Shown one piece after another: positions 1-41,833 of a stretch of DNA of 41,833 nucleotides. A program made the position numbers and the translations under genes. The notes below the pieces were generated by a model. That model was given only the letters and a program-made list of their open reading frames with translations, made no database searches and was not told the origin of the DNA. Each line of letters opens with the position of its first letter. Within the stretch, counting starts at the first letter, position 1. The stretch covers positions 1 through 41,833 of the forward strand of contig CADAFP010000015.1 in the NCBI GenBank assembly GCA_902787185.1, given 5' to 3'. This DNA comes from an uncultured Bacteroidales bacterium (lineage in GTDB: Bacteria; Bacteroidota; Bacteroidia; Bacteroidales; Muribaculaceae).

Positions 1-577
1 GTCCAACGTCACCGCTGGTAACGGGCACACCATCGATGACATAAAGGGGCTCATTGCTCGCGTTCATTGACCCGATACCGCGGATGCGGATGCTTGGAGT
101 CGAACCAGCCTGACCGCTGCTGTTGGAGACCTGGAGGCCCGCAACGCGTCCATTGAGCGCATTCTCAAAAGTGGTGATGGGGATGTCCTTGAGCGCATTT
201 TGGCCTACCATACTGGCCGATCCGCTGTAACTGCTTTTCTTGGCAGTACCATAAGCGACAACGATTACCTCGTCCAGATCATGAGGAGATTCACTCATGC
301 GAACCTCGATAGAAGTTTTACCCGTCACGTCATGCTCCTGTGAAAGAAAACCAATGTAGTCAAATGTAAGCGTTGCTCTTGGAGAACACTTGATAGAAAA
401 GCGACCATTGGCATCAGTCATTGTAGCCGTAGAAGTTCCCTTAACATGGACGCTAACTCCCATGAGGGGTTCGTCATGGTCGTCGAGCACTGTCCCAGAA
501 AATGTCTGTACGTTCTGAGCCATTGCATTGATGAAACTGATCATCAACACAAATACTAGAATTAAGAATTTTTTCAT
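1..577 (-). CDS. SusC/RagA-family TonB-dependent outer membrane receptor, N-terminal part
   Basis: The frame opens at ATG 577 and runs off the left edge, so only about 192 N-terminal residues are present. A signal peptide (MKKFLILVFVLMISF, ending near AMAQ) is followed by a carboxypeptidase-regulatory-like beta-sandwich (about residues 25-100, GTVLDDHDEPLMGVSV then DANGRFSI). After this comes the SusC junction DEVIVVAYGT and the plug-domain start with NALNGRVAGL and RIRGIGSMN. These are hallmarks of SusC/RagA receptors, which import glycans or peptides across the outer membrane with a SusD lipoprotein. A SusD gene would be expected beyond the left edge. The substrate cannot be told from this fragment. 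The upstream gene is a co-directional glycosyltransferase separated by a hairpin, so this gene probably has its own promoter in 578-738, but I could not define it. Family call is firm; function is by family. Confidence 0.93.
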   Translation of the reverse strand, partial: MKKFLILVFVLMISFINAMAQNVQTFSGTVLDDHDEPLMGVSVHVKGTSTATMTDANGRFSIKCSPRATLTFDYIGFLSQEHDVTGKTSIEVRMSESPHDLDEVIVVAYGTAKKSSYSGSASMVGQNALKDIPITTFENALNGRVAGLQVSNSSGQAGSTPSIRIRGIGSMNASNEPLYVIDGVPVTSGDVG

Positions 578-738
578 GTGTAAATTCTATAGATTGTGAT
601 AACGTTTATAAACATTTGAATGAAAAATATAACATAAAAGAGCACAAAATTCATGTTTTTTTCTTTGTTGACAAAATTTTTGAGCGCTTTTGTGTTTCGT
701 TAATAGTTTTATACAAATTTTGTTGCCTATTAAATAAT

Positions 739-783
739 AAATAATGAGGGTGAGCCATAACTGATGACACACCCTCATTATTT
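739..783 (-). terminator. Hairpin after the glycosyltransferase gene; minimal copy of a palindromic repeat
   Basis: A perfect 14-bp stem (739-752 with 770-783) encloses a 17-nt loop. Read on the minus strand it follows the stop of the gene at 801 and leads into T-rich sequence, so it is a likely terminator. The loop-side word GATGACACACCCTC also occurs, in close variants, at the ends of the larger palindromic elements at 27730, 32904 and 41325. Confidence 0.6.
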
Positions 784-800
784 GCTGGTGAGTCTCGTCT

Positions 801-1949
801 CTATTCTTCCGTCTCTCCCTGCTCTGGAATCACGATGTCAACGACGGGGGCAGTCTTGAGCAGACTGCGGTACAGGTCGGTCATCTTGTTGTAGAACGTG
901 GGATAATCGAGTTTTTCCTGGAAGTCCTTTTGGGCCTGCGTGCCCATGCGGGAGCGGGCGGCTGTGTCGCTGATCAGGTGGTTGATGGCAGCGGTGAGCG
1001 CCTGCTCGTCGCCCGGCGGCACCAGCAGACCATTGACGCCGTCGTTCACATACTCAGGCTGAGCACCGTTGTTGCTGCAGATGTGCGCCTTGCCAGCCAT
1101 CATGTACTCGAGGTTGCTGATGCCCAGCGCCTCGGGCTGGATCGAGGGCAGCACACCGAAGTCGGCTTGCCGCAGGTATTCCAGGATATTATCCCTGAAT
1201 CCCAGCAGCGACACGTTGTGGACAAGCCCGTTGGCGACGATGAATCCCTTGATTGTTGCCTTGTACTTGGGCTGTCCGTCGCCGATGATGGCGAGGTGGT
1301 ACTTCGTCTTGTCAACATGGGTTAAGGCGCTCAGGAGAGCATCTATGCCCTTTTCAGGGGCCAGCTTGCCATGATACATGATCAACGCCTGGTGGCTGTC
1401 GAGGTTCAACTCGCGGCGCAGGTCGGGCACCGTAGTGCCAATCTGGCTGTCGCACACGCTGTCGCGCAGCACCACGGTACGGTCGGCATAGGATTTCTTG
1501 GCCTTGCCCAGGAAGCTGTCGCGTGCCATCTCAGACGAGAAGACGAAGCAGTCGATCGACTTGTACAACTTGGTGTACATGTAGTTCTTCTTGGGCTTGT
1601 AAACGCCGTGAACGCTCACCACGACACGTGTGTCGCGGTTCTCGCTGATGCGGCGCGCCATCACGGCCATGAAGGCATCCTTGAAGCTGTGCACATGGAT
1701 GACATTCTGCCCCTTGCGCAACAGGCGTGCAAAACGCACCGGCGAGTCGATGTCGGTGACACCCTTGAGCGGAAGGATGGAGATCGGAATCTCCAGGCGG
1801 CGGTACTGCTTGAGCACAATGGGGCGCTTGCGGCACACGACCTCTACATAGAAATCAGGGTCGTTGCGCAGGCGGTCCACCAGGTCATAGGTATATTGCT
1901 CGGCACCTGTCCAGTGCTTATTGGAAACGATGTGAAAAACGTTGATCAT
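801..1949 (-). CDS. GT4-type (GT-B fold) glycosyltransferase
   Basis: Predicted cytoplasmic retaining glycosyltransferase of 382 residues that transfers a sugar from a nucleotide-sugar donor, as expected for polysaccharide or glycoconjugate synthesis. The acceptor is unknown. The N-terminal Rossmann half begins FHIVSNKHWTGAEQY, matching the 'GGAE' region of GT4 enzymes. The C-terminal half has the phosphate-binding segment YHGKLAPEKGIDALL, then the E-x7-E motif EALGISNLE (about residues 273-281) and NDGVNGLLVPPGD. I chose ATG 1949 (MINVFHIV) over an upstream GTG at 1988, because the family fold begins right there. The gene stands alone: the AraC gene upstream is 505 bp away and the SusC gene downstream is separated by a hairpin. 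The acidic tail (PEQGETEE) is probably disordered. No glycan cluster is visible nearby, so the pathway stays open. Confidence 0.9.
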   Translation of the reverse strand: MINVFHIVSNKHWTGAEQYTYDLVDRLRNDPDFYVEVVCRKRPIVLKQYRRLEIPISILPLKGVTDIDSPVRFARLLRKGQNVIHVHSFKDAFMAVMARRISENRDTRVVVSVHGVYKPKKNYMYTKLYKSIDCFVFSSEMARDSFLGKAKKSYADRTVVLRDSVCDSQIGTTVPDLRRELNLDSHQALIMYHGKLAPEKGIDALLSALTHVDKTKYHLAIIGDGQPKYKATIKGFIVANGLVHNVSLLGFRDNILEYLRQADFGVLPSIQPEALGISNLEYMMAGKAHICSNNGAQPEYVNDGVNGLLVPPGDEQALTAAINHLISDTAARSRMGTQAQKDFQEKLDYPTFYNKMTDLYRSLLKTAPVVDIVIPEQGETEE

Positions 1950-2454
1950 TGTCGTGACACGCTGGGGAATATCATACAGCGGTGCCACGAAGGTAATGTT
2001 TTTTTTGGGGTTACAGCAGCTATAACGCTGTAATTTTTTAAAAAACGAACAAATACCATAATTAAATAATCAGCCCACCTTCACAGGTAGGCTGAAAAAA
2101 TCTTGCTTAATTAGTACTGATTGGACAATCGTGAATTTTGTCCGTTTTAACTTTAAAGGATACCATTTTTCTGCTCTCTCTCTTTTATATGCTATTGCAC
2201 AATTCTAACGCAATTCTATCCATCTATGGAAAAGCACATGCATCTATTACCATGATAATGTGGGTGAAAACCATTACACAAGTAATATCTTCACACTGCA
2301 AAATTAAATAAAATTTTCATGCGATAAACACCTTTGGCGCCTCCTATGGTTTATAATTGTTGTGTATCAATTTATTTGACGATTCCGCACCACAGTATAG
2401 CACGATTTATTCGATGAAACCGTGATTTTTAGAATAAAAGCAAAAAATGGAGGT
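1950..2454. other. 505-bp spacer without a gene
   Basis: AT-rich, with no credible reading frame on either strand. It holds a stem-loop at 2011-2033 (TTACAGC / GCTGTAA) in what would be the leader of the glycosyltransferase gene. A second hairpin lies at 2070-2095, and a minus-strand TAATTTTG box at 2299-2306. The last two could bound a short transcript, described separately. Confidence 0.6.
2070..2292 (-). ncRNA. Possible small RNA or long leader (weak)
   Basis: On the minus strand a Bacteroidota -7 box (TAATTTTG, 2299-2306) predicts a transcript start near 2292. About 200 nt further is a hairpin (2070-2095, TCAGCC..GGCTGA arms with one mismatch) followed by TTATTTAATT. This could be a free-standing small RNA or the leader of the glycosyltransferase gene. 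No good -33 element was found, and nothing in the sequence identifies an RNA family. Confidence 0.22.
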
Positions 2455-3597
2455 TTATTGCCTGCTTCGCCACTGCACAGGCGAAATTCCGACGATTTTC
2501 TTGAACGTCGTCGAGAATGTTGAGGCGGCATTAAAGCCCACCTGCCCAGCAATCTGCTCGATGGTGGCGTCGGGATTCTGGAGCATGATCTGCTGTGCCT
2601 CATGGATGCGCATCTGGGCCACCCACTCATAGAAAGTCATGTGGCGCACTTCGTTGAGGTAACGCGACAAGTAGCTGCGGTTAGTGCCCATGTCGTGAGC
2701 CGCCTGCTCGATGGTGATGCCACTGGTGCGGTAGCCGCCCTTGCGCTGCCAGCGCAGCTCCTTGTCCTGCATCACTTCCTGCAACGACGCGCTCAAGCTG
2801 CTGCGGTGCTGCTGTGCCGCGGTATCATCATTACCGCTGTAGGCCTCCACGACCTGCGACGCCTCCTCCTTACCGGTATTGAACGCTGTGGCGACAGTGT
2901 TGTACCTGAACGAGAAATTGATAATACTGACAAACGCGTAGATGAAGACGATGATGCCCAACGCAAGCTGGTAGATGCTGACAATCTTGGGACACAGGCA
3001 GACAATGGGCGCCGAGATAAGGAATAGCAAGGTGCTCAACCCTATCCCAAGCATCCACCGCATGAGGTCAGCGAGGACATCTGAGAAGTAGGTCCTCAAG
3101 TCGTTGATGGTTTTCCTGTAAACGGCATAGCACATGTAGGTGGTCACGCAGTTGAGGATGAAGAGCAAGGCGCAGGCAATATAGATTCCAGTGAGCTGAA
3201 GAGACCTAGGCACCAACAAATAATTGATAGCCAATAGAATAGTGTAAGCCCCCAATATCCAAAACAAGATGACACTGTGGCGTTTTTCCACTTTGGAGGG
3301 AGCAAAAAACGTGCTGACACCTAACGTCAACATCAAGGTAGCCGTGCAGAAGGTAAACAGATAGATCGATACCGACAGGATAGGATCCTTAAGAACAAAG
3401 AAGAATCTGATGAGCCACTGGAACAAGAGTTCGCAACCAAACAGCAGTATAGCCATGGCGAGGATATTCTTGCCACGCTGATAATATATTTTGTGTTCGT
3501 GCTCTGGTGTCTTAATCGCAAGCAAAATGCTGCCCAGTATCAGTGCAATGACCCATCCGGACAGAACCAATGCATATTCAATCTGACTCAGACTCAT
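2455..3597 (-). CDS. Membrane-bound AraC-family regulator with seven predicted TM helices
   Basis: A 380-residue protein with seven hydrophobic segments in the first roughly 250 residues, starting YALVLSGWVIALILGSILL and ending near LALGIIVFIYAFVSIINF. A short linker leads to a C-terminal AraC/HTH_18 DNA-binding domain (about residues 285-380). Both helix-turn-helix units are visible: IEQAAHDMGTNRSYLSRYL and IEQIAGQVGFNAASTFSTTF, then GISPVQWR. The likely role is a membrane-tethered one-component regulator: the membrane part senses and the cytoplasmic tail binds DNA. Signal and targets are unknown. ATG 3597 is preferred to GTG 3618, because the -7 box at 3621-3628 leaves almost no leader for the latter. 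It is divergent from a gene of the same architecture at 3726. Confidence 0.87.
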   Translation of the reverse strand: MSLSQIEYALVLSGWVIALILGSILLAIKTPEHEHKIYYQRGKNILAMAILLFGCELLFQWLIRFFFVLKDPILSVSIYLFTFCTATLMLTLGVSTFFAPSKVEKRHSVILFWILGAYTILLAINYLLVPRSLQLTGIYIACALLFILNCVTTYMCYAVYRKTINDLRTYFSDVLADLMRWMLGIGLSTLLFLISAPIVCLCPKIVSIYQLALGIIVFIYAFVSIINFSFRYNTVATAFNTGKEEASQVVEAYSGNDDTAAQQHRSSLSASLQEVMQDKELRWQRKGGYRTSGITIEQAAHDMGTNRSYLSRYLNEVRHMTFYEWVAQMRIHEAQQIMLQNPDATIEQIAGQVGFNAASTFSTTFKKIVGISPVQWRSRQ

Positions 3598-3620
3598 AGT
3601 ATCTAATAGATTTGGCACTG

Positions 3621-3628
3621 CAAATATA
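3621..3628 (-). promoter_or_regulatory. -7 box (TATATTTG) of the leftward AraC gene
   Basis: The minus strand reads TATATTTGC, matching the Bacteroidota TAnnTTTG box, with a transcript start expected near 3614. No clear -33 TTG lies at the right distance, which suggests an activator or a weak promoter. The box supports translation from ATG 3597. Confidence 0.55.
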
Positions 3629-3665
3629 CAAATTTTTCAATAATGCGGCATAAAATGATGTTTTT

Positions 3666-3696
3666 TTTGATTTTATCTTTTTTTGCTGTAATTTTG
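3666..3696 (+). promoter_or_regulatory. Promoter of the rightward AraC gene
   Basis: TTTG at 3666-3669, a 19-bp spacer and TAATTTTG at 3689-3696 form a full Bacteroidota vegetative promoter. The start would be near 3703, giving a leader of about 23 nt before ATG 3726. The two divergent AraC promoters lie within 80 bp, so they may share operators. Confidence 0.7.
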
Positions 3697-3725
3697 TAAG
3701 CCCAATAGTGAGAATTTATGCCATT

Positions 3726-4814
3726 ATGACGCTTTCAGCCTATAGTTATTCACAAATATGCTGTGTTGTCGAGACGGTAGTCTTTGGCATGGCACTGCTG
3801 AATATCGGCAATGCCAAGGTGCGTTCCACCCAATGGCTCAAGCAAGCCAAGTGGGCAGTCGCATTGGTGATGCTGATGGTAGGAGTCTTTACTGCGGTGC
3901 AATATATATTCAACTTGAGTGAGCGATTCCCAGACAGAGATACAGCACTGAATATCAGCATGTTGTACCTTGTCACCTTGATTTTGAGCATTGCCTTTGT
4001 GCCGTTGGCCGCGACCACCCACCTGACGCGGATGCGCTTGATTGTCACGTGTATCGTGTTTGCCTTCTGCATCAGTCTGGTCTGGATGGCTGTCCCACTC
4101 GGGACGACATGGTCACATTTCATCATGGCCATCTCGCTGTCTATCTATTTCATTGAATTAGTGAGGATTATCCTCGTTTTTATGTACAATTACCGCCAGT
4201 TGGACAAACAAGAACGCATTCCCGGCAGCGAAGCCGACGCGCGTCACATGTGCCTTAACCTGGTGGTGAAGTGCATCATCCTGTTGTCGGTATATGCTCT
4301 GGTGTACATCTTCCTGGTGCTGCTCACCGAAAATGCCAAGACGATTTTCAACTTCTTGATATTGCTGATGTGGGGCTACCTGTTTGTGACATTCGTGAAC
4401 CTGATTATGAACTATAACCCTCTTGCCGAGGCCAATTTCCAGCTGCTGACCAAAGTTCATGACGACGAGACGGTCCACGTCAGGCATCCCGAACTGCGCG
4501 CTAAACTCGACAGTTTGGTTAATGACGGCTTCTATAAGTCCAAGGGGGTGACCATGTCATCGATTGCCGAGCAGGTGGGAACCAACCGCACCTACCTGTC
4601 GGAATACATCAACAGCCAGTATGGATGTAACTTCAACACCTGGCTGACACGCCTGCGCATCGACGAGGCAAAACGCCTGCTTCTCTCCACCCCCACCCTG
4701 TCGCTGGACATTGTCGCCCAGCAGACCGGTTTCGCCACCAAATCCCATTTCATGTCGGCGTTCAAGACCGTCGAGGGCATCACCCCCGGCCAATGGCGCC
4801 AACGTCACGCTTGA
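3726..4814 (+). CDS. Membrane-bound AraC-family regulator with seven predicted TM helices (paralogue)
   Basis: A 362-residue protein with the same plan as its divergent neighbour. Seven hydrophobic segments fill about the first 240 residues (from ICCVVETVVFGMALLNIG to LILLMWGYLFVTFVNLIM), followed by a C-terminal AraC domain. The two HTH units are MSSIAEQVGTNRTYLSEYI and LDIVAQQTGFATKSHFMSAF, ending GITPGQWRQR. It should act as a membrane-anchored transcription factor; the signal is unknown. I chose ATG 3726 because the promoter at 3666-3696 predicts a start near 3703, so GTG 3708 would be almost leaderless. The stop codon lies inside a short tandem repeat (4810-4852), and a strong hairpin follows. 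No clear target operon is adjacent. Confidence 0.87.
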   Translation: MTLSAYSYSQICCVVETVVFGMALLNIGNAKVRSTQWLKQAKWAVALVMLMVGVFTAVQYIFNLSERFPDRDTALNISMLYLVTLILSIAFVPLAATTHLTRMRLIVTCIVFAFCISLVWMAVPLGTTWSHFIMAISLSIYFIELVRIILVFMYNYRQLDKQERIPGSEADARHMCLNLVVKCIILLSVYALVYIFLVLLTENAKTIFNFLILLMWGYLFVTFVNLIMNYNPLAEANFQLLTKVHDDETVHVRHPELRAKLDSLVNDGFYKSKGVTMSSIAEQVGTNRTYLSEYINSQYGCNFNTWLTRLRIDEAKRLLLSTPTLSLDIVAQQTGFATKSHFMSAFKTVEGITPGQWRQRHA

Positions 4815-4852
4815 TGAGTGAGAACTTGATGAGCGAAACTTGATGAGTGAAA
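4810..4852. repeat. Three tandem copies of a 14-15 bp unit
   Basis: CTTGATGAGTGAGAA, CTTGATGAGCGAAA and CTTGATGAGTGAAA follow one another across the stop codon of the AraC gene. The first copy contains the last sense codon and the stop. Looks like slippage-derived duplication. Confidence 0.7.
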
Positions 4853-4860
4853 AAAAGCAA

Positions 4861-4900
4861 CCGCACCACATGGCGGGCATTTCTCCCTCATGTGGTGCGG
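4861..4900. terminator. Terminator between convergent genes
   Basis: A perfect 12-bp stem (4861-4872 with 4889-4900, CCGCACCACATG arm) has a 16-nt loop. Read on the minus strand it is followed by TTGCTTTTTTTC, a good intrinsic terminator for the stomatin operon ending at 4963. On the plus strand the T tract is poorer, but it may also stop the AraC transcript. Confidence 0.8.
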
Positions 4901-4962
4901 TGTCGTTTGATTATCGATCAGTGCACACTCATCTCATGTGAGCACTGTCAACAGGCTCTCCC

Positions 4963-5925
4963 CTACTCTTTCTTGTCACTACCGAACAGCTCCTTGATGC
5001 CGCCGATCGAGCCGAGCAGGTTAGTGGCCTCATAAGGCAGGTAAACCGTCTTGGTCTTGTCGCCGCTGGCAACGGTGTCGAGCATCTGGATGTACTTCTG
5101 GGCCAGCAGATAGTTGGCAGGGTTGGTGCTCTGCCCTACTGCCTGGGTAATCTTGTCGATGGCGATAGCCTCGGCCTCGGCCTTGCGGATACGTGCCTGG
5201 GCTTCACCCTCGGCGCGCAGGATCTCGGTCTGCTTGTCGGCCTCGGCCTGGTTGATGCGAGCGGTCTTTTGACCCTCGGACTGGAGGATGGCAGCCTGTT
5301 TCTGACCTTCGCTGGTCAAGATGGTGGCGCGCTTGTTACGCTCGGCCTGCATCTGCTTCTCCATGGCCTGGAGCACGGTTTGAGGCGGCTGGATGTCCTG
5401 CAGTTCGACGCGGTTCACCTTGATACCCCACTTGTTGGTGGCGTCATCGAGGACGGCGCGCAGCTTGCTGTTGATGGTGTCGCGCGAGGTCAGCGTCTGG
5501 TCCAGCTCGAGCTCACCGATGATGTTACGCAACGTGGTCTGCGTGAGTTTCTCGATAGCGTTGGGCAGGTTGTTGATCTCATACACAGCCTTGAACGGGT
5601 CCATAATCTGGAAATAAAGCAGTGCGTTGATCTGAGTCATTACGTTATCCTTGGTAATCACGTTCTGCTTGTCGAAGTCATACACTTGCTCACGCAGGTC
5701 GATTGCCGAGGTGGTACGGTAGCGTCCGTGTTCATAGGCGACAATGCTCTTGGCGCGGTCGATGAACGGGATAATCAGGTTGATGCCAGGCTTGAGTGTG
5801 GCATAATACTTACCCAGACGCTCGATAATCTTGGTCTCACTCTGCGGGATGATGACGAGCGAACTCTTAACTAAAACCAGTGCCAAAACAATAAGCACAA
5901 TAAGGAAAATTGAAACCGGTGTCAT
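4963..5925 (-). CDS. SPFH/stomatin-like membrane protein (QmcA/HflC type)
   Basis: A 320-residue membrane-anchored SPFH protein. One N-terminal TM segment (IFLIVLIVLALVLVKSSLV) is followed by the SPFH/band-7 domain (about 25-200: IIPQSETKIIERLGKYY, GINLIIPFID, DNVMTQINALLYFQI). A long Ala/Glu/Gln-rich coiled coil (about 180-255, with repeated ILTSEGQKQAAILQSEGQK units) precedes a C-terminal segment. Such proteins oligomerise into membrane scaffolds and are linked to membrane quality control and FtsH-type proteolysis. Its direct upstream neighbour encodes an NfeD protein, the usual partner of bacterial stomatins, which strongly supports the call. The two genes are 62 bp apart and probably form an operon ending at the 4861-4900 terminator. 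Which SPFH subfamily it belongs to is less sure. Confidence 0.93.
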   Translation of the reverse strand: MTPVSIFLIVLIVLALVLVKSSLVIIPQSETKIIERLGKYYATLKPGINLIIPFIDRAKSIVAYEHGRYRTTSAIDLREQVYDFDKQNVITKDNVMTQINALLYFQIMDPFKAVYEINNLPNAIEKLTQTTLRNIIGELELDQTLTSRDTINSKLRAVLDDATNKWGIKVNRVELQDIQPPQTVLQAMEKQMQAERNKRATILTSEGQKQAAILQSEGQKTARINQAEADKQTEILRAEGEAQARIRKAEAEAIAIDKITQAVGQSTNPANYLLAQKYIQMLDTVASGDKTKTVYLPYEATNLLGSIGGIKELFGSDKKE

Positions 5926-5987
5926 AACTATAAAGTTTTAAGTTGTTATTATTTTGTTGTTATTATTTTGTTGTTAATTCCAGGAAA

Positions 5988-6440
5988 TCAGTCGATAGGC
6001 TTAACAGTGAGAATGATGCTGTCCACCTTAAGCACTTGCACGCGAGTATCTCTACTGATGGGGATACCGTCGGCACTACGGGCCTTCCAGTCGTCACCGT
6101 CGATGGCAACGCGGCCGTAGCCGTTAGCCTCAATATCCTCGCTCACGCGGCCAGTCTGGCCAACCATAGCCTCGGCATTACTCAAGCGTTCACGATGAGG
6201 CTGGTGAAGTTTCCTGAGCAGTGCGGGACGCAAGAGGAACAGACTCAAGGCCGAAACGACGGCAAAGATGATGATCTGCCAAGTGAGCGACAAGCCACAT
6301 CCGGCAAAAATTGAACTGGCGGCTGCACCGATGGCAAAACACAGGATGAAGAAATCACCAGATGATAATTCAAGAATGAGGCACACAATGGATATGATAA
6401 TCCAGAGGAGCCATAGGTTGGATGTTAAAAAGTCGATCAT
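5988..6440 (-). CDS. NfeD-family membrane protein
   Basis: A 150-residue protein with three or four hydrophobic segments in the first 80 residues (LWLLWIIISIVCLILELSSG, FFILCFAIGAAASSIFAG, WQIIIFAVVSALSLFLL). A C-terminal OB-fold typical of NfeD (about 95-150) follows, with the recognisable GQTGRVSEDI and GRVAIDGDDWKARS. This is the short NfeD form without the ClpP-like protease domain. NfeD proteins associate with stomatin-like proteins; here the SPFH gene is next downstream. The spacer between the two holds a direct repeat of TTGTTATTATTT. No convincing promoter box was found in 6441-6560. Confidence 0.9.
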   Translation of the reverse strand: MIDFLTSNLWLLWIIISIVCLILELSSGDFFILCFAIGAAASSIFAGCGLSLTWQIIIFAVVSALSLFLLRPALLRKLHQPHRERLSNAEAMVGQTGRVSEDIEANGYGRVAIDGDDWKARSADGIPISRDTRVQVLKVDSIILTVKPID

Positions 6441-6871
6441 AGCTGTAGCGTTTTATTGTTGTTATTATTGTTTCTTGACTCGTTTGCCCATTAGACGCAG
6501 CGACCCTTCAAAAAACTACAAAAAATTTCAATTTTTTTTTAAGGTCTCTACTTTGGGCGCCTCAGCCATGTTTGTTGCCCCAGAAAGATGGCCTCCAGTG
6601 AGACATCTCCAGCATAGAGGTAACTACATTAATAAAGACAATATTTATGCCAAAAAGCATTAAAAATTGCCGTGTCATTGCCCGAGCGATGTCAAATTTT
6701 GGATTCTCAGGCGGTTAAAATGCGTTTTCTGCCTGTTTTTCAGCCTGTTTGGCGCTTTTTGCGAAAAGCCCGAAAAAATCGGGTAGGGGAGCACTTTCGG
6801 CTTCAAGCCCCATGCGATGCCCTTCAGGGCCAAATTGCGCCCTCAAGGCATCAAATCTTGCCTATAGTTGC
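6441..6871. other. Spacer between divergent operons, no gene seen
   Basis: About 430 bp between the NfeD start and the ybeY promoter. Short open frames here (for example 6672-6923) have no recognisable features and would run through the ybeY promoter. An imperfect inverted repeat lies at 6816-6852 (GATGCCCTTCAGGGC with GCGCCCTCAAGGCATC). No RNA family recognised. Confidence 0.55.
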
Positions 6872-6901
6872 TTGCTTTTCCAGTTTTTTTGGTTATCTTT
6901 G
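6872..6901 (+). promoter_or_regulatory. Promoter of ybeY-mnmG
   Basis: TTG at 6872-6874, a 19-bp spacer and TATCTTTG at 6894-6901 form a near-ideal Bacteroidota promoter. Transcription would begin near 6908, some 20 nt before ATG 6928. This rules out the upstream in-frame start at 6868. Confidence 0.82.
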
Positions 6902-6927
6902 TGTCCCGTTTTTCAACAGCTAACGAT

Positions 6928-7368
6928 ATGACCGAAATCAACTACATGACTCAAGGCAAAGCCACCCTGCCAGTGCTCGACGAGACCGCCGTGCGCAACT
7001 GGATTGTCGAGGTGGCGCAACGTCACGGCCAGCGGGTCGGGTGCCTGACCTACGTCTTTTGTGACGACGAGTATATCCTGAAGACCAACCGTGAGTTTTT
7101 GGGGCATGACTATTACACCGACATCATCACCTTTGACTATACCAACTCTCGACACATCGCCGGCGACATGGTCATCTCGCTCGACACCGTGCGCAGCAAT
7201 GCCGAGATGCTGGGTGTCCCCTATGAGACCGAGCTGATGCGAGTCATGATTCACGGCGTGCTGCACCTGTGCGGTCAGAATGACAAGGGACCAGGCGAAC
7301 GCGAGGTCATGGAACGTTACGAGAACGAGGCGTTGGCACTGTTGCCCGACAACGTGATTGAGAAATGA
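6928..7368 (+). CDS. ybeY: Endoribonuclease YbeY (rRNA maturation)
   Basis: A 146-residue zinc-dependent endoribonuclease of the UPF0054 family, involved in 16S rRNA 3' end maturation and ribosome quality control. The family metal-binding motif is present near the C-terminus as HGVLHLCGQND, with two histidines and a final aspartate instead of the third histidine of the E. coli protein. My recollection is that Asp is common here in Bacteroidota. The preceding DYYTDIITFDY and AGDMVISLDTVRSNA segments are also family hallmarks. Start ATG 6928 is set by the promoter. The stop overlaps the mnmG start by 4 bp (ATGA), so the two genes are translationally coupled. Confidence 0.95.
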   Translation: MTEINYMTQGKATLPVLDETAVRNWIVEVAQRHGQRVGCLTYVFCDDEYILKTNREFLGHDYYTDIITFDYTNSRHIAGDMVISLDTVRSNAEMLGVPYETELMRVMIHGVLHLCGQNDKGPGEREVMERYENEALALLPDNVIEK

Positions 7369-9242
7369 GAAACGACTATGATGTCATAGTGGTGGGTGCC
7401 GGCCATGCCGGTTGTGAGGCGGCATGTGCCGCCGCACGCCTTGGCTCACGCACATTGCTCATCACTATCGACATGAACAAGATAGCCCAGATGAGCTGCA
7501 ACCCCGCCGTGGGAGGCATCGCCAAGGGGCAGATTGTGCGCGAAATCGATGCCCTGGGCGGACAGATGGGCATCATCACCGACCGTAGCAGCATCCAGTT
7601 CAGAATGCTCAACCGCAGCAAGGGTCCAGCGATGTGGAGCCCACGTTCCCAAAGCGACCGGCAGCAGTTCATCCTGGAGTGGCGACAGGTGCTCGAGAAC
7701 ACTCCAAACTTGTACATTTGGCAGGATTCAGTCGATGAATTCGTTATCAAGGGTGGGGTAGTGCACGGTGTGAAGACCCTCTTGGGCATGACTTTTACCG
7801 CTACTGCCGTGGTGCTCACAGCCGGCACTTTCCTCAACGGATTGATGCACGTGGGCCGCGTACAGACCCCAGGCGGACGTGTTTCGGAACCCCCTGCCCA
7901 CGGAATTACCGAACAACTTGCGGCATTGGGATTCACCGTGGGACGCATGAAGACGGGCACACCGCCACGTCTCGACGAGCGAACCATCGACTTCTCGCAA
8001 TGCATCAAGCAGGAAGGGGAGAAGGATTTCCATCATTTTTCCTACCTTCCTGGCGTGACCAGCGAATTGCCGCAACGGCCCTGCTGGATCGTGCATACCA
8101 ACGAAAAAGTGCACGAAGTGCTGCGCGAGGGACTACCCCAGTCGCCCCTATACAATGGTCAAATCACCAGCATCGGGCCACGCTACTGCCCCAGCATCGA
8201 GACCAAAATCGTCACTTTTGCCGACAAGACATCCCACCAGCTCTTTATCGAACCCGAGGGTGCCACGACCCATGAGATGTACCTCAACGGCTTCTCATCG
8301 TCACTGCCTTGGGAGGTGCAAATCGAGGCGTTGCGACACATTCCTGCCCTGCGCGATGTGCATGCATTCAGGCCAGGCTATGCCATCGAATACGACTTTT
8401 TTGACCCCACTCAACTGTACCATACCCTCGAGTCCAAAATCATCAAGAACCTCTTCCTCGCCGGTCAGGTCAATGGCACGACGGGATATGAGGAAGCCGC
8501 TGGCCAGGGACTCATCGCCGGCATCAACGCACACAACAACGTGCATGGCGGCCAGCCGTTCACCCTGGCCCGCAACGAGGCCTACATCGGTGTGCTGATT
8601 GACGACCTGGTGACCTGTGGTGTCGATGAGCCTTACCGCATGTTCACCTCGCGTGCCGAGCACCGCATCCTGTTGCGACAAGATGACGCCGACATGCGCC
8701 TCACCGAGAAAGGCTACCGCCTGGGGCTGGCAACAAGGACGCGATTTGACCTGATGTGCTCCAAGCGCGAACAGATGGACCACCTCACCGCCTATTGCCG
8801 TGAGACCACCGTCAAGACCGCTGCCATCAACCCGACACTCGAGGCCCTGGGCATGCAACCCCTGACGCAAGGTCAGCGCCTGCACGACCTGCTGTTGCGC
8901 CCCCAACTCAACATGGCGATACTGGCCGAAGCCCTGCCAGAATTACGTGCCCAGATTGACGGACTCGAGGACGCACGCCGTGACGAAATCGTCGAGGCTG
9001 CCGAGATAGCCATCAAGTACCGCGGCTATATCGAGCGTGAAACACTCATCGCTGACCGTGTGGCACGACTCGACAACGTGACGCTGCGAGGCAAGTTTGA
9101 CTACTCCCAGATTCACCAGATTTCGACCGAGGCGCGGCAAAAACTCCAAGCTATCGACCCCGAGACCGTGGGACAGGCCTCACGCATCCCCGGAGTCTCA
9201 CCCAGCGACATCAACATTCTGCTCGTTTTGTTGGGTAGATAG
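7365..9242 (+). CDS. mnmG: tRNA uridine-5-carboxymethylaminomethyl synthesis enzyme MnmG (GidA)
   Basis: A 625-residue FAD enzyme that works with MnmE to install cmnm5U at the wobble position of certain tRNAs. It has the N-terminal FAD-binding motif VVGAGHAGCEAACAAARLG and the two signature blocks CNPAVGGIAKGQIVREIDAL and GTPPRLDERTIDFS. Further on are the block TGYEEAAGQGLIAGINAH, the SRAEHRILLRQDDAD region, and the C-terminal helical domain with KYRGYIERE for tRNA/MnmE contact. Length is normal for the family. It is coupled to ybeY by a 4-bp overlap. A parS site begins 3 bp after its stop, so the end of this gene lies next to a chromosome-partition site. Confidence 0.98.
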   Translation: MRNDYDVIVVGAGHAGCEAACAAARLGSRTLLITIDMNKIAQMSCNPAVGGIAKGQIVREIDALGGQMGIITDRSSIQFRMLNRSKGPAMWSPRSQSDRQQFILEWRQVLENTPNLYIWQDSVDEFVIKGGVVHGVKTLLGMTFTATAVVLTAGTFLNGLMHVGRVQTPGGRVSEPPAHGITEQLAALGFTVGRMKTGTPPRLDERTIDFSQCIKQEGEKDFHHFSYLPGVTSELPQRPCWIVHTNEKVHEVLREGLPQSPLYNGQITSIGPRYCPSIETKIVTFADKTSHQLFIEPEGATTHEMYLNGFSSSLPWEVQIEALRHIPALRDVHAFRPGYAIEYDFFDPTQLYHTLESKIIKNLFLAGQVNGTTGYEEAAGQGLIAGINAHNNVHGGQPFTLARNEAYIGVLIDDLVTCGVDEPYRMFTSRAEHRILLRQDDADMRLTEKGYRLGLATRTRFDLMCSKREQMDHLTAYCRETTVKTAAINPTLEALGMQPLTQGQRLHDLLLRPQLNMAILAEALPELRAQIDGLEDARRDEIVEAAEIAIKYRGYIERETLIADRVARLDNVTLRGKFDYSQIHQISTEARQKLQAIDPETVGQASRIPGVSPSDINILLVLLGR

Positions 9243-9245
9243 TTT

Positions 9246-9261
9246 TGTTCCACGTGAAACA
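9246..9261 (+). other. parS site (ParB-binding), copy 1
   Basis: The 16-bp word TGTTCCACGTGAAACA fits the widely conserved chromosomal parS consensus TGTTNCACGTGAAACA at every position. It lies between mnmG and apt. An exact inverted copy occurs at 10372-10387. parS sites recruit ParB/Spo0J, which spreads and loads SMC near the origin. Confidence 0.88.
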
Positions 9262-9287
9262 TTATTAACATAAAATACTGATTTACA

Positions 9288-9821
9288 ATGAATAAGCAAG
9301 AATTAGAACGCGTACAACGCATTGTGCGCAACATTCCAGACTTCCCCGTTCCAGGCATCCAGTTCAAGGACCTGACCACTGCCTTCAAGGACCCCGAGGC
9401 ATTACAAATCATGACACTTGCCATGACCGACTTGTACCGTGACAAAGGTGTGACCAAGGTCGTGGGCATCGAGGCACGCGGCTTCATTGGCGGTGCCATC
9501 CTTGCCACACAACTCAATGCCGGCTTTGTGCCCCTGCGCAAGCCTGGAAAGTTGCCCGCCGATGTCATCCAGAAGTCTTACAGCAAGGAGTATGGTACCG
9601 ACACCATTGAGATTCACCAGGACGCCATTACGCCCGACGATGTGGTCGTTATCCACGACGACCTGCTCGCTACAGGTGGCACGATGCTGGCAGCCTATGA
9701 ACTGGTGAAATCGATGAATCCCAAGAAGGTCTATATCAGCTTCATCTGCGACCTGGCCGACCTGCACGGCCGCGACGTCTTCCCGAGTGACGTGGAAATC
9801 ACCTCCCTGTTCACTTTCTAA
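9288..9821 (+). CDS. apt: Adenine phosphoribosyltransferase
   Basis: A 177-residue cytoplasmic purine-salvage enzyme: adenine + PRPP gives AMP + PPi. The N-terminal APRT signature NIPDFPVPGIQFKDLT is followed by IEARGFIGGAILA and the base-binding loop region VPLRKPGKLP. The PRPP-binding motif is VVVIHDDLLATGGTMLAA (about residues 123-140). Length is usual. The short leader before ATG 9288 contains the parS site, and the downstream junction to uvrC is a 9-bp tandem array. It is probably transcribed with mnmG and uvrC. Confidence 0.97.
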   Translation: MNKQELERVQRIVRNIPDFPVPGIQFKDLTTAFKDPEALQIMTLAMTDLYRDKGVTKVVGIEARGFIGGAILATQLNAGFVPLRKPGKLPADVIQKSYSKEYGTDTIEIHQDAITPDDVVVIHDDLLATGGTMLAAYELVKSMNPKKVYISFICDLADLHGRDVFPSDVEITSLFTF

Positions 9822-9829
9822 AAAGACAC

Positions 9830-9892
9830 CTATAACATCTATAGCTTCTATAGCATCTATAGTATCTATAGTATCTATAGCTTCTATATTTT
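9830..9892. repeat. Nonanucleotide tandem array, seven units
   Basis: Seven exact-phase 9-bp units fill the apt-uvrC junction: CTATAACAT, CTATAGCTT, CTATAGCAT, CTATAGTAT twice, CTATAGCTT and CTATATTTT. The last unit ends 15 bp before the uvrC ATG. Copy number may vary between strains. Confidence 0.9.
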
Positions 9893-9907
9893 ATATTACG
9901 GGAATCC

Positions 9908-11716
9908 ATGACCGATGAGTTGAAGTTGAAATTGTCGCTGCTACCCGATGAGCCGGGCGTTTACCGCTACCGCAATCGGGAGGGCACCATTATCTATGTG
10001 GGCAAGGCCAAAAACCTGAAGCGCCGCGTCAATTCCTACTTCAACCGCGAACACGAGTCGGTGCGCACCACCATGCTCGTGCGCAATATCGCTGACCTGG
10101 AGTACACCGTTGTCAATACCGAAGAGGAAGCGCTCGACCTCGAGAACGCGTTGATCAAGGAGTATCAGCCGCGTTACAACGTCCTGCTCAAGGACGACAA
10201 GAGCTATCCGTGGATTTGCATCTCGGGTGACCTTTACCCCCGTGTATATATCACCCGAGACGCACGTTCCAAGGGCGACCGCTACTACGGACCCTATCCC
10301 AGGGCCGAAGTCGCTAAAGTGCTCATCGACACCATGCGACAGATTTATCCGCTGCGCACTTGCCGCCTATTTGTTTCACGTGGAACAATCGAGGCGGGCA
10401 AGCACCGCTTGTGCCTGCAATACCACATCCACCGCTGCGAGGGCTGCTGTCAGGGACTTGTCACACCCGAGCACTACGGGGAATACATTGCCGAAATCAG
10501 GCAGATTCTCAACGGCGACACCCATGTGCTCATGGAAGTGCTCATGCAGCAGATGCAGCAACTCGCTTCAGAGTTGCGTTTTGAAGAGGCCGAAATTGTC
10601 AAGCGGCGCTACAAGTTGCTGGAACACGTGCGGCGGCGTTCGGTCATTGTCAGCCCGTCGATCCACAACATCGACGTGTTTGGCTTGCTGCGCGACGACG
10701 ATGCCGCATGGGTGAACTATATGCACATGCGGGGTGGGGCAGTGGTACAGTCACTCACCCTTGAGTACCGCCTCTCGACACGTGACGAGGACGATGCCGA
10801 AATCATGTCGATGGCCATTGCCGAGGTGCGCCAGCGCTTTGCCGAAACCTACCGCCGCGACCGCGTGACCGAGGTCATGGTCAACGTCGTTCCCGACGTC
10901 GAATTCACCGGACTGTCATTCATCATCCCGCAACGCGGCGACAAGAAGAAACTGCTCGACATCGCCGTCAAGAATGCCACCCAGCGGCGCACCGACCGCC
11001 TGCGCATGATGGAAAAACTCAACCCAGAACAGCGCACCACACGCACCCTCACCACCATGCAGCGCGACCTGCGCATGACGGCTCTACCACGCCACGTCGA
11101 GTGTTTTGACAACAGCAACATCGGCGGTAAGGACGCTGTCGCCTCATGCGTTGTGTTCCGCAATGCCAAGCCGTCGAAGAAAGAGTACCGCCATTTCATC
11201 ATCAAGACCGTCGAGGGAGCCGACGATTTCGCATCGATGCGTGAGGTCATCACACGCCGCTACAGCCGTCTCATGCAGGAAGGGCAGGAATTGCCGCAGT
11301 TGCTCATCGTCGATGGCGGCAAGGGACAGGTGACGGCAGCCATCGAGGCGCTCGACGGCATCGGCCTGCACGGTGCGATTGCCGTTGTGGGCATTGCCAA
11401 ACGGCTCAACGAGGTCTATTTCCCGGGCGACAGCATTCCCCTCTATATCGACAAAAACAGCGAGACGCTCCACGTCATCCAGCGCCTGCGTGACGAGTCC
11501 CACCGCTTTGCCATCACCTTCCACCGTCAGCAGCGCAGCAAGGGACAACTGCACAGTGCCCTTGACGACATTCCCGGTATTGGACCCAAAACACGCGAAC
11601 TGTTGCTCAAACACTTCAAGTCCCTGAAACGCATCCGCGAGGCCACCGAACCTCAACTCGCCGCCATTATCGGCCCCTCTAAGGCCAAATCCCTCAAGGA
11701 AGCCCTTAAGGAATAA
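9908..11716 (+). CDS. uvrC: UvrABC excinuclease subunit C
   Basis: A 602-residue nucleotide-excision-repair nuclease that makes both incisions after UvrAB loads. Domains in order: GIY-YIG nuclease at the N-terminus (GVYRYRNREGTIIYVGKAKN, about 17-37) and the cysteine region around residues 152-180. The UVR/UvrB-binding motif RFEEAEIVKRRYKLL (about 222-236) follows. The RNase H-like endonuclease domain contains ECFDNSNIGGKDAVASCVVF and LIVDGGKGQVTAA. Tandem helix-hairpin-helix motifs (DDIPGIGPKTRELLLKHF) end the protein. Odd feature: codons 155-160 (F-V-S-R-G-T) are spelled by a perfect parS site. Start ATG 9908 follows the 9-bp array with no recognisable ribosome-binding site. Confidence 0.98.
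   Translation: MTDELKLKLSLLPDEPGVYRYRNREGTIIYVGKAKNLKRRVNSYFNREHESVRTTMLVRNIADLEYTVVNTEEEALDLENALIKEYQPRYNVLLKDDKSYPWICISGDLYPRVYITRDARSKGDRYYGPYPRAEVAKVLIDTMRQIYPLRTCRLFVSRGTIEAGKHRLCLQYHIHRCEGCCQGLVTPEHYGEYIAEIRQILNGDTHVLMEVLMQQMQQLASELRFEEAEIVKRRYKLLEHVRRRSVIVSPSIHNIDVFGLLRDDDAAWVNYMHMRGGAVVQSLTLEYRLSTRDEDDAEIMSMAIAEVRQRFAETYRRDRVTEVMVNVVPDVEFTGLSFIIPQRGDKKKLLDIAVKNATQRRTDRLRMMEKLNPEQRTTRTLTTMQRDLRMTALPRHVECFDNSNIGGKDAVASCVVFRNAKPSKKEYRHFIIKTVEGADDFASMREVITRRYSRLMQEGQELPQLLIVDGGKGQVTAAIEALDGIGLHGAIAVVGIAKRLNEVYFPGDSIPLYIDKNSETLHVIQRLRDESHRFAITFHRQQRSKGQLHSALDDIPGIGPKTRELLLKHFKSLKRIREATEPQLAAIIGPSKAKSLKEALKE
10372..10387 (-). other. parS site (ParB-binding), copy 2, inside uvrC
   Basis: TGTTTCACGTGGAACA is the exact reverse complement of the site at 9246-9261, so on the minus strand it reads TGTTCCACGTGAAACA. 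It lies wholly within the uvrC reading frame (codons 155-160), near the first cysteine region. A second exact 16-bp match 1.1 kb away makes chance very unlikely. Confidence 0.88.
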
Positions 11717-11847
11717 ATCCTCTCAGGCTCTCTCCTCACCATTCGGCTAATTACCGCTCTATCCATTTTGCCTTCTCGTTCGATACCTCCCGTTTCTTCC
11801 GATCCATCCGTTTCTCCCAACAGTAGTCCAAATCCCAAAAAAATCAC

Positions 11848-11855
11848 TATCTTTG
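11848..11855 (+). promoter_or_regulatory. -7 box of lgt
   Basis: TATCTTTG followed by C, 33 bp before ATG 11889, is an ideal Bacteroidota -7 box. No TTG is found 19-20 bp upstream, so the -33 element is poor. The box shows that translation cannot start at the in-frame codon at 11853. Confidence 0.6.
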
Positions 11856-11888
11856 CGCTCAATTTATAACGATTATAACGACAACGCA

Positions 11889-12764
11889 ATGATACTGGAT
11901 TCTATCACTTGGACCGCGAGTCCTGAACTGTTCAGCGCCGGCAGCATCACGGTGCGCTGGTATGGACTGATGTTTGCCATCGGTTTTCTGGTGGGTTATG
12001 AGATTGTTTACCGCATCTTCCGCCACGAGGGGGCACGGGAGAGTTGGGTGGGCAGTTTGTTCATCTATGTGGTGGTGGCTACCATCGTGGGCGCCAGGTT
12101 GGGGCACGTCCTGTTCTATGACTGGGCCTATTACAGCCATCACCTGAGCGAGATTCCCAAGATATGGGAAGGCGGACTGGCCAGCCACGGCGGCACGCTG
12201 GGCATCATCATCGCCATTTGGCTCTACAGCCGCTTTGTGACCCATAAGCCCATGCTCTGGACCCTTGACCGGCTCGTGGTGCCCGTGGGACTGGTAGCCG
12301 CTCTCATCCGCATCGGCAACCTGATGAACCATGAGATTTACGGCAGTGAGACCTCATTGCCGTGGGGATTCCGCTTCATTGATAATGTAGGACAATGGAT
12401 GCAAGGTGCCGAACCCGTCTTCACTGCCCCTTGTCATCCCACGCAGATTTATGAGGCTCTGTTTTACCTGTTGACATTTGCCTTGTGCATGCTGATGTAC
12501 TGGCGCTGGCGCTGCCAGGAGCGTGAGGGACTCATCTTTGGCGTCTTCATGCTCGGCATCTTTGTGCCCCGCTTCTTAATCGAATACATCAAAAATGTGC
12601 AGGAAACTTGGGAAATCGCCATGCGTTCAAGCATCGGTTTGGACCAGGGACAACTCTTGAGCATACCCTTTATCGTATTGGGCATTTGGCTCATTGTCAG
12701 GGCAATGCGACGTCCAAGGGTGACACTGGAGTATCCCAACCGTTTTGCCGACGAGAAGAAATGA
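11889..12764 (+). CDS. lgt: Prolipoprotein diacylglyceryl transferase
   Basis: A 291-residue inner-membrane enzyme that moves a diacylglyceryl group from phosphatidylglycerol to the lipobox cysteine of prolipoproteins, the first step of lipoprotein maturation. Several TM helices are clear (LMFAIGFLVGYEIVYRIF, LFIYVVVATIVGARLGHVLF, LTFALCMLMYW and others). Conserved family segments are VGARLGHVLFYDW, EGGLASHGGTLGI and the Lgt signature RIGNLMNHEIYG, where Arg and Glu are functionally important. The C-terminus has GVFMLGIFVPRFLIEYIK and DQGQLLSIPFIVLG. ATG 11889 is fixed by the -7 box at 11848. The stop overlaps a 7-bp repeat array leading into the methyltransferase gene. Confidence 0.97.
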   Translation: MILDSITWTASPELFSAGSITVRWYGLMFAIGFLVGYEIVYRIFRHEGARESWVGSLFIYVVVATIVGARLGHVLFYDWAYYSHHLSEIPKIWEGGLASHGGTLGIIIAIWLYSRFVTHKPMLWTLDRLVVPVGLVAALIRIGNLMNHEIYGSETSLPWGFRFIDNVGQWMQGAEPVFTAPCHPTQIYEALFYLLTFALCMLMYWRWRCQEREGLIFGVFMLGIFVPRFLIEYIKNVQETWEIAMRSSIGLDQGQLLSIPFIVLGIWLIVRAMRRPRVTLEYPNRFADEKK

Positions 12765-12790
12765 TTAGTGATTAGTGGTTAGAGATTAGT
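12763..12790. repeat. Heptanucleotide array, four units
   Basis: GATTAGT, GATTAGT, GGTTAGA and GATTAGT in exact 7-bp phase. The array starts in the lgt stop codon and ends two bases before the ATG of the next gene. It fills the whole junction. Confidence 0.75.
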
Positions 12791-12792
12791 GA

Positions 12793-13338
12793 ATGGGACA
12801 GAAGAAGTCGATGCTGGAACTGCACCGCCTGGGTGTGGAAGAATACAAGAAGGTGGAGAAACTGCCTGTGACGGTAGTGCTCGACAACGTGCGCAGCGAG
12901 ATGAACGTGGGGTCGGTGTTCCGTACGGCCGACGCCTTCCTAATCGAGCGCATCTGCCTATGCGGCTTCACGCCTCAGCCCCCCAAGGCCGAAATCCACA
13001 AGACCGCCCTCGGCGCTGAGGAATCAGTGTCGTGGCAACACTATCCCACGACCCTCGAGGCAGTGAATCAACTCAAGAGCGAGGGCTATACCATTTGCTC
13101 CATCGAGCAGGTGCACGACAGCGTCAGCCTGGAGCAATTTCATGTCGATAGGGGAGGGAAGGTGGCCATCGTTTTAGGAAATGAGGTGAAAGGAGTGGCT
13201 CAAGAGGTAGTGGATGCCAGCGACCTGTGTGTGGAAATTCCCCAAGCGGGCACCAAGCACTCACTCAACATCTCATGCTGTGCCGCCATCGTGATGTGGC
13301 ATGCGTTTCTTCAGTTAACAGTGAACAGTGAACAGTGA
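12793..13338 (+). CDS. TrmH/SpoU-family RNA 2'-O-methyltransferase
   Basis: A 181-residue SPOUT-class methyltransferase, predicted to methylate ribose 2'-OH in tRNA or rRNA with S-adenosylmethionine. All three SpoU motifs are seen: motif 1 DNVRSEMNVGSVFRTADAF (about residues 32-50), motif 2 IVLGNEVKGVAQEVV and motif 3 VEIPQAGTKHSLNISCCAAI. The knot-forming C-terminus is complete. There is no N-terminal substrate-binding domain, so this is the short form; the exact RNA target cannot be assigned. Odd feature: the last eight residues and the stop codon are encoded by a heptanucleotide tandem repeat (13312-13402), so changes in repeat number would alter the C-terminal tail. Confidence 0.93.
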   Translation: MGQKKSMLELHRLGVEEYKKVEKLPVTVVLDNVRSEMNVGSVFRTADAFLIERICLCGFTPQPPKAEIHKTALGAEESVSWQHYPTTLEAVNQLKSEGYTICSIEQVHDSVSLEQFHVDRGGKVAIVLGNEVKGVAQEVVDASDLCVEIPQAGTKHSLNISCCAAIVMWHAFLQLTVNSEQ

Positions 13339-13402
13339 ACAGTTAACAGTGAACAGATAATAGATATTAGATATCAGATATCAGATATTAGATAACAGAT
13401 AC
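13312..13402. repeat. Heptanucleotide array, thirteen units
   Basis: Thirteen 7-bp units run in exact phase: CAGTTAA, CAGTGAA three times, CAGTTAA, CAGTGAA, CAGATAA, TAGATAT twice, CAGATAT twice, TAGATAA, CAGATAC. The array begins inside the methyltransferase gene, supplies its stop codon and ends 18 bp before the MscS start. Confidence 0.9.
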
Positions 13403-13420
13403 CATTATATAGTGCTGGAA

Positions 13421-15886
13421 ATGAATAGGATAATACGGATTATAGTGATAGCGGCTTGCTGGTTCATGTGGGCTTTGAATGCTGGAGCGGTGCTCAAGGA
13501 GAGCAACATGGACCAGACGCTGGGCGTGCTGTGCGAGGAATTGAGCGACACCCACCGTGAACACAGGGAGCGGATGCAGCGCTTTGAGCAGCGCAGTAAA
13601 CAGTTCCAACGCAGCCTTGGGCGTGACTCGGAACTGTGCAACAAAATCGAGCTGATGCTCTATAGCCAAAAGGAACAGAATGTCTTTGACCTCGCCTATG
13701 CCTGCGGACAGGCCACCGAACTGTATAACCGCTTGTCACGCACCCGCTCGTTCAAGCAATTTGAGCAACAGCAGGAAGAGCAGATTGCCCAATACGAGAA
13801 CCTGATCGAAGCCTTGAACCGCATCCCCGAACGACAGCTCAAGACTCAAGAGATGCGTATCACGCGCGATAGCTGCATCTATCTGGCCAAAATCATCATG
13901 AACGACATCCGCCAGTCACGCGAGACACTCAAGGAGAGTCACGAACAACGCAAGTGGGTGGCCAATAAGGCTAAGTCGTTGAACGACTATGCCCTCAAGA
14001 TGTATGAGCGCATCCGCCAGAACGTCTTTGTCAACGGCGGACAGAATTATTTCACTATCCTGAAACGATTCGGCTACTACCTGGCCAGCAGCCGTACCGA
14101 CCTCTCTGAGAAATACACCCCTTCGCACAAGACTAACAGCGAGTGGCGTGGCGGCATTATCGGTTTCCTGTTCATCTTCATGGCGATATACATCGTGGGA
14201 GCCTTGCTGCTCAGTTGGCTCGTACTGCGCTATGCCATCCCCAGCCGTTTCATCTCGGTCAAGTTCCGCAAAAAGCGATCCTGCATCATCATCTGCGTCG
14301 CTGCTGCAGTATTCGGCATCGCCACGTTCATCATATCCAACGTGCTCACCAACCAGAACTTCATGATTATGGCAACGCGCCTGTTGAGTGAGTATGCCTG
14401 GCTGGTGGCTGCCATCACCCTGTCCATCATCGTACGCATGGACGGCGACACGGTCAAGAGCGGCATCAAACTCTATGTCCCGGTACTGGTGATTGGCTTC
14501 CTGGTGTTCTTCTTCCGTATCGTATTCCTGCCCAGCACAGTGGTTAACCTGGTCTTCCCCGTTATCCTGCTGGCCTGCACCATTTGGCAGTTGAGGGTCA
14601 ACCGCCGCCACAATGTGAACGTGCCACGCAGCGACGTTTTCTACTCGTGGATTTCGTTCATCGTCATGGCAGTGTCGTGCGTCATGGCGTGGATGGGTTA
14701 CACGCTGATGAGCGTCCAGGTACTCATCTGGTGGATCATGCAACTCACGCTCATCCAAACCATCACCGTCATCTATGACCTACTGCACACCTACGAGGAC
14801 AAGTACATTCCCCGCGATGCCGATGTGCGCCAGACGTGGTTCTATGACGCCATCTACAAGATGGTGATTCCCATCGCCGCCACCATCAGTGTGGCATTGT
14901 CCATCTATTGGGCTGCCAAGGTGTTTGACCTCACGCAGTGGTGCGAACACATCTTCCGTTATAAATTCGTCAATCAGCCGGGACTCGTTGTCTTGTCGCT
15001 CGACAGGATTCTGGCCTGTGTGGCATTAGCCTTTGTTTTCCATTACCTCATCTATCTGTTTATTCAGGGCTACCAGTTATGGAAACAGAACCGTGCCGAA
15101 TCCAGGGCCATCTCACTGTATGAAAAGGAAAATGATGTTGATGACGACAAGAATATCGACATCGAAACCGTCATTCAGGACAATCCCGATGCCAAGGCCA
15201 CAGTCAAGGCGGCGTCAAAGGCGGTCACCCTGTCGATGAACATCATCAAGTACATCGGCTGGGGTATTTACATCTATATTGTACTGGTAACCCTGCAGGT
15301 GAGCCGCACTGGCATTACCTTCATACTCACGGGTCTCTCAACCGGTATCGGTTTTGCCATGAAGGATACCCTCGAGAACCTGTTCTATGGCTTGTCGCTG
15401 ATGAACGGCCGTGTCAAGATCGGCGATGTCATCGAGTGTGACGGCGTGCGTGGCAAGGTCAGCAACATCAATTACCAGAGCACGCTGGTCGAGACCATCG
15501 ACGGCTCGGTCATCGCTTTCCTCAACAGCCAGCTGTTCACCAAGAATTTCAAGAACATGACGCGCAACCACGGCTACGAGATGGCAAAGATTACCGTCGG
15601 CGTAGCCTACGGCAGCAAGATTGACCAAGTGCGCGAAATGATTATCGACCGCATCAGTCACCTCAACTGCTATGACCGGGAAAAAGGCATTCAGGTGCTG
15701 TTCCAAAACTTCGGCGAGAGCAGCGTCGATCTGCTCGTCGTCGTATGGGTACGCGTCAAGTCACAGGTGGCCGACATCTCCCTCATCAAGGAGAACATCT
15801 ACAGCGTCCTCAACGAGAACGGAATAGAAATTCCCTTCCCGCAGACCGACCTCCACATCCGCACCGCCATCCCGCCCCAACAGTAA
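13421..15886 (+). CDS. Large mechanosensitive channel of the MscS family (MscK-like architecture)
   Basis: An 821-residue inner-membrane channel expected to open under membrane tension in osmotic downshock. A signal peptide (IIRIIVIAACWFMWALNAGA) is followed by a periplasmic, coiled-coil-rich region to about residue 225. About ten hydrophobic helices follow (from GFLFIFMAIYIVGALLLSWL onward). The MscS core lies at about 600-800: pore helix region FILTGLSTGIGFAMKDTLEN with Gly/Ala spacing, then the beta domain GDVIECDGVRGKVSNINYQS and VETIDGSVIAFLNSQLF, then the alpha/beta C-terminus. ATG 13421 was preferred to GTG 13412 because it begins the signal peptide. The gene is preceded by a heptamer array and followed by a nested inverted-repeat block. 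Ion selectivity cannot be judged. Confidence 0.94.
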   Translation: MNRIIRIIVIAACWFMWALNAGAVLKESNMDQTLGVLCEELSDTHREHRERMQRFEQRSKQFQRSLGRDSELCNKIELMLYSQKEQNVFDLAYACGQATELYNRLSRTRSFKQFEQQQEEQIAQYENLIEALNRIPERQLKTQEMRITRDSCIYLAKIIMNDIRQSRETLKESHEQRKWVANKAKSLNDYALKMYERIRQNVFVNGGQNYFTILKRFGYYLASSRTDLSEKYTPSHKTNSEWRGGIIGFLFIFMAIYIVGALLLSWLVLRYAIPSRFISVKFRKKRSCIIICVAAAVFGIATFIISNVLTNQNFMIMATRLLSEYAWLVAAITLSIIVRMDGDTVKSGIKLYVPVLVIGFLVFFFRIVFLPSTVVNLVFPVILLACTIWQLRVNRRHNVNVPRSDVFYSWISFIVMAVSCVMAWMGYTLMSVQVLIWWIMQLTLIQTITVIYDLLHTYEDKYIPRDADVRQTWFYDAIYKMVIPIAATISVALSIYWAAKVFDLTQWCEHIFRYKFVNQPGLVVLSLDRILACVALAFVFHYLIYLFIQGYQLWKQNRAESRAISLYEKENDVDDDKNIDIETVIQDNPDAKATVKAASKAVTLSMNIIKYIGWGIYIYIVLVTLQVSRTGITFILTGLSTGIGFAMKDTLENLFYGLSLMNGRVKIGDVIECDGVRGKVSNINYQSTLVETIDGSVIAFLNSQLFTKNFKNMTRNHGYEMAKITVGVAYGSKIDQVREMIIDRISHLNCYDREKGIQVLFQNFGESSVDLLVVVWVRVKSQVADISLIKENIYSVLNENGIEIPFPQTDLHIRTAIPPQQ

Positions 15887-15900
15887 CCAAACTACTGTTT

Positions 15901-16018
15901 TTCAAACAACCATAACAACTTCTTGGACAACCATAACAACCTTTTTTCGGGGGCTGCCACACTCTCGCAAAATATCAAGTTGTTATGGTTGTTTGAAGGG
16001 TTGTCATGGTTGTTTGAG
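15901..16018. repeat. Block of four related 20-bp motifs forming nested inverted repeats
   Basis: A perfect 21-bp inverted repeat joins 15901-15921 to 15977-15997 across 55 bp. Inside and beside it lie imperfect relatives at 15926-15943 (forward) and 15996-16017 (reverse). The shared core is ACAACCATAACAAC. There is no T-run, so termination of the MscS transcript is only possible, not shown. Confidence 0.85.
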
Positions 16019-16047
16019 ATTTATTCCGCACATTAGATGGGAATCTC

Positions 16048-16078
16048 TTGGTTATGTCAAGGTTTTTGATGAAATTTG
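16048..16078 (+). promoter_or_regulatory. Probable promoter of the gene at 16119
   Basis: TTG at 16048-16050, a 20-bp spacer and GAAATTTG at 16071-16078 resemble the Bacteroidota promoter with one change in the -7 box. A transcript start near 16085 would give a leader of about 34 nt. Confidence 0.45.
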
Positions 16079-16118
16079 CAGATGATAATGAGAACATAAA
16101 CCCTAAAGTTGTATCAAG

Positions 16119-16715
16119 ATGAAAAAGTTATTAATAGGCATTGTGTTTCTGCTTAGTGCATTAACGGCAGTACAGGCTCAGGAAACAATTGGTTTAGAAG
16201 AAACCAGTTACGAAACCAGCAACGTCATCAAGTTGAACTTCGGCCCTGGTCTGGTATATTCAGATATCTATGAATATATTTTTCCTAAAGCCATACTTCA
16301 CAAGACTTCGCTGTCGATTGACCTCGCTGTCGATTATGCCCACACCTTCAAGAGCGGAATGGGTTTTGGGCTGAACTTTATCCAATCCTATCTGGATGCC
16401 CTTGGTAAAAAAGATTTTTATGCCGGTGCCAGTTTTTACTATGGCTATCTGCTCAAGAACCGCTGGTATTTTGATATTTCACTCGGTGCTGGATATGCAA
16501 GAAATGACTATGGCGAGTATAAGAACGGCTTTGGTCTGTTTGAGCAGATAGGTGCCCATTACAAGTTTACCAAGCATTGGGGCGTGGGTGCAGAAATCCG
16601 TCTGCTCAACTGCTATTACAAGAAACCTAACGGTTGGGAAGAAACCGTTGGCAAGGATACCAGTTTCGGCACTAAACGCGCTGCCTTGACACTGGGAGCA
16701 CAATATTATTTCTAA
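16119..16715 (+). CDS. Small predicted outer-membrane beta-barrel protein of unknown function
   Basis: A 198-residue protein with a clear signal peptide (MKKLLIGIVFLLSALTAVQA). The rest alternates hydrophobic and polar residues, rich in aromatic and glycine residues (FGPGLVYSDIYEYIF, SGMGFGLNFIQSYL, YAGASFYYGYLLKNRWYFDI, LTLGAQYYF). It ends in an aromatic residue, as many barrels do, and resembles the small beta-barrel proteins common in Bacteroidota. No enzyme motif is seen. It has a probable promoter of its own and is convergent with the lipoprotein gene, only 12 bp away. Function cannot be assigned. Confidence 0.72.
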   Translation: MKKLLIGIVFLLSALTAVQAQETIGLEETSYETSNVIKLNFGPGLVYSDIYEYIFPKAILHKTSLSIDLAVDYAHTFKSGMGFGLNFIQSYLDALGKKDFYAGASFYYGYLLKNRWYFDISLGAGYARNDYGEYKNGFGLFEQIGAHYKFTKHWGVGAEIRLLNCYYKKPNGWEETVGKDTSFGTKRAALTLGAQYYF

Positions 16716-16727
16716 ACGCCTGCCCTA

Positions 16728-17495
16728 TTAACGATAGAAGGTAATCCAGTTGGTGCAATAACGGGATTTTTCGACCTTGGGGTGAATTTCTATGACCTGT
16801 CCCTTGCCGTCACGCCACCAGGAATGGTTCCAACCGGCTCCCATGTCCAGATAGAGGGCATGACGCGGTGCTAATTTTTCAAGCATCGCCACAAAATTGT
16901 CATATTCCACCTCGTTACGGCTATCGACGATGCACAAGCGGCCTTCCTTCTCGCACAAGGCACGATACTGATGCTCGCCGTCGCGCCACAGAGGCCTGAT
17001 GGTCTCTCCGTTATAGATGATGATGGCTTGACCGAAGCCCATTCCGTCAGCCTCGGCGACACTGTCGAGCAGTTCGTCATATTCGCCGTGAATAAATTCC
17101 CACGTCGTGTCGTTGTACCAGGCAAAGGCGCCGCTATTATCGTCACACACGGCACCCGTGTACCGTTTGCCGCCGCTCACGTGGTCGCCGTCGATGTTGC
17201 TGTGCGAGAACTTGTCCAGCAACTCGTGGGTGAATGCCGCCTCGGCGCAGAAGATGACACTGGTGTCGTCCTTGGCAGGCATCTTGCCACAAACGAGATC
17301 AATGCGGCTGAATTGGGGATAATAGACACGCAGTCCGTTCACTGTGGTGTCGTCGATGAGTACGGGAGAGCCTTGCATAACGGGAATGGGAATATTGGTT
17401 CTATCTTTGTTAATTGTATGCTTGGGCGTACGCGTGCAGCAACACAGCAATGCGATAGCCAGCACAAGGATGATATAATGGAGTAAATTCTTCAT
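16728..17495 (-). CDS. Putative lipoprotein with phosphodiester-glycosidase-like features
   Basis: A 255-residue exported protein. The N-terminus is a signal sequence (LLHYIILVLAIALL) ending in three cysteines, CCCTRT. One of these could be the lipidation site, although the -1 residue is not ideal. The body resembles phosphodiester glycosidase (NAGPA/DUF2233)-type folds in three places: YTGAVCDDNSGAFAWY, GFGQAIIIYNGETIRPL, and the late segment HALYLDMGAGWNHSWWR. The last sits where the family has ALNLDGGGSS. Here Gly-Gly-Gly-Ser is replaced by Met-Gly-Ala-Gly-Trp, so activity may be altered. I preferred ATG 17495 to a TTG two codons upstream. This is a moderate-confidence guess from pattern only; it may equally be an uncharacterised family. 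Confidence 0.5.
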   Translation of the reverse strand: MKNLLHYIILVLAIALLCCCTRTPKHTINKDRTNIPIPVMQGSPVLIDDTTVNGLRVYYPQFSRIDLVCGKMPAKDDTSVIFCAEAAFTHELLDKFSHSNIDGDHVSGGKRYTGAVCDDNSGAFAWYNDTTWEFIHGEYDELLDSVAEADGMGFGQAIIIYNGETIRPLWRDGEHQYRALCEKEGRLCIVDSRNEVEYDNFVAMLEKLAPRHALYLDMGAGWNHSWWRDGKGQVIEIHPKVEKSRYCTNWITFYR

Positions 17496-18028
17496 TTCCA
17501 ATACTATTTGCCTTTATTAACCGAGCATGTTCATAGATTAATGATAAACTCACCACAAAAATACAATATTTCAATAAAAGAAAGACGTACATTTGTAGTG
17601 AAATATCATTGGGTTGATAAATACCATGTCAATAAGGCTGTCAATAGCTGTTGAAAAGTATTTGAAAAAAAACAATAAAAAACTCTTGACAAATTCAAAT
17701 CGAGTTGGCTTATCAATCTGTTTGAATTCACCAAAAAAGTTAGCACAAATATTTTATTGGTCTTTAAACATGGTTTTAATCACTTTTTGTGAACAAAATT
17801 CACGGGATTTTATTAACTTTGCGGGTTGTTAACACCCTGTTAATAACCAATCAAATAGGCTATAACTCAGCCATTAGACTTGTTAATAAACTATCAATAA
17901 CTCAAAATTGATGTAAATAACCGTCGCTTGGTCAATATTGAGTGAAAAGTTTTCAACACAATTAACAGGCATAATAGTTGTAGTTAAATTTAAAGTTTTA
18001 AAAAATTAATAATCAAATAATATATAAT
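17496..18028. other. AT-rich spacer with DnaA-box-like words: candidate replication origin
   Basis: A 533-bp spacer with no credible gene; a 72-codon frame at 17614-17832 has no protein-like features. It holds clustered words related to DnaA boxes: TGTTGAAAA (17649-17657), TTATCAATC (17710-17718), TGTTAACAC (17827-17835), TGTTAATAA (17838-17846 and 17881-17889) and TTTTCAACA (17950-17958). Two perfect parS sites lie 7-9 kb to the left. The boxes differ from TTATCCACA at two positions or more, so the origin call is a hypothesis. The nadA promoter also lies here. Confidence 0.35.
17814..17821 (+). promoter_or_regulatory. -7 box, possible nadA promoter
   Basis: TAACTTTG followed by C matches the Bacteroidota -7 box. 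A TTTTTG lies upstream, but at about 24 bp rather than 19-20. The leader to nadA would be about 200 nt and would contain most of the TGTTAATAA-type words. Confidence 0.45.
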
Positions 18029-19015
18029 ATGAATGTTGAAAAAGGATATGTCGATGAGCCCATCGAGGAGGGTATCGACCTGCGTGAAGAAATCCTGCGC
18101 CTGAAGCGGGAACGCAATGCCGTCATCATGGCGCATTACTACCAACGCGAAGAGATTCAGCAGCTCGCCGACTACATCGGCGACAGCCTGGCGCTGGCGC
18201 AGTTGGCGGCCAAGACCGATGCTCCGGTCATCGTCCTGTGCGGTGTACACTTCATGGGCGAGACAGCCAAGATTCTATGCCCCGACAAGACGGTCATCGT
18301 GCCCGACTTGAGCGCGGGCTGCTCTCTGGCCGAGAGTTGCCCTGCCGACAAGTTCGAGGAATTTGTCAAGGCTCATCCCGATCACACCGTCATCAGCTAT
18401 GTCAATACCACAGCTGCCGTTAAGGCGGTGACCGATGTGGTGGTGACCTCTGGCAATGCCAAGGAAATTGTGGGTAGCCTGCCTCAGGACGAGAAAATCA
18501 TCTTTGGTCCCGACCGTAATCTGGGCAACTACATCAACAGCATCACGGGCCGCGATATGTTGTTATGGGATGGCGCTTGCCATGTACATGAGAAATTCAG
18601 CGTGGCCGCCATCGCCGACCTCAAGCGTGAGCATCCCGAGGCTAAGGTGCTGGTTCATCCCGAGTGCCCGAAGCCTGTGCGCATCATGGCCGACAAGGTG
18701 GGTTCGACAGCTGCCCTGCTCAACTATGCCGTCGACAGCGACAGCAAGGAATTTATCGTCTGCACCGAGAGCGGTATCTTGATTGAGATGCAGCGCCGCT
18801 GTCCCGACAAGACCTTCATTCCCGCTCCTCCCGAAGATGGCACCTGTGCCTGCAACGAGTGTGAGTATATGAAGCTCATCACCCTCGAGAAATTGTATAA
18901 CTCGCTCAAATTTATGGCTCCCACCATCGAGGTGGATGCCGCCATCGCTGAGCGCGCCGTGAAACCCATTCAGCGCATGCTGGACATCTCGCGTGAGCTG
19001 GGCCTCATAAAATGA
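18029..19015 (+). CDS. nadA: Quinolinate synthase A
   Basis: A 328-residue [4Fe-4S] enzyme that condenses iminoaspartate with dihydroxyacetone phosphate to quinolinate in de novo NAD synthesis. Family segments are all present: AVIMAHYYQREEIQQLADYI at the N-terminus, VLCGVHFMGETAKIL with the first cluster cysteine, then PDLSAGCSLAESCP. The middle part has YVNTTAAVKA, DRNLGNYI and VHPECP with the second cysteine. The C-terminal GTCACNECEYMKL carries the last one. NadB is not in this window. The gene is followed by a heptamer-repeat junction and leuS, 45 bp away. Confidence 0.98.
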   Translation: MNVEKGYVDEPIEEGIDLREEILRLKRERNAVIMAHYYQREEIQQLADYIGDSLALAQLAAKTDAPVIVLCGVHFMGETAKILCPDKTVIVPDLSAGCSLAESCPADKFEEFVKAHPDHTVISYVNTTAAVKAVTDVVVTSGNAKEIVGSLPQDEKIIFGPDRNLGNYINSITGRDMLLWDGACHVHEKFSVAAIADLKREHPEAKVLVHPECPKPVRIMADKVGSTAALLNYAVDSDSKEFIVCTESGILIEMQRRCPDKTFIPAPPEDGTCACNECEYMKLITLEKLYNSLKFMAPTIEVDAAIAERAVKPIQRMLDISRELGLIK

Positions 19016-19026
19016 AGTTATTCAGT

Positions 19027-19061
19027 AACTAAATAGTAAATCTAAGGACTAAAAACTAAAA
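19027..19061. repeat. Degenerate heptanucleotide array, five units
   Basis: AACTAAA, TAGTAAA, TCTAAGG, ACTAAAA and ACTAAAA lie in exact 7-bp phase between nadA and leuS. The last base is the A of the leuS start codon. Related words (TAAGGAC, TAGAAAC) form the array at 32105. Confidence 0.6.
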
Positions 19062-21829
19062 TGGATTACAATTATAAAGAGATAGAGAAAAAGTGGCAAC
19101 AATACTGGCGTGACCATCACACCTATAAATGCGAAATCGATAACCGTCCCAAATTCTATGTGCTCGATATGTTCCCTTATCCCTCGGGAGCAGGTTTGCA
19201 CGTGGGACACCCGCTGGGTTACATTGCCAGCGACATCTATGCGCGTTACAAGCGCTTGAAGGGTTTCAATGTGCTGCATCCCATGGGTTATGACGCTTAT
19301 GGTCTGCCTGCCGAGCAATATGCCATCCAGACGGGTCAGCATCCCGAAATCACTACCAATGAGAACATTGCCCGCTATCGTGAGCAGTTGGACAAGATAG
19401 GTTTCTGCTATGATTGGGACCGTGAGGTGCGCACTTGTGATCCCGTGTATTACAAGTGGACACAGTGGGCATTCCTGCAGATGTTCAAGAGCTATTACAA
19501 CACCGAGCTTGAAAAGGCACGTCCTATCGACGAACTGGTGGCTCATTTTGAGAAGCATGGCACCGAGGGATGTAATGCCCACACCAACAGCACCGACACG
19601 TTTACCGCCGACGAGTGGAACGCGATGACTCAGGTGCAGCGCAATGATGTGCTTATGAACTACCGTATCGCCTATCTGGGCAATACGATGGTGAACTGGT
19701 GCCCCAAGTTGGGCACTGTATTGGCCAACGATGAGGTGAGCGAGGGCGTCTCGGTTCGCGGCGGTTATCCCGTGGAGCAGAAGATGATGAGCCAGTGGTG
19801 CCTGCGCGTGTCGGCCTATGCAAGCCGCCTCTTGCGTGATTTGGACACTATCGAGTGGACCGAATCCATCAAGGAGACGCAGCGCAACTGGATCGGCTAC
19901 AGTGAGGGTGCCGAGATGACCTTCCCTATCGCCGACAGCGACAAGAGCCTGTTGATTTTCACCACCAGGGCCGATACCATCTTCGGTGTGACCTTTATGG
20001 TGCTGGCGCCTGAGAGCATCTATGTCGATGATGTGGTGACAGCCGACCAGCGTGCCGCCGTCGATGCTTATCTCGACGAGGTGAAGCACAAAACCGAGCG
20101 TGAGCGCATGATTGAGAAGAAGGTGAGCGGTGTGTTCACCGGCAGCTATGCCGTCAACCCCATCACGGGCAAGAACATTCCTATCTATATCAGCGATTAT
20201 GTGTTGGCTGGCTACGGTACGGGCGCTATCATGGCGGTTCCCGCCCATGACAGCCGTGACTATGCCTTCGCCAAGCACTTCGACCTGCCCATCATCCCGC
20301 TTATCGAGGGTGCTGACGTGAGTGAAGAGAGCTTTGATGCCAAAGAGGGTATTATGGCCAACTCTTCTAACGAGCGCCTGCAACTCAACGGCCTGCAGGT
20401 TAAGGAGGCTATTGCCAAGACCAAACAATATATTGAGGAAAGCGGCATCGGTCACGTCAAGGTGAATTATCGCTTGCGTGACGCCATCTTCAGCCGCCAG
20501 CGCTACTGGGGCGAGCCGTTCCCCATCTATTATGATGAGAACAAACAGCCTCAAGCCCTCGACGAGAGCCAGCTGCCGCTGCAGTTGCCCGAGGTGGACA
20601 AGTTCCTGCCCACCGAGACCGGCGAACCTCCCCTGGGCCGCGCTAAAGGTTGGGTGACCACCGATGGTTATCCGTTGGAATTGAACACCATGCCTGGTTT
20701 TGCCGGTTCATCGGCATATTACCTGCGTTATATGGATCCGCACAACGACAAGGCACTTGTTTCGCACGAGGCCAATGAATATTGGCGCCAGGTGGACCTC
20801 TATGTGGGTGGTACCGAGCATGCCACAGGTCACTTGATTTACAGCCGTTTCTGGAACAAGTTCCTCTATGATTACGGTTATGTTTGCGAGGCTGAGCCTT
20901 TCCGCAAGCTCGTCAATCAGGGTATGATTCAAGGTCGCAGCAACTTTGTCTATCGCATCAAGGATACCAACAAGTTCGTCTCGTTGAATCTCAAGGACCA
21001 ATACGACGTGACGCCCATCCATGTTGACGTGAACATCGTGCATACCGATGCCCTGGATATCGAGAAATTCCGCGAGTGGCGCCCCGAGTTTAAGGATGCC
21101 GAGTTTATCCTTGAGAACGGCAAGTACATCTGTGGCTGGGCTATCGAGAAGATGTCTAAGTCGATGTTCAACGTCGTGAATCCCGATGATATCGTTGACC
21201 GCTATGGTGCCGACACCTTGCGTCTGTACGAGATGTTCCTGGGTCCCGTCGAGGCCAGCAAGCCTTGGGATACCAACGGCATCGACGGTGTGAACCGCTT
21301 CCTCAAGCGCTTGTGGGCTCTGTTCTATAAGGGTGACGAGATGCAACTCACCGACGAGAAACCCAGTGCCGAGGCATTGAAGTCGGTGCACAAACTCATC
21401 AAGAAGGTGAGTGGCGACATCGAGACCTTCAGCTATAACACGTCGGTGGCAGCCTTTATGATCTGTGTCAACGAATTGACCACGATGAAATGCCGCTCAC
21501 GCGAGATTTATGAGCCGCTGGTAGTGCTGCTGGCACCGTTCGCACCGCATATTGCCGAGGAATTGTGGCACGTGCTGGGACACGACACCACCGTGTGTGA
21601 CGCTCAGTGGCCCACTTGGAACGAGGATTACCTCAAAGAATCGACTGTGAAGTATGGCGTTTCGTTCAATGGCAAGTCCCGCTACACCATCGAGGTTCCT
21701 GCCGATGCCGATGAGGAAGAGGTGAAACGCCTTGCCCTGGCCGATGCCGGTGCCGAACGATGGCTCGACGGCAAGCAACCCAGGAAGATTATCTTCGTCA
21801 AGGGCAAACTTGTCAACATCGTCGTGTAA
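19061..21829 (+). CDS. leuS: Leucyl-tRNA synthetase
   Basis: A 922-residue class I aminoacyl-tRNA synthetase charging tRNA-Leu. The N-terminal segment [17 protein letters not shown] contains the HIGH-type motif HVGH (about residues 49-52). The CP1 editing domain follows (about 230-430), with the conserved [18 protein letters not shown] and [19 protein letters not shown]. The KMSKS signature occurs as [17 protein letters not shown] (about 700-716), then the anticodon-binding helical domain. Length is what Bacteroidota enzymes usually have. The gene lies between nadA and rdgB, and a long AT-rich hairpin follows its stop. Confidence 0.98.
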
Positions 21830-21851
21830 TTGAACTCAAATAACGACAATA

Positions 21852-21907
21852 AATACAATAAGTACAAATAATTGATTAACAGTTAATTAAATTGTATTTA
21901 TTGTATT
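21852..21907. repeat. AT-rich inverted repeat, related to 29344-29416
   Basis: 16-bp arms (21852-21867, AATACAATAAGTACAA; 21892-21907) pair with one mismatch across 24 bp. The same arm sequence is found in the longer hairpin at 29344-29416. It sits after leuS and may act as a weak terminator; the T-rich TTTTTGTTTTTC follows. Confidence 0.8.
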
Positions 21908-21931
21908 TTTGTTTTTCTTTTTATTATTGAT

Positions 21932-22516
21932 ATGAAGAAGATTGTTTTTGCAACCAATAATGCCCACAAGCTGCAGGAACTGCGGCAGATGCTGGGCGAC
22001 CGCTACGAAATATTAGGTCTTGCCGACATCGGGTGCCATGAGGACATCCCCGAGACAGCCGACAATATCGAGGGTAATGCTCAGATGAAGGCCCGCTACG
22101 TCAAGGAGCATTACGGCTATGACTGCTTCAGCGACGATACCGGGCTGGAGATTGATGCGCTGGGAGGTGAGCCAGGAGTTCACTCAGCACGCTATGCCGG
22201 TCCTGGACATGACAGTGAGGCCAACATCGACAAAGTGTTGACCAAGTTGCAGGGTGTGAGCGAGCGCACCGCCCGTTTTCGCACTGCTATAGTCCTGCTG
22301 CAGGGCGATGAGATGCATCTGTTTGAAGGTCAGGTCGAGGGCGTTATTCTCACCGAGCGTCACGGCACGGGAGGCTTCGGCTATGACAGCATTTTCCAGC
22401 CTGTTGAGGGTGACGGAAGTACCTTCGCCCAAATGTCACCGCAGGATAAAAACCGCATCAGCCACCGTGGTCGCGCCGTAGCCCGCCTGGTTGCCTTTCT
22501 CAATACCCATCAGTGA
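21932..22516 (+). CDS. rdgB: XTP/dITP diphosphatase (Ham1/RdgB family)
   Basis: A 194-residue housecleaning enzyme that hydrolyses non-canonical purine triphosphates (dITP, XTP) to the monophosphate, keeping them out of DNA and RNA. Family motifs: N-terminal VFATNNAHKLQELRQML, the catalytic block CFSDDTGLEIDALGGEPGVH, then SARYAGPGHDSEANIDK. Further on are GTGGFGYDSIFQP and the C-terminal KNRISHRGRAVARL. All are intact and length is normal. A strong terminator follows at 22590. Confidence 0.97.
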   Translation: MKKIVFATNNAHKLQELRQMLGDRYEILGLADIGCHEDIPETADNIEGNAQMKARYVKEHYGYDCFSDDTGLEIDALGGEPGVHSARYAGPGHDSEANIDKVLTKLQGVSERTARFRTAIVLLQGDEMHLFEGQVEGVILTERHGTGGFGYDSIFQPVEGDGSTFAQMSPQDKNRISHRGRAVARLVAFLNTHQ

Positions 22517-22589
22517 TGTGACCTCACTCATCGACCTGATTATGGAAGGAAATTAACCACCTTTATGTAGTTTATTATTGACCTAAACG

Positions 22590-22626
22590 CGGCAGTGTCA
22601 ACACTATGTTGGCGCTGTCGTTTTTT
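22590..22626 (+). terminator. Intrinsic terminator after rdgB
   Basis: A 14-bp stem (22590-22603 with 22607-22620, three G-U pairs in RNA) with a 3-nt loop is followed directly by six T. This is a textbook terminator for the nadA-leuS-rdgB side. Confidence 0.9.
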
Positions 22627-22701
22627 GTCTGTGGTCCATGATTGTTTGGGATAAGACATAGCCAGTTACATTGGTTTGTCGCTTGCTTGGTGGGGTGGGG
22701 G

Positions 22702-22732
22702 TTGCAGGGTAAAAATAATTGTTATATATTTG
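22702..22732 (+). promoter_or_regulatory. Promoter of the first M6 protease gene
   Basis: TTG at 22702-22704, a 20-bp spacer and TATATTTG at 22725-22732. The start would be near 22739, with a leader of about 57 nt. Confidence 0.78.
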
Positions 22733-22795
22733 CGAACTGTATAGAAATTTGATTTCAATTCACATTAATTATCATTATAAAACTTACAAATCAAA

Positions 22796-25642
22796 ATGAG
22801 AAAATCTTTCTTAACCTTGTTGATGCTGCTATGTTGTGTGATGGCAGCGGTTGCTATGCCCGCCAAGCCAGGTTGGCACACGATTAAACAGAGCGATGGC
22901 ACTGTGTTGAAAGTGCAGGCTGTGGGTAACGCTTTTAACCATGCCATCCTGACAAGTGACGGCTTGACCGTTGCCCGGGGCCAAGACGGTGACTACTACT
23001 ACACCTCGTCACTGACGGGACTTACCGCCGTGCGTGCCCATGAGTCGGGTGAGCGCAGCGCCGTAGAAAATGCTTTTGTCAATGCGCAGCTTGGCAACTT
23101 GACGATGAAGTCAACTCCACGCTACCGTATCCCGAAGCAGCAGGGCCGCCTCGGCGTCGGCGGCAGTAATGAAGATGCGAGCGTTCCGGCTATGGGTTCT
23201 CGCCACATTCCCATCATTTTGGTGGAATATAAGGATAAGAAGTTCGGCCACACCCGTCAGGAGATCATCGACGCGATGCTCACGGGCAACGAGAGCGTGG
23301 GCCAGTACTTCCGCGACCAGTCCAACGGCCTGTATGAGCCCGAATTTGACGTATATGGCATCTACACCCTGTCGCAGAACCGCTCCTACTATGGCGCTAA
23401 CCAGAATGACTTGGACAAGGGGCTTGGCTCGATGGTTACCGAAGCTTGTCAGTTGGCATCGGCCGACGGTGTTTCGTTTTCCCCTTATGATACCAATGGA
23501 GATGACTACTGCGACGTGGTGATTGTCATCTATGCCGGCGTGGGCGAGGCTCAAGCATCGACCACTCATCCCGAGGCTATTTGGCCCTGCAACTGGTATC
23601 TCTCTTCGGCATCTTACTATGGACTTGGCGGCAATGGCCCGTTCCGTCCCAACAATAACGACCCGCTGGTTGATATGTTTGCCGTGTTCAACGAGTTGTA
23701 TGGCAGCAACGACAATGGCACGACCATCGACGGCATTGGCACTTTCACACATGAGTTCGGTCACTGCCTGGGTCTGCCCGACATGTACGATACGGGCAAC
23801 GGCAACCACTATGGCATGGGCGATTGGGACATCATGTGCATGGGTTGCTACAACAATGACGGCTTCACCCCTCCCGGCTATTCTGCCTATGAGAAGGTGT
23901 TTATGGGTTGGGTGAACTATATCACGCCGCAACCGGGCACCTACTACACGCTGCCCGTGTGGAACCAGAAGAATGCGGCTACCGACAAGGCCGTGTGCAT
24001 CGTGAGCGATATTAACGAGAACGAGTATTTCATCCTAGAGAATCGCAAGCGTCAAGGCTGGGACCGTTATATGCCAGGCGAAGGCATCATGATTACCCAT
24101 GTCACCTATGATGCTGACCGCTGGTGGGAAAACACTGTCAACAACGAGAACATTCAGTTGATGACCATTGTCCCTGCTGACAATAACCTGTCCTATTACA
24201 ATGAAAACGCCGACCTGTGGCCCCGTAACGGCAAGACCGAGTTCACCAACAATTCCACACCCCCGGCAAGGCTCTATATGAAGGCTAATGGCAGCATTGT
24301 CAGCAATGCTGGCTCATTGAGTAAGCCTGTGACCGAAATGGTTATCAATCAGAATGGTACCGCCAGTTTCTGGTATATGAAGGGCTCTGCCACCAATCCC
24401 GTCATCTCGGTCTCTGACGAGGATATCGACTTTGGCAGCGTGATGATGAACACGGGTGCAACAGCAACCTTCAACGTCATGGGCCAGGCATTGACGGGTG
24501 ATGTGACGCTCACGCTCAACGATGACTATGGCGTGTTCAGTGTCAATCCAGTGGCCATCAGTGCCTCTGACGCCGCCAATGGCGTGACTGTGACGGTCGC
24601 ATTCAATCCTGTGGCTCTTGGCAAGTGCAATGCCACTGTGACCTTGAGCAGCAATGGTGCTCAGGATGTGGTTGTGAATCTCACGGGTAACGGTATGCTT
24701 GAGGGCTATGCCCCCGTGATGCTGCCCGCCGACAGCGCTTTCATCAATCTGAATAAGTTCCGTGCCGACTGGACCGACCAGACCCCTGCCGGAAATGTGG
24801 AGAGTTACACCCTCGAGGTGAAGACCAAGCCCTCGGTTGAGTTGCTCGAGACGGCAGACTTCTCGGGTGTCCCCGATGCCATAGAAGACGGCTATCTGAA
24901 AGACATCTGGGAGGAAACTGAAGGCTACTTGCCTGATGGCTGGTCGGCCACGTCTTATCTTGCCGCTTACGATGGCGCGCTGATTTTGGCCTATAGCGGC
25001 TCAATCAAGACCCCGAACTATAATCTCGAGGGGTATGACAAGGTCACTGTAGTGGTCAGGGCGGCAACCTATGCAAGCAACAGTGCTTCCATGAGGGTAT
25101 CAACCGGTGCTGCTTATCAGGACTTGACGTTAGATGGCACATTCACCGACTATACCATTGTGCTGGACTGCAATGCCCTTGATGCGGTGAGATTTACCAA
25201 TACTGACGATAACACCTATTCCAGTGTCAAGAGTGTGACGGTTTATGCCGGCGACCTGACCGCCGCCAGGTTGACCGCTACCGAGCTTGGTGATGAAACC
25301 AACCGTCTGATCACGGGCATCATCGACAACTTCTATACGGTAGATAACCTACAGGCCGAGGGCACCTTTGTTTACAGGGTAAAGGCTGTATATATCGACG
25401 GTACCGAGAGCGACTGGAGCAACAAGCAGGAGGTAACGCTGTTTGAGAATGGCCATGGCTTTGAGCCAGGTGACGTCGATCACGATGGTGTCATCTCCAT
25501 TGCCGATATTACCATGATGGTTGACTATATTCTGGGTGCAATAGGCGACGATGAGTGCTGTCCCATCTGCGGTGACGTGGATGGTGATGGAGTTATCGGT
25601 ATCGCCGATGTGACAATGATTGTCGACAAAATCTTGTCTTGA
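22796..25642 (+). CDS. Secreted M6-family metalloprotease with Ig-like module and dockerin-type C-terminus
   Basis: A 948-residue exported protein. A signal peptide (SFLTLLMLLCCVMAAVA) leads to a propeptide-like segment (about 25-130). The M6 (immune inhibitor A-like) catalytic domain has the zinc motif HEFGHCLGLPDMYD, with its first His at residue 319, and then the Met-turn-like region YGMGDWDIMCMG. From about 535 an ASH/HYDIN-like beta-sandwich begins (DIDFGSVMMNTGATATFNV). A fibronectin-III-like and jelly-roll-like stretch follows to about 885. The last 55 residues carry two dockerin-type calcium loops, GDVDHDGVISIADITMMVDY and GDVDGDGVIGIADVTMIVDK, joined by ECCPIC. It should degrade extracellular protein; the substrate is unknown. 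A shorter paralogue follows directly, so the pair arose by tandem duplication. Confidence 0.93.
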   Translation: MRKSFLTLLMLLCCVMAAVAMPAKPGWHTIKQSDGTVLKVQAVGNAFNHAILTSDGLTVARGQDGDYYYTSSLTGLTAVRAHESGERSAVENAFVNAQLGNLTMKSTPRYRIPKQQGRLGVGGSNEDASVPAMGSRHIPIILVEYKDKKFGHTRQEIIDAMLTGNESVGQYFRDQSNGLYEPEFDVYGIYTLSQNRSYYGANQNDLDKGLGSMVTEACQLASADGVSFSPYDTNGDDYCDVVIVIYAGVGEAQASTTHPEAIWPCNWYLSSASYYGLGGNGPFRPNNNDPLVDMFAVFNELYGSNDNGTTIDGIGTFTHEFGHCLGLPDMYDTGNGNHYGMGDWDIMCMGCYNNDGFTPPGYSAYEKVFMGWVNYITPQPGTYYTLPVWNQKNAATDKAVCIVSDINENEYFILENRKRQGWDRYMPGEGIMITHVTYDADRWWENTVNNENIQLMTIVPADNNLSYYNENADLWPRNGKTEFTNNSTPPARLYMKANGSIVSNAGSLSKPVTEMVINQNGTASFWYMKGSATNPVISVSDEDIDFGSVMMNTGATATFNVMGQALTGDVTLTLNDDYGVFSVNPVAISASDAANGVTVTVAFNPVALGKCNATVTLSSNGAQDVVVNLTGNGMLEGYAPVMLPADSAFINLNKFRADWTDQTPAGNVESYTLEVKTKPSVELLETADFSGVPDAIEDGYLKDIWEETEGYLPDGWSATSYLAAYDGALILAYSGSIKTPNYNLEGYDKVTVVVRAATYASNSASMRVSTGAAYQDLTLDGTFTDYTIVLDCNALDAVRFTNTDDNTYSSVKSVTVYAGDLTAARLTATELGDETNRLITGIIDNFYTVDNLQAEGTFVYRVKAVYIDGTESDWSNKQEVTLFENGHGFEPGDVDHDGVISIADITMMVDYILGAIGDDECCPICGDVDGDGVIGIADVTMIVDKILS

Positions 25643-25657
25643 CGCTTCAACGTCAAG
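25638..25657 (+). terminator. Small hairpin spanning the stop of the first M6 gene
   Basis: CTTGACG (25638-25644) pairs perfectly with CGTCAAG (25651-25657) and is followed by TTT. It overlaps the stop codon. It may help termination or mRNA 3' end stability. Confidence 0.5.
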
Positions 25658-25675
25658 TTTGACTATTGAATAATG

Positions 25676-25711
25676 GATATGACGGAAGGGCTGCCACCTT
25701 TCCGTCATATC
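25676..25711. terminator. Hairpin downstream of the first M6 gene
   Basis: GATATGACGGAA (25676-25687) pairs with TTCCGTCATATC (25700-25711), with further G/C pairs towards the loop. No strong T-run follows, so it is a likely but not certain terminator. Confidence 0.6.
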
Positions 25712-25768
25712 TATTGCTGTGTGAGTTCTTGTGAATGACGTAATTCTATGTGTTTCTATGGTTTGAGG

Positions 25769-25800
25769 TTTGGTTACTTGAATTATTATGCTTAATTTTG
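25769..25800 (+). promoter_or_regulatory. Promoter of the second M6 protease gene
   Basis: TTTG at 25769-25772, a 20-bp spacer and TAATTTTG at 25793-25800. The start would be near 25807, with a leader of just over 100 nt. The paralogues are thus probably transcribed separately. Confidence 0.72.
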
Positions 25801-25913
25801 CCAGACATTTTGTAAATGCTACTGTTTCTGGTAATATCCAATCGGTGGTAATACATATCATGGCAACTGATTAATCATTATTTATATCAACATTCAATTA
25901 ACTACCATTTTTA

Positions 25914-27701
25914 ATGAGAAAGATTTTTTTGACCTTCGTGATGGCCATGTGCTGCACGATGGTGGCTATTGCCGTTCCTGCAAAGCCCGGCATTCACACC
26001 TTCACGCAAAGCGATGGAACCACCTTGAAAGTTCATGCTGTGGGCAACGCCTTTAACAACGCTATCCTGACGAGTGACGGACTCACTGTCGAACGTGGCA
26101 AAGACGGCGATTTCTACTACACCTCGTCGTTGACAGGACTAACGGCCGTCCGTGCCCACGAAGTTGCCAACAGGTCGGCGGTTGAGCGCACATTTATCAA
26201 CGCCCAGCGTGCTTCGTTGACCATGAAGACCACACGCTACAGCAAGTTTCCGCCGACGGCTAAAGGGCGCTTAAACGCTACAGGCAGCAATGCAAGCGCT
26301 GATGTGCCTGCACTTGGCGAGCGTCGCATTCCCGTCATTCTGGTTGAGTTCAAGGATAGGAAATTCAACAATACGAAGGAAAAAATCATCGATGGCATGA
26401 TTACGGGTCCCAATGGTGTCAAGCAATACTTCCATGACCAGTCCAACGGGCTGTATGAGCCCATTTTTGACGTGTATGGCATTTACAGCCTGTCAGAGAG
26501 CCGCGAGTATTATGGCGGCAGGTTGGGCAATTCCAAGGATAAGGGCATCGGCTGGCTGGTGACCGAGGCGTGCCAGTTGGCTTCGGACGCCGGTGTGTCA
26601 TTTCAACCCTATGATACCGACAACGACTACTATTGTGACGTGGTCATCGTCATCTTTGCCGGTGTGAGCGAGGCCCAGGCTGGCATGTATCATCCTGATG
26701 CCATTTGGCCTTGCAACTGGACGCTCGACGCGGCCAAGTATTACTCCCGTGGCGGTAATGGTTCCTTCAGCCCCGCCCACGATGATCCTTACATCAACCA
26801 TTTTGCCGTGTTCAACGAGTTGCACGGCAGCACCGAGACTAGCAAGAAAATTGACGGTATCGGCACGTTTGCCCATGAGTTTGGACATTGTTTGGGCCTG
26901 CCCGACATGTACGATACGGGCAATGGAGATCACTTTGGCATGGGCGATTGGGACATCATGTGCATGGGCTGCTATTGCGATGACGGCTATTCTCCTGTGG
27001 GTTATTCGGCCTATGAGAAGGTGTTCATGGGCTGGATGGAATACATCATCCCCAAGAAAAATACCTACTACACGCTGCCTGTGATGAATCAGAAGAACAA
27101 GGAGACCGACAAGGCCGTGTGCATCGTGAGCGATGTGAACAAGAACGAGTACTTCATCCTGGAGAACCGACGTCGCACTGGCTGGGACGGCTACTTACCT
27201 GGGCAGGGCATACTGGTCACCCACATTACCTACAGCCCCAATTATTGGACCAACAATAAGCCCAATAACGAGGACATACAGTTGATAACCCTGCTGCCTG
27301 CCGATAACAAGCTCTCAAAATACACCGAGAGTGCCGACACGTGGCCGCAGGGCAACAAGCGCAACCTGGACGACAAGACTTCGCCAGCAACCACGCTCAA
27401 CATGACTTCATATGGCGAAATCACCGGCAATGCAGGCCACCTGGGCAAGCCCGTGTCCGAGATGGTCATCAACAGTGACGGCACTGCCAGCTTCTGGTTC
27501 ATGAAGGAGGTGCACAACTTTGAATTGGGAGACATCAATCACGATGGAAGTGTCACCATTGTTGATGTGACCACACTTATCGACTTTATTTTTGGCACTG
27601 TCAATGATACGGAATGCTGCCCAATCTGCAGTGATATGACGCAGGATGGCTCCATTGGCATTGCCGACGTGACAAAGCTCATCGACAAAGTCTTGTTGTG
27701 A
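25914..27701 (+). CDS. Secreted M6-family metalloprotease with dockerin-type C-terminus (short paralogue)
   Basis: A 595-residue exported protein, closely similar to the preceding gene over its first roughly 530 residues. It shares the signal peptide pattern MRKIFLTFVMAMCCTMVAIA, the propeptide-like part (SDGLTVERGKDGDFYYTSSL) and the zinc motif HEFGHCLGLPDMYD, with the first His at residue 321. It also shares GMGDWDIMCMG and the segment ENEYFILENR (here KNEYFILENR). It lacks the roughly 350-residue beta-rich insert of its neighbour and goes straight into the dockerin-type tail GDINHDGSVTIVDVTTLIDF, ECCPIC, SDMTQDGSIGIADVTKLIDK. Same predicted activity, perhaps with different substrate or surface binding. 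A palindromic repeat element follows. Confidence 0.93.
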   Translation: MRKIFLTFVMAMCCTMVAIAVPAKPGIHTFTQSDGTTLKVHAVGNAFNNAILTSDGLTVERGKDGDFYYTSSLTGLTAVRAHEVANRSAVERTFINAQRASLTMKTTRYSKFPPTAKGRLNATGSNASADVPALGERRIPVILVEFKDRKFNNTKEKIIDGMITGPNGVKQYFHDQSNGLYEPIFDVYGIYSLSESREYYGGRLGNSKDKGIGWLVTEACQLASDAGVSFQPYDTDNDYYCDVVIVIFAGVSEAQAGMYHPDAIWPCNWTLDAAKYYSRGGNGSFSPAHDDPYINHFAVFNELHGSTETSKKIDGIGTFAHEFGHCLGLPDMYDTGNGDHFGMGDWDIMCMGCYCDDGYSPVGYSAYEKVFMGWMEYIIPKKNTYYTLPVMNQKNKETDKAVCIVSDVNKNEYFILENRRRTGWDGYLPGQGILVTHITYSPNYWTNNKPNNEDIQLITLLPADNKLSKYTESADTWPQGNKRNLDDKTSPATTLNMTSYGEITGNAGHLGKPVSEMVINSDGTASFWFMKEVHNFELGDINHDGSVTIVDVTTLIDFIFGTVNDTECCPICSDMTQDGSIGIADVTKLIDKVLL

Positions 27702-27729
27702 CGTTTCAAGGCAAGGTGAATCCTTGAAT

Positions 27730-27892
27730 AACAAGAGGATGCATCATCATTCCACGATTAGATAACATAACCGTGCTGACGCATGGGAAATGAAGCAAAT
27801 TATATTTAAATTTTTAATTTAAAATTTGTTTAATTTCCCGGCCAACGGGCGGTTATATGGCAAGAAGTGGAATGATGATGCACCCTCCTGTT
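27730..27892. repeat. Palindromic element, copy A
   Basis: Terminal inverted repeats of 26 bp (27730-27755 and 27867-27892) differ at two positions. Inside are an AT-rich palindrome and the block AATTTCCCGGCCAACGGGCG, related to copies B and C (GATTTCTCG plus a GC hairpin). It lies between the convergent M6 and MATE genes. No coding capacity, so a MITE- or REP-like element is likely. Confidence 0.75.
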
Positions 27893-27907
27893 TTATGGTG
27901 TGGAGGC

Positions 27908-29209
27908 TCAGCGTTCCAGCACGCCGTGTGCGAGGTAGCCGCGGTAGAGAATGGTCTGGATGATGCCGCGCAGGGCGAGAAAACTCAGATAGGCTATCCA
28001 CAGGCGGTTATTGCCCCAGGCCTCGGGCGTGAGCCAGTAGATGACAAAGAACAGCGACCAGGCAATGCCGGCACTGATGAGCATTCCCATCGAGCGCGTC
28101 AGGCTGATGAAAACGCCGTCCCACACAAAGGCTGCCATGCCGGCAGCGGGAATCAGCGCGCACCACACGCGGTAGTCCATGGCCGCATCAATAACGCTTT
28201 GCTGGTCGGTGAGCAGCCAGAAGGCCACGCGCGGGAACGAATAAACCAGCGTGAAGACGGCGGCGACGGCCAGTCCCCAGCCGAACAGTAGCCTCACGCA
28301 ACGCCTCATGCGCCCCATGTCGCGCATGCCGTAGTATTTGCCCACGACAGCCTCGCCCGCAAAGGCGATGCCGTCCATGAAGTGGCTGTATAGCGTGAAC
28401 AGTTGCAGAATCAAGGCGTTGACGGCCAGAATCAGGTCACCGCTGCGCGCTCCGATGGAAACAAATGCCAGGCTCACCGTCATCAGCAGGAAACTGCGCA
28501 GGAAGATGTCACGGCTCACCTTGAAGTAGCGGCCCGCGCCCTTGAAGCGCCACACGCGGCGCCAGTCCAGCACCCCGTTGAGGCGCGGGAACTTGCGCTG
28601 CACCGTCAGGGCGGCATACAACAGTCCCAGCCATTCGCCTGCCAGCGTGCCCACCGCGATGCCGACAAAGCCCATCTTCAGCAGAAACACGCAAACGAGG
28701 CTGGCCACGATGTTAAACACGTTGGTCATGATGGAGATCCACATCGCGCTTTTGGAATCCTGCATACCCAATAGCCACCCCTTGAACGCCATCATCACCA
28801 GCACGGGTGGAACGCCCCAGATGCAGATGGTGAAATAGGTGATGGCCAGCGAGGTGACCTCGGGCGAGGGGCCGATAATCCACAACAGCAGCAAGCGGAT
28901 GGGCCACTGCAGCACGATGATGATGGCCGAGACGAGTGCTGCCAGCGCCGTGGACTCGCCCAGCAGTTTGGCGCTCTCCTTGAAGTCGCCGCTGCCGCAC
29001 GTCTGCGCTGTCATCCCCGACGTGCTCATGCGCAGGAACCCGAAGTTCCAATACACCAGGTTGAACATCATCGCGCCCACAGCCACGGCACCGATAAACA
29101 CCTTGTCACCCAGGTGACCGGCGATAGCGGTATCCACCAGTCCCAGCAACGGTACCGTGATGTTAGCGACAATCGCCGGCAACGCAATCCTCAATATCTC
29201 CCGATTCAT
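27908..29209 (-). CDS. MATE-family efflux transporter (DinF-like)
   Basis: A 433-residue inner-membrane transporter with about twelve hydrophobic helices in two homologous halves, typical of MATE cation/drug antiporters. The N-terminal ILRIALPAIVANITVPLLGL and VDTAIAGHLGD match the family signature. Later segments include GWLLGMQDSKSAMWISIMTN and MDGIAFAGEAVVGKYYGMRD, which also fit DinF-type members. Substrate is not deducible. In-frame ATGs exist at 29221 and 29209. A -7 box at 29227-29234 puts the transcript start near 29220, so 29209 is preferred and the leader is very short. It is convergent with the M6 gene; the palindromic element between may end both transcripts. Confidence 0.92.
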   Translation of the reverse strand: MNREILRIALPAIVANITVPLLGLVDTAIAGHLGDKVFIGAVAVGAMMFNLVYWNFGFLRMSTSGMTAQTCGSGDFKESAKLLGESTALAALVSAIIIVLQWPIRLLLLWIIGPSPEVTSLAITYFTICIWGVPPVLVMMAFKGWLLGMQDSKSAMWISIMTNVFNIVASLVCVFLLKMGFVGIAVGTLAGEWLGLLYAALTVQRKFPRLNGVLDWRRVWRFKGAGRYFKVSRDIFLRSFLLMTVSLAFVSIGARSGDLILAVNALILQLFTLYSHFMDGIAFAGEAVVGKYYGMRDMGRMRRCVRLLFGWGLAVAAVFTLVYSFPRVAFWLLTDQQSVIDAAMDYRVWCALIPAAGMAAFVWDGVFISLTRSMGMLISAGIAWSLFFVIYWLTPEAWGNNRLWIAYLSFLALRGIIQTILYRGYLAHGVLER

Positions 29210-29226
29210 GCCCTCTTTCATGCCTG

Positions 29227-29234
29227 CAAAGGTA
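29227..29234 (-). promoter_or_regulatory. -7 box of the MATE gene, deciding the start
   Basis: The minus strand reads TACCTTTG then GCAGGCATG. With transcription beginning 6-7 nt after the box, ATG 29221 would be leaderless or lost, which favours ATG 29209. No good -33 TTG at 19-20 bp. Confidence 0.55.
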
Positions 29235-29343
29235 CTGGTTTTTGAAGACAAGAAAGACAAAAAAGACAGCCTAATTGCCGCCATCCCTCTCAATTTCTTA
29301 AGCAACCAAATCGAGCCATGACGAGTTCGACCCAGATAAAAAG

Positions 29344-29416
29344 GGAAAACAATAAATACAACAAATACAAATCATTGGTTATCAATAGATTGTACTTATT
29401 GTATTTATTGTTTTCC
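29344..29416. repeat. Long AT-rich hairpin, same family as 21852-21907
   Basis: 27-bp arms (29344-29370 and 29390-29416) pair with two mismatches around a 19-bp loop. The arm contains AATAAATACAA-type words shared with 21852-21907. It lies downstream of deoC on its strand and could terminate that transcript. Confidence 0.85.
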
Positions 29417-29475
29417 GTTTAAATTCCTTCTGTTTTCCTTATAGTTTTCCTTCTGATGACCTCAGTTGTGTTGGG

Positions 29476-30423
29476 TTAGAAGGGTTTCTCGTCGGTACCG
29501 GTGAAGGACTGGAACAGTGAGTTAGCCAGGCTGGAGGCGCCGATGCGGAAGTACTCGTTGTTCAGCCACTTCTCGCCCAGGACTTCCTTGACGATGGTGT
29601 AGTACTTCACGGCGTCCTCGGTGGTGCGGATGCCACCCGATGCCTTGAAGCCCACCATGCGGCCGTGCTGGATGTAGTATTCCTTGATGCACTGGCACAT
29701 CACGTAGGCGGCTTCTAACGAGGCGCCGGGATAAATCTTGCCCGTCGAGGTCTTGATGAAGTCGCAGCCCGAATACATCGACAGGATGCTGGCACGGCGG
29801 ATGGCCTCGGCCGTCTTCAGCAGTCCGGTCTCAAGGATGACCTTCAAGTGACGGTCACCCACCACGTGCTTGATTTCGGCGATTTCGTCGCACAACTCCT
29901 CATAGGCCTCATCCTTGAAGTAGCCCACGTTGAGCACGATATCCACCTCGTCGGCACCGTCGGCAATGGCCAGAGCGGTTTCGGCAATCTTGGTCTCGAT
30001 GTGTGCCTGGCTCGAGGGGAAGCAGGCGCTGCACACGGCCACGTTGACATCGCTCACCTCGAGCGTGCCGCGCACCACTGCCGCAAAGTTGCTGTAAACA
30101 CAGATGGCGGCCACGTTCTTGAACTGGGGATAGTTGTTGTCAAAGTCGTTGACCTTCTGTACAAAACGGGCCACACTGCTCTCGCTGTCCTCGGTAGCGA
30201 GGGTGGTGAGATCGACACAGTTCAGCAGGAACTGCTGCACCTCGGGGGTATTGTTCTCGGCAGCGTGCTTGTCGATGATTTCCTGCACGGCGGCAGTCAC
30301 GGCAGCATCATCGATGATGACGTTGCTCTCGTTGATGGCGGTCGTGTACTTGTCCATCGGCTTGTGGTCATGCTCATGATGCTCGCAGCCACAGCCGCAG
30401 TGTTCGTGTTCGTGATTGCTCAT
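29476..30423 (-). CDS. deoC: Deoxyribose-phosphate aldolase with His/Cys-rich N-terminal extension
   Basis: A 315-residue class I aldolase that cleaves 2-deoxyribose 5-phosphate to glyceraldehyde 3-phosphate and acetaldehyde in deoxynucleoside breakdown. The barrel is complete: AAICVYSNFAAVVRGTL, the segment ADGADEVDIVLNVGYF, the Schiff-base lysine in CDFIKTSTGK, and the second lysine in VGFKASGGIRTTEDAVKYY. The protein is longer than the usual 220-260 residues because of an N-terminal extension. The first 21 residues hold seven His and three Cys (HEHEHCGCGCEHHEHDH), which looks metal-binding. That part is not typical of DeoC. The gene follows the MazG-like gene by 25 bp, suggesting an operon for nucleotide breakdown and pool cleaning. 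Confidence 0.96.
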   Translation of the reverse strand: MSNHEHEHCGCGCEHHEHDHKPMDKYTTAINESNVIIDDAAVTAAVQEIIDKHAAENNTPEVQQFLLNCVDLTTLATEDSESSVARFVQKVNDFDNNYPQFKNVAAICVYSNFAAVVRGTLEVSDVNVAVCSACFPSSQAHIETKIAETALAIADGADEVDIVLNVGYFKDEAYEELCDEIAEIKHVVGDRHLKVILETGLLKTAEAIRRASILSMYSGCDFIKTSTGKIYPGASLEAAYVMCQCIKEYYIQHGRMVGFKASGGIRTTEDAVKYYTIVKEVLGEKWLNNEYFRIGASSLANSLFQSFTGTDEKPF

Positions 30424-30448
30424 AATTGTTGCTATTTATATTTATTGG

Positions 30449-30775
30449 TTAATGTTTTAGTTTTTCGTTGTCCAAATGACGATGGCTGTCGCGTGCGGTC
30501 TTCTTGGCGAAGTTACGTTCCAGGGCGGCATCCAGGTCGATGCCCGTCTGGTTGGCAAGGCACATCACCACCCACAGCACGTCGGCCAATTCGTCGGCCA
30601 GGTCCAGGTCGTCGCCCGGCTTGCTCGACTGGTCGCCGTAGCGTCGCGCGATGACACGCGCCACCTCGCCCACCTCCTCGGTGAGCACAGCCATGTTAGT
30701 GAGTTCGCTGAAGTAGCGCACTCCATATTGCCGTATCCAAGCGTCAACACGCTCTTGAGCCTCTTGTATCGTCAT
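30449..30775 (-). CDS. MazG-like nucleotide pyrophosphohydrolase
   Basis: A 108-residue all-alpha NTP pyrophosphatase of the MazG superfamily, predicted to hydrolyse (d)NTPs or modified nucleotides to monophosphates. The paired acidic metal-binding motifs are present: LTEEVGEVARVIARRYGD (EExxE, about residues 31-48) and LADELADVLWVVMCLANQTG (ExxD). This is the short single-domain form. ATG 30775 was chosen because a perfect -7 box (TATCTTTG) lies just 7 bp upstream, excluding longer readings. The mRNA is thus nearly leaderless. It is co-directional with deoC and likely cotranscribed with it. Confidence 0.9.
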   Translation of the reverse strand: MTIQEAQERVDAWIRQYGVRYFSELTNMAVLTEEVGEVARVIARRYGDQSSKPGDDLDLADELADVLWVVMCLANQTGIDLDAALERNFAKKTARDSHRHLDNEKLKH

Positions 30776-30782
30776 AATTGTG

Positions 30783-30790
30783 CAAAGATA
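30783..30790 (-). promoter_or_regulatory. -7 box of the mazG-like/deoC operon
   Basis: The minus strand reads TATCTTTG, then seven bases, then ATG 30775. The expected start falls within a base or two of the ATG, giving a near-leaderless mRNA. No -33 TTG at the standard distance was found. Confidence 0.65.
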
Positions 30791-30935
30791 ATATAAAAAT
30801 CTAATCCTTTGTGTTTTATTTTGGCGATATAATGAGTTTTTTTGCAGTTTTTTATGATAATATTTGGTCAATTAAAAAATTATGCCTAAAATTGCCCCTG
30901 AAAACAGTTAATTATCAAACCCACTCCACACGATT

Positions 30936-31307
30936 ATGAATAAGAAATACAACCCCCAAGCGATTGCCAAGACAATCAATGTAGAGGATCTGTATGACCT
31001 GGATGTGACTATCGCCCGCTTTATCCTGCCCCGTTTGATGGTGTTCAAGGAGCATTGCGAGCGCACGCCCAACCTGAACATGTCCATAGAGGAATGGAAA
31101 GGCATCTTGGACAAGATGATTTATGCATTTGAGCGTATTGCCTGCCAAACCGAGGAAGATACTCCTGAGTACAAAGCCTATATAAAGGCCATCTGGAACA
31201 ACGAGATGGACCTGGCTGACCTCAAGCGTGCGGCAAAGGCGTCACTCAAGCCCATCGCCGAGGGACTCTCGCTCTACCACAAGTATTACCGCAGCCTGTG
31301 GTGGTGA
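30936..31307 (+). CDS. Conserved-looking small helical protein, function unknown
   Basis: A 123-residue predicted cytoplasmic, mostly helical protein without signal peptide. Distinct blocks are LYDLDVTIARFILPRLMVFK, NMSIEEWKGILDKMIYAFER and a C-terminal LSLYHKYYRSLWW. The tryptophan followed by 'ILDKMIYAF' reminds me of small proteins I associate with phage or accessory regions, but I cannot name a family. Codon use looks like its neighbours. It is divergent from the mazG-like gene, with 160 bp between starts, and precedes a barrel gene on the same strand. Real coding is likely from the ATG, composition and context; no function is claimed. Confidence 0.65.
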   Translation: MNKKYNPQAIAKTINVEDLYDLDVTIARFILPRLMVFKEHCERTPNLNMSIEEWKGILDKMIYAFERIACQTEEDTPEYKAYIKAIWNNEMDLADLKRAAKASLKPIAEGLSLYHKYYRSLWW

Positions 31308-31390
31308 AGCATGCGGACCCTGCCTTGCAACTGAACCCTAAAACAATTTAGTGGCGTTGTGTCCGTTATATTAGAAAACATCACATAACG

Positions 31391-32104
31391 ATGAAACGGA
31401 CGATTTTAATTCTTTTGGCGTTACTGAGCTTGATACCTGCTGTGCTGCACGCCCAGCAGAATACTTTCTCATTGCCCTCGTTTGGCATTGGTTTTCACGT
31501 GGGTGTGGGTGGTATGGTACCCACAGGTTCGCTGGCCGATGAACTCAAGGGCACAGCCCTTTTCAACGGTGGACTTGATGTTGAATCTCATCGTTTGAAA
31601 TTCAGGGCAGATATTTCCTATGCCCAGCCATCGTTAAAGAAGAAGAACCCCTATGATGTCTATGATGACCAGGGCCGTGACCTGCAACTCAACGCCACTT
31701 CCAATCCTACCTTGCTGTGCTTTTCTGGACAGGTGGGCTACTCGGTATGGCGGCAGGGTAAGGTGTCAGTGTCGCCAATGGTAGGATTTACCGAGAGCCT
31801 CCTGTCGTGGAACCTCAACGACATCAAGTATGAGAAGGACGATGATGGCGAGGAACGCCCACTGATTGAGAATGTGACCAGTAAACGCAAGAGCCGTTTT
31901 GGATGGACGGTTAGCGTGGATGTGGATATCAAGTTGCACGGCAAGCTGGTGGATTTCCCCTCAGTCAACGACCGCCAGTCCCATTACACGTCATCGTTGC
32001 GCATCTCCCCCTTTGTCAATATTCTCAGTTCTTCCAGTGGCGGCTGCTGCGTGGGCCTCACCGTTTCCTATGCCGGTATGCTGCATACCCTCTCACGGGA
32101 ATAG
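31391..32104 (+). CDS. Predicted outer-membrane beta-barrel protein
   Basis: A 237-residue exported protein with a signal peptide (TILILLALLSLIPAVLHA). Amphipathic strands rich in aromatic residues and glycine follow: SLPSFGIGFHVGVGGMVPTG, LKFRADISYAQPSL, LLCFSGQVGYSVWRQGKVSV, RFGWTVSVDVDIKLHG, and a last strand CCVGLTVSYAGMLHTL. It looks like an 8-10 stranded outer-membrane barrel. No enzyme motif is visible, and function is unknown. Immediately after the stop begins a heptanucleotide array leading to the DUF4294 gene. Confidence 0.68.
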   Translation: MKRTILILLALLSLIPAVLHAQQNTFSLPSFGIGFHVGVGGMVPTGSLADELKGTALFNGGLDVESHRLKFRADISYAQPSLKKKNPYDVYDDQGRDLQLNATSNPTLLCFSGQVGYSVWRQGKVSVSPMVGFTESLLSWNLNDIKYEKDDDGEERPLIENVTSKRKSRFGWTVSVDVDIKLHGKLVDFPSVNDRQSHYTSSLRISPFVNILSSSSGGCCVGLTVSYAGMLHTLSRE

Positions 32105-32181
32105 TTAGAAATTAGGAATTAGGAATTAGAAGTTGGCGGATGCAACTAGAAACTAAGGACTAAGGACTAGAAACTAAATTT
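32105..32181. repeat. Heptanucleotide array, about eleven units
   Basis: Eleven 7-bp units in exact phase begin at the first base after the stop codon: TTAGAAA, TTAGGAA twice, TTAGAAG, two diverged units, TAGAAAC, TAAGGAC twice, TAGAAAC, TAAATTT. Two families of units are joined by the diverged pair. Confidence 0.75.
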
Positions 32182-32197
32182 AACACCCATTTTTAGC

Positions 32198-32225
32198 TTG
32201 TATTCATTTCTTTATCCTACTTTTG
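32198..32225 (+). promoter_or_regulatory. Probable promoter of the DUF4294 gene
   Basis: TACTTTTG at 32218-32225 fits the -7 box; TTG at 32198-32200 is 17 bp upstream, slightly short. The leader to ATG 32236 would be only about 5 nt. Confidence 0.5.
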
Positions 32226-32235
32226 CCGCCAAGAA

Positions 32236-32892
32236 ATGAAACGTTTACTCCACATATTAGTTATTGTCGTGATAATGACGGCTTTAACGGGTGTTAAGGC
32301 ACACGCTGCTCCTGCTATAGATAACGCTATCGACAATATCGAGTTGCCCTCGGTGATGATGAAGACCTTTGCCGGCTACTACCACTTCATCGAGCCATCG
32401 ACGGGCGACACGCTGGCGATGGTGGTCTTCAACCCCATCACCATCTATCCCCGTGAGCGCTTCCGCAACAAGGCCGAGGAGAAACAGTACTGGAAGACGG
32501 TGCGTGACGTGAAGAAGACCTTGCCTTATGCCAAGCTCATCAGCTCGACCTTGCTCGAGACCTATGAGTACATCGATACCTATCAGAACCAAAAGCAGAA
32601 ACAGGCCTACCTGAAGAAGTTTGAGAAAGAGCTTTTTGCACAATACAAACCCCAGATGAAGAAGCTCACCAAGAACCAGGGCAAAATGCTCATCAAGCTC
32701 ATCAACCGGGAGACCAACCAGAGCAGCTACAGCATCGTCAAGGCCTTCTTGGGCACCTTCCGCGCCGGATTCTGGCAAACCTTCAGCAAATTCTTCGGCG
32801 CGAGCCTCAAGCAGGGCTATCACCCCAACAAGAACAAGCAGGATGCCCTCATCGAACGCATCTGCATCCAGATTGAGCAAGGCACATTGTAA
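32236..32892 (+). CDS. DUF4294-family exported protein
   Basis: A 218-residue protein with a signal peptide (LLHILVIVVIMTALTGVKAHA). The central and C-terminal parts match what I know of DUF4294, a Bacteroidota family of unknown function: TLAMVVFNPITIYPRERFRN, YWKTVRDVKKTLPYAKLIS, QMKKLTKNQGKMLIKLINRE and FRAGFWQTFSKFFGASLKQG. The protein is basic, with Lys-rich helices, and is probably periplasmic. The gene follows a beta-barrel gene with a repeat array between. No function is claimed. Palindromic element copy B begins 12 bp after the stop. Confidence 0.85.
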   Translation: MKRLLHILVIVVIMTALTGVKAHAAPAIDNAIDNIELPSVMMKTFAGYYHFIEPSTGDTLAMVVFNPITIYPRERFRNKAEEKQYWKTVRDVKKTLPYAKLISSTLLETYEYIDTYQNQKQKQAYLKKFEKELFAQYKPQMKKLTKNQGKMLIKLINRETNQSSYSIVKAFLGTFRAGFWQTFSKFFGASLKQGYHPNKNKQDALIERICIQIEQGTL

Positions 32893-32903
32893 ATCATCAA
32901 GGC

Positions 32904-33096
32904 AGTGTGTCATAATTCATTCTTAAACTTTGATCGGGCTACGCCCGAGAACCTTTAGCTCGGCGAAGCCAAATCAAACAAAATTATTAATATAATCGGA
33001 ATAATAAATTATCATATTGATTTATATTACAGATTTTCTTGGATTTCTCGCCCGAAGGGCGATCATATGTAGCGGCAATTATAATTATGACACACT
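32904..33096. repeat. Palindromic element, copy B
   Basis: A 193-bp element with perfect 14-bp terminal inverted repeats (AGTGTGTCATAATT at 32904-32917 and its complement at 33083-33096). Two internal GC hairpins are TCGGGC-tac-GCCCGA (32934-32948) and TCGCCC-gaa-GGGCGA (33048-33062), separated by AT-rich DNA. The same plan is seen in copy C. No coding capacity. Confidence 0.85.
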
Positions 33097-33118
33097 CTCT
33101 TGAATGAAGAGGGTGGTG

Positions 33119-33149
33119 TTGCATATATGAGGGATTTTAACGATATTTG
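33119..33149 (+). promoter_or_regulatory. Probable promoter of the CotH gene
   Basis: TTG at 33119-33121, a 20-bp spacer and GATATTTG at 33142-33149 (one change from TAnnTTTG). The leader would be about 43 nt. Confidence 0.5.
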
Positions 33150-33198
33150 CACACTCATTTTGAGTATGTGATTAACTGATTAAACCCTTGTTATTGGT

Positions 33199-34953
33199 AT
33201 GAGAAAGGAAAGAGTACCCTTATTGTTATGCCTGTTGATGGGCATCATCTGTTTTAGTGTGAATGCTCAGGTAATGTTCAACGGCAAGAATGCTGCCGTT
33301 GACACGTTGACGGGCACCTGGCTGCTCACGGTGCCGCAGTCGGCCTTCGGCCATGATTACCAGGCGGCAGTGACCCTTGACGCTGATGTGACGTCGTGCG
33401 CTATCGACGGTGTTGCCGTTGACGGCAGCTACACCTTTACCGACGTTCAGCCTGGTAAGGTTTATCACCTGACGGCAACCCGCGGGCAGGAAACCGTCGA
33501 GGCGGGCATCCAATTCACCTATTGGCCTGTAATTCAGATTTATGGCAATTATGTCAAGACCCCTTACCGCAAGGGAACGGTCATCTATACCCACCCCGAC
33601 TCGGCGACACAGCAGCGCATCAGTTCGCGCGTGCGCTGGGCGGGCAGTTCAACGGCCGAGCCCGAGAGAAAGAAGCACAATTTCCACCTCAAGTTTTATC
33701 ATGAGGACGGTAGCAAGATGGATATGTCCTTCTTTGGCCTGCGACACGACTTCCACTGGCGTCTGGATGCCGGACAGGTGGACTTTGCACGTGTGCGCAA
33801 CCGTGTGTCCAAGGACATTTGGGCCGCGTTTGCCAACCCGCCCTATTATGCCTCCTACGAACCTAAGACCCCCTACAACTATGTGCGGGGCGACTTTGTC
33901 GAGGTCTTCCTCAACGACCAGTATATGGGCATATACAGCCTCAACGAGCACATGGACCGCCAGCAGCTCAAACTCAGGAAATATGATTATGACGCCAATG
34001 AGTTCCACGGCGGCCTGTGGAAACCCATGAGTTGGTCATGGCTCACGGTGTTCGGTGACCTCACGGAGCCTAATGCCAATAGCAAGACCTGGGGCAGTTT
34101 TTATGTGCACTACCCCAACATCGACGATGTGAAGCCGACCAATTTCGCGACACTCTACAACGCGGTGAAGTTTGCGTACAGATCCACGACGGCCAACTTC
34201 AGAGACAGCGCCCAGTACTATTTTGATATCCCGGTGTTCAGGGACTATTACCTGTTCACCATTCTGTTGCAGGCTCCCGACAATGTGGGCAAGAACCTCT
34301 ATTATGCCTGCCATGACGTGGCGGTTGACAAGCGGTTGACCATTGCGGTATGGGACTTGGACTGCACCCAGGGGCAGTATTGGAGCAATGAGGGCAGTAA
34401 CTATCACTCGGTCAAGGTGGGCCCCGAGCGTAACTTCTATGGGGAGCAACTGTCGTTACACTCAGTGTTCAGTAAGCTCAAGAACACCGATCCGTCTTTC
34501 CACGGCTTGGCGACCGAGCGTTACTGGCAGCTGCGCACGACCACCTTCAACCCCGACAGCATCCTGGCGCGCTATGAGGCTTATTTTGCCGAGATGAAAC
34601 GCTGTGGAGCCGATAAACGGGAGATAGCACGCTGGAGCGGGGGTTCCGACCTGGCCGGGCGGGTACTCGATTTTGATGCCGAGTTGGTCTATCTGCGCAC
34701 CTGGTGGAGGCAACACATCGCCTATCTCGACACCAAGGTGTTCATCCCTTACCCCGAGGGCGACACCAACTTTGACCGTGCGGTCGATATTACCGACGTC
34801 ATCACCATCGTCGATTACCTGCTCGACGGCAACGTGACTGCCTTTAACCACTACAAGGCCGACGTGGATAAGAACGGGACAATTGATATCACTGACCTGA
34901 CCGACCTGATTGACCTGATTCTCTCGATGAGCGATACCGCTCAAGAAGAGTAA
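33199..34953 (+). CDS. Secreted CotH-kinase-family protein with dockerin-type C-terminus
   Basis: A 584-residue exported protein. The signal peptide (VPLLLCLLMGIICFSVNA) is followed by a small beta domain (about 25-110). The CotH kinase-like domain (about 115-500) has SRVRWAGSSTAEPERKKHNF, KMDMSFFGLRHDFHWRLDAG, VEVFLNDQYMGIYSLNEHMD and the acidic motif IAVWDLDCTQGQYW. CotH proteins are atypical kinases, known from spore coats; in Bacteroidota many are large secreted proteins of unclear target. The last 65 residues carry two dockerin-type loops (GDTNFDRAVDITDVITIVDY and DVDKNGTIDITDLTDLIDL), like the M6 proteases in this window. Probably surface or extracellular. It converges on a T9SS-type gene with a shared terminator. 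Confidence 0.93.
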   Translation: MRKERVPLLLCLLMGIICFSVNAQVMFNGKNAAVDTLTGTWLLTVPQSAFGHDYQAAVTLDADVTSCAIDGVAVDGSYTFTDVQPGKVYHLTATRGQETVEAGIQFTYWPVIQIYGNYVKTPYRKGTVIYTHPDSATQQRISSRVRWAGSSTAEPERKKHNFHLKFYHEDGSKMDMSFFGLRHDFHWRLDAGQVDFARVRNRVSKDIWAAFANPPYYASYEPKTPYNYVRGDFVEVFLNDQYMGIYSLNEHMDRQQLKLRKYDYDANEFHGGLWKPMSWSWLTVFGDLTEPNANSKTWGSFYVHYPNIDDVKPTNFATLYNAVKFAYRSTTANFRDSAQYYFDIPVFRDYYLFTILLQAPDNVGKNLYYACHDVAVDKRLTIAVWDLDCTQGQYWSNEGSNYHSVKVGPERNFYGEQLSLHSVFSKLKNTDPSFHGLATERYWQLRTTTFNPDSILARYEAYFAEMKRCGADKREIARWSGGSDLAGRVLDFDAELVYLRTWWRQHIAYLDTKVFIPYPEGDTNFDRAVDITDVITIVDYLLDGNVTAFNHYKADVDKNGTIDITDLTDLIDLILSMSDTAQEE

Positions 34954-35028
34954 CGCTGAAGTTCGTAAAATGAGCGAAATGAGCGTTGCAGAATAAAAGT
35001 TTTCCCGACGTTAATCATTCTATACGCA

Positions 35029-35068
35029 TCAAACAAGGCGGGCTCACAACGGGCCCGCCTTGATTTGA
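35029..35068. terminator. Bidirectional terminator between convergent genes
   Basis: CAAGGCGGGC (35034-35043) pairs perfectly with 35053-35062 around a 9-nt loop; flanking TCAAA and TTTGA arms extend the stem with one bulge. It sits between the CotH gene and the large T9SS-type gene. Confidence 0.88.
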
Positions 35069-35086
35069 ATAGATGTGCTTAGTCGG

Positions 35087-38000
35087 TTACTTGACGATGA
35101 CCTTCATGGCCTGCTTGCCAACGGTCACGACATAGATGCCGGGTTCGATCGACAGCGTGCCGTTGTCACCGGCAACGAAGGAGCCAACCTGGCGGCCATC
35201 AATGGTGTACACGCGCACTTGCTGGCCAGCAAAGCCCTCAACGCTGATGCCGCCCTTGACGGGAACGATGCGCTGAGCATCCGTCAACTCGTTAACACCG
35301 CTGGGATTCTCGGCTGCGGTGACACGGATATTGTCAAGCCAGATGCGCTCGCTCATCGTGCTCATGTAGCCGCGGAAGCTGAACTTGGCGAAGTTGGCAA
35401 GTTCGGTGCCCGTCAACGGAATCTCAAACAGCTGCCAGCCGGGTTCGCCCTCGGTGACATCGATGGTGATCAATTCCTCGAAGGGATCGTCATTTAGGCT
35501 CTGCGATACAACCAGCGTGGGCAGAACAGCCGAGCTGGAGGGATAGCCCATATAGACGTAGAACGAGAGCGTGTACTGCAGGCTCGGATCGATCTGAACC
35601 TTGGGCGATACGAGGTCTGCCCAGTGATACTGGCTGTAGTAATTACCATTGTAGCACATAGCAAAGCCGTTGTCGCCGTCCTGTGAACTCATCTCTTCGT
35701 CATCCTGCAGGATGTACCATACGGTGCCATAGTTGGCCACATCGCCTTCGGTCATCCAACCAGTGGTGGAGAGGATGGCGTTCTCAAACGGCTCGATGAA
35801 GGGAACAGGCTTGAGCTGGCCCAGGATGATGTCGTCGATGACTGCCTGGCCAAGGCCTGCCGAAGTGGAAGGAATTACAGCATAGTAGTGCATCTCCATC
35901 TCCTCGGTCGGCATGCGGTCAACAGTGAAGGTGGTCTCGGTGGTGGTGCCCAGGATAATCATCTGCTCCTCGGGAGTGGCTCCGTCGGGAATGTATTCGA
36001 CAACCGTGTAAACCAGTGAACCGTCGATGACACCGCCATTGACGCTGCCCTCGGGGGCATCCCAGGTGAGAACGGCCTTCTGGTTATCCTCGTTACCGCG
36101 GATCCAGAAGTTCTCGACTGCCATGGGAACATCAACGCCTGCAAATACAGTGGCTGTGCTGGCCTTGCCGCGGCCATAGCTGTTCTCGGCAACGATGATA
36201 TAGGTGTTGTTGCCGCGCATGGGCTGCTCGTCAACCCATTCCAGTGCCTGGCCAGGCTCGACGTCGTTGAACGTCATCAAGGGGATGGCCGAGCCTTCAC
36301 GGTAGATGTAAACCGTCAGCGGACCCTCAACCGGGCGCTGGGCGTAGTCAACCGAGGGGGCATTGAAGGCGAAGTTCACCTTCAGCAAGCCCGTCATGTC
36401 GTGCTCAACAACCAGGTTCTCGACGCTGTAGGGAGCAAATGCCGAACCCACGAGCGTGATGCTGATGTCGTCGATGCTGGGGCTGATGTAGCTGCTCATC
36501 TGGTCGGCAACCACAAGAATCGAGGGATAATACTTGCCCGTCTCGCTGGCAATCACCTCATTCTCGATCCATACCTTCTGGCCATAGTCGGTGAAGGGCA
36601 GCTGGTCGGGATAGATGGTCTGAGCGGTCGAGTCGGGAGCCATACCGATGCCGGCATAACCCGGGCAGGACTTGTTGTAGTTGCTGTAGGTCCAGTTGAA
36701 GGCATAGGTGTAAACCATATCCTTCTCCAGCTTGATAGCGGGCATATAGAGCCAAATCTTCTCTACAGGATGCTGCACGAAGTAGCCGTAGCCACCCAGT
36801 GCCAGGTTCTGGTTGTAGTTGGACCAAATCCAGCGATACTCGTTGCCGCTGTAGATCGACGAGTCGTTGACGGTGTAGAAGAAGCGGGCGTCGGCCTCGG
36901 TGTCAAATGCGTTGGCATAGGGTGCGGTATAAACGCCGATAAATGCCTCGGCGCTCACGCGCTTGCCCTCGCCGGCCTCGTTGCTGATGCCCACGGTGTA
37001 GGTGTGCACACCCACGCCCTCGACCGTGTTGTCGGTCCACAGGGCATTGGCGCCAACCTCAACAGGAATCTGGGCCACGGCGGTCTCTTCGCCATCACGG
37101 TAGATATTGGCGGTCAGCGGATTGGTCAACTCGTTGCCGTCGAGCGTGGTGGTGGGAACGGTGAAGGTCACGTCGGCAATCATCTCACCATTCTCCTCGG
37201 GGGTGATGGTCAGGTTGGTCACCTCGGCGGGAGCCTCGTTCTTGCCGAGCTTGTTCAGTGCCATCGAATAGACAAAGATACCCGAGGCGTTGTCCTCTCG
37301 GTGGGTATAAACGCGTACGGCGAAGTAATAGGTACCGGCCTCTTCCATCTGGAAGTCAGCCTCCCAATCGGCGAGCGTGCCGCCCACGTCATATGCCTCG
37401 TTGCTGTCCAGTACCTGGAAGGTCGAAACGTCGTTGGGGTCGGTGCCCACCATCAGGCTCACGCGCTCAAAGTAGTTGGCAAAGGTGTTGCGCATGTTCA
37501 CGATGAGGGCATAGGAGATACCCTTCTCGATATTGATACCCGGAGAAATCAGGTAGTCGTCGGCTGCATCCTGGTCTTCACCCATGTTGTAGGGACCGGT
37601 GTAGATGCCCCAGCACTGGTTGTAGTCGTTGAACGACCAGGTGTATTCCGAACCCCAGCTGCTGGCGTCGTTGTTGGCGTTGACGATGGTCCATAGGTCA
37701 CGGGTGCCCATGTCGCTGAAGTCGTCGAAGTAGGGTGCCTCGAATGCGGTTCCTGACAGCACGGCATTGGACATGGTCTCGTCGCCGCGCTTGCCATCGC
37801 CGTTGAACGGGGTGATGATGTAATAGTAGCGCTCCATCTTGCTGGGCAAGGTCTCGGTGAACTCACACTCGGTCAGGCCCTCGGCAACCATCACGCTGCC
37901 AGGCATGCGCATGACACTATAGGTCACGTCGGCCAGATAGCCGTTGTTCACACCGCCGGCGGGAGCATCCCACGTCAGGTGGCTCACACCGTTTTCAACG

Positions 38001-39274
38001 GTCAGCACAGCATTGGTGACGGGCAGCGGGGTGTCATAACCGGCATACACGTACAGGTTGTTGACGGGCGAGAAACCGGCCTCGTTGCTGAAGAGCACAT
38101 ACACATAGTGGTTATCGTTCTCCACTTCCCTATTGAAAGTTTGGCTGCTGCCAGGGGCTACAGAGACATAGTTGGCAAGCTGCTCACCGTCGAGCCACAC
38201 GCTCATCTGAACGTTGCCGCTCAGCGTGCTGCCGCCGTAGGTGGTGGTGGGCACGGTAAAGCTGATGGTGCCATCGGTGCCACCGCCGTCAAAGGTAAAC
38301 GCCAGGTCGGTAGTGGCGGCAGGTGCCATGTCGGGAGCCGCATTGTCCATGAAGAACACTGCGGGAGCCTGCTCGTTCTTGTTCAGCGTCTCGACCAGCG
38401 TCATCGTGGCATCATAGGGGTCGATGGCATACAGGGCCGAACCCTGCTGGGTCACTGCCATCCACAGGAAGCAGGCGCTGCGGGGCTCATAGCCCATGCT
38501 CTGCACATACATCGTGGGCGCTACATCCAGCGTGCCCAGCGAGCGTGCTTCGGCAGTCTCCTTATCCAGTTCGTAGAAGTCGCCGTCGGCACCCACGCAG
38601 AACATCATGCCGTCGGGCGTGAAGCCCAGCGTCATCGGCTGGAAGCGGTTGGGCCAGGCACAGATGGTCTCGAACATGCGGCTGATGGGGTTCCACTTGG
38701 CCAGGTTGAGACCCGTCAGGTCAGAATTGTACTGGATGGTGTAGAAAATGTCGGTAGTCACGTCATAGGCCATCACCGAGGGGATGAAGCTGTAATCGGC
38801 ATTTTCATAAATCATCGACCACAGCTCACTGAAGTCGGCACGGCTCAAGCCGTTGTATTCCACGCCGTTCAGCACGCCCATCATCTGCATGGGCCTTGCT
38901 CCCACCAGTTGGTCACGTCCCATGGCGCTGGCCATGAAGTTGTACCTCAAGTCGGTGGCATGAGCCTTGAAGTCGTCACCGCTGCCGATGGTGTAGGAAT
39001 AGATGCCGTAGGGTACAGAGCCGATACCTACTCCGGCCCAACTGTCAGAGTTGGTCAGGTTGGCATAGAAGGTCAATCCCTGGAATTGGTCGGCACTTGG
39101 GGCCTTTTTCCTCGAGACGGACTCACGGGACTGGAGCATCTTGGCTCTGTTCTGCGTCTGAACGACCACCTTGGCGGCTTTGGGCGCCGGGGTGTAGGTC
39201 GTCGTTTGCTCGCCAGCGGTAGCCATCAGTGCCACCAGCGCAAGCATTGCGAGTAAGGTTTTTGGTCTTCTCAT
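35087..39274 (-). CDS. Large secreted multi-domain protein with T9SS-like C-terminal sorting domain
   Basis: A 1395-residue exported protein. A signal peptide (TLLAMLALVALMATAG) is followed by a basic linker and an N-terminal domain to about 320, perhaps propeller-like (SVPYGIYSYTIGSGDDF, YNGLSRADFSELW). Then fibronectin-III-like modules (for example LTWDAPAGGVNNGYLADVTY) alternate with choice-of-anchor-J-like jelly rolls (YFDDFSDMGTRDLWTIVNAN, DDYLISPGINIEKG and similar later copies), about three pairs in all. The last 70 residues (GISVEGFAGQQVRVYTIDGR, then PGIYVVTVGKQAMKVIVK) look like a type A sorting domain recognised by type IX secretion. This suggests export and surface attachment, with a role in adhesion or binding; no catalytic motif is visible. 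Confidence 0.9.
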   Translation of the reverse strand: MRRPKTLLAMLALVALMATAGEQTTTYTPAPKAAKVVVQTQNRAKMLQSRESVSRKKAPSADQFQGLTFYANLTNSDSWAGVGIGSVPYGIYSYTIGSGDDFKAHATDLRYNFMASAMGRDQLVGARPMQMMGVLNGVEYNGLSRADFSELWSMIYENADYSFIPSVMAYDVTTDIFYTIQYNSDLTGLNLAKWNPISRMFETICAWPNRFQPMTLGFTPDGMMFCVGADGDFYELDKETAEARSLGTLDVAPTMYVQSMGYEPRSACFLWMAVTQQGSALYAIDPYDATMTLVETLNKNEQAPAVFFMDNAAPDMAPAATTDLAFTFDGGGTDGTISFTVPTTTYGGSTLSGNVQMSVWLDGEQLANYVSVAPGSSQTFNREVENDNHYVYVLFSNEAGFSPVNNLYVYAGYDTPLPVTNAVLTVENGVSHLTWDAPAGGVNNGYLADVTYSVMRMPGSVMVAEGLTECEFTETLPSKMERYYYIITPFNGDGKRGDETMSNAVLSGTAFEAPYFDDFSDMGTRDLWTIVNANNDASSWGSEYTWSFNDYNQCWGIYTGPYNMGEDQDAADDYLISPGINIEKGISYALIVNMRNTFANYFERVSLMVGTDPNDVSTFQVLDSNEAYDVGGTLADWEADFQMEEAGTYYFAVRVYTHREDNASGIFVYSMALNKLGKNEAPAEVTNLTITPEENGEMIADVTFTVPTTTLDGNELTNPLTANIYRDGEETAVAQIPVEVGANALWTDNTVEGVGVHTYTVGISNEAGEGKRVSAEAFIGVYTAPYANAFDTEADARFFYTVNDSSIYSGNEYRWIWSNYNQNLALGGYGYFVQHPVEKIWLYMPAIKLEKDMVYTYAFNWTYSNYNKSCPGYAGIGMAPDSTAQTIYPDQLPFTDYGQKVWIENEVIASETGKYYPSILVVADQMSSYISPSIDDISITLVGSAFAPYSVENLVVEHDMTGLLKVNFAFNAPSVDYAQRPVEGPLTVYIYREGSAIPLMTFNDVEPGQALEWVDEQPMRGNNTYIIVAENSYGRGKASTATVFAGVDVPMAVENFWIRGNEDNQKAVLTWDAPEGSVNGGVIDGSLVYTVVEYIPDGATPEEQMIILGTTTETTFTVDRMPTEEMEMHYYAVIPSTSAGLGQAVIDDIILGQLKPVPFIEPFENAILSTTGWMTEGDVANYGTVWYILQDDEEMSSQDGDNGFAMCYNGNYYSQYHWADLVSPKVQIDPSLQYTLSFYVYMGYPSSSAVLPTLVVSQSLNDDPFEELITIDVTEGEPGWQLFEIPLTGTELANFAKFSFRGYMSTMSERIWLDNIRVTAAENPSGVNELTDAQRIVPVKGGISVEGFAGQQVRVYTIDGRQVGSFVAGDNGTLSIEPGIYVVTVGKQAMKVIVK

Positions 39275-39353
39275 GATCCAATAAATAGTTTAATGGTGAT
39301 TAATGATAGCCCGGCACTCGGGGAGCAGCAGGACTAAGTTAGTTTACACATCG

Positions 39354-39361
39354 CAAAAATA
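39354..39361 (-). promoter_or_regulatory. -7 box of the T9SS-type gene
   Basis: The minus strand reads TATTTTTG then C, a good TAnnTTTG box. The start would be near 39347 and the leader about 73 nt. Confidence 0.55.
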
Positions 39362-39430
39362 CTATAATAATCGGGGGGATTCACATGATAGTGCGTGGCA
39401 AGATGTACAGATTTCGGCAATTTACACAAA

Positions 39431-39466
39431 AAAATGCCCGAAATCAGTAATTTCAGGCGGCATTTT
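39431..39466 (-). terminator. Terminator of the TPR-AraC gene
   Basis: AAAATGCC plus GAAAT arms (39431-39444) pair with 39450-39466 with a 3-nt bulge. Read on the minus strand the hairpin is followed by TTTTTTTG. It begins about 20 bp after the stop at 39488. Confidence 0.75.
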
Positions 39467-39487
39467 ACGTGGTGATGAAGGCTCTTT

Positions 39488-41188
39488 TCAGGATTGGACT
39501 TCCTGTCGGGCCAGTCGTTGATATTGTGACGGCGTCAGTCCTGTGATGCGCTTAAAGGAGGTGACAAACGTCGAGCGTGACTTGAAACCGACGCTCTCGC
39601 TGATGGCCTCGATGGTGTAGTTGCCGTAGTTCTCGAGGTCACCCATACGCTTGCAGGCCTCCTTGATGCGGTAAGAATTCAGGAAGTTGTTGAAATTTTG
39701 CTCGTAGTACTCGTTGATGACCTGGGACACATACTTGTACTTTGAGCCGGCAAGCATCGCCAGCCGCTCGAGCGAGAAGTCGGGCGAGTAGATTTCCTCA
39801 CTGGTGTCCATGACCTCGATGATTTGGGACAGCAACTGCTGCTTGTCGTCGGCGCTCAGGTGGCTGCTCTTGTACTTCGGTTCGTCGTCAACAGGTGACG
39901 ATGGCAGCTCGGCTATGGCGCTGGCCACGGCTGTCTCCTTCTCCTGCAACTGGCGGCGCATCCGACGCTCCTCTTCCTCGGCCCGCAGCATCTCCACGTT
40001 CTTCTGGTACAACGACTGGTTGGAGCGCGTCAACTCACCGTTCTTGCGGTACATGAGGTACAGCAGCACCAGCAGCACCAGCAGGAACGCCAGCGACACC
40101 AGGGTGACGTAGCTCATCACCTCGCGGTGACGCTTGATATCGGTCATCTCCTGCTCAACCCCCTTCAACTCGTTGCGGAACTCCATCTCGCTCACGCTTG
40201 CCAACTGCTGGTAGTTGGTCAGCGTGTCCTTGAGCATGGTGTATTGGTTATAATAATGTTCACGCGCATGGTGGTCGCCCAATTGCTGGTAGTATCGCGC
40301 CAACATGCCGTACACTTCCAGTTTGCAGTCCTTCATCTCCAGGTCAACAGCGATGCGCTCCGACTGCTTCAAGGCTTCGATGGTCTTGCGGTAGTCCTTT
40401 TTCAAAGCCTGGACTTTGGCTTTCTCGATATGGGTGAAGTAAACCAGACGTGAATACTGGGTGGTGTCGATCAATTGCAACTGCCTGTCATACATCTTGA
40501 TGGCATCGTCATAGCGCTTATTCTCCACGCAGTCAAACGCCTGATAGAGCATCTTGTTGTAACGGCGCAGGATCCACGTCTCGTTATCTTCGGGCAGCTG
40601 CAGATAGTTTCTCCAGATTTCGGCAATCGGCTTGAGGCCGCTCTGCACGTGTGCCATGGCCAGCACATCGGTACAGGCCATGTCGGCATGCTTGTCATCG
40701 TGGGTATCGAGTCCCACAGACAGAGCCTTTTTGTAGTATTCCAGGGCCTTGGAGCCCAATTCGTAGTCGTTGCATTCCTCCGAGATGGTCTGGTACATGC
40801 ACCCGAACCCCAAGAAGATGTTGGCATCCTCGATGCCTGCTGCCATGGCAATCTCGTGGGCGCGCGTCAGGCAGTCAAAGCACTTGGGATAATCGTAGAA
40901 ATCATAGAAGTAGATTGACCACAGCCGCATGTTGGCATCCTTGCACATGACCTTCTGCTCTTGCGGCAACGAGGACTCGTAGCGGTTGGCGGCGATCGTG
41001 TAGCAAATCAGCGCCGTGTCCTTCTTGTTCCCGTCGGCGATATCCTTGTCGGCCATGGCCACAAGGCGTTCCATGGGCAGGTCGAGCCACTTGCTGTGCT
41101 CCCACGACGGGGATTGGGCTGGAACTGCGGCAGTCCAACCCATCATCATGGCCATGAGGCACAATATGACTCTAACAGCATAACGCAT
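39488..41188 (-). CDS. TPR-containing, membrane-anchored AraC-family regulator
   Basis: A 566-residue protein. A signal peptide (RVILCLMAMMMGWTAAVPA) leads into a TPR-like helical sensor region (about 25-340; for example ALEYYKKALSVGLDTHDD, YDDAIKMYDRQLQLID, GMLARYYQQLGDHHAREHYY). One TM helix (VTLVSLAFLLVLLVLLYLMY, near 355-375) and a short coiled coil follow. The C-terminal AraC/HTH_18 domain has LERLAMLAGSKYKYVSQVI and EAISESVGFKSRSTFVTSF, ending GLTPSQYQRL. The plan resembles hybrid regulators with a periplasmic sensor and cytoplasmic DNA-binding part, but without kinase or receiver domains. I chose ATG 41188, because the -7 box at 41208-41215 excludes the longer reading. Its target is unknown. 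Confidence 0.9.
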   Translation of the reverse strand: MRYAVRVILCLMAMMMGWTAAVPAQSPSWEHSKWLDLPMERLVAMADKDIADGNKKDTALICYTIAANRYESSLPQEQKVMCKDANMRLWSIYFYDFYDYPKCFDCLTRAHEIAMAAGIEDANIFLGFGCMYQTISEECNDYELGSKALEYYKKALSVGLDTHDDKHADMACTDVLAMAHVQSGLKPIAEIWRNYLQLPEDNETWILRRYNKMLYQAFDCVENKRYDDAIKMYDRQLQLIDTTQYSRLVYFTHIEKAKVQALKKDYRKTIEALKQSERIAVDLEMKDCKLEVYGMLARYYQQLGDHHAREHYYNQYTMLKDTLTNYQQLASVSEMEFRNELKGVEQEMTDIKRHREVMSYVTLVSLAFLLVLLVLLYLMYRKNGELTRSNQSLYQKNVEMLRAEEEERRMRRQLQEKETAVASAIAELPSSPVDDEPKYKSSHLSADDKQQLLSQIIEVMDTSEEIYSPDFSLERLAMLAGSKYKYVSQVINEYYEQNFNNFLNSYRIKEACKRMGDLENYGNYTIEAISESVGFKSRSTFVTSFKRITGLTPSQYQRLARQEVQS

Positions 41189-41207
41189 CACAAGGTTTAC
41201 AGAGCCA

Positions 41208-41215
41208 CAAAAATA
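41208..41215 (-). promoter_or_regulatory. -7 box of the TPR-AraC gene
   Basis: The minus strand reads TATTTTTG, with transcription expected near 41201 and a leader of about 13 nt to ATG 41188. The -33 element is not obvious. Confidence 0.55.
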
Positions 41216-41324
41216 ATAAAAAATCCCCAACCCCCAAAAATCCCCACCATTGTGGATGCTGCTGACGTAGGGCCTCGCCTTGGCCTGTCCTCTACCGCAA
41301 GCACCCCGCCAACTGCAGCCCCGC

Positions 41325-41441
41325 GTGTCACGATTCATTTATCATCGCGCTTCGCGCGAGAAATCAAATAAAAAATATAATTAGAATTATAAAAAATTTT
41401 TTGATTTCTCGGCCGCCAGGCCGATTTAATAGATGACACAC
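41325..41441. repeat. Palindromic element, copy C
   Basis: Outer ends GTGTCA (41325-41330) and TGACACAC (41434-41441). Inner perfect 12-bp inverted repeat CGAGAAATCAAA (41357-41368) with 41400-41411. Two GC hairpins: TCGCGC-ttc-GCGCGA (41345-41359) and TCGGCC-gcca-GGCCGA (41409-41424). Same architecture as copy B. It fills most of the 41189-41524 spacer, in which I see no gene. Confidence 0.8.
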
Positions 41442-41461
41442 CATCGTTGGGGTAAAAACAG

Positions 41462-41487
41462 CAACGGCGGGGAATGCCCCGCCGTTG
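41462..41487 (-). terminator. Terminator of the tryptophanase-like gene
   Basis: An 11-bp perfect GC-rich stem (41462-41472 with 41477-41487) with a 4-nt loop. On the minus strand GCTGTTTTTACC follows. It lies 38 bp after the stop at 41525. Confidence 0.85.
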
Positions 41488-41524
41488 TAACAATAAAGGT
41501 CAATTAATGGTATTGGTTTTTATC

Positions 41525-41833
41525 TTAGCCCAGTCGTTTCAGCTTCACGGTGAAGTGGCGCATCAGGGGAGCTTCCCACTCGATGGCGACACCACGGGTG
41601 ATCTCGTCGCGACGGTCGTAAACGTTCTTCAGGGCAGCGGCAATCACGTTCATGTGGTTGTCGGTGTAAACGCGGCGGGCGATGCACAGACGCAGCAGGT
41701 CGAGGCCGCCAAAGCGGTTCTCGCGGGTCACGGGGTCACGGTCGGCCAGGATGTAACCGATCTCGCAACCGCGGATGCCTGCCTCGAGATAGAGCTCACA
41801 GGTCAGGGTCTGAGCGGGGAACTCTTCCTTGGG
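41525..41833 (-). CDS. Tryptophanase / tyrosine phenol-lyase family, C-terminal part
   Basis: Only the last 102 residues are in the window; the frame is open to the right edge. The segment matches the C-terminus of PLP-dependent beta-eliminating lyases: EEFPAQTLTCELYLEAGIRG, EIGYILADRDPVT, LDLLRLCIARRVYTDNHMNV and the final MRHFTVKLKRLG, close to the RHFTAKLKEV end of E. coli TnaA. Tryptophanase makes indole, pyruvate and ammonia from tryptophan; tyrosine phenol-lyase makes phenol from tyrosine. The wording here looks nearer to tryptophanase, but the residues that separate the two and the PLP lysine lie outside the window, so no symbol is given. A strong terminator follows. Confidence 0.85.
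   Translation of the reverse strand, partial: PKEEFPAQTLTCELYLEAGIRGCEIGYILADRDPVTRENRFGGLDLLRLCIARRVYTDNHMNVIAAALKNVYDRRDEITRGVAIEWEAPLMRHFTVKLKRLG

Follow-up and report, generated by a model that had tools for sequence, protein, structure and literature searches.

The locus and its two parS words

The window, the whole stretch of 41,833 nucleotides of Bacteroidales DNA analysed here, carries on its forward strand the genes mnmG (gidA; 7365..9242; TIGR00136, 783 bits), apt, encoding adenine phosphoribosyltransferase (9288..9821; TIGR01090 and NF002636, both over their cut-offs), and uvrC (9908..11716; TIGR00194, 531 bits). The spacer separating apt from uvrC contains a tandem repeat at 9830-9888, with the unit CTATAGCAT, a period of 9, 6.6 copies and 88% matches. 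The word TGTTCCACGTGAAACA occurs exactly at 9246-9261, in the 45-base spacer between the mnmG stop and the apt start and ending 26 bases before the latter (site 1), and its exact reverse complement occurs at 10372-10387 inside uvrC, covering the third base of codon 155 and all of codons 156-160 in a stretch that encodes F-V-S-R-G-T (site 2). Both words match exactly the parS consensus TGTTNCACGTGNAACA, a 16-bp palindrome, as a chromosomal parS is expected to do, and neither is assigned to a strand; the uvrC site of most relatives has the fully palindromic form TGTTTCACGTGAAACA. The preliminary description of this DNA gave the two places, their reverse complementarity and the uvrC peptide correctly, while the opposite orientation that it ascribed to the pair was dropped as a meaningful feature, because the word is palindromic apart from two free positions and its orientation is without clear meaning.

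The same description held that two such words could not have arisen by chance, and this is borne out. Scanning the window with up to three mismatches yields four matches, namely the two places on both strands, a count reached by none of 100 dinucleotide shuffles of the window, and the number of exact matches to TGTTNCACGTGNAACA expected from base composition is 0.00014 for the window and 0.011 for the genome. A search of the draft genome (3,220,480 bases in 102 contigs, 80.86% complete) with up to two mismatches, which had been proposed as a check, found no scattered exact copies: there are 2 exact places, 1.1 kb apart, to which one mismatch adds none and two mismatches add 9, so that the pair comprises the sole matches at one mismatch or fewer and is few in number and clustered, as is usual for chromosomal parS. 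The two-mismatch words were considered as additional parS and rejected, since the reversed pattern used as a control has 24 matches in the genome and the 9 words are therefore background.

ParB, ParA and condensin partners

The earlier reading also depended on the presence of a ParB gene, which was looked for and found adjoining a ParA-type gene. The one ParB match in the window's genome (TIGR00180, 182 bits, C7:65333-65857) lies in an open reading frame with the Pfam domains ParB_N, HTH_ParB and ParB_C, and the ParA partner is the reading frame immediately upstream (locus L011), containing the motif KGGVGKTT and the domains AAA_31 (233 bits) and CbiA (CobQ/CobB/MinD/ParA; 108 bits). The DnaA gene is on a third contig. 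When residue numbers are carried over from Caulobacter ParB (6t1f) by our own alignment, the protein has R173 and G201 at two base-reading positions, a combination that represents the ParB state, Q173/R201 being the Noc state (PMC7383237). Positions 179 and 184, described as variable among ParBs, are occupied by F and K, and K184 is usual in Noc (PMC7383237). On this alignment the protein is predicted to have parS-type, not Noc-type, base-reading residues.

SMC and ScpB are the usual further partners of ParB and parS. Both proteins were searched for in six Bacteroidales genomes that all have ParB (G000, G513, G485, G352, G274 and G193). ScpB (TIGR00281) was detected in none of the six and in 9 of 14 controls, and SMC (TIGR02168) gave weak matches below the cut-off in all six and matches over the cut-off in 10 of 14 controls; on ScpB and SMC, these six genomes give no sign of a Smc-ScpAB loading platform of the Bacillus subtilis type.

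An old and near-constant site beside mnmG

Conservation of the spacer site was followed in 80 loci around uvrC collected from relatives, with the window added where counts reach 81. A parS word lies between mnmG and apt in all 77 loci holding both genes, exactly in 73 and with one mismatch in 4, the three other loci being L045, which begins within apt, and L102 and L103, in which neither gene nor a site was seen. Across 35 aligned spacers (34 from close relatives plus the window) the site never varies at its 14 fixed bases, and outside the 16-base site 8 of the 29 other spacer bases are invariant. An exact parS is present in 58 of the 61 genomes sampled from the genus, the window's own included, and absent in G004, G009 and G031. 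Across an order sample of 295 genomes, 182 have an exact parS and 113 have none. Among the best 30 order loci by mnmG match, a site with no more than one mismatch lies within about 150 bases of either end of mnmG in 22, as counted by hand from the positions of the matches, 12 of these being exact, and the remaining 8 are without a site; among 30 order loci picked for an exact parS, the word is within 250 bases of mnmG in 29 and apt was found in 11. A parS beside mnmG is therefore common in the order and not specific to the window, and site 1 appears from these comparisons to be an old, near-constant site. Two other arrangements were observed in the samples. Exact parS words flank mnmG on either side, about 1.9-2.0 kb apart, in G329:C22, G133:C3, G317:C1, G260:C24 and G346:C1, and G046 has six exact parS in three pairs on contigs C57, C66 and C142, with about 1.1 kb within each pair, perhaps reflecting a mixture of related strains.

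The uvrC site is frozen at the codon level

Among 81 UvrC sequences, parS lies at codons 155-160 in 49, exactly in 45 and with one mismatch in 4; another 5 have the word at codon 184 and 2 have it at codon 104, which leaves 25 without one. Pairwise gene identity among the 49 is 63-94%, and codons 156-159 are the only four of 409 testable columns lacking synonymous change, a testable column being one with a single residue in at least 80% of rows, and changes being counted among rows with that residue. Codon 160 varies synonymously once in the 49 sequences. Across 13 deep-branching members all five parS codons are invariant, as are 9 scattered single columns of 372. The 49 rows were picked by codons 156-157, and picking by peptide yields the same 49, the peptide being VSRET in 47, VSRGT in 1 and VSHGT in 1. 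In the 32 UvrCs that lack the codon-155 site different residues fill the place, ITPEY being the most frequent (10/32). When synonymous codons were shuffled within each of ten genes and the same frame was searched, nine genes gave the exact site in 0 of 2000 trials and the tenth in 1 of 2000; if one mismatch was accepted, the yield was 0 to 6 of 2000 across the ten genes, and 0 or 1 of 2000 in the five genes with codon-184 or codon-104 words.

The alignment of uvrC from relatives, suggested in the preliminary description, thus came out positive, the parS codons being kept while synonymous sites elsewhere vary, and it shows the conservation across relatives at the DNA level that is expected of a chromosomal parS. 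Taken together, the frozen codons, the rarity with which shuffling recreates the word and the other residues in site-less UvrCs argue that the DNA word, and not the peptide alone, has been kept in uvrC. Site 2 is probably newer than site 1.

Turnover of second sites

A tree was built from MnmG, Apt and UvrC with the site columns left out. The codon-184 rows form one clade and the codon-104 rows another, with a support of 100 each. Loss of the codon-155 site in a sister clade was considered, the first tree having nested that clade inside the codon-155 rows, and was rejected: with the long-branch row L113 left out, one branch (support 98) sets apart the 49 codon-155 rows and another (support 94.7, unstarred) the 11 other genus-like rows, so that no loss of the codon-155 site is needed. 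In the sister clade the second word lies at codon 104 or 184 of uvrC or in an nfeD gene, or none was seen. The simplest reading is that parS was gained in uvrC three separate times, at codons 104, 155 and 184. The gains at codons 104 and 184 are less firmly based than the codon-155 site, since all five codon-184 words have one mismatch, in four of the five within the central CACGTG, and the codon-104 clade consists of two members.

Second words also occur in other genes. Two of the 11 loci, L097 and L115, have one in nfeD upstream of mnmG (exact and one-mismatch), on the other strand, and the outgroup row L113 has a second exact word in ybeY. The genus loci L089 and L090, also among the 11, have the spacer site and no second word in about 9.8 kb. 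All second words in uvrC, nfeD and ybeY are read in one frame, as V-[STP]-[RH]-[EG]-T. Of the 25 UvrCs without an intragenic site, all 25 show the pattern [VIL][ST]x[ED] at codon 105, 21 show it at codon 156 and 21 at codon 185, the next commonest place being codon 283 (6/25), and the three top places coincide exactly with the positions of the uvrC sites. This match is descriptive and no blind test, since the pattern was picked after the three peptides were known; it suggests that parS gains were favoured where UvrC already had a V-S-R-E-T-like peptide and tolerates change. The second site is dispensable, as the relatives with one-contig genomes demonstrate: G513, placed near L097 and L115 on the tree with a support of 68, has the spacer site as its only exact site and one further one-mismatch word 181 kb off, and G485 has a single site, so that a second one is not required.

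Position relative to the replication origin

The window's own genome is in 102 contigs, and the origin was looked for in stretches of three one-contig genomes, G513 from the same genus, G485 from the same family and G352 from the same order. In G485 all 16 of the 5-kb bins between 1.294 and 1.374 Mb have negative GC skew and 7 of the 8 bins after them have positive skew, with parS at 1.420 Mb, 46 kb past the switch at 1.374 Mb; under a coarser two-state fit the switch falls at 1.347 Mb, 73 kb from parS. The best GC split in G352 is at 1.862 Mb and parS at 1.804 Mb, 59 kb apart. GC skew is weak in G513 (means +0.033 and -0.010), where the best split at 1.650 Mb is 88 kb from parS at 1.738 Mb and an alternative split at about 1.600 Mb is about 138 kb away. 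AT-skew splits lie 58 kb (G485), 329 kb (G513) and 801 kb (G352) from parS, and placing the origin by AT skew was rejected on account of this inconsistency across the three genomes. Skew within the window was likewise set aside as an origin signal, being small and changing in sign. The centromere-like role initially proposed for the segment thus draws support from the GC skew of two one-contig relatives and weak support from that of the third, with AT skew disagreeing in two of the three.

The gene dnaA lies at 0.782 Mb in G485, at the record start in G352 and at base 73 in G513, which places it 0.64 Mb (G485), 1.27 Mb (G352) and 1.60 Mb (G513) from parS, and the best-scoring parB is 966 kb (G485), 423 kb (G352) and 365 kb (G513) from parS. 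Scanning for DnaA boxes (TTWTNCACA) around the skew switch gave scattered boxes and no clear oriC. A trio of DnaA-box-like words in about 55 bases was seen at G513:C1:1621297-1621341, at a distance of about 116 kb from parS and close to the weak switch. A Hi-C study of gut bacteria describes parS clusters at ori and an ori that is not always at dnaA (PMC10197239), and a parS that marks the origin region in these relatives would fit that description.

Interpretation and alternatives

The two words are very probably the chromosomal parS, that is, the centromere, of this Muribaculaceae bacterium, in which site 1 is the old site and site 2 a later, putative ParB loading site in uvrC held at the DNA level. 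ParB dimers would load at both words, close as CTP-dependent clamps and spread over mnmG-apt-uvrC, and ParA would move the ParB cluster so that the origin region segregates first; binding, spreading and ParA-driven movement are here inferred from established knowledge of ParABS systems. Site 2 would have arisen inside uvrC in an ancestor shared by one part of the genus, and the hold on the DNA word would then fix the peptide (mostly VSRET) together with its codons. A wider proposal, to which we give even chances, is that a second centromere site has repeatedly been favoured near the first, being built in uvrC (three times, at codons 104, 155 and 184) and in nearby genes (nfeD, and ybeY in the outgroup) where a similar peptide pre-existed, so that the centromere may dictate part of a repair enzyme.

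The alternative that survives best, unlikely as it is, holds that the uvrC words, site 2 as well as those at codons 104 and 184, are redundant and drift in and out near the origin without benefit. It draws on the single exact site of G513 and G485, on the spacer site standing alone in L089 and L090, and on the mismatches of the codon-184 words, which mostly strike the central CACGTG. Frozen codons in 49 divergent sequences are nonetheless unlike neutral drift, and because of them the evidence argues for selection on site 2 in the codon-155 clade, though they say little on the words at codons 104 and 184. It is quite improbable that the sites are mainly regulatory, with ParB or another reader of the CACGTG palindrome controlling expression of mnmG, apt or uvrC. 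Site 1 is indeed close ahead of apt, and in Pseudomonas aeruginosa with raised ParB the promoters adjoining parS3 and parS4 are reported to be repressed (PMC5521831), but the constant neighbour across the order is mnmG, with sites at either of its ends and apt in 11 of 30 loci, and second sites lie inside genes, those in nfeD on the other strand. Least probable of all is that protein selection kept the word, the genus UvrC needing V-S-R-E-T in a cysteine-rich region and the parS match simply following: V-S-R-[EG]-T is found in 48 of the 49 site-bearing sequences, with V-S-H-G-T in the other, but codons are frozen along with residues, protein-keeping shuffles almost never recreate the exact site and the 32 site-less UvrCs do with other residues.

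If chromosomal parS with a selected second site is the correct reading, the locus is a case in which a DNA-binding site rewrites a protein. The reason why parS sites vary in number and clustering is described as an open question (PMC7333895), on which the repeated building of second sites in uvrC would bear, and the genus provides a ready comparison of lineages that have a single site, a second site at any of three places in uvrC, or one in a neighbouring gene. In draft Bacteroidales genomes, parS may mark the origin region, dnaA being far off in the three genomes examined.

Comparison with known systems

The words resemble the chromosomal parS of the Bacillus subtilis and Caulobacter ParABS systems in matching the 16-bp palindrome, in the presence of ParA and ParB genes in the genome, and in being few and clustered, and they may share a place near the switch in GC skew, to judge from two of three one-contig relatives. 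Unlike in those systems, parS here adjoins mnmG, far from parB and dnaA in G513, G485 and G352, and all six Bacteroidales genomes searched are without a ScpB match or an SMC over the cut-off. The Hi-C study of gut bacteria, which placed ori by parS clusters and GC skew, reports known condensin homologues as absent in three of twelve genomes, including B. caecimuris and Muribaculum intestinale (PMC10197239). The present genomes resemble those of that study in that the probable origin region at parS is away from dnaA, and its two Bacteroidetes in the search for condensins, here for ScpB and SMC, neither of which was found over the cut-off; unlike the work as described there, the genes that hold parS are named here and their evolution is treated. 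A literature search found no report of a parS next to mnmG in Bacteroidales, nor of one shifting within uvrC, and no claim of a first report is made, as the parS survey of Livny et al. (2007) could list such sites.

The locus is ordinary in kind, a chromosomal parS with one intragenic site as in Pseudomonas aeruginosa, and intragenic parS are well known, nine of the ten parS of P. aeruginosa being described as most likely within coding sequences (PMC4368675). The point of interest is the repeated gain of a second parS inside one gene. The likeness to P. aeruginosa lies in a parS inside coding sequence; unlike the case described there (PMC4368675), the word is found here at three codon positions of the same gene in related lineages, where a similar peptide already existed.
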